Translations under genes and position numbers: made by a program
Notes under the pieces: model-generated
Databases searched by the model: none
Told to the model about the DNA's origin: nothing
Seen by the model: only the letters and a program-made list of their open reading frames with translations
Shown here: one piece after another, positions 1 to 64,000 of the stretch
Layout of the letters: each line of letters opens with the position of its first letter
Numbering within the stretch: position 1 is the stretch's first letter
Source: an uncultured Nitrospirales bacterium
GTDB taxonomy: Bacteria > Nitrospirota > Nitrospiria > Nitrospirales > UBA8639
DNA length: 64,000 bases
Assembly (NCBI GenBank): GCA_958295805.1
Contig: OY282373.1
Location: 1,211,001-1,275,000 of the forward strand
Direction: 5' to 3'

Positions 1-369
1 TTCGTTCGACAATTCCAGTTGAGCAAAAAACGCCGAACCTTTGTCATGCAGTGCGGATTTCACGCCTATATGGAAAGTTGGGCCATTGCGGTTGATAATC
101 CGTACTACGTCCTGAGCGACGAGCACGGGCGATTTTCCATCAATGACATTCCACCGGGAACGTATGACCTTCGGGCGTGGCATCCAAGCATTAAGAGGGT
201 GGTCAAACGGGAAGTGACGATTCAACCGAAAAGAGCATTGACCGTCGATTTTCAGTTACCGTCTCCAGGAAGACGAAAGACTGTGCTCACGGTTCGGACT
301 CCTCCCCGATTCACCCCCGCTGCACTGGGTCGAGAATTTACGATCGATCCGATTCTTGAGCGTCAGTAA
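1..369 (+). CDS. carboxypeptidase regulatory-like domain protein, 3' part only
   Basis: The frame is open from the first base of the window to a TAA at 367-369, so this is the C-terminal 122 codons of a longer gene. The visible part carries a Cys-His patch (MQCGFHAYMESW) followed by a beta-sandwich segment (GRFSINDIPPGTYDLRAWHP) typical of carboxypeptidase-regulatory-like or cupredoxin-like secreted proteins. It closely parallels the C-terminal half of the complete protein at 5366-6160 (LQCDQHEFMQSWF, then GSFEIKDVPAGKHKVLGWHP), so the two are probably paralogues. A TTG at 19 could act as a start, but continuity upstream makes truncation by the window edge far more likely. Function is unknown; a periplasmic metal- or heme-related role is only a guess. 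Confidence 0.7.
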   Translation, partial: FVRQFQLSKKRRTFVMQCGFHAYMESWAIAVDNPYYVLSDEHGRFSINDIPPGTYDLRAWHPSIKRVVKREVTIQPKRALTVDFQLPSPGRRKTVLTVRTPPRFTPAALGREFTIDPILERQ

Positions 370-372
370 TGG

Positions 373-1005
373 ATGATCGTCTTGGTTCCTCGTCAATCTC
401 AATCAGAGTGGTTTCCGTTTCTTCTTTTGTTGTGTTCCGTCTTCTTCTTCAACCTGTCCGATGACAACGTTTCTGCCGCGGATCTGGAATTTTCAGCCCG
501 CCTCAAGTGGAGAACCGACGGGAAAACGTCACACGCCCAGTTGTTTGTCAAAGACGACCGGTATCGAGTGGAGCATCTTGGTGGCATCAAAACGGATGTG
601 GGTTACGCGACCGTCACCATCGTTCGGCTGGATAAACAGAAGGTGTGGTACGTCATTTCGAAACAACGGTTGGTCGTGGAGGTGCCTTTGACCTTGGATT
701 ACGTGCTGCCCCTTTCCGTGAACCTGGAGGGCGAGGTGTCAAGGACTCGGATCGGTGATGCGATGGTGGGGAACCAGGAGGCCACGTTGTTTGAAGTGGT
801 GGTGGTCCGGCACGATCGTCGAGAAACGTATTATGAGTGGGTCGATGAATCACGAGAATTGTTGCTCAAGTTAGTCAGTCAAGATCGAGATTGGTCGGTC
901 GAATATGATCGGGTTATTCAATCGAAACAGCCGGCGTACTTTTTTGAAACCCCATTAGGGTACCGGAAATTCGAAGCGACTGAAAAGCGGGTTGAGGAAG
1001 GGTAA
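373..1005 (+). CDS. secreted protein, LolA/DUF4412-like fold (hypothetical)
   Basis: A 210-residue protein with an N-terminal hydrophobic stretch (about residues 14-28) that reads as a Sec signal peptide. The mature part is rich in alternating polar/hydrophobic strands and contains 'KTSHAQLFVKDDRYRVE' and 'VWYVISKQRLVVEVPL', a pattern seen in LolA-like and DUF4412 periplasmic proteins. No catalytic motif is visible. It starts 3 bases after the stop of the preceding gene, and its own stop directly abuts the next GTG start, so the three genes look like one transcription unit. The family assignment is tentative; it could simply be an uncharacterised periplasmic binding protein. Confidence 0.6.
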   Translation: MIVLVPRQSQSEWFPFLLLLCSVFFFNLSDDNVSAADLEFSARLKWRTDGKTSHAQLFVKDDRYRVEHLGGIKTDVGYATVTIVRLDKQKVWYVISKQRLVVEVPLTLDYVLPLSVNLEGEVSRTRIGDAMVGNQEATLFEVVVVRHDRRETYYEWVDESRELLLKLVSQDRDWSVEYDRVIQSKQPAYFFETPLGYRKFEATEKRVEEG

Positions 1006-2370
1006 GTGTTCGTCAAGGTGTTGCAAAGGGGCGTGCTCTTGCTGAGCGTGGCCTGTTGCCTGGAGCCTCTCAGCGGTTTCTCGATGACCGTCGAGACATC
1101 CCGTGAGACAGTTCTCAATCTGGCCGAACACGCGTTCGACCGTGGTGATTTTTCCAAGACAATTGAGATGGTTGCTCCCCTCCTGACGGATGATTCTCAA
1201 TCTCTTCGATTTGCCCACCGGTTGCACATGCTTAGTTTGGTGCGGCTTGGAAAGACTTCTGAAGGGGTGGGTGCCTATGATCGATTCGTTAAGGCTGCGA
1301 ACGGGAGCGATGACGTGCTTCTTCGGGAATTGGCCATCCAAAGCATCCTGCCGTTCCGGTCAGATATGCGGGAGCAGGTGAGGGGAGCGGCGTATTCGGC
1401 GCTAAAAGAAGTGGCATCGGAGCAGGTTGTTCCCTATTTGCAAGATGGACTCGGCGACCGGTCAGGCATGATTCGGGTATTGGTGGCCGAGGGCGTGGGA
1501 AAATTCACGTCCGGGCGTCAGTCGAGTATGTTTCGGGGAGCCTTGAATGATACGGCAGGGTTAGTGAGGGTAACGGTCATCACGGCCTTTGGTCGAGGAG
1601 GCGATCCGGAAACGATCCCACTCCTTACCCCTTTTCTCAAGGATGAGCAAGAAATCGTGCAGGTTGCGGCCGCAGCGGCTTTATATCGACTGGGACAAAA
1701 GGAACGTTGGCACAGGGTAGAACGGGCGACTCATGTGACCGAGGGCTATGAGCGCGGATCGGCTTTGCGCATGATCGGTGAAATGGAAGACCCGCGCGGC
1801 TTGACGCTTCTCCTGCAAGGACTTCATGATAAGCAGCCGTCAATTCGAGCGGCGGCCGCGGTCTCGCTGGGTAAGCTCGGTCTTGCAGAAGGCGTTCCCC
1901 CGCTGATTGCTCTGCTGTCCGAACCCGTCCCCGCTGTTCGGAGCGTGGCAGCCGTGATATTGGGCAAGCTCAAGGCTGAGCAGGCAATCTCTTCCTTAAC
2001 CTTTTCCCTGCACGACACGAATCAAGGAGTCCGCGCAGCCGCTATTGCCGGCTTGCTGCAATTGGACAGTCCCTTTACCGTGGTGGCTGGAACCGTACGG
2101 GAATTACTTGGTCACCAAAACCCCGGCCTGCGATCATCCGTGGCGAAAGCGTTGGCCCATGGCCGTGCCCGTGACGTTGTGGGCACCTTACTCCTCGTTC
2201 TCAATGATCCCGTGCCCAAGCCGCGTATTTCAGCCGCACGGTCGCTTGGCCGAGTTGGTGGACGTGCGGTCATTCCTCATTTGAAACGTCTCATGAAAGA
2301 TCCGAACGAATCCGTACGAGCCACAGCCGCAGGGGCGATTGCCCGTATTTTGTCTCTGCCTGAAGCCTGA
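1006..2370 (+). CDS. HEAT-repeat (PBS lyase-like) protein, secreted
   Basis: A 454-residue protein starting at a GTG that directly follows the upstream stop codon. A short hydrophobic N-terminus (VLLLSVACCLEPLSG) suggests a signal peptide or lipoprotein-like leader. From about residue 120 onward it is built of roughly 30-residue alpha-helical repeats with the signature 'R..AA..LG.LG....IP.L...L.D....VR.AA', characteristic of HEAT/PBS-lyase-like repeats. An N-terminal section (about 30-110) resembles a TPR-like helical hairpin. Such proteins are scaffolds or assembly factors and no enzymatic residues are visible. It sits at the end of a tight three-gene run, which suggests a shared role with the two secreted proteins before it. 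Confidence 0.75.
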   Translation: MFVKVLQRGVLLLSVACCLEPLSGFSMTVETSRETVLNLAEHAFDRGDFSKTIEMVAPLLTDDSQSLRFAHRLHMLSLVRLGKTSEGVGAYDRFVKAANGSDDVLLRELAIQSILPFRSDMREQVRGAAYSALKEVASEQVVPYLQDGLGDRSGMIRVLVAEGVGKFTSGRQSSMFRGALNDTAGLVRVTVITAFGRGGDPETIPLLTPFLKDEQEIVQVAAAAALYRLGQKERWHRVERATHVTEGYERGSALRMIGEMEDPRGLTLLLQGLHDKQPSIRAAAAVSLGKLGLAEGVPPLIALLSEPVPAVRSVAAVILGKLKAEQAISSLTFSLHDTNQGVRAAAIAGLLQLDSPFTVVAGTVRELLGHQNPGLRSSVAKALAHGRARDVVGTLLLVLNDPVPKPRISAARSLGRVGGRAVIPHLKRLMKDPNESVRATAAGAIARILSLPEA

Positions 2371-2457
2371 ACCCTGATATGTGACCGGCCCACAACCAAT
2401 TTGGAGATCGAAGCACTGATCGAAAATCGAGTGTTCTCACCTGATCGTGATTGGGCT

Positions 2458-4395
2458 ATGACTTCGTTCCGTGCGTATCGTCTTCGCGTTCACCACGTCA
2501 TCCGTTGGCTCTTGTGCGTGTGGATTCTTGTTCTGTTTCCTCCTCCCGTTTTATCGATTGCTTCATCAACCATTCAATGGTTGGAATGGGGATCCCAGGC
2601 GTTTGATCGTGCTGAAGCCGAAGACAAGCTGATTTTGCTTGATCTGACGGCGGTGTGGTGTCATGCATGCCACGTGATGGATGAAACCACGTATGCCGAC
2701 CCTCTGGTGGTCAGGGTACTGAATTCCGAATTTATTCCCGTCAGAGTGGAAACCGATCAGCGCCCGGATATTGAGGCGCGGTATAGACATGGCGGGTGGC
2801 CAACCACGAGTATTTTGCTTCCTTCCGGAGAGATCCTCTTTCAAGCGAATGCCTTGCCTCCTGAAGCAATGATAGAAGCCTTACGCACGTCGGCTGCCTT
2901 TTATCGAGAAAACAAACGAGACGTGATTCAACGAGCCGCGAAGGTGTGGGAAAAGGTGGAAGGCGCCAGAAGGTCAAGGATGCCGCCTCGCGGGATCATT
3001 CACCCCGCGATGGAAACCCAGATTCTCAATGCCATGAAGGTGCAGTATGATCACGTGCATGGTGGATTTCGGGATGCCCCGAAATTTTTTGAACCCGAGG
3101 CCATTCACTTGGCCTTTGCGCATCATTTCTGGCATCACGATTCGGAATTTGAGCAAATGGCGTTGTTCACGCTGGATCAGCAATTGAAACTCTATGATCC
3201 AATCTGGGGTGGATTTTTCCGTTATGCGGAGGAAGCTGATTGGTCGAAACCGCACTATGAAAAAATGTTGCTCAATCAAGCGTCCAATCTGCTCAATTAT
3301 CTGGAGGCGTATCAACTCACGCAGCAGAGAAAATATCGCGAGGTCGTTGAAGGGACGATGCAGTATGTGATGCGGTTTCTCGCTGATCAAGAGCATGGAG
3401 GCTTTTACGCCAGTCAAAGTGCAGACGTTCAAAACGTCGTTGGTTCCAGTCCCTCGATTTCGGGGGACGCATTTTTTGCTTTGAATGAGGCAGAACGTCT
3501 GGCTATTGGCATCCCCTACGTTGACCGAACGATCTTTACCGACTGGAACGGATTAATGGCCGCAACGTATCTCAAGATTGCTCAAGCCATGGGACATTCC
3601 CAGGCTAGGGAGTTTGCCCTCAAAACTCTTCGGCGGCTGTATAAGGAACGTTACCAACCTGGACGTGGCTTGGCGCATTTGGTTCAGAAGGGGCACCCGC
3701 GAGAATTTGGGTTGCTTGCAGATCAGGTCTTTTTTGCCGGCGCCTTGATCGAAGCCTTTGTGACCACCGGTGTGTTTCGTTATCTGGAACAAGCAGAGGT
3801 CGTCATGGCTGATGCCGTCCACCTGCTTGAAGATACCCAGGGCGGAGGGTTCTTTGATCGTGTATCGCGGCGGTCGGCTTTGGGATTATTGAAGTTTCCG
3901 CATAAAGACCTTGAAGTGAATGCCGCACTGTCCATTGTCTTTTCCGACCTGTTTTACCTTACCGGGAAGCCGTTGTATCGGGAGAAAGCCCAAAACATTC
4001 TTCAATTTCTCGTGGGTCGGACCGGTCCTATGCCCATAGCCCAAATCGGTCGTGCAATCAATCGGTTTCTTCAATATCCCGTTCATCTTGTCGTCATAGG
4101 TGAAAAATCAAAAGTTGAGGCCCAATCCCTGTTTTTCCACAGCCTGGCGTTGTATGTTCCAGGTAAAATCGTTCGGTTTTTGGATCCCCGCGTCGATTCT
4201 CTTTCCATTGGTGAAGTCACCTTCCCCAAGGTGTCAGACCCGTTTGCGTACGTGTGTACCGAGAGATTATGCTCCAGCCCGATTGCACGGGCTGATGAGT
4301 TGCCAGATCGTTTCCAGGAAGTGTTCACGGCACTGACAGAGGTGCAGAAGCCCTTCTCGACGAGGAAAGGCATGTCCGCCTTGAATACTCCCTAA
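2458..4395 (+). CDS. thioredoxin-fold DUF255 protein (YyaL/SSP411-like)
   Basis: The N-terminal domain has the DUF255 thioredoxin-like sequence with a WCHACH active-site motif (around residue 70), followed by 'GGWPTTSILLPSGE', the cis-proline region. The rest resembles an alpha/alpha-barrel of the N-acylglucosamine-epimerase-like type ('DAPKFFEPEAIHLAF', 'TDWNGLMAATYLKIA'). This architecture matches the YyaL/SSP411 family; 645 residues is near the usual length. I prefer the ATG at 2458 over the TTG at 2401 because it gives a clean signal anchor (VIRWLLCVWILVLFPPPVLS). With that leader the protein would act outside the cytoplasm, unlike many family members. A role in periplasmic thiol chemistry, for example cytochrome maturation, is only an inference. 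Confidence 0.8.
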   Translation: MTSFRAYRLRVHHVIRWLLCVWILVLFPPPVLSIASSTIQWLEWGSQAFDRAEAEDKLILLDLTAVWCHACHVMDETTYADPLVVRVLNSEFIPVRVETDQRPDIEARYRHGGWPTTSILLPSGEILFQANALPPEAMIEALRTSAAFYRENKRDVIQRAAKVWEKVEGARRSRMPPRGIIHPAMETQILNAMKVQYDHVHGGFRDAPKFFEPEAIHLAFAHHFWHHDSEFEQMALFTLDQQLKLYDPIWGGFFRYAEEADWSKPHYEKMLLNQASNLLNYLEAYQLTQQRKYREVVEGTMQYVMRFLADQEHGGFYASQSADVQNVVGSSPSISGDAFFALNEAERLAIGIPYVDRTIFTDWNGLMAATYLKIAQAMGHSQAREFALKTLRRLYKERYQPGRGLAHLVQKGHPREFGLLADQVFFAGALIEAFVTTGVFRYLEQAEVVMADAVHLLEDTQGGGFFDRVSRRSALGLLKFPHKDLEVNAALSIVFSDLFYLTGKPLYREKAQNILQFLVGRTGPMPIAQIGRAINRFLQYPVHLVVIGEKSKVEAQSLFFHSLALYVPGKIVRFLDPRVDSLSIGEVTFPKVSDPFAYVCTERLCSSPIARADELPDRFQEVFTALTEVQKPFSTRKGMSALNTP

Positions 4396-4558
4396 TACAC
4401 GGTAACGCAAAACATAGGGTCAATGAAGCCGCTGAGAGAGGTTGAGTTCAGAAACCTGTGGCACTCCCAACCGAGAGGCGGGTCATGCAAAGTCCAATCC
4501 CCGGTCCACTTCCTCCTTATCAACCCTCCCGAGAGCCAAAGGTGGTGGATAGAAGGTA

Positions 4559-4768
4559 TCAGGGTAAAAAGGAACGTAAATATCGCAACCATGTTTTTCG
4601 TGAAAACGGGCGTAGACGTAAGGATTTCCGAAAGAACTGGCGGGCATACTTATGTTTTCGTTTCGATGAATAATATTTGCCCATATCGCTGAAAAGATAA
4701 GACCATTCATGCCGCAATGCTTTTTGTAATCGAAAACTTTGTTGACAAGATGGTGCGTGCTTTCTCAA
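4559..4768 (-). pseudogene. possible C-terminal remnant of a glycosyltransferase-like gene
   Basis: A 69-codon minus-strand frame ends in a stretch (KYARQFFRKSLRLRPFSRKTW, then a leucine-rich tail) that resembles the basic helical C-terminus of many family-2 glycosyltransferases. No catalytic domain precedes it and no ribosome-binding site was found. It may be a decayed gene end or chance. Confidence is low. Confidence 0.2.
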
Positions 4769-5202
4769 AAAGTAGGTCCGGCTGCCAGAGAAGGCAAGAT
4801 GAAGATGTGGCAGCGTGTAGATTATAGGTATATTTTTGTAAGTGTATAATTATAGGTGTGGCAGTAAGTTTTTCATAAAAGAGGGAAGAATTATATCTAT
4901 GAGTGTTTTCGAGTCAGAGAAAGTTTTTGCGATGAGGTAGTCTAGTTTATTGGACAGCCTGGTGACTTAGTCTTGATCTCGAAATCCCTGATGTGCTGGC
5001 CGAGCGTCTCCATCTCGATGGTTCGTATCGACTGTGGGACATATTTCACACCGCCGAAACCATCCGGCGTAGGTTTGTAGCCCATAGAGATGATTTGGCT
5101 TTCTCGGATAGAGCTGTTGCCAGGAGAATGGCTCCGATCTCTAGGCCACTGCCTCATCTCATACCGGTCCGAGAGCCAAAAGGGGTGGACCCATGCCCTG
5201 AC

Positions 5203-5231
5203 TTGACACCCCTTTGTCATGTTGCTATAAA
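5203..5231 (+). promoter_or_regulatory. sigma-70-type promoter of the gene at 5366
   Basis: TTGACA at 5203-5208 is separated by exactly 17 bases from TATAAA at 5226-5231. Only one base differs from the full consensus. It predicts a transcript start near 5238 and a leader of about 128 nt before the ATG at 5366. Confidence 0.65.
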
Positions 5232-5365
5232 CGGAAACCATTGTATTGAAGAAGATTTGAGGAATTTCTCGCCTGTAGCACGGATTTGAGTCGGCCAGGG
5301 AGCTAAAAGTCATCAGGGTTTTCCCCCGACTCTGACAAAAATTATTCTCAACCAGGAGGAATAGT

Positions 5366-6160
5366 ATGAGGAAGCGTCAGTCCCTAACTTTAGCTGTGTT
5401 ACTTGGTGGGTTGCTGCTTGCAATGCCACTGATTGTCCATGCAGGCGGAACCATCAAAGGCAAAGTCACGTATTCCGGCAAACCTATTCCGCCAAAAGAA
5501 TTTGCCTTCTCTAAGTTTCCCAATCCAGCCTTCTGCAAACAAAATCCCAGCCAAAAAGGCGATGATACCCGTTTGTTGAAAGAAGTCGAAGTCGATAAGG
5601 GTCAAGGACTCAAAAATGCCATCGTCTCCGTTCGCGGTATTAAGGATAAGGGGTTTAAGCAGACGCCTGAAGTGAAAGCCAAGTTGTGCGAGTTCTTGCC
5701 GTTTACCGGTGTGTTGGTCAATAAAGGAAACTTTATTGTAGAAAATACCGATGCGGATCCCAATGACCCCAAATCTAAAGAAGGCGTCTTACATAACCCC
5801 CATAGCTTTGACGTGCTCGGGGCGAAATCTTCAACCTTGTTCAACATCGGGTTGGCAAAAAAAGGTGACAAGCTTGATAAGAAAATCAAGATGCGGATGG
5901 CCAGGAAAGGTTCCGTTCTTCGATTGCAATGCGACCAACATGAATTTATGCAATCCTGGTTCCTGCCCGTGACCAATGGTCATTTCGGTGTGTCCGGAGC
6001 CGATGGATCTTTTGAAATCAAGGACGTGCCCGCGGGCAAACACAAAGTTTTGGGGTGGCATCCCGTCGCGGGGAACGTGACGATGGACGTGGACGTCAAA
6101 GATGGCGCGACCGTGGAAGTGAATTTCGACATCAAGAAGAAAAATAAGTTTAAACAGTAA
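5366..6160 (+). CDS. secreted carboxypeptidase regulatory-like / cupredoxin-like protein
   Basis: A 264-residue protein with a clear signal peptide (LTLAVLLGGLLLAMPLIVHA, cleaved near residue 26). An N-terminal beta domain (GTIKGKVTYSGKPIPPKEF) is followed by a central segment with scattered Cys and His. The C-terminal carboxypeptidase-regulatory-like sandwich (GSFEIKDVPAGKHKVLGWHP) is preceded by a Cys-x2-His-x2-Met patch (LQCDQHEFMQSW) that could bind a metal. A good ribosome-binding site (AGGAGG) lies before the ATG, a near-consensus promoter lies upstream and a terminator follows, so it is a stand-alone gene. It is a paralogue of the truncated gene at the window start. The strong promoter suggests high expression; function is unknown. 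Confidence 0.75.
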   Translation: MRKRQSLTLAVLLGGLLLAMPLIVHAGGTIKGKVTYSGKPIPPKEFAFSKFPNPAFCKQNPSQKGDDTRLLKEVEVDKGQGLKNAIVSVRGIKDKGFKQTPEVKAKLCEFLPFTGVLVNKGNFIVENTDADPNDPKSKEGVLHNPHSFDVLGAKSSTLFNIGLAKKGDKLDKKIKMRMARKGSVLRLQCDQHEFMQSWFLPVTNGHFGVSGADGSFEIKDVPAGKHKVLGWHPVAGNVTMDVDVKDGATVEVNFDIKKKNKFKQ

Positions 6161-6192
6161 CAGTTCTCTCATCCTTCCGGTTTTGACAAGTG

Positions 6193-6232
6193 AAAGGGTA
6201 GTCGCGGGTCTTCCGTTGCTGCCCTTTTTCTT
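6193..6232 (+). terminator. rho-independent terminator after the gene at 5366
   Basis: A 10-bp stem, 6193-6202 with 6218-6227 (two G-U pairs), is followed directly by TTCTTT at 6228-6233, in the 3' flank of the secreted protein gene. Confidence 0.6.
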
Positions 6233-6334
6233 TATCAGAAATTTCCTTTCTTTTTCTTGCGTTCGCCAGTTTGAGCCCGTTAAGATCACCCATTCAATTG
6301 GATTTCGATGAATCGTCAAGACGCATAAGGTTTT

Positions 6335-7327
6335 GTGGTGTCCCGGGAGTTGTCTCTCGCAGAAATATTTCAGATGGGGTATTACTGGGAGGCGAAAATT
6401 CTCCTGACGGCGACAAAACTTGACCTCTTTTCAGCCTTGGAGGGTCGTGCTGAGTCTGCCTCAGCCCTCGCCGCACGCTTACATCTCAATGAACGGGCAC
6501 TGAGTCTGTTGTTGCATGCGTTGGTGGCGATGCGAATCTTAACGAAACAGAATGGGAAATTTTTCAATACCGGCGTCGCCCAGAAACATCTGGCCAAAAC
6601 AAGTTCGGAGTACGTCGGACACCTTCTGATCCTTCATGATTCGGAGTGGAAGAATTGGGGGCAATTGGAAGAGACTCTGCAAACCGGGATTTCTCCCGTT
6701 CGTCAACACGTCTTTGAAACGAATCCCGACATGGGTGCCAACGTGTTGACGGTGTTGGATCGGATTGGTCGTGGCAGCGGCGTGAACCTCGCGAAGTCCC
6801 TTCGACTTGATGGGAGTGAACACGTGATTGACGTTGGCGGCGGGGCTGGGACGAACGCCATTGCATTTTGTCGGGAGTATCCTCATCTCCGCGCCACGGT
6901 GTTTGATCTCCCTCAAACCTTGCAGGTTACTGAACGGTATATTAAAGAAGCGGGGCTGGAAGACCGGATTACCTTAAAACCTGGGAATTTCAATACGGAT
7001 GCGTTGGGTGGCCCCTACGATCTGGCGGTCATGTCCGATATCCTCCATTACCAGGGACATCAAACGAACGCGGCGTTGGTTCGAAAGGTTTTTGCTCATT
7101 TAAAGAGCAATGGTCGGCTGGTTATGAAAGATCGTTTCTTGGATCCGAACAGGACCAGCCCCGCCTGGACTACGGCGTTCACCGTGCATATTCTGGTGAA
7201 TACCGAATGTGGTGATTGTTACACCACACAAGAGGCCATGGATTGGATGATTCAGGCAGGCTTTGAATCCGTTACGGAATTGGAGCCGCGAGCGATTGTT
7301 CAGGGCATGAAACCAGGAGCGATATAG
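6335..7327 (+). CDS. SAM-dependent O-methyltransferase-family protein
   Basis: A 330-residue protein with the two-part layout of the acetylserotonin/hydroxyneurosporene O-methyltransferase family. It has an N-terminal winged-helix dimerisation domain (about 10-90: 'LFSALEGRAESASALAARLHL') and a C-terminal Rossmann domain with SAM motif I (HVIDVGGGAGTNAIAF) and 'VMSDILHYQGH'. The start is one of two adjacent GTG codons (6335 or 6338) downstream of an AAGG. The stop at 7325-7327 abuts the ATG of the DUF420 gene, so it is probably co-transcribed with the oxidase-related genes. The substrate cannot be read from sequence; a quinone or tetrapyrrole precursor would suit the context, but that is inference. 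Confidence 0.8.
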   Translation: MVSRELSLAEIFQMGYYWEAKILLTATKLDLFSALEGRAESASALAARLHLNERALSLLLHALVAMRILTKQNGKFFNTGVAQKHLAKTSSEYVGHLLILHDSEWKNWGQLEETLQTGISPVRQHVFETNPDMGANVLTVLDRIGRGSGVNLAKSLRLDGSEHVIDVGGGAGTNAIAFCREYPHLRATVFDLPQTLQVTERYIKEAGLEDRITLKPGNFNTDALGGPYDLAVMSDILHYQGHQTNAALVRKVFAHLKSNGRLVMKDRFLDPNRTSPAWTTAFTVHILVNTECGDCYTTQEAMDWMIQAGFESVTELEPRAIVQGMKPGAI

Positions 7328-8044
7328 ATGACTGAATGGTTAAAGGAACCTGGTTTTGCCGGGACGCATGCCACGATGGGGGCGGATATCAGCCAGTTTA
7401 TGGCCACGTTGTTTACCGCACTGTTTGTTGTGGGGTGGGTCCAGGCTAAACGAGGCAAAGGGTCCGGTCATCACTGGTTAATGCTTGGCGGAATGATCGC
7501 CATGCTGGCCTTTTTTACGAGTTATTATTTATTTCGCCAACTGGGGGTGTTGGCTTTTGAAGGGAAAGAAGGGTTTGGCGGCTCCCAGGCTTTGTATGAT
7601 ACGGTGTTTGTTCCGCTGTTAACGTTTCACATTATTCTGGTCGTGATTGGATTGATCATGGCCGTTTATATGATTGTGTTGGGGTTTCGCTCTCAGACAT
7701 TTATCGATGGGCAACGCAAGTTAAAAGATGCGATTCTTCGAACCACCTGGAAAAAAATCGGGATCATCTTCGGTGGAGTCGGCACCGTCGTGATGATGGT
7801 GTTTGTCACCCGTGTGGCCTCTGCCGGATTTTCCGCGGGCAAACTCAGCGTTTATCTTGGGCTCCTGATTCTCATCGGCATCGTGTTTGGTATCGAGATC
7901 ACCATTCAACGCATTTGGCCGAATGCCGCCCGACGTCACCGCGTATTAGGACGGTTTACCGTGGCTGTGTATTGTGTTTTGTTCGTCACCGGAAGTATCA
8001 CTTATACCCTGCTTTACATTTTGTATCCTGGGAGAATTGGCTAG
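7328..8044 (+). CDS. DUF420 (CtaM-like) membrane protein
   Basis: A 238-residue polytopic membrane protein with about six hydrophobic segments. It shows the DUF420 hallmarks: an early 'GSGHHWLMLGGMIAMLAFFTS' helix, a mid-protein 'LLTFHIILVVIGL' helix, and a C-terminal 'RRHRVLGRFTVAVYCVLFVTG' segment. DUF420 includes CtaM/YozB, required for maturation of some heme-copper oxidases in Firmicutes. Its place just upstream of a bd-like oxidase that carries extra conserved histidines fits an oxidase assembly role. An extra hydrophobic region between the canonical helices makes it longer than the roughly 140-residue core family. It directly abuts the methyltransferase gene. Confidence 0.75.
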   Translation: MTEWLKEPGFAGTHATMGADISQFMATLFTALFVVGWVQAKRGKGSGHHWLMLGGMIAMLAFFTSYYLFRQLGVLAFEGKEGFGGSQALYDTVFVPLLTFHIILVVIGLIMAVYMIVLGFRSQTFIDGQRKLKDAILRTTWKKIGIIFGGVGTVVMMVFVTRVASAGFSAGKLSVYLGLLILIGIVFGIEITIQRIWPNAARRHRVLGRFTVAVYCVLFVTGSITYTLLYILYPGRIG

Positions 8045-8047
8045 ACC

Positions 8048-8530
8048 GTGATGCAATGTACATGCGGTTCAGATTTGCAAGGGGGAACCATTGAAGAATG
8101 GGATGACGTCCATTCCTTGCTCCATTACACGTGTCACCATTGTGAATGGACGATTGGAATCGAAATGGACAATCGCGAAGCGTCTTTCTTATTTGATTGT
8201 CCGACGTGGACCGACGAGGCTCGGCATTGTTTAGAACGTCTGCCGCCGTATGTTGAGCCTCTTGTGCGACAAGAAGTGGAAACCTATGCTGGTCAAAACG
8301 CGATCAAACTGATTTCAACCGGTTTGATGACGGAAGCCAGGAACCAGGGGACGGTGTTTTGGCGTCCTGATGCTGAAAGACGATTGGGTCGAATCCCGGA
8401 ACCGGTTCGCGCGATGGCACGTCGGGAATTGGAACGGACCGCTTTGGAACGAGAGATGCCAGAAGTTACGGTGGTCCTGATGGACGAAATAAAAGCCCGT
8501 TATTTTGGGATGGGTGCGCAAGCATCGTGA
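8048..8530 (+). CDS. small Cys-motif protein with two tandem PCP_red-like domains
   Basis: A 160-residue soluble protein. The N-terminus carries a zinc-ribbon-like Cys set (CTCGSDL near residues 4-10, CHHC near 33-36). Two similar segments of about 45 residues follow: 'WTDEARHCLERLPPYVEPLVRQEVETYA' and 'WRPDAERRLGRIPEPVRAMARRELERTA'. Both match the pattern of the PCP_red domain (the C-terminal domain of light-independent protochlorophyllide reductase subunit B). GTG 8048 or ATG 8051 can start it, 3 bases after the DUF420 stop. The organism shows no phototrophy genes here, so the domain probably acts in another redox or tetrapyrrole-related process. The domain assignment is by pattern and is moderately sure. 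Confidence 0.6.
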   Translation: MMQCTCGSDLQGGTIEEWDDVHSLLHYTCHHCEWTIGIEMDNREASFLFDCPTWTDEARHCLERLPPYVEPLVRQEVETYAGQNAIKLISTGLMTEARNQGTVFWRPDAERRLGRIPEPVRAMARRELERTALEREMPEVTVVLMDEIKARYFGMGAQAS

Positions 8531-8652
8531 TGCCGTCGTGCAAGTCGTGAATCGTCGATATTCGTGATGCTGTCTCTTCTGATGGCCCTTCCTTTCGTAC
8601 AGATTTCGGATCACACCGTTGAATGCGTGCAGGATGTTTCTTAGAGGTCACC

Positions 8653-9747
8653 ATGGTTCATCGACTTGCGCTTCGAATCATTCCTCAACTGAATGCGGTT
8701 GTCACTGAACGCGACGTTCGAAGGCGGAAGCGATGGATCATGCTTGCTCCAGGATTGGTTGCCTTTATTCTCTACCGACTTCTACACGATACTCTTCCGC
8801 TCTCGAATCCCTTCGTGCTGTTGACCATAGGTGGGACGTTGTCAGCGATCACCGCCTATTGGGCATACGCGATGGGCCGTCAAGCATCCGTTGGCACGAT
8901 TTTCCAAACGGACGGTTTCCGTCGTCTTCTCTGGATCGGCGGATGGATCGGATTTGTTTATGGCGTCCATCTCTCCCTGTTGGTGTTGGCCCTTCTTGCA
9001 CTGTTTGTCGATTATCATTTTCTTTTGCACCCTGATGGGCCAGCCATGATGGCATTGATTATTTCCTGTACGGCGGTGACGCGTGATGCCTTTGAAATCG
9101 GGCACGTGGTGCGAATGGAATCGGACGGCATGCGTCTGGTGACTTTTCCCGATGGCGGTTCGTTTCGTGAATTGCTACGACGCGACTTTCTTCACGTGGC
9201 CCGATGGGTGGGGGCGGGGTTGGTTGCCGGTGGAATCGTCGTGACCCTGTATCGACTTAATTGGACGGGGGACGGGCTGGAGATTGGTCAGGCGATTTTT
9301 GTTTCTGTTTTAGCTGCCTGTTTTGCGCATGGGGCGTTTCTATCCGCCAGATACCCATTCGACGATTTGTCGAAGCCAATCAAAACTCTCTCCTTATGGA
9401 ACATCTGCCGATTTTGGGTTTGGCCGTGTTTCACGTTTGCGTTGACTTACTATTTAGTGCAGATGGGCGCGTTGATCTTTCTGTTTCACTTTGACCGAGG
9501 TCTCATGTTCTTTCACGTGATTATTGGTGGGGTCACGGCAGGGGCCATGGCAGGGTATGGTTATTTTTTGGGGTCCCGCGTGTTTGTAGAGTTCCAGACG
9601 CACGGTGGACTCTCCGAAGAGTTGAAGCGTTGTCCTTTCGTGATGGAAATCTTAGCCAAGACAGGATGGGCGACGTCAGGACAGAAGACCGAACCCGTTG
9701 CGGTTGTTCAGGGACACCCAGACCACTCCCGAGAGATGCTTTCATGA
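8653..9747 (+). CDS. polytopic membrane protein of unknown function
   Basis: I chose the ATG at 8653 (AGAGGT upstream) rather than 8623. The 364-residue product has about eight hydrophobic helices, for example 'WIMLAPGLVAFILYRLL' and 'HVIIGGVTAGAMAGYGYFLGS', with basic loops between them. I do not recognise the family. The stop overlaps the start of the bd-like oxidase gene (ATGA at 9744-9747), so the two are translationally coupled. A partner or assembly role for the oxidase is therefore plausible but inferred. No conserved heme-ligand pattern stands out. Confidence 0.65.
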   Translation: MVHRLALRIIPQLNAVVTERDVRRRKRWIMLAPGLVAFILYRLLHDTLPLSNPFVLLTIGGTLSAITAYWAYAMGRQASVGTIFQTDGFRRLLWIGGWIGFVYGVHLSLLVLALLALFVDYHFLLHPDGPAMMALIISCTAVTRDAFEIGHVVRMESDGMRLVTFPDGGSFRELLRRDFLHVARWVGAGLVAGGIVVTLYRLNWTGDGLEIGQAIFVSVLAACFAHGAFLSARYPFDDLSKPIKTLSLWNICRFWVWPCFTFALTYYLVQMGALIFLFHFDRGLMFFHVIIGGVTAGAMAGYGYFLGSRVFVEFQTHGGLSEELKRCPFVMEILAKTGWATSGQKTEPVAVVQGHPDHSREMLS

Positions 9748-11606
9748 GCATGGCTTCGCGTTTTTTTCTTTTGGTTGTGGTGGGTGCTTTGCTGTTTGTC
9801 CCGACCCTCTTGTGGGCTGGCGTTCATGATCCTTCTCTCACCCAACCCACTCAGGATATCTATTATAAGACTGAAGGGACCCCTCAAGGCCCTGCAGCCG
9901 CAGGCAGTCCGTCAGGCTATCCATCCTGGCAACTCTTGGATAATCGCGTCTTCATTTGGGTTGTGACTCAGCAGCATACCTATTTCGGTGGATTTGTCTT
10001 AGCCCTCCCATTATTTGCCCTTCTTCTGGAATTGCTGGGCGTCTTGCGCCATGATCCGCAAGTGGCCAAACGCTATGATGATCTTGGTCGCGATATTCTT
10101 CGCGTCGGGGTGCTGTCGCTTTCAGTGACGGCGCTGCTGGGGAGCCTGATGCTGAGTGCATTTATTGCCCTGTATCCCGGATTCATGACGTATATGGGCT
10201 CGACGTTTCGAAACATGATGCCGTTCTATGCCGCGGTGTTTGTCGGTGAAGCCTTGCTCTTGGTGTTGTATTACTACAGTTGGGACCGTCTGGCCGCCGG
10301 CGGTTGGAAATGGGGGCACATGTCGATCGGGGTTTTGGCGAATGCGATGGGCGTGCTGTTGCTCCTGTTGGCGAATGCCTGGGCGTCTTTTATGATGGCG
10401 CCCGCTGGGGTAAATGCCCAGGGACAGTTTTTGGGGAATGTCTGGCATCTTCTGCACTCGCCGTTGTGGAATCCCTTAAATGCCCATCGTTTTTTGGCAG
10501 ATATTATGTCGGGCGGGGCCGTGGTCGTGGCGTATTCCGCCTATCGGTTTTTGAAGACTCCCCTTCAGGAAGAGCGAGCCTATTATGATTGGGTGGGTTA
10601 TGTCTTTATTGTGGTCATGGTCTGTGCCTTGCTTCCCATGCCCTTTGCCGGATACTGGCTCATGCGCTCGGTGTTTGAATTTCGCCAAGAGATGGGCATG
10701 ACCATGATGGGTGGGTTGTTGTCTTGGCTTTTCGTGGTGCAGGCGGTCACGATCGGCGCGCTGTTTCTTGGCATTAACTATTACATATGGCAATCTCTGG
10801 GCCGGTTACATGATGGGAAACGGTTTGATCCCTATTTTAAGTTAATCGTTGGCGGGTTGATGGTGTCCTTTCTGGTGTGGTTTACGCCTCATACCATTGC
10901 CATGACCCCTGGTGAAATGAAAGCCATAGGCGCGGCCCAACATCCTGTCATCGGGCAATTTGGGGTGATGTCCGCCAAAAACGGTGCGATTAACGTCATG
11001 ATTTGTCTGACGGTCCTGAGTTATCTGTTGTATCGCCGGGCCAACCGGATTATTACGGTCCCATGGGCCCCGGCAGGCAATATTGCGATCGGGGCGTTGT
11101 TTCTCACGGGCCTGGCCAACATTGTATGGGTCGCGGTTTATGGTTTTTACATTCCCGCCCACGTCAGGGTGGGATTATCCGTCCCTCAGGGCGCGACCAC
11201 GGCCACAATCTTGATCGGCGGGGTCTTGATCAATCATTTCATGTTGAAGGGAAGTCAAGTCCGAGGGCCCGTCCAATGGGGGAAGATTTCCGTGCGAGGG
11301 ATGGTGGCGTTGTTTGGGGTAGCCGCGACGTTTTCATGGGTGATGGGGTTGATGGGGTATATTCGGTCTGCTGGTCGGTTGGGGTGGCACGTGAATGAGT
11401 TGATGGCGGATCTTTCACCATGGGCATTCACGCCTCCGATTACTTTTGCTGCTAAAATGGTGACGATTAATATGGTGTTATTTTGGGCTTCGGTGTTTTG
11501 TATGTTCTGGTTGTCCACGCAAGATAGTAAAGTGGCAGTGGAAGAAGACAAGCCAACCGAAGGCGTTGCTGTGATGCAGGCTTTTTCAAGAGAGGAGTCC
11601 ATGTGA
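9744..11606 (+). CDS. cytochrome bd-like terminal oxidase, CydA-like (copy 1)
   Basis: A 620-residue protein with a signal/anchor and about 14 hydrophobic helices. CydA landmarks are visible: His78 (TQQHTYFGG, position of the b595 ligand), Glu169 (FVGEALLLVLYYYSWDRL aligns with CydA FLESTFVGLFFFGWDRL), ANAW, and His248 (NAHRFLADI). Further conserved His lie at 383 (FTPHT), 400 (AQHPV) and 549 (WHVNE), outside the normal CydA set. Nitrospira genomes are known to encode such bd-like oxidases with heme-copper-oxidase-like features; whether it reduces O2 with cytochrome c or quinol is not resolved here. The start ATG at 9744 overlaps the upstream stop; the frame extends to 9630 but without a better start. 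No CydB follows. Confidence 0.8.
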   Translation: MSMASRFFLLVVVGALLFVPTLLWAGVHDPSLTQPTQDIYYKTEGTPQGPAAAGSPSGYPSWQLLDNRVFIWVVTQQHTYFGGFVLALPLFALLLELLGVLRHDPQVAKRYDDLGRDILRVGVLSLSVTALLGSLMLSAFIALYPGFMTYMGSTFRNMMPFYAAVFVGEALLLVLYYYSWDRLAAGGWKWGHMSIGVLANAMGVLLLLLANAWASFMMAPAGVNAQGQFLGNVWHLLHSPLWNPLNAHRFLADIMSGGAVVVAYSAYRFLKTPLQEERAYYDWVGYVFIVVMVCALLPMPFAGYWLMRSVFEFRQEMGMTMMGGLLSWLFVVQAVTIGALFLGINYYIWQSLGRLHDGKRFDPYFKLIVGGLMVSFLVWFTPHTIAMTPGEMKAIGAAQHPVIGQFGVMSAKNGAINVMICLTVLSYLLYRRANRIITVPWAPAGNIAIGALFLTGLANIVWVAVYGFYIPAHVRVGLSVPQGATTATILIGGVLINHFMLKGSQVRGPVQWGKISVRGMVALFGVAATFSWVMGLMGYIRSAGRLGWHVNELMADLSPWAFTPPITFAAKMVTINMVLFWASVFCMFWLSTQDSKVAVEEDKPTEGVAVMQAFSREESM

Positions 11607-12280
11607 CCATTGCCTGGAATCAAACAAGAAGGCTGCGGAACGTTACCATGATGGCCGTGTTCTTCGTCTTCGGCATTGTATGCTTGTTTGGGGGAGAGAG
11701 TGCCGTAGGTCAAGACAGCGATCAATCTTCAAGGATATTGGAGGATTTTAATCACCCTGACCAAGACGGTTTTCCTGAAGAATGGGAAGGTTCCAGAAGT
11801 ACGGTCACGGCTAAAGAGGCCTATGCGGTGAACAAAGAAAATGGTCGAGCTTTCTTAAAAGGAAAAGCGGCGAATCAGCGAGTCTTTACTCGGAATATCG
11901 TGTGGAATCCCAAGATGCATCCCTTGTTAACGTGGCGCTGGAGGGTCCATTCGATTTCAGACAATACCGAGATTATTGCCGCGATTTTTGTGAATTTAGA
12001 TGTCGATTTTCTTGGGATTCCTATTTCTACCAAATATGTTTGGAGTGCGACGAAAAGCAAAGGAACCATTTCTGATGGAGGGTTTTTTCGTCCGGCGGAA
12101 GTTGTTGTGCGGTCAGGAAGGCAACCATTGGGAGAATGGGTTGAAGAAGAAATCAACGTCTATGAGGAATTTAAAGAGATCCATCACCATGAACCAGCAG
12201 ATCACGCTTGGGGTATTTCTCTCCAAAGTGGGCCCGGAGTCGAAATTGATTTTGGCCCACTCGAAGTTCATCCCCAATGA
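11603..12280 (+). CDS. DUF3047-family secreted protein
   Basis: A 225-residue protein whose GTG start overlaps the oxidase stop (ATGTGA), so it is translationally coupled. A signal peptide is present (MMAVFFVFGIVCLFGGESAVG). The mature part has DUF3047 features: 'LTWRWRVHSISDNTEI', 'KYVWSATKSKGT', 'PLGEWVEEEINVYEEFKEI'. DUF3047 has no firmly assigned function; the fold resembles a beta-sandwich carbohydrate-binding-like domain. Its location between the oxidase and the FGE-fold proteins suggests an extracytoplasmic accessory to the oxidase complex, which is an inference. Confidence 0.7.
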   Translation: MTIAWNQTRRLRNVTMMAVFFVFGIVCLFGGESAVGQDSDQSSRILEDFNHPDQDGFPEEWEGSRSTVTAKEAYAVNKENGRAFLKGKAANQRVFTRNIVWNPKMHPLLTWRWRVHSISDNTEIIAAIFVNLDVDFLGIPISTKYVWSATKSKGTISDGGFFRPAEVVVRSGRQPLGEWVEEEINVYEEFKEIHHHEPADHAWGISLQSGPGVEIDFGPLEVHPQ

Positions 12281-12335
12281 TAAAGTATTCTGATTTGTAA
12301 AAAGGCACGTCATTTCTTCACAAAAAATCATAGAT

Positions 12336-12668
12336 GTGGCTCTCGGTGTTGTGGTCATGGGGACGGTCGGCGTGCTTATTGGCGTGCTCATGGGCGGTGC
12401 CTTCTTCTATGTGGCTGCAGTGATGGGGTTGATTTTGGGCATAGGGGTTGGTCTCATAGGGGGACGACGATTCTTTCTGGGTATTTTTATAGGAACGATT
12501 GCAGGCGGGATACTGGCTTGGGTCCTATCCGGTCCTGATAATGTTACGGTGGGTGCCGGATCTGGTGCGGCCATGGGTGGATTCTTGGGAATCTGGATTT
12601 CGATGTTAATTGATTTGTTCCGGCGGAAAGAAAGGCCGACTGTCACCCCGTCCGACCAGGAAGTCTAG
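12336..12668 (+). CDS. small glycine-rich membrane protein
   Basis: A 110-residue protein with three hydrophobic Gly-rich segments ([55 protein letters not shown]) and a charged C-terminal tail. It resembles generic small glycine-zipper membrane proteins. GTG 12336 is the probable start and ATG 12357 is an alternative. It lies in the run of oxidase-linked genes. No function can be assigned. Confidence 0.5.
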
Positions 12669-12730
12669 CGTTGACTCACAACGGCGTTACTTTTTGAATA
12701 ACTGAAAGCGACCGTGGCGTCTGGAGCGTT

Positions 12731-13645
12731 ATGGAAAATCGTGGTGTCTTGATCGGGTCCATCATCTTTGTTTTTGCCTCGTTTATCCTGATGATGGTCA
12801 TGCTGATCTATGAAACGTATAAAGGCCAAGAAGAAGTTGACCGATTGGTTTCGAAAGTTCAAAAGACCAAACCGCGGTTAATCGAGCCCGTGAAAGTTCA
12901 AGATTTTTCCATGTATCGTACTGTGGTAGGGAATGAGGGTCGAGAAATGGTAGAAATCCCAGAAGGACCCTTTACGATGGGATACAATCAGGGTGATCCT
13001 GATGAATCGCCTGCTCACCCTGTCTATTTGAAGACCTACTTTATTGATCTCAAGGAAGTGACGCAGTCGGAATATGATCGGTTTGTCAAGATGACGAAGC
13101 GAGAGAAACCACAGGTTCCAGTCTTCGAAGAAGATATTGCTAAACTCATTGATCCGGATTTTCCTGTCGTGGGTGTTGGATGGAATGATGCCTTTGCCTA
13201 TTGCCGGTGGGCGGGTAAACGGTTGCCGACTGAAGCTGAATGGGAAAAAGCCGCCCGTGGTGAAGGTCAACGATTATATCCTTGGGGCAAGGAGTTTGCC
13301 TATGCCTATTCGAACATCGGCGGCGATGATGACGGCTTTCCCTATCTCTCCCCCGTTGGATCTTATGAAATGGGACGGAGTCCGTATGGAGTGTATGATA
13401 TGATGGGGAACGTCGCCGAATGGGTGGCGGATACATATGATGGACAGCATTATCAGAATTCTCCATTTCGTGATCCTCCTGGTCCCGACCCAACGGAATT
13501 TAAGGTTATTCGGGGAAGCACTTGGCGAGATTCAAAACTCAACGCGAGATTAACCAAACGGTTTTCAGCCAAGATGTGGAGAACTGATGCGACGATTGGG
13601 TTTCGCTGTACCCAAGATGTAGAAACCGGAACACAAGAATCCTGA
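12731..13645 (+). CDS. membrane-anchored FGE/SUMF-fold protein (copy 1), catalytic Cys pair absent
   Basis: A 304-residue protein with one N-terminal TM helix (about 7-27) followed by a SUMF1/FGE-sulfatase domain: 'MVEIPEGPFTMGYNQGDPDE', 'AFAYCRWAGKRLPTEAEWEKAARG', 'DMMGNVAEWVADTYD', 'IGFRC'. In formylglycine-generating enzymes an active-site Cys pair sits before the final GFRC block; here that segment reads 'RGSTWRDSKLNARLTKRF', with no Cys. It is therefore unlikely to make formylglycine. The domain also occurs in proteins that use the C-type-lectin-like fold for binding or other chemistry. A paralogue follows 49 bases downstream. Given the context between two oxidase genes, an extracytoplasmic structural role is possible. 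Confidence 0.8.
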   Translation: MENRGVLIGSIIFVFASFILMMVMLIYETYKGQEEVDRLVSKVQKTKPRLIEPVKVQDFSMYRTVVGNEGREMVEIPEGPFTMGYNQGDPDESPAHPVYLKTYFIDLKEVTQSEYDRFVKMTKREKPQVPVFEEDIAKLIDPDFPVVGVGWNDAFAYCRWAGKRLPTEAEWEKAARGEGQRLYPWGKEFAYAYSNIGGDDDGFPYLSPVGSYEMGRSPYGVYDMMGNVAEWVADTYDGQHYQNSPFRDPPGPDPTEFKVIRGSTWRDSKLNARLTKRFSAKMWRTDATIGFRCTQDVETGTQES

Positions 13646-13694
13646 CTGCTGCCAGTCTACTGGGACGGCTCTCGATTCGAGACTGTGAGATATT

Positions 13695-14606
13695 ATGGAC
13701 CGTCGATTGAAGCTGATTTTGCTTGTTGTGATCTTGTTTATGATAGGCATGCCCGTGTCAGGAATTTTGCGCGGCACCAATCCTCCGCCGCCTGACCCTG
13801 ACCTTGTCGGCATCGTTGATCCTCTTCAGGTCACCCCGTCTTCCTCCTCTGGGACTCCCCAGAAAGTTATCCCAGAAGAAATGGTGTTCATCCCTGCCGG
13901 ACCATTTGTCCAAGGGACAACCCAAGGGGGATTTAACGAGCGACCAGAACGTACGGTGATCCTTCAAGGATTCTGGATTGATCGATGGGAGGTCACCAAT
14001 CACTATTATCTGCAATTCGTTGAGCAAACAGGTCACCGAAAACCTGGTCCGCCGTCTCGGTATGCGAAACGGTTAGCTCAACTGCGTGGTCCTAATCAAC
14101 CTGTTGCCTATGTCTCCTGGTATGATGCCGATGCCTATTGCAAATGGAAGAGAAAACGATTGCCACGGGAAGCTGAATGGGAGAAGGCAATGCGAGGCAT
14201 AGACGGGCGGTTATGGCCATGGGGAAATTCTCCAAGAGTCCACAAAGCAAACCTGGGTGGCCGGGCGGATGGGTACGAAGCAACGGCGCCTGTGGGATCA
14301 TTCCCATTGGATAGAAGCCCGTTCGGTGTCCATGATGGATTTGGAAATCTGATGGAATGGGTCACCGATTGGTATGAAGAACAGGCGGCGTTGCTCAATG
14401 AAGTTCAAGAAGCCACTTTTGCGGATCGGGGGGGGTACAAAACTCTTCGCGGAGCGGGATATACCAGCTATGGAAACGATTTGAGAATTACAGGCAGAAG
14501 TTTTATGGTTCCGGACTTTCGAGATGAGACCATCGGCTTTCGCTGTGCTAAATCAGAGCCTGAGAAAAAACGTGTTCAGACGCTGTCTGCTCAGTCAAAC
14601 AACTAG
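13695..14606 (+). CDS. membrane-anchored FGE/SUMF-fold protein (copy 2), catalytic Cys pair absent
   Basis: A 303-residue paralogue of the preceding gene: N-terminal anchor (LILLVVILFMIGMPVSG), Pro-rich linker, then 'MVFIPAGPFVQGTTQGGFNE', 'DADAYCKWKRKRLPREAEWEKAMRG', 'DGFGNLMEWVTDWYE' and 'IGFRCAK'. The active-site Cys region again lacks Cys ('RGAGYTSYGNDLRITGRSF'). It is the last gene before the micro-ORF/promoter region that precedes the second bd-like oxidase. Both copies keep the anchor-linker-domain design, which suggests they work together at the outer face of the membrane. Confidence 0.8.
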   Translation: MDRRLKLILLVVILFMIGMPVSGILRGTNPPPPDPDLVGIVDPLQVTPSSSSGTPQKVIPEEMVFIPAGPFVQGTTQGGFNERPERTVILQGFWIDRWEVTNHYYLQFVEQTGHRKPGPPSRYAKRLAQLRGPNQPVAYVSWYDADAYCKWKRKRLPREAEWEKAMRGIDGRLWPWGNSPRVHKANLGGRADGYEATAPVGSFPLDRSPFGVHDGFGNLMEWVTDWYEEQAALLNEVQEATFADRGGYKTLRGAGYTSYGNDLRITGRSFMVPDFRDETIGFRCAKSEPEKKRVQTLSAQSNN

Positions 14607-14612
14607 CGAATT

Positions 14613-14756
14613 TTAGAGGAAATCAAAGTAATACAGTATCAAAAAGACAGCTAAAAGAATATTGACAACCATTCCGGCTAACACTATAATGTCGAACAAT
14701 TTCGCGTTATTTCGCATAAATTTTGTCTCGTGCTGAAAGTGGTTGAGGAGTATCAT
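14613..14756 (-). CDS. possible 47-codon membrane micro-ORF on the minus strand
   Basis: Reading the minus strand from the ATG at 14756-14754 gives a 47-residue product: a polar/basic N-terminus (NHFQHETKFMRNNAKLFD) and one strong hydrophobic helix (IIVLAGMVVNILLAVFLILYY), ending in TAA. It looks like a genuine single-TM protein, but no clear ribosome-binding site precedes it, and it overlaps the strong plus-strand promoter at 14662-14690. It could be chance in an A+T-rich region. Confidence 0.25.
   Translation of the reverse strand: MILLNHFQHETKFMRNNAKLFDIIVLAGMVVNILLAVFLILYYFDFL
14662..14690 (+). promoter_or_regulatory. perfect-consensus sigma-70 promoter of the second oxidase operon
   Basis: TTGACA (14662-14667), a 17-base spacer, then TATAAT (14685-14690): all 12 consensus bases match with ideal spacing. 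It lies 130 bases before the first micro-ORF of the operon and predicts a transcript start near 14697. This suggests strong, largely constitutive transcription of the micro-ORFs, oxidase copy 2 and the cytochromes downstream. Confidence 0.75.
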
Positions 14757-14821
14757 ATTGCTCAGAAAACTGTCAAGGGTATAAATATCTAAGTTTTAAC
14801 ATCTAGGCAAAACAGAGGAGA

Positions 14822-14938
14822 ATGATGGCACAATCTGATCCGATTCCAATTAAGCTGGGCAAAGCGATCTTCTATGTAACCTGTGCCGTGAGCCTGTGGT
14901 TCTTTTATTGGTTTGCTGGTATTCAATGTCCTTGTTGA
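14822..14938 (+). CDS. 38-codon single-TM micro-protein, putative oxidase small subunit
   Basis: Read directly from the sequence: ATG ATG start, GAGGAG ribosome-binding site 4-5 bases upstream, TGA stop. The 38-residue product has a short polar N-terminus (MMAQSDPIPIKLGK) and a single hydrophobic helix (AIFYVTCAVSLWFFYWFAGI) ending in CPC. It is encoded just downstream of a perfect promoter and 338 bases before the bd-like oxidase. Size and position recall small oxidase subunits such as CydX or CcoQ, but I see no sequence match to either; the role is inferred. Confidence 0.5.
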   Translation: MMAQSDPIPIKLGKAIFYVTCAVSLWFFYWFAGIQCPC

Positions 14939-14962
14939 GATGGGAAAAGGAGGGGTGTTCGG

Positions 14963-15079
14963 ATGCAAACGTTCGTATATATAATCATATCCCTGGTGAT
15001 TTCTGTGGCATATTTTCAGTTTCTTGACTGGATTCTCATGGATATGCAGGGATTGGATTATTTCTATATTCTGCGGTAA
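14963..15079 (+). CDS. second 38-codon single-TM micro-protein upstream of oxidase
   Basis: ATG at 14963, preceded by AAAGGAGGGG with good spacing, TAA at 15077-15079. The 38-residue product begins with a hydrophobic helix (TFVYIIISLVISVAYFQFL) and ends with an acidic/aromatic tail (DWILMDMQGLDYFYILR). It lies 24 bases after the first micro-ORF and 81 bases before the oxidase start. Two successive micro-ORFs, each with a strong ribosome-binding site, argue that they are translated. Small-subunit function is inferred. Confidence 0.5.
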   Translation: MQTFVYIIISLVISVAYFQFLDWILMDMQGLDYFYILR

Positions 15080-15160
15080 GATTTCTTGTCTTTAGAAACC
15101 AGTAGTCATGATAACGGCAGATTATTCTGTGAAAAGTTTGAAGGAAAAAGGAGGTCGGTC

Positions 15161-17125
15161 ATGGGTCGCCTCATAAGTGGACAGACCAGAAAGAAAGTTC
15201 TGGCAGTCACCAGTCTTTTTGTAATGGGAGCCATGTTGACGCTCCCAATTTTTATGGCATTGCCGGCTTTGGCCGGTGGCGGTGCTCCCGCGGCCGGTGG
15301 GCCTCCGCCTGATGTCGTGGCGGCTCAAAGCGGAGAGGGGGAAGGCGAAGGGGATAAAGTAGAAATTGGTAGGGATGTCTACTATAAAACAGAAGGCCCT
15401 GCAGTCGGTGCACCAGCCCCAAAAACTCAGGACACGGAAGAATTTTATCCAAGATATAATTTTGAGAGCCGGGTTCTCCTTTGGGTGGCCAACCAGCAAC
15501 ATCTGTACTACGGCAGCTTTGTGTTAGCAGTGCCGATTTTTTGTATGTGTATCGAGTTTGCCGGGTTGATGTCTAAAGACAAGGCCATGGCCAAGAAGTA
15601 TGATCAGTTGGCCTATGACTTTATTAAGATCAGTCTCACGGCTTACTCTTTGACTGCCATTCTAGGTGGTATCCTTATCTTTACCTTTCTGACATTGTAT
15701 CCTGCCTTCTTTGGGTATCTTTCCAGCATTTTCCGTCCGGTCATGCATATCTATGCGTTGATGTTCGTAGCGGAGAGCGGAACCCTTTACATCTACTACT
15801 ACGGATGGGACAAGATGAAAGAGGGTTTGTTAAAGTGGCTCCACGTGAGCATGTCGGTGGTGTTGAATGTTATTGGTACGGTGTTGATGTTTTTGGCCAA
15901 TTCGTGGATTGGATTTATGATGTCGCCTGCGGGTGTTGATGAACAGGGTCGATATTTAGGAAACATTTGGCACGTTCTCCACACGGCTCTTTGGAATCCG
16001 TTGAATGTACATAGAATTCTCGGGAATATGGCTTTCGGCGGAGGGGTGGTTGCTGCGTATGCCGCTTACCGTTTCTTGTCTTCAAAGAATGATGAAGAGC
16101 GAGCCCATTATGATTGGATGGGATATATCGCGATGTCCCTCGGCGTGGCGTTTCTGATTCCATTGCCATTTGCAGGGTATTGGTTGATGCGCGAGGTGTA
16201 TGCCTATCGTCAACAAATGGGGATCACATTGATGGGTGGTCTTTTGGCTTGGTTGTTTATTATTCAAGCCACAATGATCGGCATTCTCTTTTTGACGACC
16301 AACTATTATCTCTGGCAGGCCCTTGGCAGAATGACAGGTGGTGAGAGGTTCCAACGCTATATCAAGTATTTCGTCTTTATTTTGGTGGTGGGACTTTTGG
16401 TTTTTATCACTCCTCATACGATTGTGATGACGCCAGCGGAATTGAAGGCAATGGGTGGTCAACAGCATCCTGTGTTAGGCAACTATGGAGTGATGTCTGC
16501 CAAAAATGGTGGCATTAATGCGATTATCATGACGACGATCGCGAGTTTTATATGGTATCAACGGGGCAACCGCATTCCAGCAGTGAAGTGGGCCAAATTT
16601 GGAAATATATTCTTGATTACGTTTTTTGTGGTGGCCCATGTGAATAACATTTGGGTTGCGTGTTATGGGTATTTTATTCCGGCAAACGTTCGAATAGGAC
16701 TTTCCGTGCCCCAAGTTGCCGGAACGCTGTCTTGCCTGTTTTTAGGCTCCGCTTTGAATCTGGCGATGTTGAAACAATCAAAGGAAATCGGACCCATTCA
16801 ATGGGGAAAGATTGCTCCCAGATCGCAATACGCTTTAATTATGTTGGCAACGGCCTTTACATGGATGATGGGGTTAATGGGATATATTCGGTCATCCGTA
16901 AGGTTGTTCTGGCACGTGAATGAAATCATGCGTGATAATTCGCCATGGGCGTATACGCATACTATTGGATTTGCCGCTAATGTTATTTCTTTTAATGTGT
17001 TGTTCTTCTGGGTTTCAATTTTATTCGTATTTTGGCTTGGGACGTTGGGTGTAAAAAAGGCTCCTGTTTCAGCGACGGCGACGGTACCAAGTGCTCCGTC
17101 ACCACAGCCAGCTCCTGGACATTAA
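15161..17125 (+). CDS. cytochrome bd-like terminal oxidase, CydA-like (copy 2)
   Basis: A 654-residue paralogue of the protein at 9744. I chose ATG 15161 because AAGGAGG precedes it; the frame reaches back to 15086 without a better start. A signal/anchor (VLAVTSLFVMGAMLTLPIFMALPALA) and a Gly/Ala/Pro-rich linker precede the shared 'D(V/I)YYKTEG' segment. Conserved blocks match copy 1: NQQHLYYG, FVAESGTLYIYYYGWD (Glu at the CydA Glu107 position), ANSW, NVHRILG, FITPHTIVMTP, QQHPVLG and FWHVNE, over about 14 helices. Its downstream partners are two cytochromes c and a diheme c/NxrC-like protein, so a cytochrome c-linked oxidase is plausible. Experimental proof of O2 reduction is not available from sequence. 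Confidence 0.8.
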   Translation: MGRLISGQTRKKVLAVTSLFVMGAMLTLPIFMALPALAGGGAPAAGGPPPDVVAAQSGEGEGEGDKVEIGRDVYYKTEGPAVGAPAPKTQDTEEFYPRYNFESRVLLWVANQQHLYYGSFVLAVPIFCMCIEFAGLMSKDKAMAKKYDQLAYDFIKISLTAYSLTAILGGILIFTFLTLYPAFFGYLSSIFRPVMHIYALMFVAESGTLYIYYYGWDKMKEGLLKWLHVSMSVVLNVIGTVLMFLANSWIGFMMSPAGVDEQGRYLGNIWHVLHTALWNPLNVHRILGNMAFGGGVVAAYAAYRFLSSKNDEERAHYDWMGYIAMSLGVAFLIPLPFAGYWLMREVYAYRQQMGITLMGGLLAWLFIIQATMIGILFLTTNYYLWQALGRMTGGERFQRYIKYFVFILVVGLLVFITPHTIVMTPAELKAMGGQQHPVLGNYGVMSAKNGGINAIIMTTIASFIWYQRGNRIPAVKWAKFGNIFLITFFVVAHVNNIWVACYGYFIPANVRIGLSVPQVAGTLSCLFLGSALNLAMLKQSKEIGPIQWGKIAPRSQYALIMLATAFTWMMGLMGYIRSSVRLFWHVNEIMRDNSPWAYTHTIGFAANVISFNVLFFWVSILFVFWLGTLGVKKAPVSATATVPSAPSPQPAPGH

Positions 17126-17161
17126 ACCTAAGAGAAATTCCTTAACTAGAGTCGATTTAAA

Positions 17162-17198
17162 AAGGTTGGCCCTTCCTTCAGAAGGAGGGGCCAACCTT
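17162..17198 (+). other. intercistronic hairpin
   Basis: An 11-bp perfect inverted repeat (AAGGTTGGCCC at 17162-17172, complement at 17188-17198) with a further self-pairing loop lies between the oxidase stop and the GTG of the cytochrome c gene. No T-run follows on the plus strand, so it may be an RNA processing/stability element or a partial attenuator rather than a full terminator. Confidence 0.5.
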
Positions 17199-17215
17199 GA
17201 TGGGAGGGAGTCAAG

Positions 17216-18535
17216 GTGGTTCATTTAATCACAGAGGCAGTCGCGTTTGGATGGCCGTTTCTTGTCTTGGTTGTCGGCATTTCTTTCTATAAACAAGCCA
17301 AAACAAAAGATGCAGCAACCAGACAGAGCATGAGATTTAACACGATGGTCGGGTTAGTTGCTGCCTTTATGCTCTTAATTGCCGTTGTGAATTACAGAGA
17401 TAATTTTGGGACTTCTGATGGCATGCTTCCCATCTCTTTGGTCATGATTACCGGCCTCGCTTTTTTGATGGGCATTTATTTTACGAATATCGGTGCATTG
17501 ATGAAGATTGGCGGGTTCATGTTCTTTGTGGCAGCCGCGTTGTCAGGCTACGGGAATTGGTTGCCGCAAGTAGAGGGCGGATTTCCCCCTCCAGAAGTAA
17601 AACTTGATTTTCAAAGTATGACGTCTCAGCAATTAGCCGATGAAGGGGAAAAAATTATTTTTGGTGGGCTTGGGCAAAGTAAGGTGCAAGGTGCTATAGG
17701 CAAGGGTCAATGTCCTCTTTGTCATGGATTCAATCAAGGATTCTTGAGCGAACGAGCTCCAAATCTTTGGGACATTCCGGCAAGATCAAAAGAACGTTTG
17801 AAACATGAAAACTATCATATGGACGATCCTGGTGCTCGGGATACAGCTCAAACGGAAGCTTTTGAAGGATCAGGAACAGCAACGACCGGTCAGGAATATA
17901 TTGCAGAATCCCATGCTTGTCCAAGTTGTTTTGTCGTGCCTGGCTTTGGCGTGAAAGGAACGAATGACAAGGAAAGCCCAATGCCAAGAATCCACAAGCC
18001 ACCTATTTCCCTTACCATTGGAGAGTTGGCTGCTGTGGATACTTGGATGTACGTCAGAGAAGGCGTAGAGTCGCCGGCCTACGATGAAATTGCCTCGGCA
18101 TATGAAAAATTTATTCCAGAGAAAGACAGACCACAGGCAAGTGAAGGCGGTGATGAAGCAGCCGCTGGAGGAGTATTGGCAACGGGGAAAGAACCCATTA
18201 CAGATTTGTTCATGAAAGCGGGATGTCCCGCCTGTCATACGATTCCTGGAATTGAGGGAGCGACGGGAAAAGTTGGTCCCTTATTGATGGAAGGCAGTAA
18301 TGCACCCAAAAGACTGAAAGACTCAGGTTATGAGGGACGGGCCAAGTCTGTTCGTGAATATATCACGGAATCAATTTTAAATCCCAGCATGTATGTTGTG
18401 AAAGATTTCCCTGATAACCAAATGCCAAAAGATTTTGGACAAAAACTCAGTGCTGGTGCTGTCAACAAGATAGTGGATTATTTATCCAGTTTGGAAGAAG
18501 GAAAAGATATTCCTTCTCTTGAAGAATTTAATTAA
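17216..18535 (+). CDS. membrane-anchored cytochrome c with two intact and one degenerate heme site
   Basis: A 439-residue protein starting at GTG 17216 (GGGAGGG upstream). Four or so N-terminal hydrophobic segments (to about residue 120) are followed by a periplasmic part with CPLCH (near 165) and CPACH (near 340). Between them is CPSCF (near 240), where the heme-ligating His is replaced by Phe although the surrounding 'VVPGFGVKGTNDKESPMP' is typical of a cytochrome c domain. The protein probably passes electrons between the cytochrome c pool and the adjacent oxidase. It sits between oxidase copy 2 and another anchored cytochrome, 48 bases apart. Confidence 0.8.
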   Translation: MVHLITEAVAFGWPFLVLVVGISFYKQAKTKDAATRQSMRFNTMVGLVAAFMLLIAVVNYRDNFGTSDGMLPISLVMITGLAFLMGIYFTNIGALMKIGGFMFFVAAALSGYGNWLPQVEGGFPPPEVKLDFQSMTSQQLADEGEKIIFGGLGQSKVQGAIGKGQCPLCHGFNQGFLSERAPNLWDIPARSKERLKHENYHMDDPGARDTAQTEAFEGSGTATTGQEYIAESHACPSCFVVPGFGVKGTNDKESPMPRIHKPPISLTIGELAAVDTWMYVREGVESPAYDEIASAYEKFIPEKDRPQASEGGDEAAAGGVLATGKEPITDLFMKAGCPACHTIPGIEGATGKVGPLLMEGSNAPKRLKDSGYEGRAKSVREYITESILNPSMYVVKDFPDNQMPKDFGQKLSAGAVNKIVDYLSSLEEGKDIPSLEEFN

Positions 18536-18583
18536 CAAGGGATTCATAGACTCTGTCATTTTATAGAACAGGAGTTTATCACA

Positions 18584-19549
18584 ATGACGTGGCTAAAGTT
18601 AGTGGAAGGCTACATGCCGATGCAGATGATTTCGGAATTGGCGGGGTCGATTTTAGTCTTTGCGCTGGTGAACTGGGCGCTGAAGCGGGCGGGGCTGGGG
18701 GTGCCGAAATTCTGGGCGGGCGTGGGCGTGTGGCTGTACATTCAACTGTATTTGCAATATCGCATTTATCCGCCGATCCCGTTCAGCGTGCGGGCGATCT
18801 ACGGCACGGTGTCGGGGTGTGGGATCTTCATGTGGGTGTCGGGGTCGGAAGGGGAGTGGCAAGAATTCAAGCGGCCGATTCTGAACGTGATGGATGGGAT
18901 CAGCGGCGTACATCGGGCGGTGCGGCTGGGGGCGGTGATCGTGATTCCGGTAGCCTTTGGCGGGTTTGCCTACACGTCGTTTCTGCCGAGTTTTGCCGAA
19001 CCGATCGAGTTACGGACAGTGCATCCGGCGCCGCCGGCGACGACGAAAGTGCATGGCAAGACGTTTGTGCTGCAAGTGGTGGAGAACCCCTACCGGGTGA
19101 ACGCGGCGGGCAACTACGATCAGGCGTACACGGATGCGCGGATTGTGGAGCAAGCCATGGGGCGGCTGATGAAAGACGTGAACGACGCGGACTACAACCC
19201 GTGGGATCCGGACGCGGAGGGGTACATCAAGTACGTGCGGGAGGGGGGCGAGATATTCTTTCAGAACTGTCACTTCTGTCACGGGGACAACCTGAATGGG
19301 CGGGGGCTGTGGGCGTATGCGTTCAACCCGATACCGGCGAACTTCACGGACGCGGGGACGATTGCGCAGTTGCAAGAGACCTTCGTGTTCTGGCGGGTGT
19401 CGAAGGGGGGGATTGGGCTGCCGGGGGAAGGCTTTCCCTGGGCGTCGGTGATGCCGCCGTGGGAACAACACCTGACGGTGGATGAGATCTGGAAAGTCGT
19501 GATGTTTGAATACTGGCATACGGGGTATTATCCCCGGACGTGGGACTAA
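18584..19549 (+). CDS. membrane-anchored monoheme cytochrome c
   Basis: A 321-residue protein with four N-terminal TM helices (about 12-130) and a C-terminal cytochrome c domain with C229-H-F-C232-H233, followed by 'NGRGLWAYAFNPIPANFTD' and 'MPPWEQHLTVDEIWKVVMFEY', which would supply the Met ligand. An AGGAG site precedes the ATG. The base composition changes abruptly to very G-rich third positions about 50 bases into the gene and stays so to the end of the next gene. It belongs to the oxidase copy 2 operon and probably works with the diheme protein that starts 13 bases after its stop. Confidence 0.8.
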   Translation: MTWLKLVEGYMPMQMISELAGSILVFALVNWALKRAGLGVPKFWAGVGVWLYIQLYLQYRIYPPIPFSVRAIYGTVSGCGIFMWVSGSEGEWQEFKRPILNVMDGISGVHRAVRLGAVIVIPVAFGGFAYTSFLPSFAEPIELRTVHPAPPATTKVHGKTFVLQVVENPYRVNAAGNYDQAYTDARIVEQAMGRLMKDVNDADYNPWDPDAEGYIKYVREGGEIFFQNCHFCHGDNLNGRGLWAYAFNPIPANFTDAGTIAQLQETFVFWRVSKGGIGLPGEGFPWASVMPPWEQHLTVDEIWKVVMFEYWHTGYYPRTWD

Positions 19550-19562
19550 GGGAGAGGGCAGG

Positions 19563-21404
19563 ATGATGAGGAGCAAGGCAAGCAGACACGAGGGCGGGGG
19601 GAGCCGCGGCTGGGGGCTGACGGTCGGGCTGAGTCTCCTGCTGGGGCTGAGCGGGCCGGGGAGCAGTTGGGGGCAAGAAGAAGTGCTGCCCGACGGCTTC
19701 AGTCGGCAGAGTGCCCCGGCCAAGCCGGGAGCGGAGCAGATTGAAGCGGGCAAGCGGGTGTACTTTACCAAATGCGTGTGGTGCCATGGGGTCGAAGGCG
19801 CGGGGGACGGCCCGGGCGCCGTGCGGCTGTGGCCGCGGCCGCGCAACTTCAACGCGGGGACGTTCAAGATACGGCACACGGCGAGCGGGCAACTGCCGTT
19901 AATCGACATTGATCTGTTTGAGACGGTGACGCACGGGCTGCCGGGGTCGGCCATGCCGCCGTGGGAAGGCATCCTGACGGAGCAGCAGCGCCGGGACGTG
20001 CTGGCGTTTGTCACCACGCAGTTAGTCCAGGATCGGGAATGGCAAGACGAAGAATTTGAAGAATTCTTCGTCTTGGAGTTGGACAAGCTCACGCCCAAAG
20101 CCGCGACCGCGGCCTCGATTCAGCGGGGAGCCGAATTAGTCGGGGAGAAAAAATGTATCGAATGTCACGGGCTGGAAGGACGGGGAGACGGCAATGCCTT
20201 CAACCTCAAGGACGACTGGGGGTTCAGCATCCAACCGGCGGACTGGCACAAATGCTGGAACTTCCGGGGCAGTCGGCAAGACCCGTATAACGTCGCGAAC
20301 ATCTTTCGGACGTTTTCCACGGGGCTGAACGGGACGCCGATGCCGTCGTTTGCAGACACCACCAGCGTGGACGAGCGGTGGGAGATCGCCAACTACGTGA
20401 ATGCCCTGTGTGAGCGGCAGCACGACATTGACATCGCGGAGGGGCAAGTCACGGCCCCCATCGCGCAAGCGTTGGCGGAAGGAGAGCCGTTAGCCATTGA
20501 CCCGCTGACGGACAAACCGAAGAGCAACTTCGTCATTCCGGCGAAATACGTGGAAGGAGCGTTACCGGCAGACGAACACGACGAACGGTGGAAATTGGTG
20601 CCCCGGCGGTGGATTGCCCTGGGGGGGCAGATTACGCACAAGCCGCGGAACTTCGTGAACCGGCTGGACGACGTGTGGGTGCAGACCCTGTACAACGACA
20701 CGCATCTAGCCATCATGTTCCGGTGGGATGATCGGACGAAGAGCGTGCAAGCCGAAGAACCGGAGTGGGACGCCACGGAAGTGAACTTGGAGGACTATGG
20801 CGTAGCCGAACAAGGCCCGCAAGGGACGACGTTTAGCGAAGACCCATTTCATCAAGAGTCCATCGCGGCGAAACAAAAAGACGGCTATCCGGTGTACAAC
20901 GACGGGATTGCGGTGCAATTTCCGATCAAATGGCAAGAGTTGCCGGCTCCGCGGAAACCCCGGTATTTCTGGGGAGATGAGACCTTTCCGGTGGACATCA
21001 CCAAATGGACGGCCGACGGGACGCTGGGGGTATATGAAGGGACGGGCTGGGATCAAGACTTCACCGAGGTAGACTTTCAAGAGGAGGTGGAGGTGGTCAA
21101 AGCCGAGTGGGCGAATGGGCGGTGGACGGTGATCATCCAGCGGCCGCTGAAGGGGGACTATGACGAGGTGGCGTATTTAGAGCGGGGGCAATACATCCCG
21201 CTGGTGCTGTTTGCGTGGGATGGGCACAATGGGGACGTGGGGCGGAAGATGGCGGTGTCGGCGTTTTATTACCTGGTGATGGAGCCGCCGATTCCGACGA
21301 CGACGTACATCTATCCGGCGCTGATTGCGGTGGGGATGGTCATTGTGGAAGGGTGGGTGTTAGGGCGGCGGGCCAACCGACGCAAACGGAACGGGTCCGG
21401 CTGA
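19563..21404 (+). CDS. diheme cytochrome c fused to an NxrC-like (ethylbenzene dehydrogenase gamma-type) domain
   Basis: A 613-residue protein starting at ATG 19563 (GGGAGAGGGCAGG upstream; the frame extends to 19506). A signal peptide is followed by two cytochrome c domains, C71VWCH75 and C198IECH202, then from about residue 310 an EB_dh-type beta-sandwich ('IALGGQITHKPRNFVN', 'VWVQTLYNDTHLAIMFRWDD', 'GIAVQFPIKWQ', 'VLFAWDGHNGDVGRKMAVS'). A C-terminal TM helix (YIYPALIAVGMVIVEGWVL) anchors it. In NxrC-type proteins heme b is held by Met and Lys; here those positions read Trp470 (YFWGD) and Gln526 (IIQRPL), so the heme b site looks lost or changed. It probably relays electrons on the periplasmic side. 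A strong terminator follows. Confidence 0.8.
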   Translation: MMRSKASRHEGGGSRGWGLTVGLSLLLGLSGPGSSWGQEEVLPDGFSRQSAPAKPGAEQIEAGKRVYFTKCVWCHGVEGAGDGPGAVRLWPRPRNFNAGTFKIRHTASGQLPLIDIDLFETVTHGLPGSAMPPWEGILTEQQRRDVLAFVTTQLVQDREWQDEEFEEFFVLELDKLTPKAATAASIQRGAELVGEKKCIECHGLEGRGDGNAFNLKDDWGFSIQPADWHKCWNFRGSRQDPYNVANIFRTFSTGLNGTPMPSFADTTSVDERWEIANYVNALCERQHDIDIAEGQVTAPIAQALAEGEPLAIDPLTDKPKSNFVIPAKYVEGALPADEHDERWKLVPRRWIALGGQITHKPRNFVNRLDDVWVQTLYNDTHLAIMFRWDDRTKSVQAEEPEWDATEVNLEDYGVAEQGPQGTTFSEDPFHQESIAAKQKDGYPVYNDGIAVQFPIKWQELPAPRKPRYFWGDETFPVDITKWTADGTLGVYEGTGWDQDFTEVDFQEEVEVVKAEWANGRWTVIIQRPLKGDYDEVAYLERGQYIPLVLFAWDGHNGDVGRKMAVSAFYYLVMEPPIPTTTYIYPALIAVGMVIVEGWVLGRRANRRKRNGSG

Positions 21405-21440
21405 CGGCAGGGCGAGCGGGCAGCCCGGTGTAGGTGTGGG

Positions 21441-21472
21441 AAAGGGGGTGGAGGCGATCCACCCCCTTTTTT
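21441..21472 (+). terminator. strong rho-independent terminator closing the oxidase/cytochrome operon
   Basis: GGGGGTGGA (21444-21452) pairs with TCCACCCCC (21458-21466) across a 5-base loop; flanking AAA pairs with the first T residues and TTTTTT follows. It separates the operon from mobA. Confidence 0.85.
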
Positions 21473-21490
21473 GTTGGAGGGAAAAGCACA

Positions 21491-22093
21491 ATGCTGCCAG
21501 GTATAGCAGGAATCGTTTTAGCGGGGGGGAAGAGCCGAAGAATGGGGAAGGATAAACGAGAAATCTCCATTCATGGAAAACCTCTCCTTGAGCGAACGGT
21601 GACGGTTTTGCTTGAGGTCTTTTCCGAAGTGCTCTTGGTGTTGGCTGAACCGGAAGGAAGAAGAGAGCAAGAAAGAGTAAAGATTGTCACTGATATTATC
21701 CCTGGATGTGCGGCTGTTGGTGGGCTTTATACAGGCTTGTACTATTCCCCTTATCATCGAGTGTTTGTTGTGGCCTGTGACATGCCGTTTTTGCAACCGG
21801 CTGTCATTGAGTTTTTCTCGACAATATCATCACAAGCCGACGTGGTTCTGGCTCAATTGGCGAATGGCCTTCAGCCTATGCACGGGGTGTACTCTAAAAA
21901 GTGCCTTCCCTTTTTAAGGGATATGCTTGACGTCAAAGACCTTCGTGTTCAAACGATTGCCAATCAACGTACCCTCAACGTTCACCTTATTCCTGAATCG
22001 GAGTTGACGCCCCTGGACCCTCAACTTCTTTCCTTTATGAATTTGAATTCCCCAGCCGATGTTGAATTCGCAAAGAAAATAAATCCTATTTAA
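21491..22093 (+). CDS. mobA: molybdenum cofactor guanylyltransferase MobA
   Basis: A 200-residue protein with the MobA N-terminal signature 'GIVLAGGKSRRMGKDK' (GTP/Mg binding), 'CDMPFLQP' and 'NGLQPMHGVYS', 'LNSPADVEF' at the C-terminus. MobA attaches GMP to molybdopterin to form MGD, the cofactor of DMSO-reductase-family enzymes such as nitrite oxidoreductase. I chose ATG 21491 because GGAGG lies upstream; the frame extends upstream into the terminator. It follows the respiratory operon but has its own transcription after the terminator, or lies at a read-through position. Assignment is firm. Confidence 0.9.
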   Translation: MLPGIAGIVLAGGKSRRMGKDKREISIHGKPLLERTVTVLLEVFSEVLLVLAEPEGRREQERVKIVTDIIPGCAAVGGLYTGLYYSPYHRVFVVACDMPFLQPAVIEFFSTISSQADVVLAQLANGLQPMHGVYSKKCLPFLRDMLDVKDLRVQTIANQRTLNVHLIPESELTPLDPQLLSFMNLNSPADVEFAKKINPI

Positions 22094-22100
22094 TTCCCAC

Positions 22101-22349
22101 GTGTCCCATACATCAAACCAGCAAAATATGTTGCTCATTCACCCCGGGACTTTAGGGGACGTGGTCTTATCGCTTCCGGCCATTCGAATGCTTCGCTGGG
22201 CTTTTCCATTTCATGAGATTATTCTCTCGGCACAAGCCCAGATTGGTCGCTTGTTCCAGATGTGTGGGGAAATCGATAGTGTGTGGAGTATGGAAGGGAC
22301 GATGCTGAGTGAATTATTTCAAGACAATCCCGTGTTGCATGATTCAATT
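22101..22349 (+). pseudogene. glycosyltransferase family 9 gene, 5' part, disrupted by the transposon
   Basis: The first 83 codons of a heptosyltransferase-like protein: 'MLLIHPGTLGDVVLSLPAIRMLRWAFP' is the GT9 N-terminal signature (GDVVLSLPAI). GTG 22101 or ATG 22128 starts it. The frame runs into the inserted element at 22350 and stops within it at 22475. Its other part lies at 25998-26786. Joining 22349 to 25998, that is removing the element and one 8-bp target copy, gives one uninterrupted frame of 345 residues, the normal GT9 length. The native enzyme would have added sugars to lipopolysaccharide core. Confidence 0.85.
22342..22349 (+). repeat. 8-bp target-site duplication, left copy
   Basis: ATTCAATT immediately before the left inverted repeat; an identical copy follows the right end at 25990-25997. 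Eight bases is the usual duplication length for IS1595-family elements. Confidence 0.85.
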
Positions 22350-22372
22350 GGGAATTATATACTAGGGTTGAC
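22350..22372 (+). repeat. left terminal inverted repeat (23 bp)
   Basis: Exact reverse complement of 25967-25989. It contains the inner motif CTAGGGTTGAC, which with downstream bases could also serve as a -35 region for the transposase. Confidence 0.9.
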
Positions 22373-22422
22373 ACTGGACTCTGATTGTGCTACCCTCTTA
22401 TCAGGATTTGGAGGAAAGCACG

Positions 22423-23388
22423 ATGGCACAGAAAGCACCTGGCAAAGCGAATCGGATTGGAATCTCCCTGCTTGAATTGGCGGAAATGTTCCCCGATGAA
22501 GACGCCGCCCGGCGGTGGTTCGAGAACATCATGTGGTCGGACGGACGGCGTTGCCCGGAGTGTAAGGGAGAAAACACCTACGAGTGCAATCACGTCAAGA
22601 GCCCATATCGCTGTCGAGATTGTGGCAAGTACTTCTCGGTGAAGACCGGCACGGTCATGGCCGGTTCCCCGATCCCGCTCAAGAAGTGGGTCTATGCCAT
22701 CTATCTGGACACCACCAGCCTCAAGGGAGTGTCCAGTACGAAGCTCCGGCGAGACATCGAGGTCACGCAGAAGACCGCATGGTTCATGCTCCAGCGTATC
22801 CGGGAGGCTTTCGCGGCTGAAGGTCCCAGTGTCTTCGCGGGACCGGTGGAAGTTGACGAGACCTATATGGGTGGCGTAGAGAAGAACAAGCACGCGAACA
22901 AGAAGTTGAAGGCGGGTCGCGGACCTGTCGGAAAGACCGCGGTGGTAGGCGCGAAGGATCGGGAGACGAATCGGGTTGTTGCCCGTGTCGTGACTTCCAC
23001 CGACAAGGCCACACTCCAGGGTTTCGTCAACAAGCATACCACCGACGAAGCGTCGGTCTATACAGATGATGCCTTGGCCTATCAGGGACTAGAGAATCAC
23101 CGGTCCGTCAAGCACAGCGTCGGCGAGTACGTGGACGGCATGGTTCACACCAACGGCGTAGAGAGCTTTTGGTCTATGCTCAAGCGGGCGCACAAGGGCA
23201 CTTTCCACAAGATCAGCCCCAAGCACCTTCAGCGGTACGTCAACGAGTTTGCCGGACGACACAACATCCGCGACTTGAACACGTTGGAACAGATGGTATC
23301 CGTAGCCGCCGGACTGGTAGGCAAGGCGTTGCCCTACGACGTGTTGATCCAGGACAACGGACTGTCCTCTACGGCGCAAGAAGGGTGA
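22423..23388 (+). CDS. IS1595-family (ISXO2-like) transposase
   Basis: A 321-residue protein starting at ATG 22423 (GGAGG upstream; the frame extends to 22387). It has an N-terminal zinc ribbon (CPEC near 43-46, CRDC near 61-64: 'YRCRDCGKYFSVKTGTVM') and an ISXO2-type catalytic domain with 'VEVDETYMGG' (first Asp), 'VYTDDALAY' (second Asp) and 'GVESFWSMLKRAHKGTFHKIS' (third acidic region with the IS1595 signature). The C-terminus is 'RYVNEFAGRHNIRDLNTLEQM'. No frameshift or truncation is seen, so the element may be active. The passenger starts 4 bases after the stop. Confidence 0.92.
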   Translation: MAQKAPGKANRIGISLLELAEMFPDEDAARRWFENIMWSDGRRCPECKGENTYECNHVKSPYRCRDCGKYFSVKTGTVMAGSPIPLKKWVYAIYLDTTSLKGVSSTKLRRDIEVTQKTAWFMLQRIREAFAAEGPSVFAGPVEVDETYMGGVEKNKHANKKLKAGRGPVGKTAVVGAKDRETNRVVARVVTSTDKATLQGFVNKHTTDEASVYTDDALAYQGLENHRSVKHSVGEYVDGMVHTNGVESFWSMLKRAHKGTFHKISPKHLQRYVNEFAGRHNIRDLNTLEQMVSVAAGLVGKALPYDVLIQDNGLSSTAQEG

Positions 23389-23392
23389 CGCC

Positions 23393-25813
23393 GTGGCTCG
23401 TGGCGGGACAAAGATGGCCGCAACAGAAGTGGATGCCTACATATTCATCAAGCGCAAACTCGGCGAGCTTGGATGGAACACCCGTAACCCCGAGCGAAAC
23501 GATGAAGGGCAAGTATGGACTCAGAATGAGTGCCTGTCCAATCCGCACTTGAAGGCGTGCTTGGGTCTGAATCGACCGGAGAACATCGTCAAGATAAGTG
23601 AACGCAGTATTTGGGTTATTGAGGCGAAACGCGGCCACGACCAGATGAACACGGCCTTGGGCGAAGCGCGTGACTACGCGGCCCAGCTAAACCAAGGGAG
23701 GTATGAAGCAACGATAATCTCTGGCGTGGCGGGAAATGACGATGACGGCTATATCGTCAGCAGTCAACTTCTTGTAGGCGATGACTGGCGAGACGTACAG
23801 ATCAACGGGATCAATGCGACGGGTCTTTTGGCCGAGAACGAATGCCGGAGGCTGATAGAGGTTGGGGATCCCAATCTCGAAGATCCGCCGATCAATGAGG
23901 CTCTTTTTGTCAAAACGGCAGAACGAATTAACGAAACGCTCCATCAGGGGGCGGTCAACCCCAACGAACGCGCCAAAGTAGTTTCTGCGTTGCTTCTTTC
24001 CATGTTGACGCAGAGCGGTCCGCAAATTGATGAACGTGACACCAGCCTTCTTGTTCAAGATGTGAACAACCGCGCGGCGCGAATTTTGCTTCAGCAGCGA
24101 AAGCAAACCTTCAAAGACCATATACGACTTCCCTTACCGGCAGCCGAAGACAACCATATAAAATTGCGCCGCGCGCTGGTGGAGACGCTTCAAGACTTGC
24201 GCAGCCTGAACATTCATTCTGCCATGAGGTCGGGAGCCGACTGGCTCGGAACATTCTATGAGGTTTTTCTCAAATATGCTCGATGGGCGCAGGACCTCGG
24301 GATTGTACTGACACCGAGACACATAACCAGGTTCGCGGCGCGAGCTATCGGGATACGATCTCACGACATTGTATATGATCCGACGTGCGGAACCGGCGGG
24401 TTCCTTGTAGCGGCTTTCGAGGAAGTCAAGCGTACAAGCGGTGCCGAGCAGATAGAGGATTTCAAGCAGCATTCTGTATTCGGATTGGAGCAAGATGATG
24501 GGATTGCCGCGTTGGCAATCGTGAATATGATCTTCCGGGGTGACGGCAAAAACAACATCGAACAAGCCAACTGCTTAGTGCAACACCTCGTTCCTGATAC
24601 CAGTTCCAAAGGGGTCCGCACGGCAAAATTGTCCAAGACGCCATCGCAACATCCGCCAGTAACTCGCGTACTCATGAATCCGCCGTTTTCGCTTAAGCGC
24701 GACAAGGAATACGATTTCGTCAATCACGCACTGGCCCAGATGGTACATGGCGGACTGTTGTTCAGCATCCTACCCCATTCAGTCATGGCGAAATCGGGCC
24801 GTGCGAAGACATGGCGCGAGAACCTTCTCAAACGGCACACATTGCTTTCGGTGGTTACCCTACCCATCGACATCTTCTATCCCGTGAGTGCGCCACCAGT
24901 CGGGGTATTCGTCAAGCAAGGAGTACCCCATGACATACAGCAATCCGTCCTTTGGGTTCGGGCAGACACAGATGGTCATTTGAAGTCAAAGGGAAAGCGT
25001 CTACCGAGCTCCTTGACAACGAACCGCTTAGAAGACTGCCTGCCGACGGTTCGAGCATTTCTCGACAACCCGAGTATTCATGTGGATGACCAGCCTAGGT
25101 TCATGAAGGCCGCTCCGCTCAATGCCGACGACGATCTCCTAGAGCTTGTGCCGGAAGTCTACCTAGAGCAGGAACCCCTTAGCCCCGAAGACATCCTCTC
25201 GGGTGTTGACAGCATTCTACGGGATGCGTCCGCGTTTCTTGTTCGCAACACGGACTGTATCGACCGGCTTTTAGCTGAGTTGAACAAGCGTCCGCGGCTC
25301 GCGTCGCCACAGTCCCCGCACGTGCAAGCGACCGAATGGCTAGACCGGCGGCTGGACGATCTGTTCATTCTGACACGCGGCGATTTTCATTCCATCAAGG
25401 AACTCGCGGATGGGCCATGTGCGACGGTATCAAGAACAGAAGCAGACAATGGTGTTGTCGGCTATTTTGAGCAGCCGGAGGGTAGCGTCTTGCATCCGTT
25501 AGGCAGGATTACCGTAAGCACTGTGAGCGGAGATGCTTTCGTCCAGGCGGTACAATTTCAGGCCACGGACAACGTGGTGGTTTGTGTTCCTCGGCAACCC
25601 ATGCGTCGTGCCAGCGCGTACTTCATCGCCGCTCTCATAAATAGTCAGAAATGGCGTTATGGCTATGGTCGGCAACCGTATGTGAAAAAGCTGTCTGCGC
25701 TGACAATCCGACTTCCGTGGCGTAGTGACGCCCTTGATGAAACGTACATTGAGCAGGTGGTACAATCTCAACCCTATTGGCAATTCGTGAGTCGTGGAGA
25801 AGATCATCAATGA
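23393..25813 (+). CDS. single-chain restriction-modification-like protein: nuclease-like domain, N6-adenine methylase, target-recognition region
   Basis: An 806-residue protein (GTG 23393; ATG 23414 alternative). Residues about 10-130 resemble the N-terminal nuclease domain of type I R proteins, with 'WVIEAKRGH' giving the E77-x-K79 of a PD-(D/E)xK motif; the preceding position usually held by Asp reads Glu-Asn in 'RPENIV', so activity is uncertain. Residues about 270-560 are an HsdM-like N6 methylase with 'YDPTCGTGGFL' (SAM motif I, near 330) and 'VLMNPPFS' (NPPF catalytic motif, near 428). The last 200 residues look like a target-recognition/specificity region. The layout is that of type IIG-like fusions. 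It is cargo of the transposon, and codon usage differs from chromosomal neighbours. Confidence 0.75.
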   Translation: MARGGTKMAATEVDAYIFIKRKLGELGWNTRNPERNDEGQVWTQNECLSNPHLKACLGLNRPENIVKISERSIWVIEAKRGHDQMNTALGEARDYAAQLNQGRYEATIISGVAGNDDDGYIVSSQLLVGDDWRDVQINGINATGLLAENECRRLIEVGDPNLEDPPINEALFVKTAERINETLHQGAVNPNERAKVVSALLLSMLTQSGPQIDERDTSLLVQDVNNRAARILLQQRKQTFKDHIRLPLPAAEDNHIKLRRALVETLQDLRSLNIHSAMRSGADWLGTFYEVFLKYARWAQDLGIVLTPRHITRFAARAIGIRSHDIVYDPTCGTGGFLVAAFEEVKRTSGAEQIEDFKQHSVFGLEQDDGIAALAIVNMIFRGDGKNNIEQANCLVQHLVPDTSSKGVRTAKLSKTPSQHPPVTRVLMNPPFSLKRDKEYDFVNHALAQMVHGGLLFSILPHSVMAKSGRAKTWRENLLKRHTLLSVVTLPIDIFYPVSAPPVGVFVKQGVPHDIQQSVLWVRADTDGHLKSKGKRLPSSLTTNRLEDCLPTVRAFLDNPSIHVDDQPRFMKAAPLNADDDLLELVPEVYLEQEPLSPEDILSGVDSILRDASAFLVRNTDCIDRLLAELNKRPRLASPQSPHVQATEWLDRRLDDLFILTRGDFHSIKELADGPCATVSRTEADNGVVGYFEQPEGSVLHPLGRITVSTVSGDAFVQAVQFQATDNVVVCVPRQPMRRASAYFIAALINSQKWRYGYGRQPYVKKLSALTIRLPWRSDALDETYIEQVVQSQPYWQFVSRGEDHQ

Positions 25814-25977
25814 GCAAAACCGACAAGCCACTGAAAGGCCACAAGGCTGACTACAGGGGCGCGAAGCCGGAGCAAGTAGCCCGCGCCGTGCTGAAGTATC
25901 GTCCTGCAAAGGATGGAGCCGCCAGCCTGTCACGCTCCAAACAGGCTAGCAGTCCGCGTCCTGCTCGTCAACCCTAG
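25810..25977 (+). CDS. 55-residue basic passenger protein
   Basis: ATG 25810 overlaps the stop of the methylase gene (ATGA), so it is translationally coupled. The product contains 'KPLKGHKADYRGAKPEQVARAVLKYRPA' and a basic Ser/Arg/Pro-rich tail that runs almost to the right inverted repeat. I do not recognise the family. It could be a small regulator or an antidote-like partner of the passenger enzyme, but that is speculation; the position alone supports a link. Confidence 0.5.
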   Translation: MSKTDKPLKGHKADYRGAKPEQVARAVLKYRPAKDGAASLSRSKQASSPRPARQP

Positions 25978-25989
25978 TATATAATTCCC
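25967..25989 (-). repeat. right terminal inverted repeat (23 bp)
   Basis: Exact reverse complement of 22350-22372 and the outer end of the transposon, followed directly by the right target duplication. Confidence 0.9.
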
Positions 25990-25997
25990 ATTCAATT
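25990..25997 (+). repeat. 8-bp target-site duplication, right copy
   Basis: ATTCAATT, identical to 22342-22349. Confidence 0.85.
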
Positions 25998-26786
25998 CAT
26001 GAAACGTTATCCCGAACCACCCATGTGGTTGGATGGCTCCATGATGCGGACCATTGTCTGGCGAAAAATTTCCGAAATCTTGGAATTCAACAGATCACCC
26101 TCATTTCGCCAAAAGATCAAAGGCTTCAATCCTACCATATGTCGAACCGATATCTGGACATCATCAAACCATGGGTCGCGTCCCGTGGAGGGAGTTGCAA
26201 TCTTTTTTCCCCTTTGACGATGAATTGGTCAAGATACGTCGATCCTCAAGATGACGACGTTGCTCATGTGGAATATGAAAAAATCGTGTTCGTCCATGCA
26301 GGTAGCGGAAGTCCACACAAGTGTCTTCCATCTGAAACATTAGCGAGTCTGGTAGGTCAAATTGCAGGCAATCTTCACGCCAGGGTTTTGCTCTGCGAAG
26401 GTCCGGATGATCGGGATCGTGTAGAGCGCCTTCTGTATGATATAGGTCATCAATCATTTGAGATTCTCCGTGAGAAAAATCTCGTCGAGATGGCACACTT
26501 CCTCAGTCGAGCGGATTTATTTTTTGGGCATGATTCTGGTTTAACGCATTTAGCCGCCGTTTTGGGTGTGCCGACCGTGGTTATTTTTGGTCCGACAGAT
26601 CCTGAACAATGGCGGCCGTTTGGAGAACACGTGACCGTGGTGCAAGGTCAGACGTGCCTGTGCCGGACATGGTCACAGGTACAGGCATGCGAAAATAAAG
26701 TATGCTTAACTTCTGCCGTTGACGAGGTGATGCACGTCATCAAAAAGCAGTTAGCTCACGTCGACTCACGTCGGTCCTTCGCATAG
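25998..26786 (+). pseudogene. glycosyltransferase family 9 gene, 3' part
   Basis: This is the C-terminal 262 codons of the gene split at 22349. It contains the GT9 C-terminal signature: 'IVFVHAGSGSPHKCLPSETLASL' (nucleotide-sugar site), 'MAHFLSRADLFFGHDSGLTHLAAVLGVPTVVIFGPTDPEQW' and 'RPFGEHVTVVQG'. No start with a ribosome-binding site is evident after the insertion, so the piece is probably not made or not active. Loss of this enzyme would shorten or alter the lipopolysaccharide unless a paralogue compensates. Confidence 0.85.
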
Positions 26787-27020
26787 GAAAGTCACGCCTC
26801 TGTCGATTCACCCAGGATTGTGCACAAACCACTGGGGCAACATGGCAGGCAGCAGTAGACGAGTTCGACGTTAAACCTCAGGGCAAGTAAGAAAGACAAG
26901 ATATTCTATTCGCCATCGCACTTTAGATACCTTGGCTTGCTTGAACAAAAAAGGCTATGGTAGATTTTTAGCCCATTTGTTCCTAATTTTCCTGATTTTT
27001 CGCGGTGCTAGAGAGTAGTT

Positions 27021-28781
27021 ATGTCGGTTGGCATTGTTCAAGAACAATTAACATCCGCTATAAACCATGCCTTATTGCAAGTGCAGCAACAGGGTTTATT
27101 ACATTCTCAACATTTCCCCCAACCTTCGGTAGACTTTCCCAAGCGTGAGGAATGGGGAGATTTGTCCTCAAGCGTAGCCATGGTCATTGCAAAACAGGAA
27201 CAACGATCACCATTGGAAGTAGCGAATGTGATTGCTGATCAACTCCAAACTTCTTCATCTCTCTTGGAAAAGGTATCGGTAGTCCCCCCGGGTTTTTTGA
27301 ATTTCACGCTTCGGTCAGACTGTTGGTTCTCTGTTCTTGCGGAGATCGAACGTATGGGCGATCGGTATGGGTACAGCGACATCGGACAAGGGCAACGAGT
27401 CCTTCTGGAGTTTGTGAGTGCAAACCCCACAGGTCCTCTCCATGTGGGGCATGGGCGCGGAGCCGCCCTGGGTGAAGTCTTAGCTCGAGTATTGGGAGCG
27501 GCTGGTTATGCAGTCGATAAGGAATTTTATATCAATGATGCTGGTCGCCAAATGAAGCTGTTAGCCGATTCAGTCTATGCGCGGTATCTTGAAGTTCACG
27601 GCAGAGAAGTTGCTTTTCCTGAAGATGGCTACCGGGGAGATTACATAAGGGAACTTGCCCGAATTGTTACTCAAGAGAAGAAGACGTCATTATTGATTCT
27701 TGATTCTGAAGACGCAAAACGTGAATGTGGCCGATTGGCCCGTCAGGAAATTCTGCGAAAGCTTAAAGGGGACTTGGCGCGATTCGGTGTGGAATTTGAG
27801 ACGTGGTATAGCGAAACTACGCTGTTTTCTTCTGGTAAATTACAGGCGGCATTGAGTGATCTTCAACAACGAGATTTTGTGTTTACGCGTGACGGTGCGA
27901 CATGGTTCCGGTCTTCACAATTTCAAGATGCAAAAGATCGCGTGGTGTGCAAGCAGGATGGAGAATATACGTATTTAGCCTCGGACATTGCCTATCATTT
28001 TGATAAGTTACGTCGGGGATACGATTGGTTAATTAATATTTGGGGGGCAGACCACCATGGGTATGTGCCGCGTATGCAAGCCGCGATACAGGCCTTTGGC
28101 TATGACAAAGATCGTTTGCGCGTAGTTTTAACCCAGATGGTAAGATTGTTGCGTGACGGGAAAAAAATCGAAATGTCCAAGCGGGCTGGCGAATTTGTCA
28201 CGCTTCAAGATGTGTTGGATGAGGTCGGCGGCGATGCCGCGACGTTTTTTTTTCTAATGCGTCGGGCAGACACTCATCTTGACTTTGATCTGGAGTTAGC
28301 GAAAAGGCAGTCTGCTGAAAATCCTGTCTATTACGTCCAGTACGCTCACGCGCGGTTGGCCAGTTTATTTCGGAACGCCGAACAACGAGGGTTTACGGTG
28401 CCTCCTGTCAGTCGGGCTCCTTTGTCGGCGTTGGTGCAACCGGAAGAAATCCGGTTGATTAAACAGGTTTCCGGTTTCCCCGGATTACTCGAAGCCAGTG
28501 CCAGAAGCTTGGAACCCCATCGTCTCACGTTTTATCTTCAAGAACTTGCAGGACTTCTCCACGTCTTTTATTACAAACATCGAGTCCTTCCTCCGAGGCT
28601 TGATAGCTTCCAGGAAAAGGAATCCGGTGGACTCGATCCTTCTAGAGAATTGAGTGAACCGGGACAAGAAGGATTGTCGAAAGATGTGACCACAGCCAGG
28701 TTAGTCCTGTTAAAACACGTTCAAACCGTCATCAGAAATGGACTCCATTTATTGGGGGTCAGTGCTCCAGAAAAAATGTAA
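27021..28781 (+). CDS. argS: arginyl-tRNA synthetase
   Basis: A 586-residue class I aminoacyl-tRNA synthetase. The N-terminal Add-1 domain (about 1-110, 'WGDLSSSVAMVIAK') is followed by 'VEFVSANPTGPLHVGHGRGAALG'-like sequence, in which HVGHGR is the HIGH motif. 'INIWGADHHGYVPRMQAA' and 'KKIEMSKRAGEFV' form the KMSKS-region equivalent, and the DALR anticodon-binding domain occupies the C-terminus ('YVQYAHARLASLFRNA'). It charges tRNA-Arg. A possible weak promoter (TTGGCT, 18 bases, TATGGT) lies at 26932-26961. Length and motifs are standard. Confidence 0.95.
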   Translation: MSVGIVQEQLTSAINHALLQVQQQGLLHSQHFPQPSVDFPKREEWGDLSSSVAMVIAKQEQRSPLEVANVIADQLQTSSSLLEKVSVVPPGFLNFTLRSDCWFSVLAEIERMGDRYGYSDIGQGQRVLLEFVSANPTGPLHVGHGRGAALGEVLARVLGAAGYAVDKEFYINDAGRQMKLLADSVYARYLEVHGREVAFPEDGYRGDYIRELARIVTQEKKTSLLILDSEDAKRECGRLARQEILRKLKGDLARFGVEFETWYSETTLFSSGKLQAALSDLQQRDFVFTRDGATWFRSSQFQDAKDRVVCKQDGEYTYLASDIAYHFDKLRRGYDWLINIWGADHHGYVPRMQAAIQAFGYDKDRLRVVLTQMVRLLRDGKKIEMSKRAGEFVTLQDVLDEVGGDAATFFFLMRRADTHLDFDLELAKRQSAENPVYYVQYAHARLASLFRNAEQRGFTVPPVSRAPLSALVQPEEIRLIKQVSGFPGLLEASARSLEPHRLTFYLQELAGLLHVFYYKHRVLPPRLDSFQEKESGGLDPSRELSEPGQEGLSKDVTTARLVLLKHVQTVIRNGLHLLGVSAPEKM

Positions 28782-28843
28782 ATTCCATGGTTTTGTGATT
28801 GCAGTTCTGCGTTGAAGTTCCTTCCAAAGATTGATTGCCCATC

Positions 28844-30034
28844 GTGATTTCCTTTTCCGTATTGCAGACTGACCGCGCGTGTGCCGCCCGCTCTGCTGTC
28901 CTGGTAACCTCCCGTGAGACCGTGAAGACGCCTGCCTTTATGCCCGTCGGAACGTTAGGAACGGTCAAGGGTATTGCCTCTGAGGAGCTTCAAGGATTGG
29001 GATTTGGTTTGATGTTGAGTAATGCCTATCATTTGTACTTGCGACCTGGTCATCAATTAATTCAAGAACAAGGCGGGTTGCACCGATTTACCGGATGGAA
29101 TGGTTCGATCCTTACGGATAGCGGCGGTTTCCAACTGGTTAGCCTCGCTGATTTGCATGAGGTTACTGATGACGGTATTTCGTTTCAATCCCATCTCGAT
29201 GGATCCTCACACCAGTTGACACCTGAATTGTGTATGGAAATTCAGGAGGCTCTTGGGTCGGACATTATGATGGCGTTAGATGAATGCCCACCCTATCCAT
29301 GTACCAGAGAGCAGGCCCAAGTCTCAGTGGTGCGGACGACAAAGTGGGCACAACGCTGTGTTTTGGCCTCACGAGGACACCAACGGGCTCTTTTTGGCAT
29401 TGTGCAGGGAGCGTTGGATGCTGATCTGCGTCGTCAATCTGCCAGAGAACTCGTGGAAATGGAATTTGATGGTTACGCCCTGGGTGGTTTATCGTTAGGA
29501 GAAGATAAGCCTGCCACGTTTGCCATGATTGAAGCGTCGATCGCCGAACTTCCTCCTTCCCACCCTCGTTATCTGATGGGAGTCGGTCTACCTGAAGATC
29601 TGGTCGAAGGGGTCATGCGCGGCGTGGATTTGTTTGATTGTGTGGTGCCTTCACGGCATGGCCGGACGGGATGGTTATTCACGACTCATGGGCGGGTGCT
29701 GATCAAAAATGCTCAGTATGCAAGAGATGACTCCCCGATAGATGAGCAGTGCCATTGTCCCGTATGCCGAAAGTATTCTCGAGCCTATTTGCGACATCTG
29801 TACGTCTCAAACGAGATGTTAGGGGTGCGACTCAACACCATTCATAATCTCTGGTATTATCACACGCTTATGACGGAGATGTCTTCAGCGATTCAAACTG
29901 GAACATTTCTCACGTTTCGCCGTCAGTTTTATGAACAACGCCGGCATTGTCCAAGAAGTGCGGCGTATGCGGAACTGGCGGGAGTTGGTGATCCGTTGAT
30001 TGCTGAGGGGCTGAAAAACGGAAAGGATGGTTAA
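28844..30034 (+). CDS. tgt: queuine tRNA-ribosyltransferase (tRNA-guanine transglycosylase)
   Basis: About 396 residues. Family motifs are present: 'TPAFMPVGTLGTVKGI', 'LMLSNAYHLYLRPG', 'LTDSGGFQLVSLADL' (nucleophile region), 'IMMALDECPPYP', 'GIVQGALDADLR', 'YALGGLSLGE' and 'PDLVEGVMRGVDLFDCVVPSRHGR'-like sequence, plus zinc ligands in 'CHCPVCRKYSRAYLRHLY'. The enzyme inserts the queuine precursor into tRNA anticodons. I prefer GTG 28844 (VISFSVLQTDR, the usual family start) over TTG 28835. The next gene, yajC, starts directly after its stop, the common tgt-yajC-secDF arrangement. Confidence 0.93.
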   Translation: MISFSVLQTDRACAARSAVLVTSRETVKTPAFMPVGTLGTVKGIASEELQGLGFGLMLSNAYHLYLRPGHQLIQEQGGLHRFTGWNGSILTDSGGFQLVSLADLHEVTDDGISFQSHLDGSSHQLTPELCMEIQEALGSDIMMALDECPPYPCTREQAQVSVVRTTKWAQRCVLASRGHQRALFGIVQGALDADLRRQSARELVEMEFDGYALGGLSLGEDKPATFAMIEASIAELPPSHPRYLMGVGLPEDLVEGVMRGVDLFDCVVPSRHGRTGWLFTTHGRVLIKNAQYARDDSPIDEQCHCPVCRKYSRAYLRHLYVSNEMLGVRLNTIHNLWYYHTLMTEMSSAIQTGTFLTFRRQFYEQRRHCPRSAAYAELAGVGDPLIAEGLKNGKDG

Positions 30035-30361
30035 ATGGAAGTGATGATGTCCTCCATCGCGTGGGCACAAACGGGTGGAGCAACGGAGGGAACGGCAGGG
30101 TTCTTCTCTTTGGTCCCCTTCATTTTGATCTTTGTGGTGTTTTATTTTCTACTGATCCTGCCGCAGCAGAGAAAACAAAAACAGCATAAGGAGATGTTAA
30201 GCAAGTTGAAGAAGGGTGATAAAATTATTACGTCCTCCGGACTTTGGGGTTCCATCACCAGATTGGAGAAAGATACCGCCACCGTGCAGATCGACGATAA
30301 TACTCGAGTAAAAATTCAACGCGACAATATTGCGCGGTTACGGACGGATGAGGAAGGGTAG
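30035..30361 (+). CDS. yajC: preprotein translocase subunit YajC
   Basis: A 108-residue protein with one TM helix (LVPFILIFVVFYFLLILPQQRKQKQ, about 26-50) followed by the cytosolic YajC domain ('MLSKLKKGDKIITSSGLWGSITRLEKDTATVQI'). YajC associates with SecDF and supports Sec-dependent export. It directly abuts tgt and lies 18 bases before secD, the conserved tgt-yajC-secD-secF order. Confidence 0.93.
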   Translation: MEVMMSSIAWAQTGGATEGTAGFFSLVPFILIFVVFYFLLILPQQRKQKQHKEMLSKLKKGDKIITSSGLWGSITRLEKDTATVQIDDNTRVKIQRDNIARLRTDEEG

Positions 30362-30379
30362 GGCACTCAGGTCGGAATC

Positions 30380-32020
30380 ATGAAAAAAATTCGCGGTCGA
30401 TTGCTCCTTGTCCTGTTCTTGTCCGTGATCTCGCTGTATCTTTTCATCCCTTCCTGGCCAAGCGTGTACAACGGAATTCCAGATGGCTTCAAATGGCTGA
30501 TTCCTCCTCGGGGAGTGTCTCTTGGTCTTGATCTGCAAGGCGGCATTCATTTGGTGTTGGAGGTGGAAAAGGATCGGGCCGTTGAAATTGCCGTGGATCG
30601 CGCCGCTAAGGCCATGCAGGATCTCTTGACTGATAAAGACATCGCCTATGAAACCATTGAGAGGGTTGGTGGCGTCCAGGTTCAACTCGACGTGTCAGAG
30701 GAAGGAAAAGTTGAAGAGGTCGCCGAATTGATCCGTGATTCGTTTTCCTCTTATTTTCAAGCGTCGCAGGAAGGTCGTACCTTGGTGTTTGAGTTAATCG
30801 CTCCTGAGGTGGAACGCATCAAAAACTCCGCCATTAACCAAGCTCTTGAAACCATTCGTAATCGTATCGACCAGTTCGGCGTCACGGAACCTTTGCTCCA
30901 GCGTCAGGGGCGCACGGAGATCGTGATCCAACTTCCCGGCGTCAAGGATCCGGAGCGGGCCAAAAATTTGATTCAAGATACCGCCTTATTGGAATTCAAA
31001 ATGGTTGATGAAGACAATGAAACAAAGCTTGGCTTGCCCCTGCAAGTCAAGCGAAGCGAGGAGCAGGCTGTTCGAGAAAAATTTGCCGATCAGGTTCCTG
31101 AAGGATCGGAGATTTTATTTGAATCCATTCAGAATGGCGAGGACGGGATGCCGGAGTTCAGCCAGCCTCGGCTTATTCGGCAAGGTGCGGTCTTGACGGG
31201 GGACGTGTTGCGGGACGCGCGCGTCAATTACGACGATTTTAGCGAAATTTACGTCGGGGTGACGTTTGACAGCAAAGGTGCGAGTGAGTTTGGGAAAATT
31301 ACCAAGGCCAACGTCGGGAAGTTTATGGCGATTGTGTTGGATGGTACGGTGTATTCAGTGCCACGTATTAACGAACCGATTCTTGGTGGACGAGCTCAGA
31401 TTACTGGTAACTTTACGACGGACGAGGCCAATGACTTGGCGATTGTCCTGCGAGCCGGTGCGCTTCCCGCACCCATGAAAACCGTGCAAGACCTGACGGT
31501 AGGCCCCTCTCTTGGACGAGACTCTATTGAGAAAGGCCTGAAAACCACGATGATTGCAGGCATCATTGTGTTGATCTTTATGGTCATCTACTACCGATTG
31601 TCGGGAGTGATTGCCGATGCGGCGTTGGTGTTGAATCTCCTCTGTTTGTTAGGCGCGTTGTCCGGATTGAATGCCACGTTGACCTTGCCGGGCATTGCCG
31701 GCATTATTTTAACGATTGGGATGGGAGTGGACTCGAATATTTTAATCTTTGAGCGCATTCGCGAAGAACTCAGACAGGGACGTCCCGTCAGATTAGCGGT
31801 CGATGCTGGGTATGAAAAAGCTTTCCTGACGATTGTCGACTCCCACGTCACCACGTTAATTACGGGGTTAGCATTGTTTGTATTCGGGACGGGGCCAATT
31901 AAAGGTTTTGCCGTCACCCTGTGTCTGGGCATCGCGATCAATCTTTTTACGGCGTTGATCGGGACCAAAGTTGTCTTTGATCTTATCAATCGACGAAAGC
32001 TCGAACGGCTGAGCATTTAA
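30380..32020 (+). CDS. secD: protein translocase subunit SecD
   Basis: A 546-residue membrane protein: first TM helix (LLLVLFLSVISLYLFIPSW), a large periplasmic P1 domain ('GVSLGLDLQGGIHLVLEV', 'RNRIDQFGVTEPLLQRQG'), and five C-terminal TM helices with 'DEANDLAIVLRAGALPAP', 'VEQTVGPSLG'-type and 'GMGVDSNILIFERIREELRQG' motifs. SecD with SecF uses the proton gradient to complete export of unfolded proteins, here including the many secreted cytochromes and NxrC-like proteins. It is followed by secF at a distance of 18 bases. Confidence 0.95.
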   Translation: MKKIRGRLLLVLFLSVISLYLFIPSWPSVYNGIPDGFKWLIPPRGVSLGLDLQGGIHLVLEVEKDRAVEIAVDRAAKAMQDLLTDKDIAYETIERVGGVQVQLDVSEEGKVEEVAELIRDSFSSYFQASQEGRTLVFELIAPEVERIKNSAINQALETIRNRIDQFGVTEPLLQRQGRTEIVIQLPGVKDPERAKNLIQDTALLEFKMVDEDNETKLGLPLQVKRSEEQAVREKFADQVPEGSEILFESIQNGEDGMPEFSQPRLIRQGAVLTGDVLRDARVNYDDFSEIYVGVTFDSKGASEFGKITKANVGKFMAIVLDGTVYSVPRINEPILGGRAQITGNFTTDEANDLAIVLRAGALPAPMKTVQDLTVGPSLGRDSIEKGLKTTMIAGIIVLIFMVIYYRLSGVIADAALVLNLLCLLGALSGLNATLTLPGIAGIILTIGMGVDSNILIFERIREELRQGRPVRLAVDAGYEKAFLTIVDSHVTTLITGLALFVFGTGPIKGFAVTLCLGIAINLFTALIGTKVVFDLINRRKLERLSI

Positions 32021-32038
32021 CGCGTGTTGAGGCTGAAG

Positions 32039-32959
32039 ATGTTAGAAATTGTTGGCAAAACGAATATTGATTTCATGGGGAAACGTCAAATAGCGTTTGG
32101 TCTATCTGGAGTGCTGGTGCTGATTGGATTGATTGCCATGATTCAGATTGGGAGAGGGGCTGCCAATCTGGGCATTGATTTTGCCGGTGGCACGGCCGTC
32201 CAATTAAAGTTTGAGAATGCAATTGGGATTGAAGAAGCCCGTCGGGCTCTCGGAAAACACGGATTACATGACGCTGAACTCCAAGAGTTCACCCGTGATA
32301 ATAAACTGCTGATCCGCATGAAAACCGAAGGTACGATCGAACAGAACATCGCAGAGCAGATTGTTCAGGTGTTCGCCACGGAATTTAGTGGCAACACTTT
32401 TGTAGTTGATTCCAGCACGGAAATTGGACCGACGATCGGGTACCGTCTTCAACAAGACGCCTTGTTGGCGATTACCATTTCTCTCATTGGAATCATCATG
32501 TACGTCGCGACGCGTTTTGAGTTACGATTTGGCGTTGCCGCGGCTATTGCGACGTTTCATGACGTGCTGGCCGTCTTGGGTATCTATTTCATCTTGGACA
32601 AAGAAATTACGTTATTAGTCGTGACGGCCTTATTGACTCTGGCCGGATATTCTCTGACCGACTCAGTTGTGGTCTTTGACCGCATTCGTGAAAACCTTCG
32701 GTCGCGACGGCGCGATTCCATTGCCGTCATCATTAATAAGGGCATTAATCAAGTGCTCAGCCGAACATTGGTCACGACCCTTACGGTCGTGTTAGTCTTG
32801 GTTCCCTTGACCATGTTTGGGGGTGAGGTCCTTCAGGACTTTTCTCTGGCCCTTTTATTGGGCGTGATGATTGGGACGTATTCCTCCGTATTTGTAGCGA
32901 GTCCTCTTCTTTTGGCTTGGCCAGGCGGAGAAGGCCGATTATTAAGTCGAGGACGCTAA
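32039..32959 (+). CDS. secF: protein translocase subunit SecF
   Basis: A 306-residue partner of SecD. Motifs: 'NIDFMGKRQIAFGLSGVLVLIGL', 'LGIDFAGGTAVQLKFE', 'GPTIGYRLQQDALLAI', 'YSLTDSVVVFDRIRENLR' and 'LLLGVMIGTYSSVFVASPLLL'. I chose ATG 32039 (TGAGG upstream) over GTG 32024. It is the last gene of the tgt-yajC-secDF run; about 120 bases of non-coding sequence follow before the histidine kinase. Confidence 0.95.
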   Translation: MLEIVGKTNIDFMGKRQIAFGLSGVLVLIGLIAMIQIGRGAANLGIDFAGGTAVQLKFENAIGIEEARRALGKHGLHDAELQEFTRDNKLLIRMKTEGTIEQNIAEQIVQVFATEFSGNTFVVDSSTEIGPTIGYRLQQDALLAITISLIGIIMYVATRFELRFGVAAAIATFHDVLAVLGIYFILDKEITLLVVTALLTLAGYSLTDSVVVFDRIRENLRSRRRDSIAVIINKGINQVLSRTLVTTLTVVLVLVPLTMFGGEVLQDFSLALLLGVMIGTYSSVFVASPLLLAWPGGEGRLLSRGR

Positions 32960-33078
32960 ACCCTCCTGTCACCCGTTCCATTCCTTGACAAGGGTTGGCT
33001 GTCCCTGAAAGCCTTCCCTTGAAAATTACCATCATTAAAACGTTACGCATACATCAATCGTTTTAGGCCGTTACCGAA

Positions 33079-36000
33079 ATGAAACGATGGATGGGGTCAC
33101 AAAGCCTCCAGCGCAAAACCATTTTAGGGATGGTGCTGGTTGGGCTTCTTCCGCTCGCCCTGTCGTTATTTCTCACCTACGTGGAAGAGCGTCGGGCTCT
33201 TCAGGAAACCACCGGTTCAAACTTTAAGGGCCTTGCGGTTGAAGTGGCTCGAAAAATTGAAACGCAAATCATGCGTGGTATTAATGAGGCTCAACAGTTA
33301 GCCACCATTCCCTTCATTCGTACCGCGGTGCATGAGGCTAATCGAAGTTATGAAGGAAGAGAGCCGGAGAAAATCAAGGCCTTTATCGAAGAATGGAAAG
33401 AACGGTGGCGGGCTCGAAAAAACCTGAATGAATTTCCAGCCTTCGTGAATCGTATTGCAACGAATTACCTTATTGATTGGCACGCCGTCAGGAAATCTGA
33501 CTACCTGGGCATTCTCGTTACCGATAACCAGGGTGCCTTGGTCCTCAGTTCATTACCGCAAGTCAAATTTTATCATGGTGACGCGGAATGGTGGAATGCA
33601 ACGTTTCACAAAGGACACGGTCAACTCTACGTGAGTGATTTGTCGTTCGATCCCTCGTTTGGAACCCACGTGCTGAACGTGGCCGTCCCTATTTTTGATC
33701 AAAATCGCCGACGGGCATTAGGTGCCGTGCGTATTCTGCTTCGACGGGACTCGTTGTTTCGTTCGGTGTCCGAAGTCACTGCAGGCGACACCGGCCATGC
33801 CATGCTCATGGCTGCAGACGGGACCCCGTTGATTTGTCCGGTCTTATCATTGGAGCAACACTCGATGACTCCAACGATGGTTGTCGCCGTGAATAAGGAT
33901 CAAGTCGGATGGATTCAAGCCGATCAAGATACCCATGGCGCGCGAAATTCTCTGGTGGGGTATGCCCATGTACGGATTCAAGAAACGCTTGCTCCTGAAA
34001 GTTTTGGCGGTAGACCGTGGATGACGATTGTTCGCCAAAATCCGGAGGAGACCTATGCTCCCTTACAGCAATTATTGGTGAAGGTCGCGGCTTATGGAGT
34101 CATGGTGTTTGGCATCTTATGGTTTACGGGGCTTATCGTGGCTCGAAAGATCGTGAGTCCGATTCAGACCTTGCATGAAGGTGTCCAGCGCATCGGCAGT
34201 GGCAATTTGGATCATCCCCTTGTGCTGAAGACTGGCGACGAAATTGAAGCGCTCGCCACTGCCTTTAATACAATGGCGGTGAATCTGAAACAATCGTTTT
34301 CACAGTTGAACACGCAAATGGAAGAAATCCGTCAATTGGAGGAACGCTATCGCGATCTGATTGAGAATTCTCCTGAAATGATTCATCAAATCGACGAAAC
34401 AGGGCGTTTTGTGCACGTCAATAAAACCGAATTGGACAAATTAGGATACACCTTAGGAGAAATGCTCAAGATGTATTTGTGGGACATTCTCCCTTCCGAT
34501 CGCAAAGCAGACGTGCGTGACTATTTTCAGCGGTTGCCTGGCCAGCCGAGGAGCACGATTGAAACAGTATTTCTGACAAAGTCTGACACTCCGATTGACG
34601 TGGAAATTCACTCCACGGCTTTGCTTGATTCAGAAACGGGAAACTTGGTGTACGCCCGGGCCTTTGTCCGGGATATCACGGAACGAAAGGTGTTGCAGCG
34701 ACAAATTGATCGCTATACCACCCAGTTGGAGCAAGAAGTGGCTGCTCAGACGCAACAGCTCTCTGAATCGGAAAAGCGGTATCGAGTGCTTTTCAATCGA
34801 TCTGCCGACTCGATCTTCATGGTTGATCCATCGGGTGACATTATGGCAGTGAACGAACGGGAACAAGAGGTGTTCGGTTATACACAAGCTGCGTTGGTCT
34901 CCCGGAGTTTACTGAAACTGGTGCTGGAGATAGACCAAGAGAGGGTCGTCCAATTGTTGGAAACGGTGGTTTCGAGTGCAGAGAAGATTCCGGCAACCGA
35001 ATTGGAGGTGTTTGATGCCCAAGGAACATTGCGAGCCGTGGAAATGGACGTGATTCGCGTAGGAGAAGGTACGGCGTCTCCGTCGGTTATGGTGCAACTT
35101 CGTGATATTACGGAGCGCAAGCTCTTAGAAGAGCAACTCCAACGTCACCGTGAAGAACTTGAGGCGAAAGTCCAAGAACGGACCCGGGAGATTCAAGAGA
35201 CGCAAACGTATCTAGAAAGTTTGCTCGAAAATGCTAACGACGTTATTTATACCCTTGATCGTGATCAACGATTTACTTATGTCAATACCAAGGTCGAGAA
35301 TTGGGGATACCGAAAAGAAGAATTGCTGGGGCGGCCGTTCTTGACCTTACTCGCGAAGCGCCACCGGGGGCGTCATCTGAAAGAGATACTCGATATGGAG
35401 GTCAAACATGACTATGAAGTGGAGATGATCAGCCGAACCGGAGAATCTCGGTCGGTGCTCGTCAGTGTCTCGCCGCTGGAAAATGAACAGCACAGTGTGA
35501 TCGGCGTGCTGGGTATTGCCCGCGATATTACGGACAGAAAAGTCATGGAACAGCAATTTCGAAACACCGAACGTCTTGCCTCAGTGGGAAAATTGGCGGC
35601 CGGGGTCGCGCATGAAATTAATAACCCCTTAGGTGGGATTTTAAATTGTCTCTACAACATTCGGAAGGGGACGCTGCCGCCTGATCGTCAGGAAGAATAT
35701 CTCATCTATATGGAAGATGGGCTCCGACGGGCCCAAAAAATCGTGCGGCAATTATTGGACTTTTCTCAACAGCAAGAGCCTGAATTTTCCCTCAATAACG
35801 TGAATGGACTGGCTGATAGAGTCTTAGTACTGACGAACCACGTGATTGTCGAGAAAGATCTTCAGTTGCACAAAGCCTATGAACACGACCTGCCGTCGTT
35901 GTTCGTCGATCCGCAGATGATTGAGCAAGTGTTGACCAATTTAATCCTCAATGCGGTTCAGGCTACCGATAAAGGGGGGGCCATTATCATTCAAACCCGG

Positions 36001-36261
36001 GTCGTCAAGGATTGCTGCGAAATCGACGTGGCGGATACCGGCTCCGGCATCCCGCCGGAGGTTCGCCCCCATATTTTTGATCCTTTTTTTACCACGAAAG
36101 GCACGGGCGAAGGGACGGGTTTGGGCTTGTCGGTGAGTTTGGGAATTGTTGAACGACATGGTGGGCAATTGACCGTGGAAAGTGAAGTCGGGAAGGGTAC
36201 GGTCTTTACGGTTAGTCTTCCCCTGAGTGCAAACAGAGTCGCCGTGGCCAAGGTTTCCTGA
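33079..36261 (+). CDS. multi-PAS sensor histidine kinase
   Basis: A 1060-residue membrane sensor kinase. A TM helix near 15-35 precedes a large periplasmic dCache-like domain (about 40-330); a second TM helix (AAYGVMVFGILWFTGLIVA) and a HAMP domain follow. Three PAS domains come next ('RYRDLIENSPEMIHQID', 'RYRVLFNRSADSIFMVDPSG', 'LLENANDVIYTLDRDQ') with coiled-coil linkers. The HisKA domain has phospho-acceptor His845 (GVAHEINNPLGGIL), and a HATPase domain ends it ('NLILNAVQATDKGG', 'DTGSGIPPEV', 'GTGLGLSVSLGIVERHGG'). Its stop overlaps the start of the response regulator, so the pair forms one two-component system. The ligand is unknown; the periplasmic sensor suggests an external solute. 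Confidence 0.92.
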   Translation: MKRWMGSQSLQRKTILGMVLVGLLPLALSLFLTYVEERRALQETTGSNFKGLAVEVARKIETQIMRGINEAQQLATIPFIRTAVHEANRSYEGREPEKIKAFIEEWKERWRARKNLNEFPAFVNRIATNYLIDWHAVRKSDYLGILVTDNQGALVLSSLPQVKFYHGDAEWWNATFHKGHGQLYVSDLSFDPSFGTHVLNVAVPIFDQNRRRALGAVRILLRRDSLFRSVSEVTAGDTGHAMLMAADGTPLICPVLSLEQHSMTPTMVVAVNKDQVGWIQADQDTHGARNSLVGYAHVRIQETLAPESFGGRPWMTIVRQNPEETYAPLQQLLVKVAAYGVMVFGILWFTGLIVARKIVSPIQTLHEGVQRIGSGNLDHPLVLKTGDEIEALATAFNTMAVNLKQSFSQLNTQMEEIRQLEERYRDLIENSPEMIHQIDETGRFVHVNKTELDKLGYTLGEMLKMYLWDILPSDRKADVRDYFQRLPGQPRSTIETVFLTKSDTPIDVEIHSTALLDSETGNLVYARAFVRDITERKVLQRQIDRYTTQLEQEVAAQTQQLSESEKRYRVLFNRSADSIFMVDPSGDIMAVNEREQEVFGYTQAALVSRSLLKLVLEIDQERVVQLLETVVSSAEKIPATELEVFDAQGTLRAVEMDVIRVGEGTASPSVMVQLRDITERKLLEEQLQRHREELEAKVQERTREIQETQTYLESLLENANDVIYTLDRDQRFTYVNTKVENWGYRKEELLGRPFLTLLAKRHRGRHLKEILDMEVKHDYEVEMISRTGESRSVLVSVSPLENEQHSVIGVLGIARDITDRKVMEQQFRNTERLASVGKLAAGVAHEINNPLGGILNCLYNIRKGTLPPDRQEEYLIYMEDGLRRAQKIVRQLLDFSQQQEPEFSLNNVNGLADRVLVLTNHVIVEKDLQLHKAYEHDLPSLFVDPQMIEQVLTNLILNAVQATDKGGAIIIQTRVVKDCCEIDVADTGSGIPPEVRPHIFDPFFTTKGTGEGTGLGLSVSLGIVERHGGQLTVESEVGKGTVFTVSLPLSANRVAVAKVS

Positions 36262-37712
36262 TGTCTCGATCCGTCTTAATTATTGATGACGAGCCGCTCA
36301 TGCGGGTGTCCATGTTGGATGCACTCCGGGCGGAAGGCTTCGAGGTTCAAGAAGCTTCCAATGGTGAGGAAGGCATCCAAGAAATTGGAACGGGTCAATA
36401 CGATTTGGTGATTACCGATTTGAGAATGCCCGGGAGTGACGGGCTGCAAGTGGTGCAGGCGTGCAAGGCGTGTTCTCCTGAAACCGAAGTCATTGTGATT
36501 ACTGCACATGGGTCGGTTGATACCGCTGTCCAGGCCATGAAATTGGGGGCTTATGATTACGTCACCAAACCGTTTTCTATCGATGAGTTATTACTGACGG
36601 TGTATCGAGCCACCAAGGTACAGGCCCTGCGACAGGAAAACACGGCTCTCCGGCAAGAACTTGAGGGAAAGTTTAATTTTGACGGGATCGTCGGTAAAAA
36701 CGTTCATATGCGACGGGTCCTGGAGAAGGTCAAACTGGTGGCCACCACGGATGCCACGGTGTTGGTGTTGGGTGAAAGCGGAACGGGAAAAGAAATCATT
36801 GCCAATGCCATCCATCGCAACAGCCCACGACGTGGGCAGGCTTTAATCAAAGTGAGTTGTGCCGCGTTGCCGGAAACCCTGCTGGAAGCAGAATTATTCG
36901 GGCATGAAAGAGGGGCGTTTACCGGTGCCGTCAAGCAACGGCGTGGACGGTTTGAATTGGCCCATAAGGGCACCTTGTTTTTAGATGAAATCGGAGAGAT
37001 TTCTCCTGCGGTTCAAGTGAAGTTGCTGCGCGTGTTGCAAGAACGGCGATTTGAGCGGGTGGGAGGAAATGAGACGATTGAAAGCAACGTGCGGCTTGTG
37101 TGTGCTACGCAAAAAAATTTGAAAACAGAAGTCGAAACCGGACGGTTTCGCGAAGATCTGTTCTATCGTTTGAACGTTGTACAAGTAACCTTGCCACCCT
37201 TGAGAGAACGACGAGATGACATTCTGATCTTAGCCAACCACCTGTTGCAGGAGAGTGTGCGTCGGATCCCACGTGCCATTAAAGGACTTTCTTCGGCAGC
37301 ACGAGAAATACTGCTCCGCTATTCTTTCCCGGGGAACGTGCGTGAACTGGAAAATACGATTGAACGTGCGGTGGCGTTAGCCCAAGAGCGGGAAGAAATT
37401 GAGGTTTGGGATCTCTGCGGACATACCGGCTGTCCTTTTCTTGAAGGGACTCCTCAACGGGACTGTGGGTTTTGTCAAGAAGGGTTGTCTGCTAAGACCA
37501 GAGATCAACAGCACGGTACCCTTGCTGAAGTTCGAGAACGTTGTGAACGGGATTATATCTTAGCTGTATTGGCGCGAGAAGCCTGGAGTCGAACCGCCGC
37601 GTCAAAATTTTTAGGTTTATCACGGAAAGCCCTGTGGGAGAAATGTCGGCGGTATGGCATTTCGAACCCAACCACCGATGGGGACGAGAAGTCGTCCGAC
37701 ACTGGGGGCTGA
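36261..37712 (+). CDS. NtrC-family sigma-54-dependent response regulator with a Cys-rich insert
   Basis: A 483-residue regulator. The receiver domain has D53 (VITDLRMPG) and Lys in 'YVTKPF'; the AAA+ domain has Walker A 'GESGTGKE', the sigma-54 contact loop 'GAFTGA' and 'GTLFLDEIGEI'. The C-terminus is a Fis-type HTH ('SRTAASKFLGLSRKALWEKCRRYGI'). Between AAA+ and HTH lies an unusual segment with C386-x4-C391-x10-C402-x2-C405, possibly metal- or redox-binding. Partner kinase is the overlapping upstream gene. It would activate sigma-54 promoters; targets cannot be named from this window. Confidence 0.92.
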   Translation: MSRSVLIIDDEPLMRVSMLDALRAEGFEVQEASNGEEGIQEIGTGQYDLVITDLRMPGSDGLQVVQACKACSPETEVIVITAHGSVDTAVQAMKLGAYDYVTKPFSIDELLLTVYRATKVQALRQENTALRQELEGKFNFDGIVGKNVHMRRVLEKVKLVATTDATVLVLGESGTGKEIIANAIHRNSPRRGQALIKVSCAALPETLLEAELFGHERGAFTGAVKQRRGRFELAHKGTLFLDEIGEISPAVQVKLLRVLQERRFERVGGNETIESNVRLVCATQKNLKTEVETGRFREDLFYRLNVVQVTLPPLRERRDDILILANHLLQESVRRIPRAIKGLSSAAREILLRYSFPGNVRELENTIERAVALAQEREEIEVWDLCGHTGCPFLEGTPQRDCGFCQEGLSAKTRDQQHGTLAEVRERCERDYILAVLAREAWSRTAASKFLGLSRKALWEKCRRYGISNPTTDGDEKSSDTGG

Positions 37713-37728
37713 CGAACGCGCAACGTGC

Positions 37729-38832
37729 TTACGGTTCTGAACCATCCCCGCCTTTCCAAAGCTTCACCGTACGATCCCATGATGCCGTGGCGAGATACCT
37801 CGCGTCCGGAGAAAAGGCAATTCCTCGAATGGGTCCTTTGTGGTCTTTAATTACGCGAATCTGGCGTTTCGTCTGAATGTCCCACATTTTCAGAGTGTGG
37901 TCATCGCTACAACTGACCAAGAGTTTTCCGTCCGGTGACACGATCAATCCGCGAACCCATTCCGAGTGTCCTTTAACGGTATGGATCTCTTTCATGCTGG
38001 GCATCTCAAAGTATTTGATGCTCGCGTCTCGACTGCCCGTCATCATCATGTCCCCATCCGGGGTAAACGCAATGGCTCCGATCCAATACTCCATCGGTTT
38101 TTGAAACCCGCCCTGTTCATCAACAAAGAATCCTCGTTGTTCCGTTTCTTCATCATCGGGCTCATCACGCCAATGGCCGTTATGCACCAGTTTCTCTTCT
38201 CCGCTGGGCAACACTTCGTACAGCTTTAATTTGCCAATGTCGCTTCCGCCAACCAGGTGGAGACCATCGGGAGAAAAGGCCGTGCATACGGTCCAATGAT
38301 GGTCATATTGATCTTTCCCGAGGAGGGTCATCAATTCGGTGCCGGTCGTGACTTCCCAGATTTTAATGTCTTTATTTTGTCCGGCCCGAGCCAACATTAA
38401 CCCGTCTGGAGAAAAAGAAATGCTGCACACCGCGTGATCATAACGGGTAAACAGGAGTCGAGTCGTTTCTCCCGTTTGTGGGTTCCAGAGTCGTATGGTT
38501 CGATCCTCGCTTCCTGTTGCGAGGATGTGGCCATCAGGACTGAAGGCGACTTGACGTATATCATGCGTGTGGCCTCGAAGAGATTTGAGAAGACGACCTG
38601 TCTCAATCTCCCAGATTCGGAGGTAACGATCTGCCCCCCCCGTCGCGAGCGTCAGGCCATCAGGGGAAAAAGCGACATCCCACACGCCGTGCGAATGTCC
38701 CCGAAAGGTTCTGATCTCGTGAGACCCTGTTTTCCAATATTCCAGGGCATCAATAGGTGAGTGGTCATGGATGGAGTCTTTCTGGAGGGAAGAGGGAGTT
38801 TTCTCTTCGAATGAGGCGTGCGGCTGATTCAT
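37729..38832 (-). CDS. seven-bladed WD40-repeat protein
   Basis: A 367-residue protein that consists almost wholly of seven WD40 repeats. Each has a version of 'GH...V..(V/I)AFSPDG' and a closing 'D.(T/S)(I/V)(K/R)(L/I)W', consistent with one complete beta-propeller. There is no signal peptide or TM segment, so it should be cytoplasmic. A ribosome-binding site (AAAGGAAA) precedes the ATG at 38832. It is convergent with the response regulator, 16 bases stop to stop, and divergent from the HExxH gene at 39046. WD40 propellers are binding scaffolds; partners are unknown. Confidence 0.88.
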   Translation of the reverse strand: MNQPHASFEEKTPSSLQKDSIHDHSPIDALEYWKTGSHEIRTFRGHSHGVWDVAFSPDGLTLATGGADRYLRIWEIETGRLLKSLRGHTHDIRQVAFSPDGHILATGSEDRTIRLWNPQTGETTRLLFTRYDHAVCSISFSPDGLMLARAGQNKDIKIWEVTTGTELMTLLGKDQYDHHWTVCTAFSPDGLHLVGGSDIGKLKLYEVLPSGEEKLVHNGHWRDEPDDEETEQRGFFVDEQGGFQKPMEYWIGAIAFTPDGDMMMTGSRDASIKYFEMPSMKEIHTVKGHSEWVRGLIVSPDGKLLVSCSDDHTLKMWDIQTKRQIRVIKDHKGPIRGIAFSPDARYLATASWDRTVKLWKGGDGSEP

Positions 38833-38907
38833 AACGACGATTTCCTTTCAGTGTTCTCTCCGTCACTGGGTGCTTGCGTATGGAAAAACAGCCCAATTAT
38901 AATAATG

Positions 38908-38937
38908 GCTAGTATCTCTTACGAAAATAATACTAGC
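38908..38937. promoter_or_regulatory. dyad symmetry in a divergent promoter region
   Basis: GCTAGTAT (38908-38915) and its exact complement ATACTAGC (38930-38937), centres 22 bases apart (two helical turns), lie between the divergent WD40 and HExxH genes. The layout is that of an operator for a dimeric regulator. No known factor recognised. Confidence 0.4.
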
Positions 38938-39045
38938 TAGGCATGACGGGCATGGTCAAGCATGGAGCGTGGAGGGCAGAAGATGTTCCATGTTCTCTAT
39001 GCGGCACAACAGTTCTTCACCGTTGTTCATGTAAGGAGTGAAAGA

Positions 39046-40044
39046 ATGGATATCCGATTTCAACCGGCCCTCCTTCAAGAAGTCATTGATTCTTTCGCAG
39101 AAAAAACTGAACGTGAAGGGGATCCCACCTATTACAATGAATTCCATGAATTGGCTGATCCTGTTTACGAAAAATTTTCCATAGACGACCGAGAACCTGA
39201 ATTTAAAAAATTATATCAACACCTCTTTGCCAAATGGGGCTTTTCTGACATCTTAAAAGATGGGTTTGAAGAGTTCACCGACTTAAAGGAAACAATTGGC
39301 ATTGTCCTCGTTCGTGGTGTACTCAAAGAAGATCAGGAGGGCGTGGATATTCTCAGAAAATGGGGCACGGTGGAAGAGAAACTGGCTCGGCAATTTGAAG
39401 AAAAAGGTCAGAAGGGCGTTGGCATTAAACTGATTCCTCGACGGTTTTACGATCCGGCGATTAACAGGTATTTGCGCCATGAATTGACCCATGTCTCTGA
39501 TATGCTCAATTCTGCGTTTGGCTACGACCCTGACACGAAAGTTGGCATGAATCCTGGCGAAGAACACCTCATCTTGAATCGATACAGAGTGCTGTGGAGT
39601 TTGAGCGTCGATGGTCGAATTGTGCGATCGGGCAAAGAACCGATGTTCAGTCGCGAATACCGCTTGCGAGAATTTCGATCTTGGTATCGCAAGATCCCGC
39701 CCACTCAAGTGGAATCCGTGTTTGAAGGACTATGGCAGACGGAGTACTTTACCCATGCGGAATTAGTCGAAATGGCCCAAGACACCATCCGGGTGATGGA
39801 ACGAGCCGTCGAAGTCGAAGAAGGTGAAATCCCCGATGTTCCCACGAAACCCATGTTAATGCCGGGGTTTCCTTGTCCGCTCTGTCGGTTTCCGACCTAT
39901 TCCTGGGTGGAAGATATGGAAGAGAAAGTTGAGCCCTATGTTCTTGAATATATAAGGGAAAATCATCCAGGATGGGACGTTGAGTATGGTGCCTGTGATC
40001 GATGTGTAGAGGTGTACAAGCTACGGGCCGCCGGGGTCGTCTAG
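39046..40044 (+). CDS. uncharacterised protein with HExxH motif and C-terminal Cys pairs
   Basis: I chose ATG 39046 because AAGGAGTG precedes it; the frame extends to 38962. The 332-residue protein has no signal peptide. It contains 'YLRHELTHVSDMLNSAFGY', in which HELTH matches the zinc-metalloprotease HExxH motif, followed by 'GEEHLILNRYRVLWSLSVDGRI'. A C-terminal zinc-finger-like part has CPLC (near 280) and CDRC (near 320). It is the first gene of the block leading to the NapG-like ferredoxin and NxrC. I do not recognise the family. A processing or quality-control role for the metalloprotein complex is conceivable but unproven. Confidence 0.65.
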   Translation: MDIRFQPALLQEVIDSFAEKTEREGDPTYYNEFHELADPVYEKFSIDDREPEFKKLYQHLFAKWGFSDILKDGFEEFTDLKETIGIVLVRGVLKEDQEGVDILRKWGTVEEKLARQFEEKGQKGVGIKLIPRRFYDPAINRYLRHELTHVSDMLNSAFGYDPDTKVGMNPGEEHLILNRYRVLWSLSVDGRIVRSGKEPMFSREYRLREFRSWYRKIPPTQVESVFEGLWQTEYFTHAELVEMAQDTIRVMERAVEVEEGEIPDVPTKPMLMPGFPCPLCRFPTYSWVEDMEEKVEPYVLEYIRENHPGWDVEYGACDRCVEVYKLRAAGVV

Positions 40045-40056
40045 GAGACAAAAGAT

Positions 40057-40689
40057 GTGAGTCCATCTCGAAATCCTTCAAATTCCTCAGAAAAATCTGA
40101 ACCGTCCTATGGGCGAAGAAATTTTCTGAAACATAGCATGGTTTCCATAGGAGTCACGGTCCAGGAGTACGTCAAACATCGAGACGTAGTCGAGAAAAAA
40201 GAAGAGAAGCTGGAGAAAAAGAAAACCGATTGGTTGCGACCTCCCGGTGCTCTAGCGGAAGCTCAGTTCCTTGAAACGTGTACAAATTGTGGAGAATGTG
40301 TTGATGTCTGCCCATATGGGAGCATCCGTCTCCTGGAAGAAGATGAAACCCCCGTCATTGATCCCGAAGAAATCCCCTGTTATCTGTGCGATGATTTTCC
40401 CTGTATTGCCGCCTGTGAACCGGAAGCGCTTCGGCCAGTGGGGGCGATTCAAGAGATCGACATGGGAGTGGCCGTCGTGTCTCAAAGACTCTGTACCTCG
40501 GGCCAAGGCTGTAATGCATGTGTGGCGAAATGCCCAACTCACGCCATTGAAATGGATTTTTCTTCTATGGCCATTGGTGTTGACGGGGGTCGGTGTGTCG
40601 GGTGTGGGATTTGTGAACATATCTGTAAAACGGTGAATGATCATGTTGCGATCAAAGTGATTCCTGCGAATCTCAGGGCATTGTCTTAG
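40057..40689 (+). CDS. NapG/MauM-like ferredoxin with four [4Fe-4S] motifs
   Basis: A 210-residue protein starting at GTG 40057 (TAGGAGAC upstream). The N-terminus has a twin-arginine-like stretch (GRRNFLKHSMVSIG), followed by four Cys clusters: CTNCGECVDVCP, CYLCDDFPCIAACEP, CTSGQGCNACVAKCP and CVGCGICEHIC. This is the NapG/MauM ferredoxin layout. Such proteins pass electrons to or from molybdoenzymes at the periplasmic side. The Tat signal is weak (hydrophobic stretch is short), so the location is unsure. It lies 12 bases after the HExxH gene and upstream of the TorD-like chaperone. Confidence 0.8.
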   Translation: MSPSRNPSNSSEKSEPSYGRRNFLKHSMVSIGVTVQEYVKHRDVVEKKEEKLEKKKTDWLRPPGALAEAQFLETCTNCGECVDVCPYGSIRLLEEDETPVIDPEEIPCYLCDDFPCIAACEPEALRPVGAIQEIDMGVAVVSQRLCTSGQGCNACVAKCPTHAIEMDFSSMAIGVDGGRCVGCGICEHICKTVNDHVAIKVIPANLRALS

Positions 40690-40785
40690 GTGTATGGCTA
40701 GCGATTGTTCACAAGAAAATCAGGAAATCGCTAAATAAGACGGAAGGTTTTGTAATTTTTGCATGGCTTGCCGGATTTTTAGACC

Positions 40786-40814
40786 TTGACTTCGAGGAGC
40801 AGTTAGCCTATCAT
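40786..40814 (+). promoter_or_regulatory. sigma-70-type promoter of the TorD-like gene
   Basis: TTGACT (40786-40791), 17 bases, TATCAT (40809-40814); predicted start near 40821. A weak inverted repeat (TAGCGATT, 40699-40706 with 40726-40733) lies further upstream after the ferredoxin gene. Confidence 0.5.
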
Positions 40815-40849
40815 CACCCCTCATTCCTGATGCTAGACTAATCTCCAAG

Positions 40850-41884
40850 TTGACGGAAGAACCTAAAATAAGACGAGTCACCGGTCGAGAGCCCAAATTA
40901 AGGTATTCTATGGAAACGAAAGTAAGAGAAGGTCAAAATGGGGTGAATGTGCGCACAACCTCTTCCGTCACGAAGCAAGTCAGCTCATCCTTAAAAGATT
41001 CTCCTGCGGTTGAACGGGCTTTATCAAGAAGTAAACTCTATCTTTTGATGTCGTGGAGTTATCTGTATCCCGAGGATGATGAGTTTTTGGATTACCTGCA
41101 AAGTGGAGAATTTGTGGAGGATGGTCGAGCCGCTCTCAATAGTTTGCGCGAGGCCTTACCGCCTTCAGGGGATCCGGAAGTTGGAGAAACGTTAGAGGCC
41201 ATAGCCGAACATTTTAACGCGGTGGAAGAATGGGTATCTTCCGAGGGAATCAACTGGGACATTCAAGACCTTCGAGACGAACATCGAAGGGTATTCAGTA
41301 ACGTGATTGCCTTGGATTGCCCACCCTATGAAACGTTGTTTGGAAATGACCATGTCTTTGGTCAATCCTACGTGATGGGGGATATTGCCGGTTTTTATTC
41401 GGCTTTTGGGGTACAACTTTCTCAAGATATTCACGAGCGATTGGACCATTTAAGCGTAGAACTTGAATTTTTGCATTTTTTGGCTTACAAAGAGTCCTAT
41501 GCTTTATGTCATGACGGCACTGAAAAACAAAAAACAGTCTTGGATGCTGAGAAAAAATTTGTTAAGGAACATGTGGGACGATGGGTGCCTTTGTTTTCCG
41601 GGATGCTGAAGAAAAAAGCCGAATATGGGTTTTATAAAATGATTGCGGATCTTACCTCCCAATGGGTAGCTTTTGAAGTTTCCTATTTGGGTGTGACGCC
41701 GCAACCGTATTCGGAAACTGACTATCGTCCGGCTAATTTGGTTTCTCCGGAGGGACAGTCCTTCGAATGTGGGGCCCAAGATAAAGGAAATGAGCTTAGT
41801 CTCTTGATGAACGAGGTCGGTGCTCAGTCGTATTTGGATAAAGAAAAACCAGAATCTTCGACTGGTCAATCCGGTACAGCTTAA
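40850..41884 (+). CDS. TorD/DmsD-family molybdoenzyme chaperone (NxrD-like)
   Basis: A 344-residue protein if it starts at TTG 40850, or 324 residues from ATG 40910; neither has a good ribosome-binding site. The all-helical TorD/nitrate reductase delta fold is recognisable from 'LLMSWSYLYPEDDEFLDYL', 'LRDEHRRVFSNVIALDCPPYETLFG', 'DIAGFYSAFGVQLSQ' and 'HLSVELEFLHFLAYKESYA'. Members hold the catalytic subunit of DMSO-reductase-type enzymes until the Mo cofactor is inserted. Placed before an NxrC gene, it most likely serves nitrite oxidoreductase assembly. The catalytic NxrAB genes are not in this window. Confidence 0.8.
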   Translation: MTEEPKIRRVTGREPKLRYSMETKVREGQNGVNVRTTSSVTKQVSSSLKDSPAVERALSRSKLYLLMSWSYLYPEDDEFLDYLQSGEFVEDGRAALNSLREALPPSGDPEVGETLEAIAEHFNAVEEWVSSEGINWDIQDLRDEHRRVFSNVIALDCPPYETLFGNDHVFGQSYVMGDIAGFYSAFGVQLSQDIHERLDHLSVELEFLHFLAYKESYALCHDGTEKQKTVLDAEKKFVKEHVGRWVPLFSGMLKKKAEYGFYKMIADLTSQWVAFEVSYLGVTPQPYSETDYRPANLVSPEGQSFECGAQDKGNELSLLMNEVGAQSYLDKEKPESSTGQSGTA

Positions 41885-42002
41885 CCGCCACAAGAATTGT
41901 TGGGCGATAAAGCTGTTTTTTAGGCAGTACATTTATCATTGAGGAAGTAAGGAAGTCCGCAGTCATTTAGCTTTAATCTTTATCAAAGGAGGATGCGTCA
42001 TT

Positions 42003-42956
42003 ATGAGAGTGGTGCAGACGCGTAACAAAGGACTAGTGTTCGGCATTCTTCTCTCTGCCTTCGTCGTAGGAGTGCTGATGACGGTGGGGCAGGTGCCGTT
42101 GGCGGTGAGCCAACCGGTGACGATTCCCGTGGGTCAGATCAGCGGGGCGATTCCGATGGATGCGGCGAACCCGGTGTGGGAGACGGTGCCGGGGATTGTG
42201 GTGCCGCTGAGTGGGCAAACCATTACGACTCCGATGCATCCCAACATCTCGGTGAAGACCGTGATGGTCAAGATGGCCACGAACGGCAAAGAGATCGGGG
42301 TGTGGGCGAACTGGGGCGATCAAACGTTGAACAACACCACCATTGGGCCGCAGGATTTCCGGGATCAAGTGGCGGTGCAATTTCCGGTACAAACCTCTGG
42401 GGCGCCGCCGTTCCAATGTATGGGGCAATCAGGGGGCACGGTGAACATCTGGCGCTGGAACGCGGAGTGGCAACGGGACATGGGCGCGGGCGTGGCGGGG
42501 ATGTGGGATGTGGATCAACAGTATCCGTCCATCGCGTGGGACTTTTACTATGAGGAGCCGGCCGGGGGGGTGACGTATCCGGATCGGATTGGGCGGAGCT
42601 TGGGGCCGTTCAATCCGGGGATTTGGTCGGGGAACATCCTGTCGGATCCGGATTTGCGGGCGAGTTCGGTGGAGGATTTGAACGCGAACGGGTTCAGCAC
42701 GTTGACGACGCAGGCGTCGCAGGACGTGATGGGGAATGGGCTGTGGGAACCGTATGGGGCGTTGAAAGGCGGGTGTTGCAGTGGGCCGACGTGGCGGGTA
42801 GTGATGAAGCGGGCGTTGGCGACGAATGACGCGAACGACGTGCAGTTCGGGGCCGGGCAGAGCGTTCCGGTGGCGTTTGCGGTGTGGGACGGGCAGAACG
42901 TGGAACGGAACGGCATGAAGGGCATCTCGACTTGGTTCACCGCTAAAATGCCGTAA
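42003..42956 (+). CDS. nitrite oxidoreductase gamma-like heme b protein (NxrC-like, copy 1)
   Basis: A 317-residue secreted protein (AAAGGAGG before ATG 42003) with a signal peptide (GLVFGILLSAFVVGVLMTVG). The EB_dh-type beta-sandwich carries the expected heme b ligands Met140 (QCMGQ) and Lys269 (VVMKR), and the signatures 'NIWRWNAEWQ', 'WVNWGD'-like 'VWANWGDQ' and 'VAFAVWDGQNVERNG'. This is the pattern of NxrC, the electron-transfer subunit that passes electrons from NxrB to cytochrome c in the periplasm. The mature coding part is strongly G-rich at third positions while the signal-peptide part is not. A strong terminator follows, so with its own leader it is probably monocistronic or the end of the torD unit. 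Confidence 0.85.
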   Translation: MRVVQTRNKGLVFGILLSAFVVGVLMTVGQVPLAVSQPVTIPVGQISGAIPMDAANPVWETVPGIVVPLSGQTITTPMHPNISVKTVMVKMATNGKEIGVWANWGDQTLNNTTIGPQDFRDQVAVQFPVQTSGAPPFQCMGQSGGTVNIWRWNAEWQRDMGAGVAGMWDVDQQYPSIAWDFYYEEPAGGVTYPDRIGRSLGPFNPGIWSGNILSDPDLRASSVEDLNANGFSTLTTQASQDVMGNGLWEPYGALKGGCCSGPTWRVVMKRALATNDANDVQFGAGQSVPVAFAVWDGQNVERNGMKGISTWFTAKMP

Positions 42957-42991
42957 GTTTTCCTGACTGGTTTTTGGCAGTACGAATAAAG

Positions 42992-43038
42992 AAAACCCTG
43001 AGGTCCCAAAAATGAAAGGGACTTCAGGGTTTTTTTTT
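42992..43038 (+). terminator. strong rho-independent terminator after nxrC-like copy 1
   Basis: A 14-bp stem (42994-43007 with 43018-43031, one G-U pair), 10-base loop, then a run of T. The rest of the 333-base gap to 43289 is A+T-rich and holds nothing else I can identify. Confidence 0.85.
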
Positions 43039-43289
43039 GTGCGAATTTATTGAAATGGCATTTTGGGATTTTCGAGAGGAGTTTCTTTGAATCCTCAAGT
43101 TTGCCTTGTGTCTTTGGCTAACGCGAAAAATGTTTGTCCTTTACGATGGTTGCATAAGAAACCAGCAGCCGTGTATAAAGTTTATTGAATCACGAGCGCA
43201 CTGTGTTTCTATTACAAATGATGAAAACATATGATGATTTCAATAAGAAATAACCGAGTGACGACATACGAAAACAAGAGGGAACCGTT

Positions 43290-45065
43290 GTGAAAATCTC
43301 TTTGTTATTTCCTCCAAGTTGGCATCCCTCGCAACCCTACCTGAGTCTGCCCTGTTTAACGGCCTTTCTTGACCAAGCTGCCATTACCGACAGAAGTCAA
43401 CGAGATTTGAACATCGAACTGCTGGATACTGTTCTATCAAGGACGTATGGATTAGACGTTTACGAAAAGCTTGTTGAAAAGCTCAAAAAATTAGAGCAAT
43501 CCCGAGAGGGAGAGACAGGGCCTGGCAGCGATGAACATTACGGTCGAATTGTAGAAGCCTTAGACAGGTTTCCACATTTAATCGACGACATTGAACCTGT
43601 CAAAGCATCGCTTCGTAGTGAAGAGTTTTATGATATTGATCGCTATCGAGAATGTCTGTTCGTCATCGATCGGTGGCTGGAAGTGGTGTCTTCCATTTAT
43701 TTTCCAACCCGACTCACCGTAGTCGACAACCAGTTTTCCTATTCCATCTATAACTCCCGGGACATTTTAAAAGCGGTTAAAGATGAGGAACAAAATCCGT
43801 ACATTGAATTATATCGAGAGTATTTGCTCCCTTCCATTCTCAATGACCATCCAGATTTGATTGGGGTTTCGATCACGGCGACATCTCAAATCATTCCCGG
43901 ATTGACCCTGTGTCGGCTTATTAAGGAAGCGAACCCTGCTATCCACGTAACGGTTGGGGGAAGTATTTTTACTAGACTGGTGGACAATCTTCGTCGTTGT
44001 GAGCGACTCTTCCAAGTCACGGATGATTTTATTGTGTTTGAAGGAGAAACGGCGTTATTAGAACTGGTCAATCAATTAGAAGGGAAAAAGGATTTTGCCA
44101 AAGTTCCCAATTTGATCTATCGAGAGAACGGAAAGATTATTGTGAATCAGCCATTTTATTCTGAAAATCTGGCTGAACATCCGGCACCAAATTACGATGG
44201 GTTTCCGCTTGATCGGTATCTTGCGCCGGAGACCGTCTTGCCGGTCCAGTTTTCACGAGGGTGTTACTATAAGGACTGTGCCTTTTGCGCGTTAACGCTG
44301 GATCATCAGAATTTCAGGCAAAAAGATCCGATGAAAGTCGTGGATGAATTACAATGGCTTTCTGAAAAATATGATACCTCCTTTTTCTTTTTTACCGATG
44401 AGTGTCTGGCGCTTTCGCCCACACGTCGCCTGTGTAAAGAAATCCTGAAGCGACAATTCGACATTCAATGGACGGCCGAATTTCGTTTTGAGAAAAATCT
44501 CTCAGGAGAATTACTGACTTTGATGCGCGATGCGGGTTGCCACAAAATCGTTTTCGGATTGGAAACCTACAATAAACGGATGATGGACTTCATGCAGAAA
44601 GGCATTACTCAGGAAAGTGTTCAACGAATTTGTGCGGATTGTGTCGATCTGGGCATCGCCGTCCATTGTTATATCATCGTGGGTTTCCCAACTGAAACTG
44701 AAGAGGAAGCGTTGGAAACCATGAATTTTGTGTTGGACAGTAAAAAACTGAACTCATCCTATGGCTTTTCCTGCCAGCCGTGTCTATTCGATCTTGAGAA
44801 GGAAGCCCCTATTATGAGCGATCCGGGAGGCTATGGTGTCCAGCGGATCATGCGTCCAGCTTCTGAAGATTTAAGCTTAGGTTTTTTCTATGAAGTGACG
44901 CAGGGCATGACGCCCGAACAGGCCGAAAAACTGTATCAACATGTTTACGAAAAAATCAGTGAAGTGGTCGTGGAATTGCCGTTTAATTATTCGATGGCCG
45001 ATGGGTTGCTCTATATTGCTCGACACAAAAAGCAACATGCACCTGAATTCACCGTCGTCTCCTAA
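43290..45065 (+). CDS. B12-binding-type radical SAM protein
   Basis: A 591-residue protein (GTG 43290, AGAGGGA upstream). An N-terminal B12-binding-like Rossmann region ('IGVSITATSQIIPGLTLCRLIKEANP', 'HVTVGGSIFTRL') lacks the DxHxxG cobalamin motif. The radical SAM domain has 'FSRGCYYKDCAFCALTL' (C-x4-C-x2-C, the [4Fe-4S]/SAM site), 'FFFTDECLALSP', 'GLETYNKRMMDFMQKG' and 'CYIIVGFPTETEEEAL'. The substrate is unknown. It opens a run with membrane, TPR and TatA genes inside the NxrC block, so a maturation role for an exported protein is possible. Confidence 0.85.
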   Translation: MKISLLFPPSWHPSQPYLSLPCLTAFLDQAAITDRSQRDLNIELLDTVLSRTYGLDVYEKLVEKLKKLEQSREGETGPGSDEHYGRIVEALDRFPHLIDDIEPVKASLRSEEFYDIDRYRECLFVIDRWLEVVSSIYFPTRLTVVDNQFSYSIYNSRDILKAVKDEEQNPYIELYREYLLPSILNDHPDLIGVSITATSQIIPGLTLCRLIKEANPAIHVTVGGSIFTRLVDNLRRCERLFQVTDDFIVFEGETALLELVNQLEGKKDFAKVPNLIYRENGKIIVNQPFYSENLAEHPAPNYDGFPLDRYLAPETVLPVQFSRGCYYKDCAFCALTLDHQNFRQKDPMKVVDELQWLSEKYDTSFFFFTDECLALSPTRRLCKEILKRQFDIQWTAEFRFEKNLSGELLTLMRDAGCHKIVFGLETYNKRMMDFMQKGITQESVQRICADCVDLGIAVHCYIIVGFPTETEEEALETMNFVLDSKKLNSSYGFSCQPCLFDLEKEAPIMSDPGGYGVQRIMRPASEDLSLGFFYEVTQGMTPEQAEKLYQHVYEKISEVVVELPFNYSMADGLLYIARHKKQHAPEFTVVS

Positions 45066-45140
45066 TTGATTGAGAAGGACGGCGTGTTGTGCTGAAACGT
45101 AATTTCTTGGAAGACAGGCACACAAGGGCAGAAAATCGTT

Positions 45141-46265
45141 ATGGATGGTTTGGGAGTCTCTACCTTGGAGCGACAGTCTGATAAGGCTGACAATCCCGGG
45201 ATGCTGTTTGAATATGCGTTAAAGTTTCTCTTGCTTTCTGCATTTTTGGAACTGATCTTGTACCGGTTAGCATCCAGATTGGGCATGCATATGTCCAAAC
45301 TGGCTGAAAAATCCGAAGCCGTCCGCCTCACGTTTACCACACTATCCTCGTTGGGCTTCATTCTTCTCAACGTCACCTCGCTTCTGTTGTTTTTAGTCTT
45401 GTTCATTTTGCTGATTCAAAAGTTACGACAATCGGTGTGGTCAGGGAGTTTTGATCGATTGCTGGTTTCTGCCGTCTCATTACTCATGGCGTTGACGGTT
45501 GTGTATCTCATCTTTCCTCCTGCAATGTTAGGGTCGGTGATCTATAACCTGGTATCCTTGGCCATTCTCCTTATTCTCACGGCGGAATTTCTGGTGACAC
45601 GACATCTCTGGCGTCAACGAGTTACGGTGGGATGTTTTATATTGGGCATCGCGGGATGGTTTTATTACCAGACCGTGTCCACGACCTATGGGCTCTTAGG
45701 CATTGTCAATGCTCCTCCACTGGTTCATGAAATCAGTCGGGTTGGCGAAGCACTCATGGTGGTGTCGAGTATCCTGGTGTTGTGGTCTTACGGAAGCACG
45801 TCGTTCTTTACCAGGAACAAAACCCAACGGAAATGGGCCATGACTCTCCTTGTGAGCGGTGGGGTCACCTTTGTCATGCTGCTCTACATCGATTTCTTCC
45901 TGTCTCTCTATAGTCCTGCTCTTGCCGAGGAGGCGAGAAAGGCAGGGCAGGGTATCGGGTGGGTGTTCCAAATGGGGATGGGGTATACGTTTTATTTACC
46001 CTTTGCATTGTATATGGCAGGATTTACCTGTTGGGCGTACACCGTCATTAAATTAGTGTTGATCGGGAGATTAGCAGGTTATGGCTTGGGGTTGATGTTT
46101 ATGGCCGGCTATGCCTTGCAACTGTCACATCTGTCATTCATGGTTGTCGTTGGACTAATTTTGATGACGTTGGATAAACGAGGCACGTTGGGAAAATTAC
46201 GTCACAAAACAGGAGAAACCGTGGTGTATTCGCCCGTGGCTCCTGTCCTGAGTGAAGTACGTTGA
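45141..46265 (+). CDS. polytopic membrane protein of unknown function
   Basis: A 374-residue protein with about nine hydrophobic helices, for example 'FLLLSAFLELILYRLASRLG', 'LLLFLVLFILLIQKL' and 'MVVVGLILMTLDKRG'. No recognisable motif, heme ligand pattern or transporter signature. It lies between the radical SAM gene and the TPR gene and its stop lies about 15 bases before the TPR start, so the three look co-transcribed. Confidence 0.65.
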   Translation: MDGLGVSTLERQSDKADNPGMLFEYALKFLLLSAFLELILYRLASRLGMHMSKLAEKSEAVRLTFTTLSSLGFILLNVTSLLLFLVLFILLIQKLRQSVWSGSFDRLLVSAVSLLMALTVVYLIFPPAMLGSVIYNLVSLAILLILTAEFLVTRHLWRQRVTVGCFILGIAGWFYYQTVSTTYGLLGIVNAPPLVHEISRVGEALMVVSSILVLWSYGSTSFFTRNKTQRKWAMTLLVSGGVTFVMLLYIDFFLSLYSPALAEEARKAGQGIGWVFQMGMGYTFYLPFALYMAGFTCWAYTVIKLVLIGRLAGYGLGLMFMAGYALQLSHLSFMVVVGLILMTLDKRGTLGKLRHKTGETVVYSPVAPVLSEVR

Positions 46266-46279
46266 GAGGAAATGTCAGA

Positions 46280-47095
46280 ATGATGGAACCCAAAAATGTT
46301 GCAACGGAGAAAGAGGATAAGGTGACGGGGTCTTCAACGCAGGAGCCGTCACTCACGCCTGACGAAGAAATTGCGGAACTTGAAAAATTCCTCAGTGAGG
46401 AACCGGATGATTTTCAAGCCCGGTGCCGGTTGGGAGAACTGTATTTTGGAAAAGGAAAAATGGATGAAGCCTTGACCGAGGTCAAAAAGGCGATAGAAAT
46501 GGCGGAGGGGTTGAGAGCGGAAATGGAGAGTTCTTTGGCCATGTATTATTCCAACTTGGGAACAATCTACGGGACCAAGGGGATGATGGATGATGCCCGT
46601 CCTCAATTCGAGCGAGCGTTAGAGCTAAATAAGTATGATGTTTTGGCGTTGTTCAATCTGGGAAGACTGCATGGCGACAAAAAAGAGTACATGCAAGCGA
46701 AGGAGTACTTTGAACGGTTGATTGAGATTACCTCCGAGGACCCGATTGCCTGGTACAATTTGGCGGGAGTCTATGAGCAATTGGATAATCCTCAAGTGTC
46801 AGATTACAACACCTTGGACATGGCGGTTCAAGCGTATATGAAGGTGTTGGAATTTGATCCGACGCATTTGGAATCCAGCTTTAAGCTCATGGATATCGCC
46901 TTCACGTTGAAGAAACCCGATATGGCCGTGAAAATCATGGAAGAAGCCGTGGAGCACAGCCCCGATGAACCCTTGGCGTATTATAACCTGATCAATACGT
47001 ATGAAAAATGTAAAATGTTTGAGAAAGCCGAAGAAGCCCGGCAACGGTTGAAACAACGGTTTGCAAAACGAACACGTCAGCAGGGTCAGATGTAA
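46280..47095 (+). CDS. TPR-repeat protein
   Basis: A 271-residue soluble protein from ATG 46280 (GAGAGGAAA upstream; the frame extends to 46262). It has about five TPR units of 34 residues, e.g. 'ARCRLGELYFGKGKMDEALTEVKKAIE', 'LGTIYGTKGMMDDARPQFERALELNKYDVLALFNLGRLHGD'-type sequence. TPR proteins form protein-binding surfaces in assembly and secretion. It is followed 29 bases later by tatA, so a link with complex assembly or export is plausible. Confidence 0.85.
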   Translation: MMEPKNVATEKEDKVTGSSTQEPSLTPDEEIAELEKFLSEEPDDFQARCRLGELYFGKGKMDEALTEVKKAIEMAEGLRAEMESSLAMYYSNLGTIYGTKGMMDDARPQFERALELNKYDVLALFNLGRLHGDKKEYMQAKEYFERLIEITSEDPIAWYNLAGVYEQLDNPQVSDYNTLDMAVQAYMKVLEFDPTHLESSFKLMDIAFTLKKPDMAVKIMEEAVEHSPDEPLAYYNLINTYEKCKMFEKAEEARQRLKQRFAKRTRQQGQM

Positions 47096-47124
47096 TTTTT
47101 CAGCTTCAAAAGGAGAAATCCAGC

Positions 47125-47424
47125 ATGTTTGGCAGCTTAGGGTTTACCGAGTTGATTTTGATACTTGTCATTGTCCTGATTGTATTTGGTGCCGGAAAAT
47201 TGCCTCAGCTTGGTGAAGGGATGGGGAAAGCGATTAAAGGCTTCAAAAAATCCGTGCAGGAGGCCGATGCCATTGAGGTCGAAGCGCAAATCGTGGCGGA
47301 ACAGCAAAACCAAGCTCATCAGCAATCTTCAGATACGGCACAGGTTCCATCAAGTGTCCAAGCAGGGGCCATTCCTCCAACACAAGCCTCGTCTACGGAA
47401 CCGGTGCAGACCTCCAAGGTGTAG
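47125..47424 (+). CDS. tatA: Sec-independent translocase TatA/TatE-family protein
   Basis: A 99-residue protein with the classic TatA layout: short periplasmic N-terminus, a TM helix (FTELILILVIVLIVFGAGKLPQLGEG with the FG hinge), amphipathic helix 'GMGKAIKGFKKSVQEAD', and a polar Gln/Ser-rich tail. A good ribosome-binding site (AAAGGAG) precedes it. TatA forms the pore that exports folded cofactor-containing proteins. Its position among NxrC-like, ferredoxin and cytochrome genes suggests dedicated support for export of the nitrite-oxidising complex. tatC is not in this window. Confidence 0.92.
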   Translation: MFGSLGFTELILILVIVLIVFGAGKLPQLGEGMGKAIKGFKKSVQEADAIEVEAQIVAEQQNQAHQQSSDTAQVPSSVQAGAIPPTQASSTEPVQTSKV

Positions 47425-47496
47425 AATGGGTTAGTCGGAGTCTGCCTCAAAACAAAGAAAGAACATGCGGGTTGTCCGCAAGGCAAGGAGCGCGGA

Positions 47497-48750
47497 ATGG
47501 AAACAAGCGTAGAATCCACGTTGGGAAGAATAGAAACGTTCGCCGGAAATGGAAAATCTCGAAGTACCGGTGACGGAAAACGCGCAAAGAAAGCAGGCAT
47601 TCCTTTGCCGAATCATGTGTGCGTCGACAGGGAAGGCCGATGGCTGTACATCGCCGAAAATGGATCGGATCGAGTGCGACGAGTCGATTTGGAAACGGGC
47701 ACCCTTCATAACTATGCGGGCATTGGAGAAACTTGCTATAGCGGTGATGATGGTTTGTGTGGAGAAGCCGGGTTGTACTTGCCGTTGAGCGTGGCGGTTG
47801 ATTCGAACAATGATCTGTACATCTGTGATTCCGGAAGCAACCGCATTCGTAAAATCGATCAGAGGACCGATATCATTACGACGGTAGTGGGTTCCGGCGG
47901 ATCGAGATTTAATGGTGACGGCGCGGCGTTGGACGTCAATTTAACCTATCCGGGTGCCATTGCGTTTGATTCGGAAGATAATCTGTACATTGCGGATACT
48001 CAGGCTCACCGTATTCGAAAGTACGATCCTCGAACGGGGATGGTCACCACCATTGCCGGAACGTGGTCCAGAGAGGACGAAGATTGGATCAGCCCCTTGA
48101 CGGCCCAGAATCTCGTCGTGCTCTCTGGTGATGCGATTGGCATTGACTTCAGTGATGATCAAGGGTGGCTTCGTCCACAATGTTCAGATAATCTGGATCT
48201 GTCTCCGTACCTTGATGACGGCCGGTCGGCTCTCGAAGCGAAACTGTGGGACATTGTCGCGATTGACGTCGACCGGGACGGACACGTGTTTCTCACGGAT
48301 AAGGCCAGCAATCGCATTCGAAGGATCGACGCGCAAACGGGTGTGATTTCAACGGTGGCCGGGGTCTGTCGCTTTGGGTACGACGGCGATGGAAAACCCG
48401 CGGTCATGTCCATGTTAAATGTGCCGGAAGCAGCCGTTGTTGATACTGACGGACACGTGTATATTGCCGATTCCATGAATCATCGGGTACGGAAAGTCGA
48501 TACGAACACCGGCATTATCGAGACGATTGCCGGAAATGGGGACAGTGGATATGAGGACAAAAACATGGGAGGATGTGGTGCCGCGCGGTTTGTGGCCAAA
48601 GAAGAAACGGGCATGCCGAAGCATGGTGACGGCAATTTCGCCGTTAATGCGATCGTGAATGCGCCGTCTGGATTATCACTTGATGCGCACGGCCAGCTCT
48701 ATATTTGTGAACGGAATGAAAACAAAATTCGTCGAGTCAAACTGTGGTAA
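47497..48750 (+). CDS. NHL-repeat beta-propeller protein
   Basis: A 417-residue protein of NHL-type repeats: repeated 'PxxVAVDSxxxLYICDSGSNRIRKID' and 'xxITTVVGSGG..FNGDG' units, about six or seven copies. No signal peptide is evident, so it may be cytoplasmic, though many homologues are secreted. AAGGAG precedes the ATG. Such propellers are ligand- or protein-binding scaffolds. It lies between tatA and a second NxrC-like gene, about 70-100 bases from each. Confidence 0.85.
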   Translation: METSVESTLGRIETFAGNGKSRSTGDGKRAKKAGIPLPNHVCVDREGRWLYIAENGSDRVRRVDLETGTLHNYAGIGETCYSGDDGLCGEAGLYLPLSVAVDSNNDLYICDSGSNRIRKIDQRTDIITTVVGSGGSRFNGDGAALDVNLTYPGAIAFDSEDNLYIADTQAHRIRKYDPRTGMVTTIAGTWSREDEDWISPLTAQNLVVLSGDAIGIDFSDDQGWLRPQCSDNLDLSPYLDDGRSALEAKLWDIVAIDVDRDGHVFLTDKASNRIRRIDAQTGVISTVAGVCRFGYDGDGKPAVMSMLNVPEAAVVDTDGHVYIADSMNHRVRKVDTNTGIIETIAGNGDSGYEDKNMGGCGAARFVAKEETGMPKHGDGNFAVNAIVNAPSGLSLDAHGQLYICERNENKIRRVKLW

Positions 48751-48848
48751 AGCCGTTCTTGTCTAATGACGGAGATGGGAGAAATCGCTGGATCCTGTCA
48801 TGAAGGCACGTATCCGTTGACAAAGTTGTTCCAAACGGTGGAAGTGAC

Positions 48849-49697
48849 ATGGTGAAAACAAAAAGAAAACTTTCTCGCTCTCTGATCGTCACGGGAGTAG
48901 GGATAATGTTACTAGCGGTGGCGCTTGGTTCGTTTGGCATTCCCGTGGTCAGTTCCCAAGGCATTGTCATTCGCTCTCATTTCATTGAAGAAGAGGTTCC
49001 GACGAAACCGTCCGATGCGGCCTGGGAGACCATTGCGCCAATTCCCATTCCGCTGAGTGGGCAGATCATTACGCGACCAGTCTGGCCTGAACCGAGTGCG
49101 AAAGTCATCTCGGTTCGGTCGGTTCACAACGGCAAAGACATTTCGTTTTTGATGGAATGGCAGGATGCGACCAAAAACGAACGGCTCACCCCCGGGGTCT
49201 TTCGCGACGGGGCGGCTCTGGCCCTTCCTCTGGGTGATGCGCCGGCCTTTTTCTGCATGGGGCAATTAGATCATTACGTCAATATCTGGCATTGGAAAGC
49301 AGACTGGCAAAGCGACGTGGACCGCAGAAAAGCCAGGGCCAAAGAAAGAAAACGAAAAAGAAGAGGCATTCGCCGATTTGAAGTGATTCCTCGTCGGCCT
49401 TCATCAGTGGAAGATCTCATAGGTGGAGGATTCAGCACGTTGACGAGCAAGGTCCGACAAGGCAAAGTGAAAGGCGAGGCTGAATGGAAAAACGGATTTT
49501 GGCGAGTCGTCATGAAGCGTCCCCTGACCCAATCTGGAGACGACGTGGAAAATGAAGCCCTCTTGTTCCCCGGCCGGATGCAGGCAGTGGCATTTGCCGT
49601 TTGGAACGGCGAAAATAAAGAACGGAACGGACAAAAAGCAGTGGCGTCGTGGCTCCAACTGCTCGTCGATCCAGTCGGTGGTCCAACCAAGTCATAA
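48849..49697 (+). CDS. NxrC-like heme b protein (copy 2)
   Basis: A 282-residue paralogue of the protein at 42003, with a signal peptide (SLIVTGVGIMLLAVALGSFGIPVVSSQG). Heme b ligands are kept: Met137 (FCMGQ) and Lys223 (VVMKR); 'NIWHWKADWQ' and 'VAFAVWNGENKERNGQKA' match copy 1. A stretch of basic residues near 155-175 (KARAKERKRKRRGIRRF) replaces the central loop of copy 1. Codon usage is like that of ordinary neighbours, unlike copy 1. It may serve a second Nxr-like or related molybdoenzyme complex, or an alternative electron exit; which catalytic subunit it pairs with is unknown. Confidence 0.82.
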   Translation: MVKTKRKLSRSLIVTGVGIMLLAVALGSFGIPVVSSQGIVIRSHFIEEEVPTKPSDAAWETIAPIPIPLSGQIITRPVWPEPSAKVISVRSVHNGKDISFLMEWQDATKNERLTPGVFRDGAALALPLGDAPAFFCMGQLDHYVNIWHWKADWQSDVDRRKARAKERKRKRRGIRRFEVIPRRPSSVEDLIGGGFSTLTSKVRQGKVKGEAEWKNGFWRVVMKRPLTQSGDDVENEALLFPGRMQAVAFAVWNGENKERNGQKAVASWLQLLVDPVGGPTKS

Positions 49698-49777
49698 ATC
49701 ATACGAATCAGACGTGCCCCTATGAGTTCTCCACTTTTTGGGCCATCAAAATCTCAGTGTGAAGAGGAACACATCGG

Positions 49778-50227
49778 ATGATGAGATTGCTCCGTATTGC
49801 AATGATGACGATTGTTATCAGTGGGGCGGTGATCGGGTCTGTGGCCTCCCTCATCTCCTTTGCACAATCCGAATCCGGAGAGATGACGGAAGAGAAAGCC
49901 TATGCCTTGGCCGAAGAATTTGGCGTGGACGTCGGAGAAGTTGATGAGGAGATTAAAAACATTCTTGGACTGACCAAGGCAGAAGGGGTCGTGGTCTTTG
50001 CCGTGATTGGAAACACTCCGGCAGACCGTGCGGGCATCAAGGTGAAGGCGATTATCAAGGAAGTAGACGGAACAGAAATCCGTAACATTCTAGAGTTAGG
50101 GCGGGCACTGGAAAAAGCGCTGCCTACTCAAAATTTTTCGGTGGCGACGTTTGAACCAGCGGGCATTGATGATCAAGGCATTGGTGGCGGGTTGAACTTC
50201 CATTTTGTCCGAATTCAGAAGGATTAG
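49778..50227 (+). CDS. secreted PDZ-domain protein
   Basis: A 149-residue protein with a signal peptide (IAMMTIVISGAVIGSVASLISFAQS) and a PDZ-like domain ('VVFAVIGNTPADRAGIKVKAIIKEVDGTEIRNILELGRALE'). There is no protease domain, so it is a stand-alone peptide-binding module. AGAGGAAC lies upstream. It sits 8 bases before the five-heme cytochrome gene, suggesting a periplasmic adaptor for that complex. Confidence 0.75.
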   Translation: MMRLLRIAMMTIVISGAVIGSVASLISFAQSESGEMTEEKAYALAEEFGVDVGEVDEEIKNILGLTKAEGVVVFAVIGNTPADRAGIKVKAIIKEVDGTEIRNILELGRALEKALPTQNFSVATFEPAGIDDQGIGGGLNFHFVRIQKD

Positions 50228-50235
50228 TAACGGGC

Positions 50236-51588
50236 ATGGCATTTTTTCGCTACGCTGAAAGACGGATGAAATTCGTGTCGGGATGGAAAACGTTGGGTAT
50301 TTTGTTGGGCGTCTTGTGTGGCGCACTCCCATATGCGAATGCTCAGGAAAAGTCCCAAGTCTCTGAAGGCCACAAATGGATAGAGGAAATTGAAGAAATC
50401 TTTCTCCCTTCCGAGCATTGCAAGCAATGTCATGACCGTCATTATGAGGAATGGAAAGGGATGCGTGAACAGACCCCTGACCTTAAAACGTTTGGTCGCG
50501 TGGATGGGGCGCTGTTGCATGGGACGGCGCTGACGTCGCCGGTGTTCAAAACCGTCCTCGGCCTGTGGCTGCAAACCAGTCCGACAACCGAAGAAAAAAC
50601 CCGATGCTTGGCCTGCCATGCGCCTGCGGTGACCGTTTTTCCTCAACATAGTGAAAAAATCATCGCGCAAGTTCTTTCGGAAACCTCCAAAAAACGAGGA
50701 AGAAGAGCCAAGAAAAAACCCCGTGTCGAAGGTATCAGTTGTTCGTCCTGTCATCTGATTGATTCGTTCAAGGAGAAACCCACGGACTTTCCGGCGTTTA
50801 AGATCAATGCAGGGAAAACCTTTTTTGGTCCCTACGCGAACGCCGAAGACAATCTCGTACATCCCTCAAAACAGGCTGCCGTCTATAAGGGCCCTCAATT
50901 TTGTGCCTCCTGCCATTTCAGCAAAGTCAGAGACGTGACCCAGACCGAATTGTCGGGGCAAATTTTGAAGGGCACGATTTGCCAAGACTGTCACATGGAA
51001 CGATCCACCGGCAGTTCGACGTCAAAACGGGGATCGCTCACGCGGCCTATCGGGCGACATTGGTTTCAAGGCATTGTCATACCGGGGATCATGCTGAGCA
51101 ATCGAAATCTGCAAGCGGAATGGTTTCCCCGGGTGGACCTTGAAGTCCAGCAGTCAGGGAATAAGGTTGAGGGCAGGGTATTAGTCAGGAACGGCAGTCT
51201 CCCACACGTCTTTCCGGGAGGCGATCCCGTCCTGAAACAATTTTTTGTGACGGTCAACGTTAAAGATGCGCAAGGACATATCCTGGGAACCAGACAAGAA
51301 CGGTTTGGATTACCGTTTGAGAAAATTCTTCGCGGCCCGATTCCCGATCCGCTCGTTCATGGAGGCACCACGCGAAAGGTGCCGTTCTCCATAGAGGTGA
51401 AAGACGGCAGGACACCGAGTTACGTCGAAGCATCGTTAGAATATGCCTTGATCCCTGAACCAACCCAGGCATTGCTTGAGCAATATCTTGGGACCCTGGA
51501 ACGCGAAAGAGATAAAAAGAAAGCCAAAGAGATCATTGCCGATTATTCATCGCCGCGCTTACTCACGTTTCGGACGAAATCCTTATAA
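50236..51588 (+). CDS. secreted five-heme cytochrome c (c554-like), copy 1
   Basis: A 450-residue protein with a signal peptide (WKTLGILLGVLCGALPYANA) and five CxxCH motifs: CKQCH, CLACH, CSSCH, CASCH and CQDCH, all in the first 265 residues. The C-terminal 190 residues form a beta-rich domain without heme motifs. The layout recalls cytochrome c554-related multiheme proteins. It probably moves electrons in the periplasm near the NxrC-like proteins. A paralogue follows 50 bases downstream. Start ATG 50236 is preceded by AAGGA. Confidence 0.85.
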   Translation: MAFFRYAERRMKFVSGWKTLGILLGVLCGALPYANAQEKSQVSEGHKWIEEIEEIFLPSEHCKQCHDRHYEEWKGMREQTPDLKTFGRVDGALLHGTALTSPVFKTVLGLWLQTSPTTEEKTRCLACHAPAVTVFPQHSEKIIAQVLSETSKKRGRRAKKKPRVEGISCSSCHLIDSFKEKPTDFPAFKINAGKTFFGPYANAEDNLVHPSKQAAVYKGPQFCASCHFSKVRDVTQTELSGQILKGTICQDCHMERSTGSSTSKRGSLTRPIGRHWFQGIVIPGIMLSNRNLQAEWFPRVDLEVQQSGNKVEGRVLVRNGSLPHVFPGGDPVLKQFFVTVNVKDAQGHILGTRQERFGLPFEKILRGPIPDPLVHGGTTRKVPFSIEVKDGRTPSYVEASLEYALIPEPTQALLEQYLGTLERERDKKKAKEIIADYSSPRLLTFRTKSL

Positions 51589-51638
51589 CCAAGCCCAGCC
51601 CGCGTACAACTACCAACATGACGAGTTGAGGTCGGCTT

Positions 51639-52865
51639 ATGCAGAAAACATTCTACGTGATGCGTTGGGTCGTTGGTCTTTTCTCGGTGGCCATGATGTT
51701 GGTGTTTTCGATTGACCGCCCGATCACCGAAGTCCTGGCCGTGAAAAAGAGTCAAACGAAACCTCTCGAAAAAGCGTTCCCCGGTTCGCAGAAATGCAAG
51801 CGATGTCACCTACGGGTATTTGAAGAATGGGAAGCCTCTGCACAATCTCGGTCCATTTTAACGTCAGCCTTTCGCGTATCACTTGAACGCTACCGACAGA
51901 GTTCAGAAGACAAAGAAGGGGCGATGTGTTTCCGTTGTCATGCCCCCAGCGTTCTGGAGTATCCCGACCATGCCGCCGTCTACGTCAAGGAAATTGAATC
52001 CGGTGATCCGAGGTTAGACGGCGTCGGGTGTTCGCAATGTCACTTGATCAAAGAGGTCAATCCCGACCGGCATCCGCCTCATCCTCTGTATCAACTGGAA
52101 CGGACCGTCTTCGGCAGTTATACAAAGCCGGCGGAAAATCTTGCGCATCAATCCATCTCGCTTCCGTTATATAGCCAATCTCAGTACTGCGTGACCTGTC
52201 ATGAAAATCTACCCGGACATGAAAAACTTCCGGATTTATTAGGGCCGTGGCAACAATCCAAAAAGCAGAAAGCGGGCACCCAGTGCCAGTCGTGTCACAT
52301 GCCGGAAGCCTTTGGTGAATCCGCGAACGGAGAACGAAACCGGAAAATCGCCAACCATAGTTTCCCTGGACGCTTCGGAAAAGTTCGAGCGGAAGCCGTG
52401 ACGCTTGAAGTGGATACCAAAGTCAAAGAACAGGAATCGGAAGTGACGGTGACGATTCAAAGCTTGGTGCCCCACAACCTGCCTCTTCCGCATCCCGGCT
52501 GGTCTCGCGTGGAACTGGACCTGACGATTCTCGGAAAAAACCTACGGAAAACCTACAATGAACGGCGTTACTACGAACGGGTGTTCGGCGATAACAATGG
52601 AAAAGCCACCGTCTTCGACTTTGAAGCCGTCAAAGTCTTGAAAGAAAACGTGCTCAAACCTGAGGAAAAACGGATTGAAACGTTCACGTTTCCGACTCCT
52701 CATGACGCCCCATCCATGGACGTGATCGTGACCATGACCTACGCACCGATTCACGGCCCCGAACCGTTTGTGAAAGCAGTCGAAGAACGGGCAGCCTTAG
52801 GGAGAAAGGCTCGGGCCTTTCAGCCCGTTCAGATCGTTCGATTTAAGGAAAACGTGAAACTCTGA
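51639..52865 (+). CDS. secreted five-heme cytochrome c (c554-like), copy 2
   Basis: A 408-residue paralogue of the preceding gene with the same order: signal peptide (VMRWVVGLFSVAMMLVFSI), five heme sites (CKRCH, CFRCH, CSQCH, CVTCH, CQSCH) and a C-terminal beta-rich domain ('VTIQSLVPHNLPLPHPGWSRVELDLTI'). Spacing of the motifs is alike in both copies, which supports a tandem duplication. A terminator follows at 52903. Electron partners are not evident from sequence. Confidence 0.85.
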   Translation: MQKTFYVMRWVVGLFSVAMMLVFSIDRPITEVLAVKKSQTKPLEKAFPGSQKCKRCHLRVFEEWEASAQSRSILTSAFRVSLERYRQSSEDKEGAMCFRCHAPSVLEYPDHAAVYVKEIESGDPRLDGVGCSQCHLIKEVNPDRHPPHPLYQLERTVFGSYTKPAENLAHQSISLPLYSQSQYCVTCHENLPGHEKLPDLLGPWQQSKKQKAGTQCQSCHMPEAFGESANGERNRKIANHSFPGRFGKVRAEAVTLEVDTKVKEQESEVTVTIQSLVPHNLPLPHPGWSRVELDLTILGKNLRKTYNERRYYERVFGDNNGKATVFDFEAVKVLKENVLKPEEKRIETFTFPTPHDAPSMDVIVTMTYAPIHGPEPFVKAVEERAALGRKARAFQPVQIVRFKENVKL

Positions 52866-52902
52866 AGAGAAAAAGAGCATCGCGAGGAAAAGTGTGAAGG
52901 GC

Positions 52903-52935
52903 GCGGGAAGGTCAAACGACCTTCCCGCTTTTTTT
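52903..52935. terminator. bidirectional-looking terminator between convergent genes
   Basis: GCGGGAAGGTC (52903-52913) pairs perfectly with 52918-52928 across a 4-base loop and is followed by TTTTTTT. It terminates the cytochrome unit on the plus strand and faces the ilvD gene. Confidence 0.85.
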
Positions 52936-52990
52936 GTCCAAACCTCAAAAAAGGAGCAGGTTGAGGCGGACTCTCAACGCCTCCACGGAT

Positions 52991-54664
52991 TCAGCCGGTG
53001 ACGGCACCCGTTGACGCGGATGAGACGCTTTTGGCGTATTTCGCAAGAACCCCGCTGGTGTACTTGAGAGGAGGCGCCGTCCATTGCCCTAGCCGGGACT
53101 TCAATTCTTCTGGAGAAATATTCACGTCAAGTCGCCGATTAGGAACGTCAAAAGAAATCGAATCTCCATCCTTGACGGCCGAGATCGGCCCCCCTTTGGC
53201 GGCTTCCGGGGCCACGTGTCCAGCCATCAGCCCATGTGTGGCACCGGAGAATCGGCCGTCCGTCAGCAGGGTCACGGTTTCACCGAGACCGGCACCGACC
53301 AGGGCACTGGTCACACCAAGCATCTCGCGCATGCCCGGCCCCCCTTGCGGCCCTTCGTAGCGAATGACGACGACGTCTCCATCCAGAATGTCCCCACCCC
53401 GTACCGCGGCAAAGGCATCTTCTTCGCAATCAAACACCTTGGCCGGGCCCGTGTGGGTCAGTTTCTTGTGCCCGGCAACTTTCACCACGCAGCCTTCAGG
53501 AGCCAAGTTGCCGTGCAAAATAACCAGGCCGCCAGTTGGCTTGATCGGCTCTTCAACTCGATAGAGCACCTCCTGTCCCGGGGTCTCCGAAGCGGTGTCG
53601 GCTTCTTCCTTGAGCGTGCGTCCCGTGACGGTGAGGCACTCGCTCTTAAGCACGCCTGCATCAAGCAAGCGTTTCGCAACCAGACGGGTTCCCCCCGCTT
53701 GATACAAATCCGCGGCCACGTACCGGCCGCCCGGCTTCAAATCAGCAATCAGGGGAATGCGCTGGTTGATGACGTCGAAATCATCAATCGTTAATGCCAC
53801 GCCCATTTCATGGGCAACGGCTAATAAATGGAGTACCGCGTTTGTTGATCCTCCCGTACAGGCGACTGCGGCAATCGCGTTTTCCAGAGCATCTCGCGTG
53901 ATGATGCGTGCGGGGCGAAGGTCGCGTTTCAGTATATCCATAATGAGATGCCCGCATTGAGTGGCAACCGCTTCTTTCCTGGGGTCCAGAGCGGGAACGC
54001 CGTTAAAGCTCATGGGAGAGATGCCGAGGAATTCAAACGCAATCGACATGGTGTTCGCGGTGAATTGTCCGCCGCATGATCCGGCACCGGGGCAGGCGTG
54101 ACGTTCCAGATCGTGCAGGTCGGCATCCGACATCTTGCCCCGTGCGTGGGCGCCGACGGCCTCAAAGACCTCCTGAATCGTCACGTGACGGCCTTGGAAT
54201 TGGCCGGGCATGATCGAGCCGCCGTACAACATGAGGGACGGGAGGTTCAGGCGTGCCAGGGCCATCACCGTTCCAGGAATGGTTTTATCGCACCCGGAGA
54301 GAGCCACCACCGCGTCGAACAAATGCCCGCGGACCACCAGTTCAATAGAGTCGGCGACCACCTCACGACTGATCAACGAGGCTTTCATGCCTTCAGTCCC
54401 CATGCTGATGCCGTCGGAAATCACCACGCTGTTGAATTCAATCGGCACCCCGCCGGCCTCCCGAATCCCTTCTTTGACCTTCTGCGCAACGTCCCGTAAG
54501 TGATAATTGCAGGGAGTCACTTCCGACCACGTATTAGCCACGGCCACCAGAGGCTTGGAAAAATCCTCATCCCGAAGCCCCACGGCTCGCAACATGGACC
54601 GAGCCGGCGCCCGTCCGGGACCCTCCGTCAATTCACGACTTTTGTGTTTAAGGTCTACCGCCAT
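52991..54664 (-). CDS. ilvD: dihydroxy-acid dehydratase
   Basis: A 557-residue enzyme of valine/isoleucine synthesis that dehydrates 2,3-dihydroxy acids using an Fe-S cluster. Family motifs: '[21 protein letters not shown]', '[23 protein letters not shown]' (cluster Cys), '[14 protein letters not shown]' and '[22 protein letters not shown]'. GAGGAGG precedes the ATG on the minus strand. It is convergent with the cytochrome genes and stands alone. Length and motifs are normal. Confidence 0.95.
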
Positions 54665-54774
54665 AATGCCTCCTCAAAATCGGCTTCAAGAATTTCCCGC
54701 GTTGACAATAAAACAAAGGACGAATGTGGCACAGTCGATGAACTTCGGTCAATGATGGGTGATTAGCTCCCTGG

Positions 54775-54993
54775 ATGACTGAGGATGGTTTTGTTCTCCT
54801 AGAAACCATCATAGCACTAAGTGCGATTGTGGGTGCCGGCTTGATTCTTTTGGTATCTGACTCGTTGCCGTCGCTTGAGATAACGGTAACGGACAAGGGG
54901 AAGGATCGCATAGCCCTCGCATTGAAGTTGGGATTAAGTTTGTCTTATGTTTTGCTGTGGGAATTCAGCCTAATACGAATAATGCTGAAGTGA
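54775..54993 (+). CDS. possible prepilin-like micro-protein
   Basis: A 72-codon frame. Its start has a type IV prepilin-like signature: Gly followed by FVLLE (Glu at +5 of the mature form) and a hydrophobic helix 'TIIALSAIVGAGLILLVSD'. The rest has a second hydrophobic segment but no pseudopilin body, and it overlaps the SET gene by 37 bases. No clear ribosome-binding site. It may be a truncated pseudopilin or a small membrane protein. Confidence 0.3.
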   Translation: MTEDGFVLLETIIALSAIVGAGLILLVSDSLPSLEITVTDKGKDRIALALKLGLSLSYVLLWEFSLIRIMLK

Positions 54994-55370
54994 AGAAAAG
55001 TCCCATTGACGGCAAGGGACTGTTCGCAACGATACGACTACCAAGGCGGCGGAAGATTGGCGAGTTGACGGGGAAACTGATCAGCCAACGGGAAGCCAGG
55101 AGAAGAGCCAAGCATCTCAAGCGGATTGTGATCGTGGAATTGAACAACGGCATGGCCATTGACGGAGGCAAGAACGGCAACGATTTTCAATACATCAATC
55201 ATTCGTGCAGCCCGAATACCTTCATCAGACGATTTCGGAATACCGTGGAGGTGTATGCCCTGAGGGACATCAAGCCTGGTGAGGAACTCACCTGTGACTA
55301 TGGTGAGTCTTACCATGACGGGACTCGCCCCTGTACCTGTGGCAGCCCGACGTGCCGCGGGTGTTTGTAA
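54957..55370 (+). CDS. small SET-domain protein-lysine methyltransferase
   Basis: A 137-residue protein consisting of a compact SET domain: 'KSPIDGKGLFATI', 'FQYINHSCSPNTFIRRF' (pseudoknot motif NHSCSPN), 'LRDIKPGEELTCDYGESYH' (catalytic Tyr region), and post-SET Cys 'CTCGSPTCRGCL'. GTG 54957 is taken as start; GTG 54990 is possible. Such proteins are common in eukaryotes and occur sporadically in bacteria, where targets are mostly unknown. No substrate can be inferred from the neighbours. Confidence 0.8.
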   Translation: MGIQPNTNNAEVKKSPIDGKGLFATIRLPRRRKIGELTGKLISQREARRRAKHLKRIVIVELNNGMAIDGGKNGNDFQYINHSCSPNTFIRRFRNTVEVYALRDIKPGEELTCDYGESYHDGTRPCTCGSPTCRGCL

Positions 55371-55432
55371 TCTTCCTCATCATTTCCGCGTACGCGGAAA
55401 TTCAGCCGTTTGCGTGACTTTGTGAAAGGTGT

Positions 55433-55684
55433 TTACGGGGATTGATCCGGCGGGGATTGACTTGACTGGGCGACTTCTACTTTCAGGTTAAGCAGCAGCC
55501 CTTCAATACGGGAAACCCGGTCGCGCAACTGTGCTTGTCCTGCCCGCAACTCACGAATATCACCTCGGATGTTGCTAATATCATCCCGGATGTCGCTTTG
55601 CCCAGTGTGAACTAACCCGGCCAACATCACGAAGCCGGCAACAATGCTGACGATGATACTGATGACACTCTTTGTTTCCGACAT
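55433..55684 (-). CDS. small coiled-coil membrane protein
   Basis: An 83-residue protein from the ATG at 55684 (GAGAGAG upstream; the frame extends to 55771). One TM helix (SVISIIVSIVAGFVMLAGLVHTG) is followed by a coiled coil ('DIRDDISNIRGDIRELRAGQAQLRDRVSRIEGLLLNL', heptad Ile/Leu pattern). It resembles small DUF-type tethers. Function unknown; on the opposite strand to the SET gene. Confidence 0.55.
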   Translation of the reverse strand: MSETKSVISIIVSIVAGFVMLAGLVHTGQSDIRDDISNIRGDIRELRAGQAQLRDRVSRIEGLLLNLKVEVAQSSQSPPDQSP

Positions 55685-55842
55685 ACCAAGTTTCTCTCTC
55701 GTTGCTCCCTGAGCGAAGGTAATCCCTCCCTGCCAATAAAGCAACACCTGAAGGCCCCGAGCAGCATCCATGTTCGCGCACCACGGTGACTGTCACTGGA
55801 AGTCCGCACGCTTGCGAACCTCTATCGTTCGGGAATGACGAA

Positions 55843-56778
55843 TCAGGCGTGGCTTCCGGCTTTGGCCATCATTTTGCAGTACGTGCAGACCGTGGTCGAG
55901 GTGGGTTGACCACACGTCTCGCAGGGATGGAGCCGGTGTTGGTCCTGCTCGGTTATGGTTTGGGAATCTTCTTGCCGTTGTTTGGCTTGCCGATCCAGAA
56001 ATTTCAAATAGAAGGTGTGCTTGGTGCCGGGCGAATCGGCCTCCAGTTGATTCAAGACCCGTTTATAGGCGAGCATCTTGGAGCCTTTGGCCATCGGGCA
56101 TTCATCCACGATGTAGTCAATGTGATGGATGACCGCATACGCGGCAATTTCCCGTTCGGTGAGCCGATGGAGGGGCTTCACCTTTTTGGCAAAACCATCT
56201 AATGAAGCGGGCAGGGTGGGCGATTGTTTGTCCAGATAATCCGTCTGCCAATGGAGAACGTTTCCCAACAATCTCGCTGCCTCGTCGTCCAGATTATGAC
56301 CGGTGGCCATCACGTCATAGTGCTGCTCAATCGCCACGCGGTTAAACTGATACCGTTTCATGGTTCCACACGTGGCGCACGTGGGACGACGGACTAAGGT
56401 TGCCAATTCCCTGATGCCGGCACCTTGCTCCTGTTCCACCGTATGCACGTGGAGCGTCGCCTGATAAGACGTGGCGACTGCCTCAGTGAACCGCTGGACC
56501 TTTTGTCGGGATTGAAGGGAATACTCGCCGATGCCCAAGTCCACGTACAGGGCGTCGGCGTGGTAGCCGAGTTTCAACAGGATGCTCCACAGGGCGAGGC
56601 TGTCTTTGCCGCCGGACACGGCCACGAGCACGCGGTCGTTGGTCGTAAACATTCGGTGGGCGTCGATGGCGCGACGAACCTGGGTATGCACGAACTCCGT
56701 CAAGCAGTCTTTGCACAGGGCGATATTGTGCCGGGGCATTTTGATGACCGCGGGGTGAGAACATTTCCGGCAGCGCAT
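55843..56778 (-). CDS. TtuA-like tRNA 2-thiolation ATPase
   Basis: A 311-residue protein with an N-terminal zinc ribbon (CRKC, CKDC), the PP-loop ATPase motif 'VLVAVSGGKDSLALW', a central Cys pair in 'PTCATCGTMKRY', 'MATGHNLDDEAARLL' and a C-terminal zinc ribbon (CETCG, CTYC). This is the TtuA/NcsA-class layout: the enzyme adenylates a tRNA uridine or methyluridine and inserts sulfur. Immediately upstream on the same strand is a ThiS-like carrier ending in GlyGly, the TtuB-type partner. The exact tRNA position (U54 or U34) cannot be told from sequence. Confidence 0.85.
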   Translation of the reverse strand: MRCRKCSHPAVIKMPRHNIALCKDCLTEFVHTQVRRAIDAHRMFTTNDRVLVAVSGGKDSLALWSILLKLGYHADALYVDLGIGEYSLQSRQKVQRFTEAVATSYQATLHVHTVEQEQGAGIRELATLVRRPTCATCGTMKRYQFNRVAIEQHYDVMATGHNLDDEAARLLGNVLHWQTDYLDKQSPTLPASLDGFAKKVKPLHRLTEREIAAYAVIHHIDYIVDECPMAKGSKMLAYKRVLNQLEADSPGTKHTFYLKFLDRQAKQRQEDSQTITEQDQHRLHPCETCGQPTSTTVCTYCKMMAKAGSHA

Positions 56779-56784
56779 GTGTGG

Positions 56785-56979
56785 CTATCCCCCGGAAATG
56801 ACGGATCTGATTTCAATGGAATCGGAGTCCTGAAGCATGGCGTCTTCCGTCACCAGTTCGTCTCCTCGGATAACCAGGTAGGCTTCCGGGGTCAGATTGA
56901 GGCGTTGCAAGAGTTGATGAACCCGGGTTGGTCCCGGCACCTCAAGTTCTTTGCGTGGATTGGTCAGCATGACTTTCAT
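56785..56979 (-). CDS. ThiS/TtuB-like sulfur carrier protein
   Basis: A 64-residue ubiquitin-fold sulfur carrier. Sequence 'MKVMLTNPRKELEVPGPTR', 'HQLLQRLNLTPEAYLVIRGDEL' and the C-terminal 'IRSVISGG' match ThiS/MoaD/TtuB-type carriers, where the final Gly is thiocarboxylated. I start at the ATG 56979; a longer frame begins at 57018. Only 6 bases separate it from the TtuA-like gene, so it most likely delivers sulfur to tRNA thiolation. ThiS for thiamine cannot be fully excluded. Confidence 0.82.
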   Translation of the reverse strand: MKVMLTNPRKELEVPGPTRVHQLLQRLNLTPEAYLVIRGDELVTEDAMLQDSDSIEIRSVISGG

Positions 56980-57149
56980 ACGGGACGTATCATAAGACCG
57001 GAAAAAGCCGGTTTGCAATGCGCTTCCGACTCCGCTGAAACAGATTTGGCAAGACTCCCTTCAACGCGGTATCCTGCCCACGTTTTTCATAACGGAGTGA
57101 GGAGTCATAATCCACCGTTTCTCGTCTTCTCAGAAAGAGGATGATAACC

Positions 57150-59219
57150 ATGCCGGGGCAGCAATCTATTGAGCAACTCAGTATTAACACCATTCGTACG
57201 TTAGCGATGGACGCGGTACAAACCGCAAAATCCGGACATCCCGGGGCTCCGATGGCTTTGGCACCGGTGGCGTATTGCCTGTGGAATCAGTTTTTGCGTT
57301 TTGATCCGAACGATCCCACGTGGCCGAACCGCGACCGGTTCGTGCTGTCCGCCGGTCATGCCTCAATGTTGCTCTATGCCTTGTTGCACGTGTCTCAGGT
57401 GAAGGCGGTCAATGATGAAGGCAGGGTGACGGCCGAGCCGGCGGTATCCCTGGATGAAATCAAGCGATTTCGACAATTAGAGAGCAAATGTCCCGGGCAT
57501 CCCGAATACCATTTGACCTCGGGTGTGGAAACCACGACCGGCCCTCTCGGGCAGGGAGCCGCCAACAGCGTGGGCATGGCCATGGCTCAACGGTGGATGG
57601 CTCAGTATTTCAATCGGCCCGGGTTTGCCCTCATCGATTACGACGTGTTCGCGTTCTGTGGGGACGGGTGTGTAATGGAAGGGGTGTCCAGTGAAGCGGC
57701 TTCGCTGGCCGGGCATCTTAAATTGTCGAATTTGTGTTGGGTCTACGACAACAACCGAATTACCATTGAGGGCAAAACCAGCTTGGCCTTCAGTGAAGAG
57801 GTGGGTGCGCGGTTTCAAGCCTATGGATGGAAGGTGACTCAGGTCAAGGATGCCAATGACGTGCCTGCGTTGGCGCAGGCGTTCACCGCGTTTAAGAATG
57901 AAACCGAAGGCCCGAGCCTCATTATCGTCGATAGTCACATTGCGTTCGGTGCCCCCAATAAACAGGATACGCATGGCGCCCACGGCGAACCATTGGGCGA
58001 AGAAGAGATTCGTCTGACCAAGAAAAACTATGGCTGGCCTGAAGATGCAAAATTTCTGATCCCCGAGGGCGTGCTGGCACATTTTCACGCTGGGATCGCC
58101 GCACGCGGCAAGGCCGAACGTCATACGTGGCTCACCTTATTCCAGGCGTATCAGGAACGGTATCCTGAACTGGCGGAGCAATTGTCTCAAATGGAACGCC
58201 GTCAACTGCCCGAAAATTGGGGCCGAGGGTTGACGGAATTTCCTGCGAATCCCAAAGGCCTGGCGACTCGCGAGTCTTCTGGAAAAGTGCTCAATGCCGT
58301 TGCCAAGGAGGTCCCCTGGCTTATGGGAGGCTCGGCGGACCTGGCTCCTTCCACCAAAACCCGTCTGACTTTTGACGGGGCCGGAGATTTTCAAGCGGGG
58401 ACGGAAGGCGGGCGCAATCTGCATTTTGGCGTTCGGGAACATGCCATGGGTGCGATCTTGAGCGGCATGACACTCTCGAAGGTTCGACCCTATGGCTCAG
58501 GGTTCCTGATTTTCAGCGATTACGGACGCCCGGCGATTCGTCTCGCCGCTCTGATGGGAATACCCGTGATTTACGTGTTCACGCATGATTCCATCGGCGT
58601 GGGCGAAGATGGTCCGACGCACCAACCCATAGAACAGTTAGCTTCGTTGCGAGCCATTCCCGGATTGATGACGATCCGTCCTGGGGACGCGAATGAAGTC
58701 GTTGAAGCTTGGCGGGTCATCATGCAACTCCAACGGCAACCCGTCGTGCTGGCCCTGACCCGTCAGGCCGTCCCTACGTTGGACCGGACGCGGTATGCCT
58801 CAGCCGGTGGTCTCGCCAAGGGCGCCTACGTCCTGGCGGATGCTTCGGATGGCAACCCTGACGTCTTACTCCTGACATCCGGCAGTGAAGTGTCCCTGTG
58901 CGTTGAAGCCTACGAACAACTGAAGGGAGAGGGCATCAAGGCGCGCGTGGTGAGTATGCCGTCGTGGGAACTCTTTGAGCAGCAAAGCCAGACGTACCGC
59001 GAGAGCGTCATTCCTCCCGCGGTGACGGCCCGGGTGTCCGTTGAGCAGGCCACGACGTTTGGATGGAGTCAATACGTGGGACTGAAGGGATCCAGTATCG
59101 GGATGCACACCTATGGAGCATCGGCGCCGATTCAGGACGTGCTCAAACATTTTGGATTTACCGTCGAGCGAGTCGTGGCCGCCGTCAAGCAGCAGTTGGA
59201 GATGAGGGGTAACGCATGA
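57150..59219 (+). CDS. tkt: transketolase
   Basis: A 689-residue thiamine-diphosphate enzyme of the pentose phosphate/Calvin pathways that moves two-carbon units between sugar phosphates. Motifs: 'KSGHPGAPMALAPVAYCLW', 'HASMLLYALLHV', 'GPLGQGAANSVGMAMA', 'FCGDGCVMEGVSSEAASLAGHL' (ThDP/metal binding), 'GGSADLAPSTKT' and 'THDSIGVGEDGPTHQPIEQL'. I chose ATG 57150 because AGAGG lies 9 bases upstream; ATG 57141 is too close. Its stop overlaps the next start (ATGA), so it is coupled to the isomerase gene. Confidence 0.95.
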   Translation: MPGQQSIEQLSINTIRTLAMDAVQTAKSGHPGAPMALAPVAYCLWNQFLRFDPNDPTWPNRDRFVLSAGHASMLLYALLHVSQVKAVNDEGRVTAEPAVSLDEIKRFRQLESKCPGHPEYHLTSGVETTTGPLGQGAANSVGMAMAQRWMAQYFNRPGFALIDYDVFAFCGDGCVMEGVSSEAASLAGHLKLSNLCWVYDNNRITIEGKTSLAFSEEVGARFQAYGWKVTQVKDANDVPALAQAFTAFKNETEGPSLIIVDSHIAFGAPNKQDTHGAHGEPLGEEEIRLTKKNYGWPEDAKFLIPEGVLAHFHAGIAARGKAERHTWLTLFQAYQERYPELAEQLSQMERRQLPENWGRGLTEFPANPKGLATRESSGKVLNAVAKEVPWLMGGSADLAPSTKTRLTFDGAGDFQAGTEGGRNLHFGVREHAMGAILSGMTLSKVRPYGSGFLIFSDYGRPAIRLAALMGIPVIYVFTHDSIGVGEDGPTHQPIEQLASLRAIPGLMTIRPGDANEVVEAWRVIMQLQRQPVVLALTRQAVPTLDRTRYASAGGLAKGAYVLADASDGNPDVLLLTSGSEVSLCVEAYEQLKGEGIKARVVSMPSWELFEQQSQTYRESVIPPAVTARVSVEQATTFGWSQYVGLKGSSIGMHTYGASAPIQDVLKHFGFTVERVVAAVKQQLEMRGNA

Positions 59220-60967
59220 GTTCGTTCAACCACCAGACCTGGACGGTGGGATCCTTTGAGGCAAACGTCACGGCAACGCTCAAGGACTTGCACGCGAAAG
59301 ACTTCGTGCGCAGATTGTGGGCGAAAGATCCTTCGTTGTGGCATCAGGACCCTGCCCATCACACCATCATTCGCAACGCCCTGGGCTGGTTGTCCGTCAT
59401 TGAACGACAACGTTCTCAAGTGCCTCGCTTGCGCGCGTTTGCCGAGGACGTGAAAAACGCCGGGTTGACGCACCTTCTCTTGTTGGGAATGGGAGGGAGC
59501 AGCCTCTGTCCCGAAGTGTGCCGTCTGACGTTCGGGATCATCCACGGCCATCCTGAATTGCACGTATTGGACAGCACCGTTCCCTCGCAAGTAAAGAGCG
59601 TTGAAAACCGCGTCGATCTTGCACGCACGCTCTGCATCGTGGCCAGTAAATCAGGATCAACCACGGAACCGCTGGTGTTTCAGAAATACTTCTTTGAACG
59701 GATGCAACGGGTGAAGGGATACCGGGCAGGTGAAAACTTTCTCGCGATTACCGATCGAGGATCTCGTTTGGAATTTGTGGCTCGGGAACTCCACTTTCGA
59801 GACGTTTGGCACGGGGAGCGTGACGTTGGAGGCCGGTATTCAGCGTTATCCAATTTCGGCATGGTGCCGGCCGCTGCAATGGGGGTGAACGTCGAACAGC
59901 TTCTGTCTCGTGCTGAACAGATGAGACAGCGTTGTGATTCCGCTGTGCCGCCGGCGGACAATCCAGGCGTTGAGTTAGGCGTCATTCTCGGTACGCTGGC
60001 CAAGGCCGGCCGTGATAAGCTGACCTTGATCGCCTCTCCCGCTCTCAGCAGCGTAGGTTCATGGCTCGAACAATTGATTGCCGAAAGTACGGGAAAAGAA
60101 GAAAAGGGCATTATTCCCATTGAGGGTGAACCGTTGGGTGAGCCACACGTCTATGGCCGTGATCGTGTCTTCGCCTATCTCCGCCATGTGGATGAACCGT
60201 ACCCGGAGCAGGGTGCAAAAATTGCGGCCTTGCAAGCAGCCGGTCATCCCGTTGTACGAATCGACGTCGCGGACGTCATAAATCTCGGGCAAGAATTTTT
60301 CCGATGGGAAGTTGCCACGGCGACGGCAGGGGCGCTGATGGACGTGAACGCCTTCGATCAACCCAACGTCCAGGAGAGTAAAGACTTTACCCGGTACTAT
60401 CTCGAAGAGTTCAAGAAAAAGGAATCCTTGCCCCAGGAGCCGCCCGTGGTCGTTGACGGGGACGTTCGTATTTTTGCCGATGCCGCCAATCAACGGGCAT
60501 TGAGCGGGGCATCCTCGTTAGACGGAATTCTGTCGGCGCATCTTGCCCGCGCACAGGCGGGAGAGTACGTTGCACTGAACGCCTACGTGGAACGAACGCC
60601 GGCGGTTCACGCCGCCTTCCAACGAATTCGCACCCTCGTTCGTGACGCCAAACGAGTGGCGACGACGGTCGGGTATGGCCCGCGCTTTCTCCATTCAACC
60701 GGTCAACTCCATAAAGGCGGTCCCAATACCGGCGTCTTTATCCAGATCACTGCCGGGGAAGGGGAGGATGTGATGATTCCCGGGGAGCCCTACTCCTTTG
60801 GCACCCTGGCCGCGGCCCAAGCCTTGGGAGACATGAAAAGTCTCACCACGCGCAATCGACGCGTGATCCGGATTCACGTGGGCTTTGACGTTGAAAGTGG
60901 AGTCAAGCGAATCCAGAAGGCCGTGGAAAGGGCGTTGCTCCCACTTGGAAATGCGACCAATGGATAA
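59216..60967 (+). CDS. pgi: glucose-6-phosphate isomerase of the Tal-Pgi fusion type, without transaldolase domain
   Basis: A 583-residue SIS-fold protein: 'LLLGMGGSSLCPEVCRLTFG' (phosphate-binding), 'IVASKSGSTTEPLVFQKYF', 'GRYSALSNFGMVPAAAMGV', 'GKEEKGIIPIEGEPLG'. The sequence pattern corresponds to the C-terminal half of the bifunctional transaldolase/phosphoglucose isomerase, but the roughly 350-residue transaldolase half is missing at the N-terminus. It interconverts glucose-6-phosphate and fructose-6-phosphate. Translationally coupled to transketolase. With zwf and gnd facing it, the window holds most of the oxidative pentose phosphate route. Confidence 0.85.
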   Translation: MSSFNHQTWTVGSFEANVTATLKDLHAKDFVRRLWAKDPSLWHQDPAHHTIIRNALGWLSVIERQRSQVPRLRAFAEDVKNAGLTHLLLLGMGGSSLCPEVCRLTFGIIHGHPELHVLDSTVPSQVKSVENRVDLARTLCIVASKSGSTTEPLVFQKYFFERMQRVKGYRAGENFLAITDRGSRLEFVARELHFRDVWHGERDVGGRYSALSNFGMVPAAAMGVNVEQLLSRAEQMRQRCDSAVPPADNPGVELGVILGTLAKAGRDKLTLIASPALSSVGSWLEQLIAESTGKEEKGIIPIEGEPLGEPHVYGRDRVFAYLRHVDEPYPEQGAKIAALQAAGHPVVRIDVADVINLGQEFFRWEVATATAGALMDVNAFDQPNVQESKDFTRYYLEEFKKKESLPQEPPVVVDGDVRIFADAANQRALSGASSLDGILSAHLARAQAGEYVALNAYVERTPAVHAAFQRIRTLVRDAKRVATTVGYGPRFLHSTGQLHKGGPNTGVFIQITAGEGEDVMIPGEPYSFGTLAAAQALGDMKSLTTRNRRVIRIHVGFDVESGVKRIQKAVERALLPLGNATNG

Positions 60968-61129
60968 GCGGCGCAACGAAGTCGAACGATGAGTCCGGCG
61001 AGTGAAGGAATTTCGCCGTCTCTTCACCCGTTTTGAGAAGCTCGACATGGTGTTCTTCAGCTTCATCGTGTTCCCCCTCATCTTCGATGCGCTACGGTAG
61101 TGTAAACACGACCTGGTCCCTTCCCCTGG

Positions 61130-61153
61130 ATTCCCGCTAAAAACTGCGGGAAT
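61130..61153. repeat. REP-like palindrome, copy 1
   Basis: ATTCCCGC (61130-61137), 8-base loop TAAAAACT, GCGGGAAT (61146-61153). It lies in a 40-base block (61126-61165) that is repeated exactly at 61698-61737, in each case at the start of an array. Confidence 0.75.
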
Positions 61154-61350
61154 GACAGTAGGGGGCAGGCAGGAATGACAAGGGGCCGGTGGGAATGACA
61201 AGGGGCGGGCAGGAATGACAGGGAGCCGGCAGGAATGACCAGGGGCGGGCGGGAATGACAGGGGCTGGCAGGAATGACCAGGGGGCGGGCGGGAATAACC
61301 AGGGGGCCGGCGGGAGTGACCAGGGGGCCGGCGGGAGTGACCAGGGGCGA
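61146..61350 (+). repeat. G-rich tandem array 1, about ten units of 19-22 bp
   Basis: Units of the form GC(G/A)GGAATGAC(A/C)AGGGG(C/G)(C/G)(G), near-identical and contiguous. The unit is the right arm of the palindrome plus GAC. Drift increases toward the 3' end (GGAGTGACC). Confidence 0.8.
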
Positions 61351-61701
61351 GACGGCGGGGGCGGGTGTGTTGCTCGAGTTTCTCGTGACCCTCTTCCTAG
61401 GCAGGAGTGGGCCTTCTCTTCACCCTCTCCCCTGGCGGGAGAGGGCAGGGGTGAGGGGGCAAGAGTCCCCCCGTCAGCATGACCACGGCGAGAGCCTGAG
61501 AACGCTTCCCATACGCCGCCCGCTCCGGTCCCCCTGTCCTTCTGAATCCCTTGTCATTCTGAGCGAAGCGAAGAATCTTACCCCAGCCTGAGAACGCCTC
61601 CCCACGCCCGCCTTCCGTCCCGGGCTCCTCCTTCCAAAGGCGGGCACCGAGGCCTTCCCTTTGCAGAGCCCTTTCCTCCTACTCCCTTCCCTCTCCTCTG
61701 G

Positions 61702-61725
61702 ATTCCCGCTAAAAACTGCGGGAAT
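61702..61725. repeat. REP-like palindrome, copy 2
   Basis: ATTCCCGC (61702-61709), TAAAAACT, GCGGGAAT (61718-61725); identical to copy 1. Confidence 0.75.
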
Positions 61726-61942
61726 GACAGTAGGGGGTTAGCGGGAATGACAAGGGGCTGGCGAGAATGACAGGGGCAGGCGGGAATGACAGGGAGCTGG
61801 CGGGAATGACAGGGAGCTGGCGGGAATGACAGGGGACAGACGGCGGGAATGACAGGGAGCTGGCGGGAATGACAGGGGACAGACGGCGGGAATGACAAGG
61901 GACAGACGGCGGGAATGACAAGGGACAGACGGCGGGAATGAC
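61718..61942 (+). repeat. G-rich tandem array 2, about ten units of 19-25 bp
   Basis: Units GGCGGGAATGACAGGGAGCT (about 20 bp) and a longer GGGAATGACAAGGGACAGACGGC (about 25 bp) occur, the longer type filling the 3' end of the array. This suggests unequal exchange or slippage after the array duplicated. Confidence 0.8.
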
Positions 61943-62001
61943 GGTGTCTGTTCGCTGCAATGTTTTCTTGGAAATTCAAAGTGATGAGCAAGGGACCAGC
62001 G

Positions 62002-63546
62002 TCACACCAGTCGCCACGTGCGGCCGTCGGATTCGATCAATTTATCCGCTTCAACCGGCCCCCAGGTGCCTGCGGAGTATTCGGGCAGCCATCGGCTTCC
62101 ATGAGCCTTCCATCCTTCCAGGATGTCCGTGACCCACGTCCATGAGGCTTCCACGGCGTCGCGTCGCATAAAGAGCGAAGCGTCTCCGGCCATGACGTCC
62201 AGCAGCAACCGTTCATAGGCTTCCGGTGACGGAGCGGAAAAGGCATCCCCATAATTGAAGTTCATTTCAACGGGGTGGGTTCTGGCCCGACTCCTGGGAA
62301 TCTTCGACATGATCCGCAAGGCCATGCCTTCCTGGGGTTGAATCCGAAGCGTGAGCAGGTTGGGTGCCTGCCGCGCTGCCGGGTCGGCGTTGAAGAGAAT
62401 TTCCGGAATGTCTTTGAATTGCACGGCAATTTCCGATGCCCGGCGCGGCATGGCTTTTCCCGTTCGCAGGTAAAAAGGAACGCCGGACCATCGCCAATTT
62501 TCGACGCGACACTTCAGTGCCACGTACGTCTCGATTGTTGAATCCGGTCGGACGCCCTCCTCTCGCCGGTATCCTGGGACGTCTTGGTCGTTAAGAGTGC
62601 CGTGTGAATATTGCGCACGAACGGTGGTCTGCTCCACGTCTTTCCCCCGGATAGGGTGGAGACAACGCAGCACTTCCATGCGGGCGTCGCGGACCACGTC
62701 GGAGTCCAATGAATACGGCGGTTCCATGGCAATGAGGCTCAAGAGCTGAAGAATGTGGTTCTGCACCATGTCACGGAGTGCGCCCGCCTCCTCGTAATAG
62801 GGAGCCCGCGTGCCGATGCCTTCTTCTTCGCTGACGGTAATCTGGACGTGATCAATGTATTTATGATTCCAGATGGGTTCAAAAATGCTGTTGGCGAATC
62901 GGAGCACCATAATGTTTTGCACGGTCTCTTTTCCGAGATAATGATCAATACGGTAGATCTGAGATTCATCGAAGACCTCGGCAATCGTCGCATTCACGGC
63001 TTTTGCCGACGCCAGGTCATGACCGATGGGTTTTTCGACGATGACGCGGGAGGCGCGATCTGCACGGTCAGGCGGAACGATCAATCCTGCCTGCTCTAAT
63101 CCCTGACATGCGGTCGCAAAGGAAGTCGGGGGAATGGCCAAGTAGAAGATGCGATGGCCTGGTAAATCGAATTGGGTTTCGACGTTTTCGATTCGGCTGC
63201 GGAGTTCCTGATACAGAGTAGAATCATTAATGGACCCGCGAACGTAATGCAGCCGGCGTGCAAATTCCTCCCATGGTCCCTGCTGGAAGGCCTGTCGAGA
63301 AAATTTCTCAATGCTTTCTTTGGCCACGTGGCGAAAATCCTCGTGGCTCCACGTTTTTCGGCCAATCCCCACGACGGCGTAGTTTTCAGGGAGCAGTCCG
63401 TCCAGGATGAGATTGTAAACGGCCGGAAACAGCTTCCGGCGCGTGAGATCTCCGGACCCCCCAAAAATGACAAGCGTACACGGTTGAATGGAAGAGTCGG
63501 ACGTTCTCTTCACGTTCGAAGGTCGTTCACGTTCAAGCGTCGTCAT
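62002..63546 (-). CDS. zwf: glucose-6-phosphate 1-dehydrogenase
   Basis: A 514-residue enzyme of the oxidative pentose phosphate pathway that oxidises glucose-6-phosphate with NADP. Motifs: 'LVIFGGSGDLTRRKLFPAVYNL' (dinucleotide binding), 'VIVEKPIGHDLASAKAVN', 'YRIDHYLGKETVQNIMVLRF' (catalytic His region) and 'FYLRTGKAMPRRASEIAVQFK'. The ATG at 63546 lies 18 bases after the gnd stop on the same strand, so they form an operon. Confidence 0.95.
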   Translation of the reverse strand: MTTLERERPSNVKRTSDSSIQPCTLVIFGGSGDLTRRKLFPAVYNLILDGLLPENYAVVGIGRKTWSHEDFRHVAKESIEKFSRQAFQQGPWEEFARRLHYVRGSINDSTLYQELRSRIENVETQFDLPGHRIFYLAIPPTSFATACQGLEQAGLIVPPDRADRASRVIVEKPIGHDLASAKAVNATIAEVFDESQIYRIDHYLGKETVQNIMVLRFANSIFEPIWNHKYIDHVQITVSEEEGIGTRAPYYEEAGALRDMVQNHILQLLSLIAMEPPYSLDSDVVRDARMEVLRCLHPIRGKDVEQTTVRAQYSHGTLNDQDVPGYRREEGVRPDSTIETYVALKCRVENWRWSGVPFYLRTGKAMPRRASEIAVQFKDIPEILFNADPAARQAPNLLTLRIQPQEGMALRIMSKIPRSRARTHPVEMNFNYGDAFSAPSPEAYERLLLDVMAGDASLFMRRDAVEASWTWVTDILEGWKAHGSRWLPEYSAGTWGPVEADKLIESDGRTWRLV

Positions 63547-63564
63547 GACAGCGTCACCCTGAGG

Positions 63565-64000
63565 TTACGTTCGTCGCACGCCATGCCCGCCAAATGCGTT
63601 GCGGAGCGCCGCGAGCAGTTTCTCGGAGAAGGATTCCGTTTGTCTGGAACGGAATCGTGTAAACAAGGCCGTGGACAGCGTGGGGACCGGAACGTCCTTG
63701 TCAAGGGCATCCATCAGCATCCATCGACCTTCCCCTGAATCTTGCACGTATCCTTTGAGATTGTCCAGGCGCGGATCGTTTTTGAGTGCGCCGGCGGCTA
63801 ATTCCAACAACCATGAACGGACCACGCTTCCGTGCATCCACAAGTCCGCCACTTTCGCCAAGTCCAAATGATACTCACTTTTCGACATGAGTTCGAAGCC
63901 TTCGGCATAGCCCTGCATCATGCTGTACTCAATGCCGTTATGAACCATTTTGACGTAGTGGCCGGCCCCATGTCCCCCAACGTGGGCCCACCCGTCTTCC
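63565..64000 (-). CDS. gnd: 6-phosphogluconate dehydrogenase, 3' part only
   Basis: The frame is open to the window edge at 64000, so the N-terminus lies outside. The visible 144 codons include 'GHGAGHYVKMVHNGIEYSMMQGYAEGFELM' (substrate-binding helix and catalytic Lys-Asn region), 'VADLWMHGSVVRSWLLELA' and 'GYVQDSGEGRWMLMDAL'. This is the decarboxylating enzyme that converts 6-phosphogluconate to ribulose-5-phosphate. It shares an operon with zwf. Confidence 0.9.
   Translation of the reverse strand, partial: EDGWAHVGGHGAGHYVKMVHNGIEYSMMQGYAEGFELMSKSEYHLDLAKVADLWMHGSVVRSWLLELAAGALKNDPRLDNLKGYVQDSGEGRWMLMDALDKDVPVPTLSTALFTRFRSRQTESFSEKLLAALRNAFGGHGVRRT

Follow-up and report, generated by a model that had tools for sequence, protein, structure and literature searches.

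A passenger transposon of the IS1595 family with an exchangeable cargo slot and a conserved microprotein gene

The window analysed here, a stretch of 64,000 nucleotides from the genome of an uncultured Nitrospirales bacterium, contains what is very probably a complete passenger transposon of the IS1595 family, in which a frame (the left end with the transposase gene on one side, a microprotein gene with the right end on the other) encloses an exchangeable cargo slot, the cargo being type IIG-like and the microprotein presumably acting in transposition. The boundaries of the element were read to the base (22350-25989; 3,640 bp). The open reading frames that a preliminary description of this DNA had reported were right, but a third gene (25810-25977) had been missed, and it is this micro-ORF that proved the most informative part of the element. 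The features of the locus, with the evidence for each, are the following:

22101-22349, + strand: GT9 gene, 5′ part, 83 codons (joined frame and orthologue alignment)
22342-22349, no strand: left target-site duplication, ATTCAATT (direct reading)
22350-22372, + strand: left 23-bp terminal inverted repeat, GGGAATTATATACTAGGGTTGAC (read directly; genome search)
22423-23388, + strand: IS1595-family transposase, 321 aa (Pfam, NCBIfam, motifs)
23393-25813, + strand: cargo, single-chain type IIG-like restriction-modification protein, 806 aa (Pfam, PADLOC, homologues, motifs)
25810-25977, + strand: microprotein, 55 aa, with the motif YxGAxPEQVAxAxLxYRP (blastp, iterated profile, motif)
25967-25989, - strand: right 23-bp terminal inverted repeat, exact reverse complement of GGGAATTATATACTAGGGTTGAC (read directly; genome search)
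25990-25997, no strand: right target-site duplication, ATTCAATT (direct reading)
25998-26786, + strand: GT9 gene, 3′ part, 262 codons and stop (Pfam Glyco_transf_9, joined frame, orthologues)

The element, its ends and the interrupted gene

The 8-bp target-site duplication is perfect and lies on the outer edges of the 23-bp inverted repeats, which are perfect as well; such a combination is far beyond chance. The repeats start with GG, which, together with the 8-bp duplication, is typical of the IS1595 family. When the 2.9-Mb single-contig genome was searched for the 23-mer, with up to three mismatches allowed, only two sites were found, and both belong to this element. The sole further transposase trace of the family found in the genome is a remnant of another IS1595 transposase (44 codons, 52% identity; G000:C1:1436305-1436436, locus L002). 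The transposase gene is preceded by a GGAGG-like ribosome site, and the DDE motifs of its product (VDETYMGG, VYTDDALAY and HTNGVESFWSMLKR; residues 144, 212 and 242) are intact. Pfam recognized the DDE_Tnp_IS1595 domain (E = 7.9e-41), the NCBIfam model transpos_IS1595 scored 192.6 bits (cut-off, 75), and the N-terminal zinc ribbon, a trait of all IS1595 groups except IS1016, scored 33.1 bits (Pfam Zn_ribbon_IS1595; cut-off, 25.4). The assignment to IS1595 made in the preliminary description is supported by these scores and motifs, and the ends, duplication and boundaries that it had given were confirmed to the base by direct reading. Judging from the family, the transposase would recognize the 23-bp ends and insert the element with an 8-bp stagger, which would have left both the duplication and a broken GT9 gene.

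Removal in silico of the element and one copy of the duplication gave a closed GT9 frame of 345 aa, with the junction after codon 83. The interrupted gene has a Glyco_transf_9 domain match of 80.6 bits. Over codons 4-340 the joined protein aligns with intact orthologues from two genomes of the same genus (54% and 52% identity), in both cases with no gap across the junction, and from one genome of the same family (40% identity). All three intact genes sit between a mobA-like gene and argS, as does the interrupted one. Thus, the proposed splitting of a GT9 gene is borne out by full-length orthologues across the junction, and an empty site with the same neighbours does exist in three relatives. 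The accompanying proposal, that loss of a heptosyltransferase may alter the cell surface, fared less well. No specific heptosyltransferase model reached its cut-off on the 3′ fragment (TIGR02193, LPS heptosyltransferase, gave 62.7 bits against a cut-off of 185.3, with the 3′ fragment alone scored), other GT9 genes are present in the same genome, and a strong full-length match is absent from most of 13 same-genus genomes. In several of these (G001, G003-G006, G009 and G011-G013) no GT9 match was found at all, which indicates that the gene family was lost repeatedly in the genus. Upstream of the interrupted locus (window positions 18584-21404) lie genes for c-type cytochrome-like membrane or periplasmic proteins; the neighbourhood of the 632-aa product encoded there is conserved in relatives.

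The cargo slot and its contents

In 84,980 species genomes, at least 582 relatives of the transposase were detected. The best 80 originate for the most part from metagenome-assembled genomes, which belong to many phyla (Thaumarchaeota and Chloroflexi among them) and several of which are explicitly those of sponge symbionts. Element ends were set jointly by inverted-repeat similarity, terminal motif and duplication, by which 55 elements were delimited, 47 with perfect 8-bp duplications (the duplication itself being part of the scoring). Another 20 elements came from 40 Nitrospirota loci, with perfect duplications in 20 of 20. The comparison therefore comprised 76 elements, i.e., 75 relatives and the element of the window.

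Cargo had been called unusual for the IS1595 family, which does not hold for this clade: passenger ORFs of 110 aa or more are present in 70 of the 75 comparison elements. Among 106 passenger ORFs of that size, Pfam identified 15 N6_N4 methylases, 10 HNH nucleases, five C5 methylases and three N6_Mtase domains, along with single matches to EcoRI-methylase, Eco57I, MvaI/BcnI, Vsr, GmrSD_N, KilA-N, P63C and Beta-protein. The remaining cargo includes lipoprotein-like secreted proteins, often encoded on the opposite strand, and DUF3800 proteins. In L012, L018, L031 and L041, a single lipoprotein-like secreted protein with a ACGGGGGG-type signal end is the only cargo, on the strand opposite to the transposase. 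DUF3800 cargo recurs in elements with GGCATTAATATAC ends (L153, L163, L165 and other Nitrospirota elements).

How cargo and frame relate is evident from L003 and L004, which are 89% identical over bp 1-1078 and 92% identical over the last 146 bp, with nothing alignable between. The same swap pattern was observed at lower identity for L134/L136, L135/L136, L014/L013 and L014/L026. The elements thus have a frame of two conserved modules, one formed by the left end and the transposase, the other by the microprotein and the right end, and the cargo in the slot between them can be exchanged. Swapping would result from recombination between these modules or from imprecise capture between them. In L134, L061 and L016, coding repeats of minisatellite type (RRAEEQKS, AEQPNSRT and LAVGRWP) lie inside the slot or separate the transposase from the cargo; they might mark the points where cargo was joined.

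The element could alternatively be seen as chiefly a mobile anti-phage defence unit which is spread by its cargo. DNA methyltransferases are carried by about one third of the sampled elements (25 of 76, labelled partly by domain matches and partly by sequence reading), and many have HNH, Mrr, MvaI/BcnI, Vsr or GIY-YIG nuclease domains. However, two thirds carry other cargo, such as the secreted and DUF3800 proteins mentioned above, the defensive activity is a predicted one, and the sampling of elements leans to sponge-symbiont genomes, all of which makes this view rather unlikely as an account of the element as a whole. A frame with exchangeable cargo is still compatible with effects of individual passengers: a restriction-modification gene would favour its own retention, its loss being punished, and it may shield the host from phage.

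In the window, the cargo gene begins 4 bp past the stop codon of the transposase gene. Its product contains an N6_Mtase domain (residues 282-556; 103 bits) with the motifs DPTCGTGGF and NPPF, and its best PADLOC match is REase_MTase_IIG (E = 1.2e-42), in agreement with the restriction-modification-like passenger of the preliminary description. On Arthrobacter plasmids, residues 277-791 find their counterpart (tblastn) in a methylase gene and a neighbouring gene for a specificity subunit, the C-terminal, specificity-like region matching the latter. The protein is probably a single-chain nuclease-methylase-specificity protein, and hence type IIG-like, with the methylase domain shown directly and the rest predicted via homologues. 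It would be an orphan methylase if its nuclease part were dead, and N6_Mtase was indeed the sole domain found when the 806-aa protein was scanned with Pfam, with no nuclease and no Methylase_S match. Despite this, we consider an orphan methylase improbable: the N-terminus carries a nuclease-like stretch, VIEAKR, which falls inside an alignment with an Acinetobacter plasmid protein bearing HSDR_N (E = 7.9e-8). None of the viral contigs searched matched the cargo protein, and an AlphaFold model of it alone was unusable (mean pLDDT, 36.6).

The microprotein and its proposed role

The micro-ORF overlaps the cargo gene by an ATGA, is preceded by GGAG and has its stop codon within the right inverted repeat. 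Its motif was first seen by blastp against L003 (E = 2e-6). After profile iteration over six frames, this class-1 microprotein was found in 22 elements, on the transposase strand in all; a class-2 microprotein is present in seven of seven elements with GGCATTAATATAC ends and a class-3 microprotein in six of seven with GGCGATTATG-type ends. Thus, iterated profiles detected a microprotein in 35 elements, always on the + strand. Related versions, recognized by a related profile or by motif reading, were found in 14 more; some of these have a PRGRP or RGRP core resembling an AT hook, and others form the N-terminal part of the first cargo protein. In total, at least 49 of the 76 elements encode a microprotein; in about 27 it was not recognizable. 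Profile comparison did not join classes 1, 2 and 3; a common function is therefore an assumption, and no single homologous family is claimed. Neither Pfam nor NCBIfam had a curated match for any microprotein scanned, a profile search against the PDB gave weak and unconvincing matches only, and AlphaFold predicted, with low confidence (mean pLDDT, 63.9), one short helix (residues 20-28). In the plasmid collection, the microprotein of the window had chance matches only, and examples of classes 2 and 1c had none.

Some further small reading frames were noticed. In L010, L013, L014, L026 and L066 the last ORF enters the right inverted repeat, where TATATAA provides the stop, resulting in shared C-termini such as QSSI. 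Plasmid elements of three Alphaproteobacteria (Roseomonas marmotae, Methylobacterium oryzae and Pseudosulfitobacter pseudonitzschiae) encode small "hypothetical" proteins, alike by eye, that possibly represent a fourth class of microprotein. At G196:C69, G228:C1 and G233:C3, a weak class-3-like micro-ORF just downstream of the transposase gene lies on the opposite strand, which suggests another arrangement.

Linkage of the microprotein to the transposase was also assessed in whole genomes, in searches that include training members. Across 32 genomes, 30 of 39 class-1 matches had a listed IS1595 transposase no more than 5 kb away (at least 26 of the 30 lying downstream of it and on the same strand), where about one was expected by chance according to our estimate. 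In 60 other genomes, four of five class-2 and 10 of 12 class-3 matches were near a transposase, as were about seven of 10 class-2 and class-3 matches outside the alignments. On the transposase tree, microprotein class (with subclass labels that had been fixed from the sequences ahead of tree building) requires eight changes over 49 rows, close to the minimum possible of six and far from the values for shuffled labels (mean, 33; minimum, 28). Cargo type, scored as methyltransferase or not, requires 16 changes (shuffled mean, 21; minimum, 17) and is therefore far less tied to the transposase than microprotein class is. The fact that the ends were kept while the middle was swapped (L003/L004), and that class tracks the transposase tree, places the microprotein in the frame and not in the cargo.

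It is consequently very unlikely that the micro-ORF belongs to the cargo, for instance as a control or protective protein of the restriction-modification enzyme. This idea draws on the ATGA overlap, due to which the two genes are probably translationally coupled, and on fusions: the motif is found at the C-terminus of the last ORF in L010 and L054, in L054 that of a methylase, and at the N-terminus of the first cargo protein in L073, L074 and L082. Yet the same microprotein stands beside unrelated cargo (L003 versus L004, L033 and L018). Moreover, it is retained in L005 and L006, cargo-free elements of 1,444 bp (L005 of Pseudohongiella type) at different sites and with different duplications, a third copy of which is present in the same genome. 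A cargo-specific function was rejected for the class as a whole on account of these cargo-free copies.

Least probable of all, if only slightly less so, is conservation of the right end at the DNA level with an incidental reading frame: subterminal binding sites of the transposase could be located where many class-1 elements have the gene (54-119 bp from the end), but in class 3 and in L005/L006 it lies directly behind the transposase gene, hundreds of bases from the end, the motif also forms N- or C-terminal parts of longer proteins, and the codon-position bias, on which this candidate was rejected, is seen in each class. In all classes, third codon positions differ more than the first two do, and mean pN is much lower than pS (e.g., 0.33 versus 0.69 in class 2). 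The microprotein thus evolves as a protein.

Because it tracks transposase and ends and not cargo, we infer that the microprotein takes part in transposition and not in restriction, perhaps as a transposition accessory; it might be a DNA- or transposase-binding accessory or a regulator. DNA binding is plausible, as far as sequence can tell, for the AT-hook versions and for the basic ones, such as those of the window and of L135. The RGRP core is present in the microproteins of L034, L039, L050, L056, L057, L134, L135 and L136, and absent from that of the window. Several microproteins are acidic (L014, L028 and L180), so DNA binding would not be general, and the broader possibility is that the microproteins bind a protein, be it the transposase or some other. 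By extension, the IS1595 transposons of this large clade may form a two-protein system, a transposase and a dedicated microprotein acting in transposition, that serves as a chassis with an exchangeable cargo slot and as a main carrier of restriction-modification genes in symbiont communities; this generalization is tentative, and we hold it to be somewhat less probable than its negation.

Relation to known systems

IS1595 elements are widespread, and published descriptions treat them as insertion sequences with one gene. With a second conserved gene, tiny enough to be passed over by many gene finders, both the annotation of IS1595 elements and the study of their transposition would change, and a structure of frame and slot accounts for the way in which one insertion sequence can come with cargo that keeps changing. 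The DNA methyltransferases so often present as cargo offer a concrete route by which restriction-modification genes could spread among co-living microbes; sponge symbionts are an example, their genomes being known for an abundance of transposases and defence genes (PMC5099237). A literature search, carried out without the founding IS1595 paper, found no description of the microprotein, which is probably a new IS1595 component.

The elements sampled here share with the described IS1595 family the DDE_Tnp_IS1595 domain, the zinc ribbon, GG termini and 8-bp duplications (PMC8101967). That family was described with a single transposase gene, whereas a second conserved gene is present in most elements of our sample. 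This touches the published description, in which the transposase is the only conserved gene, and not the membership of the transposase in the family. An IS1595 element with a passenger is, as such, of a kind already known as tIS, exemplified by MTnSag1 (= tISSag10) and tISCpe8 (PMC5704250). Common to these and the present element are an IS1595 transposase, terminal inverted repeats, a target duplication and internal passenger genes; here, too, a passenger that transposition would not need lies between the ends, given that the 806-aa gene is located inside them and cargo-free relatives exist. The tIS elements differ in being described with a lincomycin-resistance passenger (tISCpe8) and with mobilization by conjugative elements (PMC5704250), whereas the passenger here is a type IIG-like restriction-modification gene, accompanied by a gene for a microprotein, and no mobilization gene was seen. 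As in Type IIG enzymes, a methylase and a nuclease-like part share one chain in the cargo protein, with no helicase; unlike in those enzymes, its nuclease and specificity parts are supported through homologues only. Finally, a small accessory gene that stays while passengers change is reminiscent of Tn3-family transposons with toxin-antitoxin pairs in their transposition module (PMC7157771), but the gene found here encodes a single tiny protein of unrelated sequence, with no toxin partner seen.
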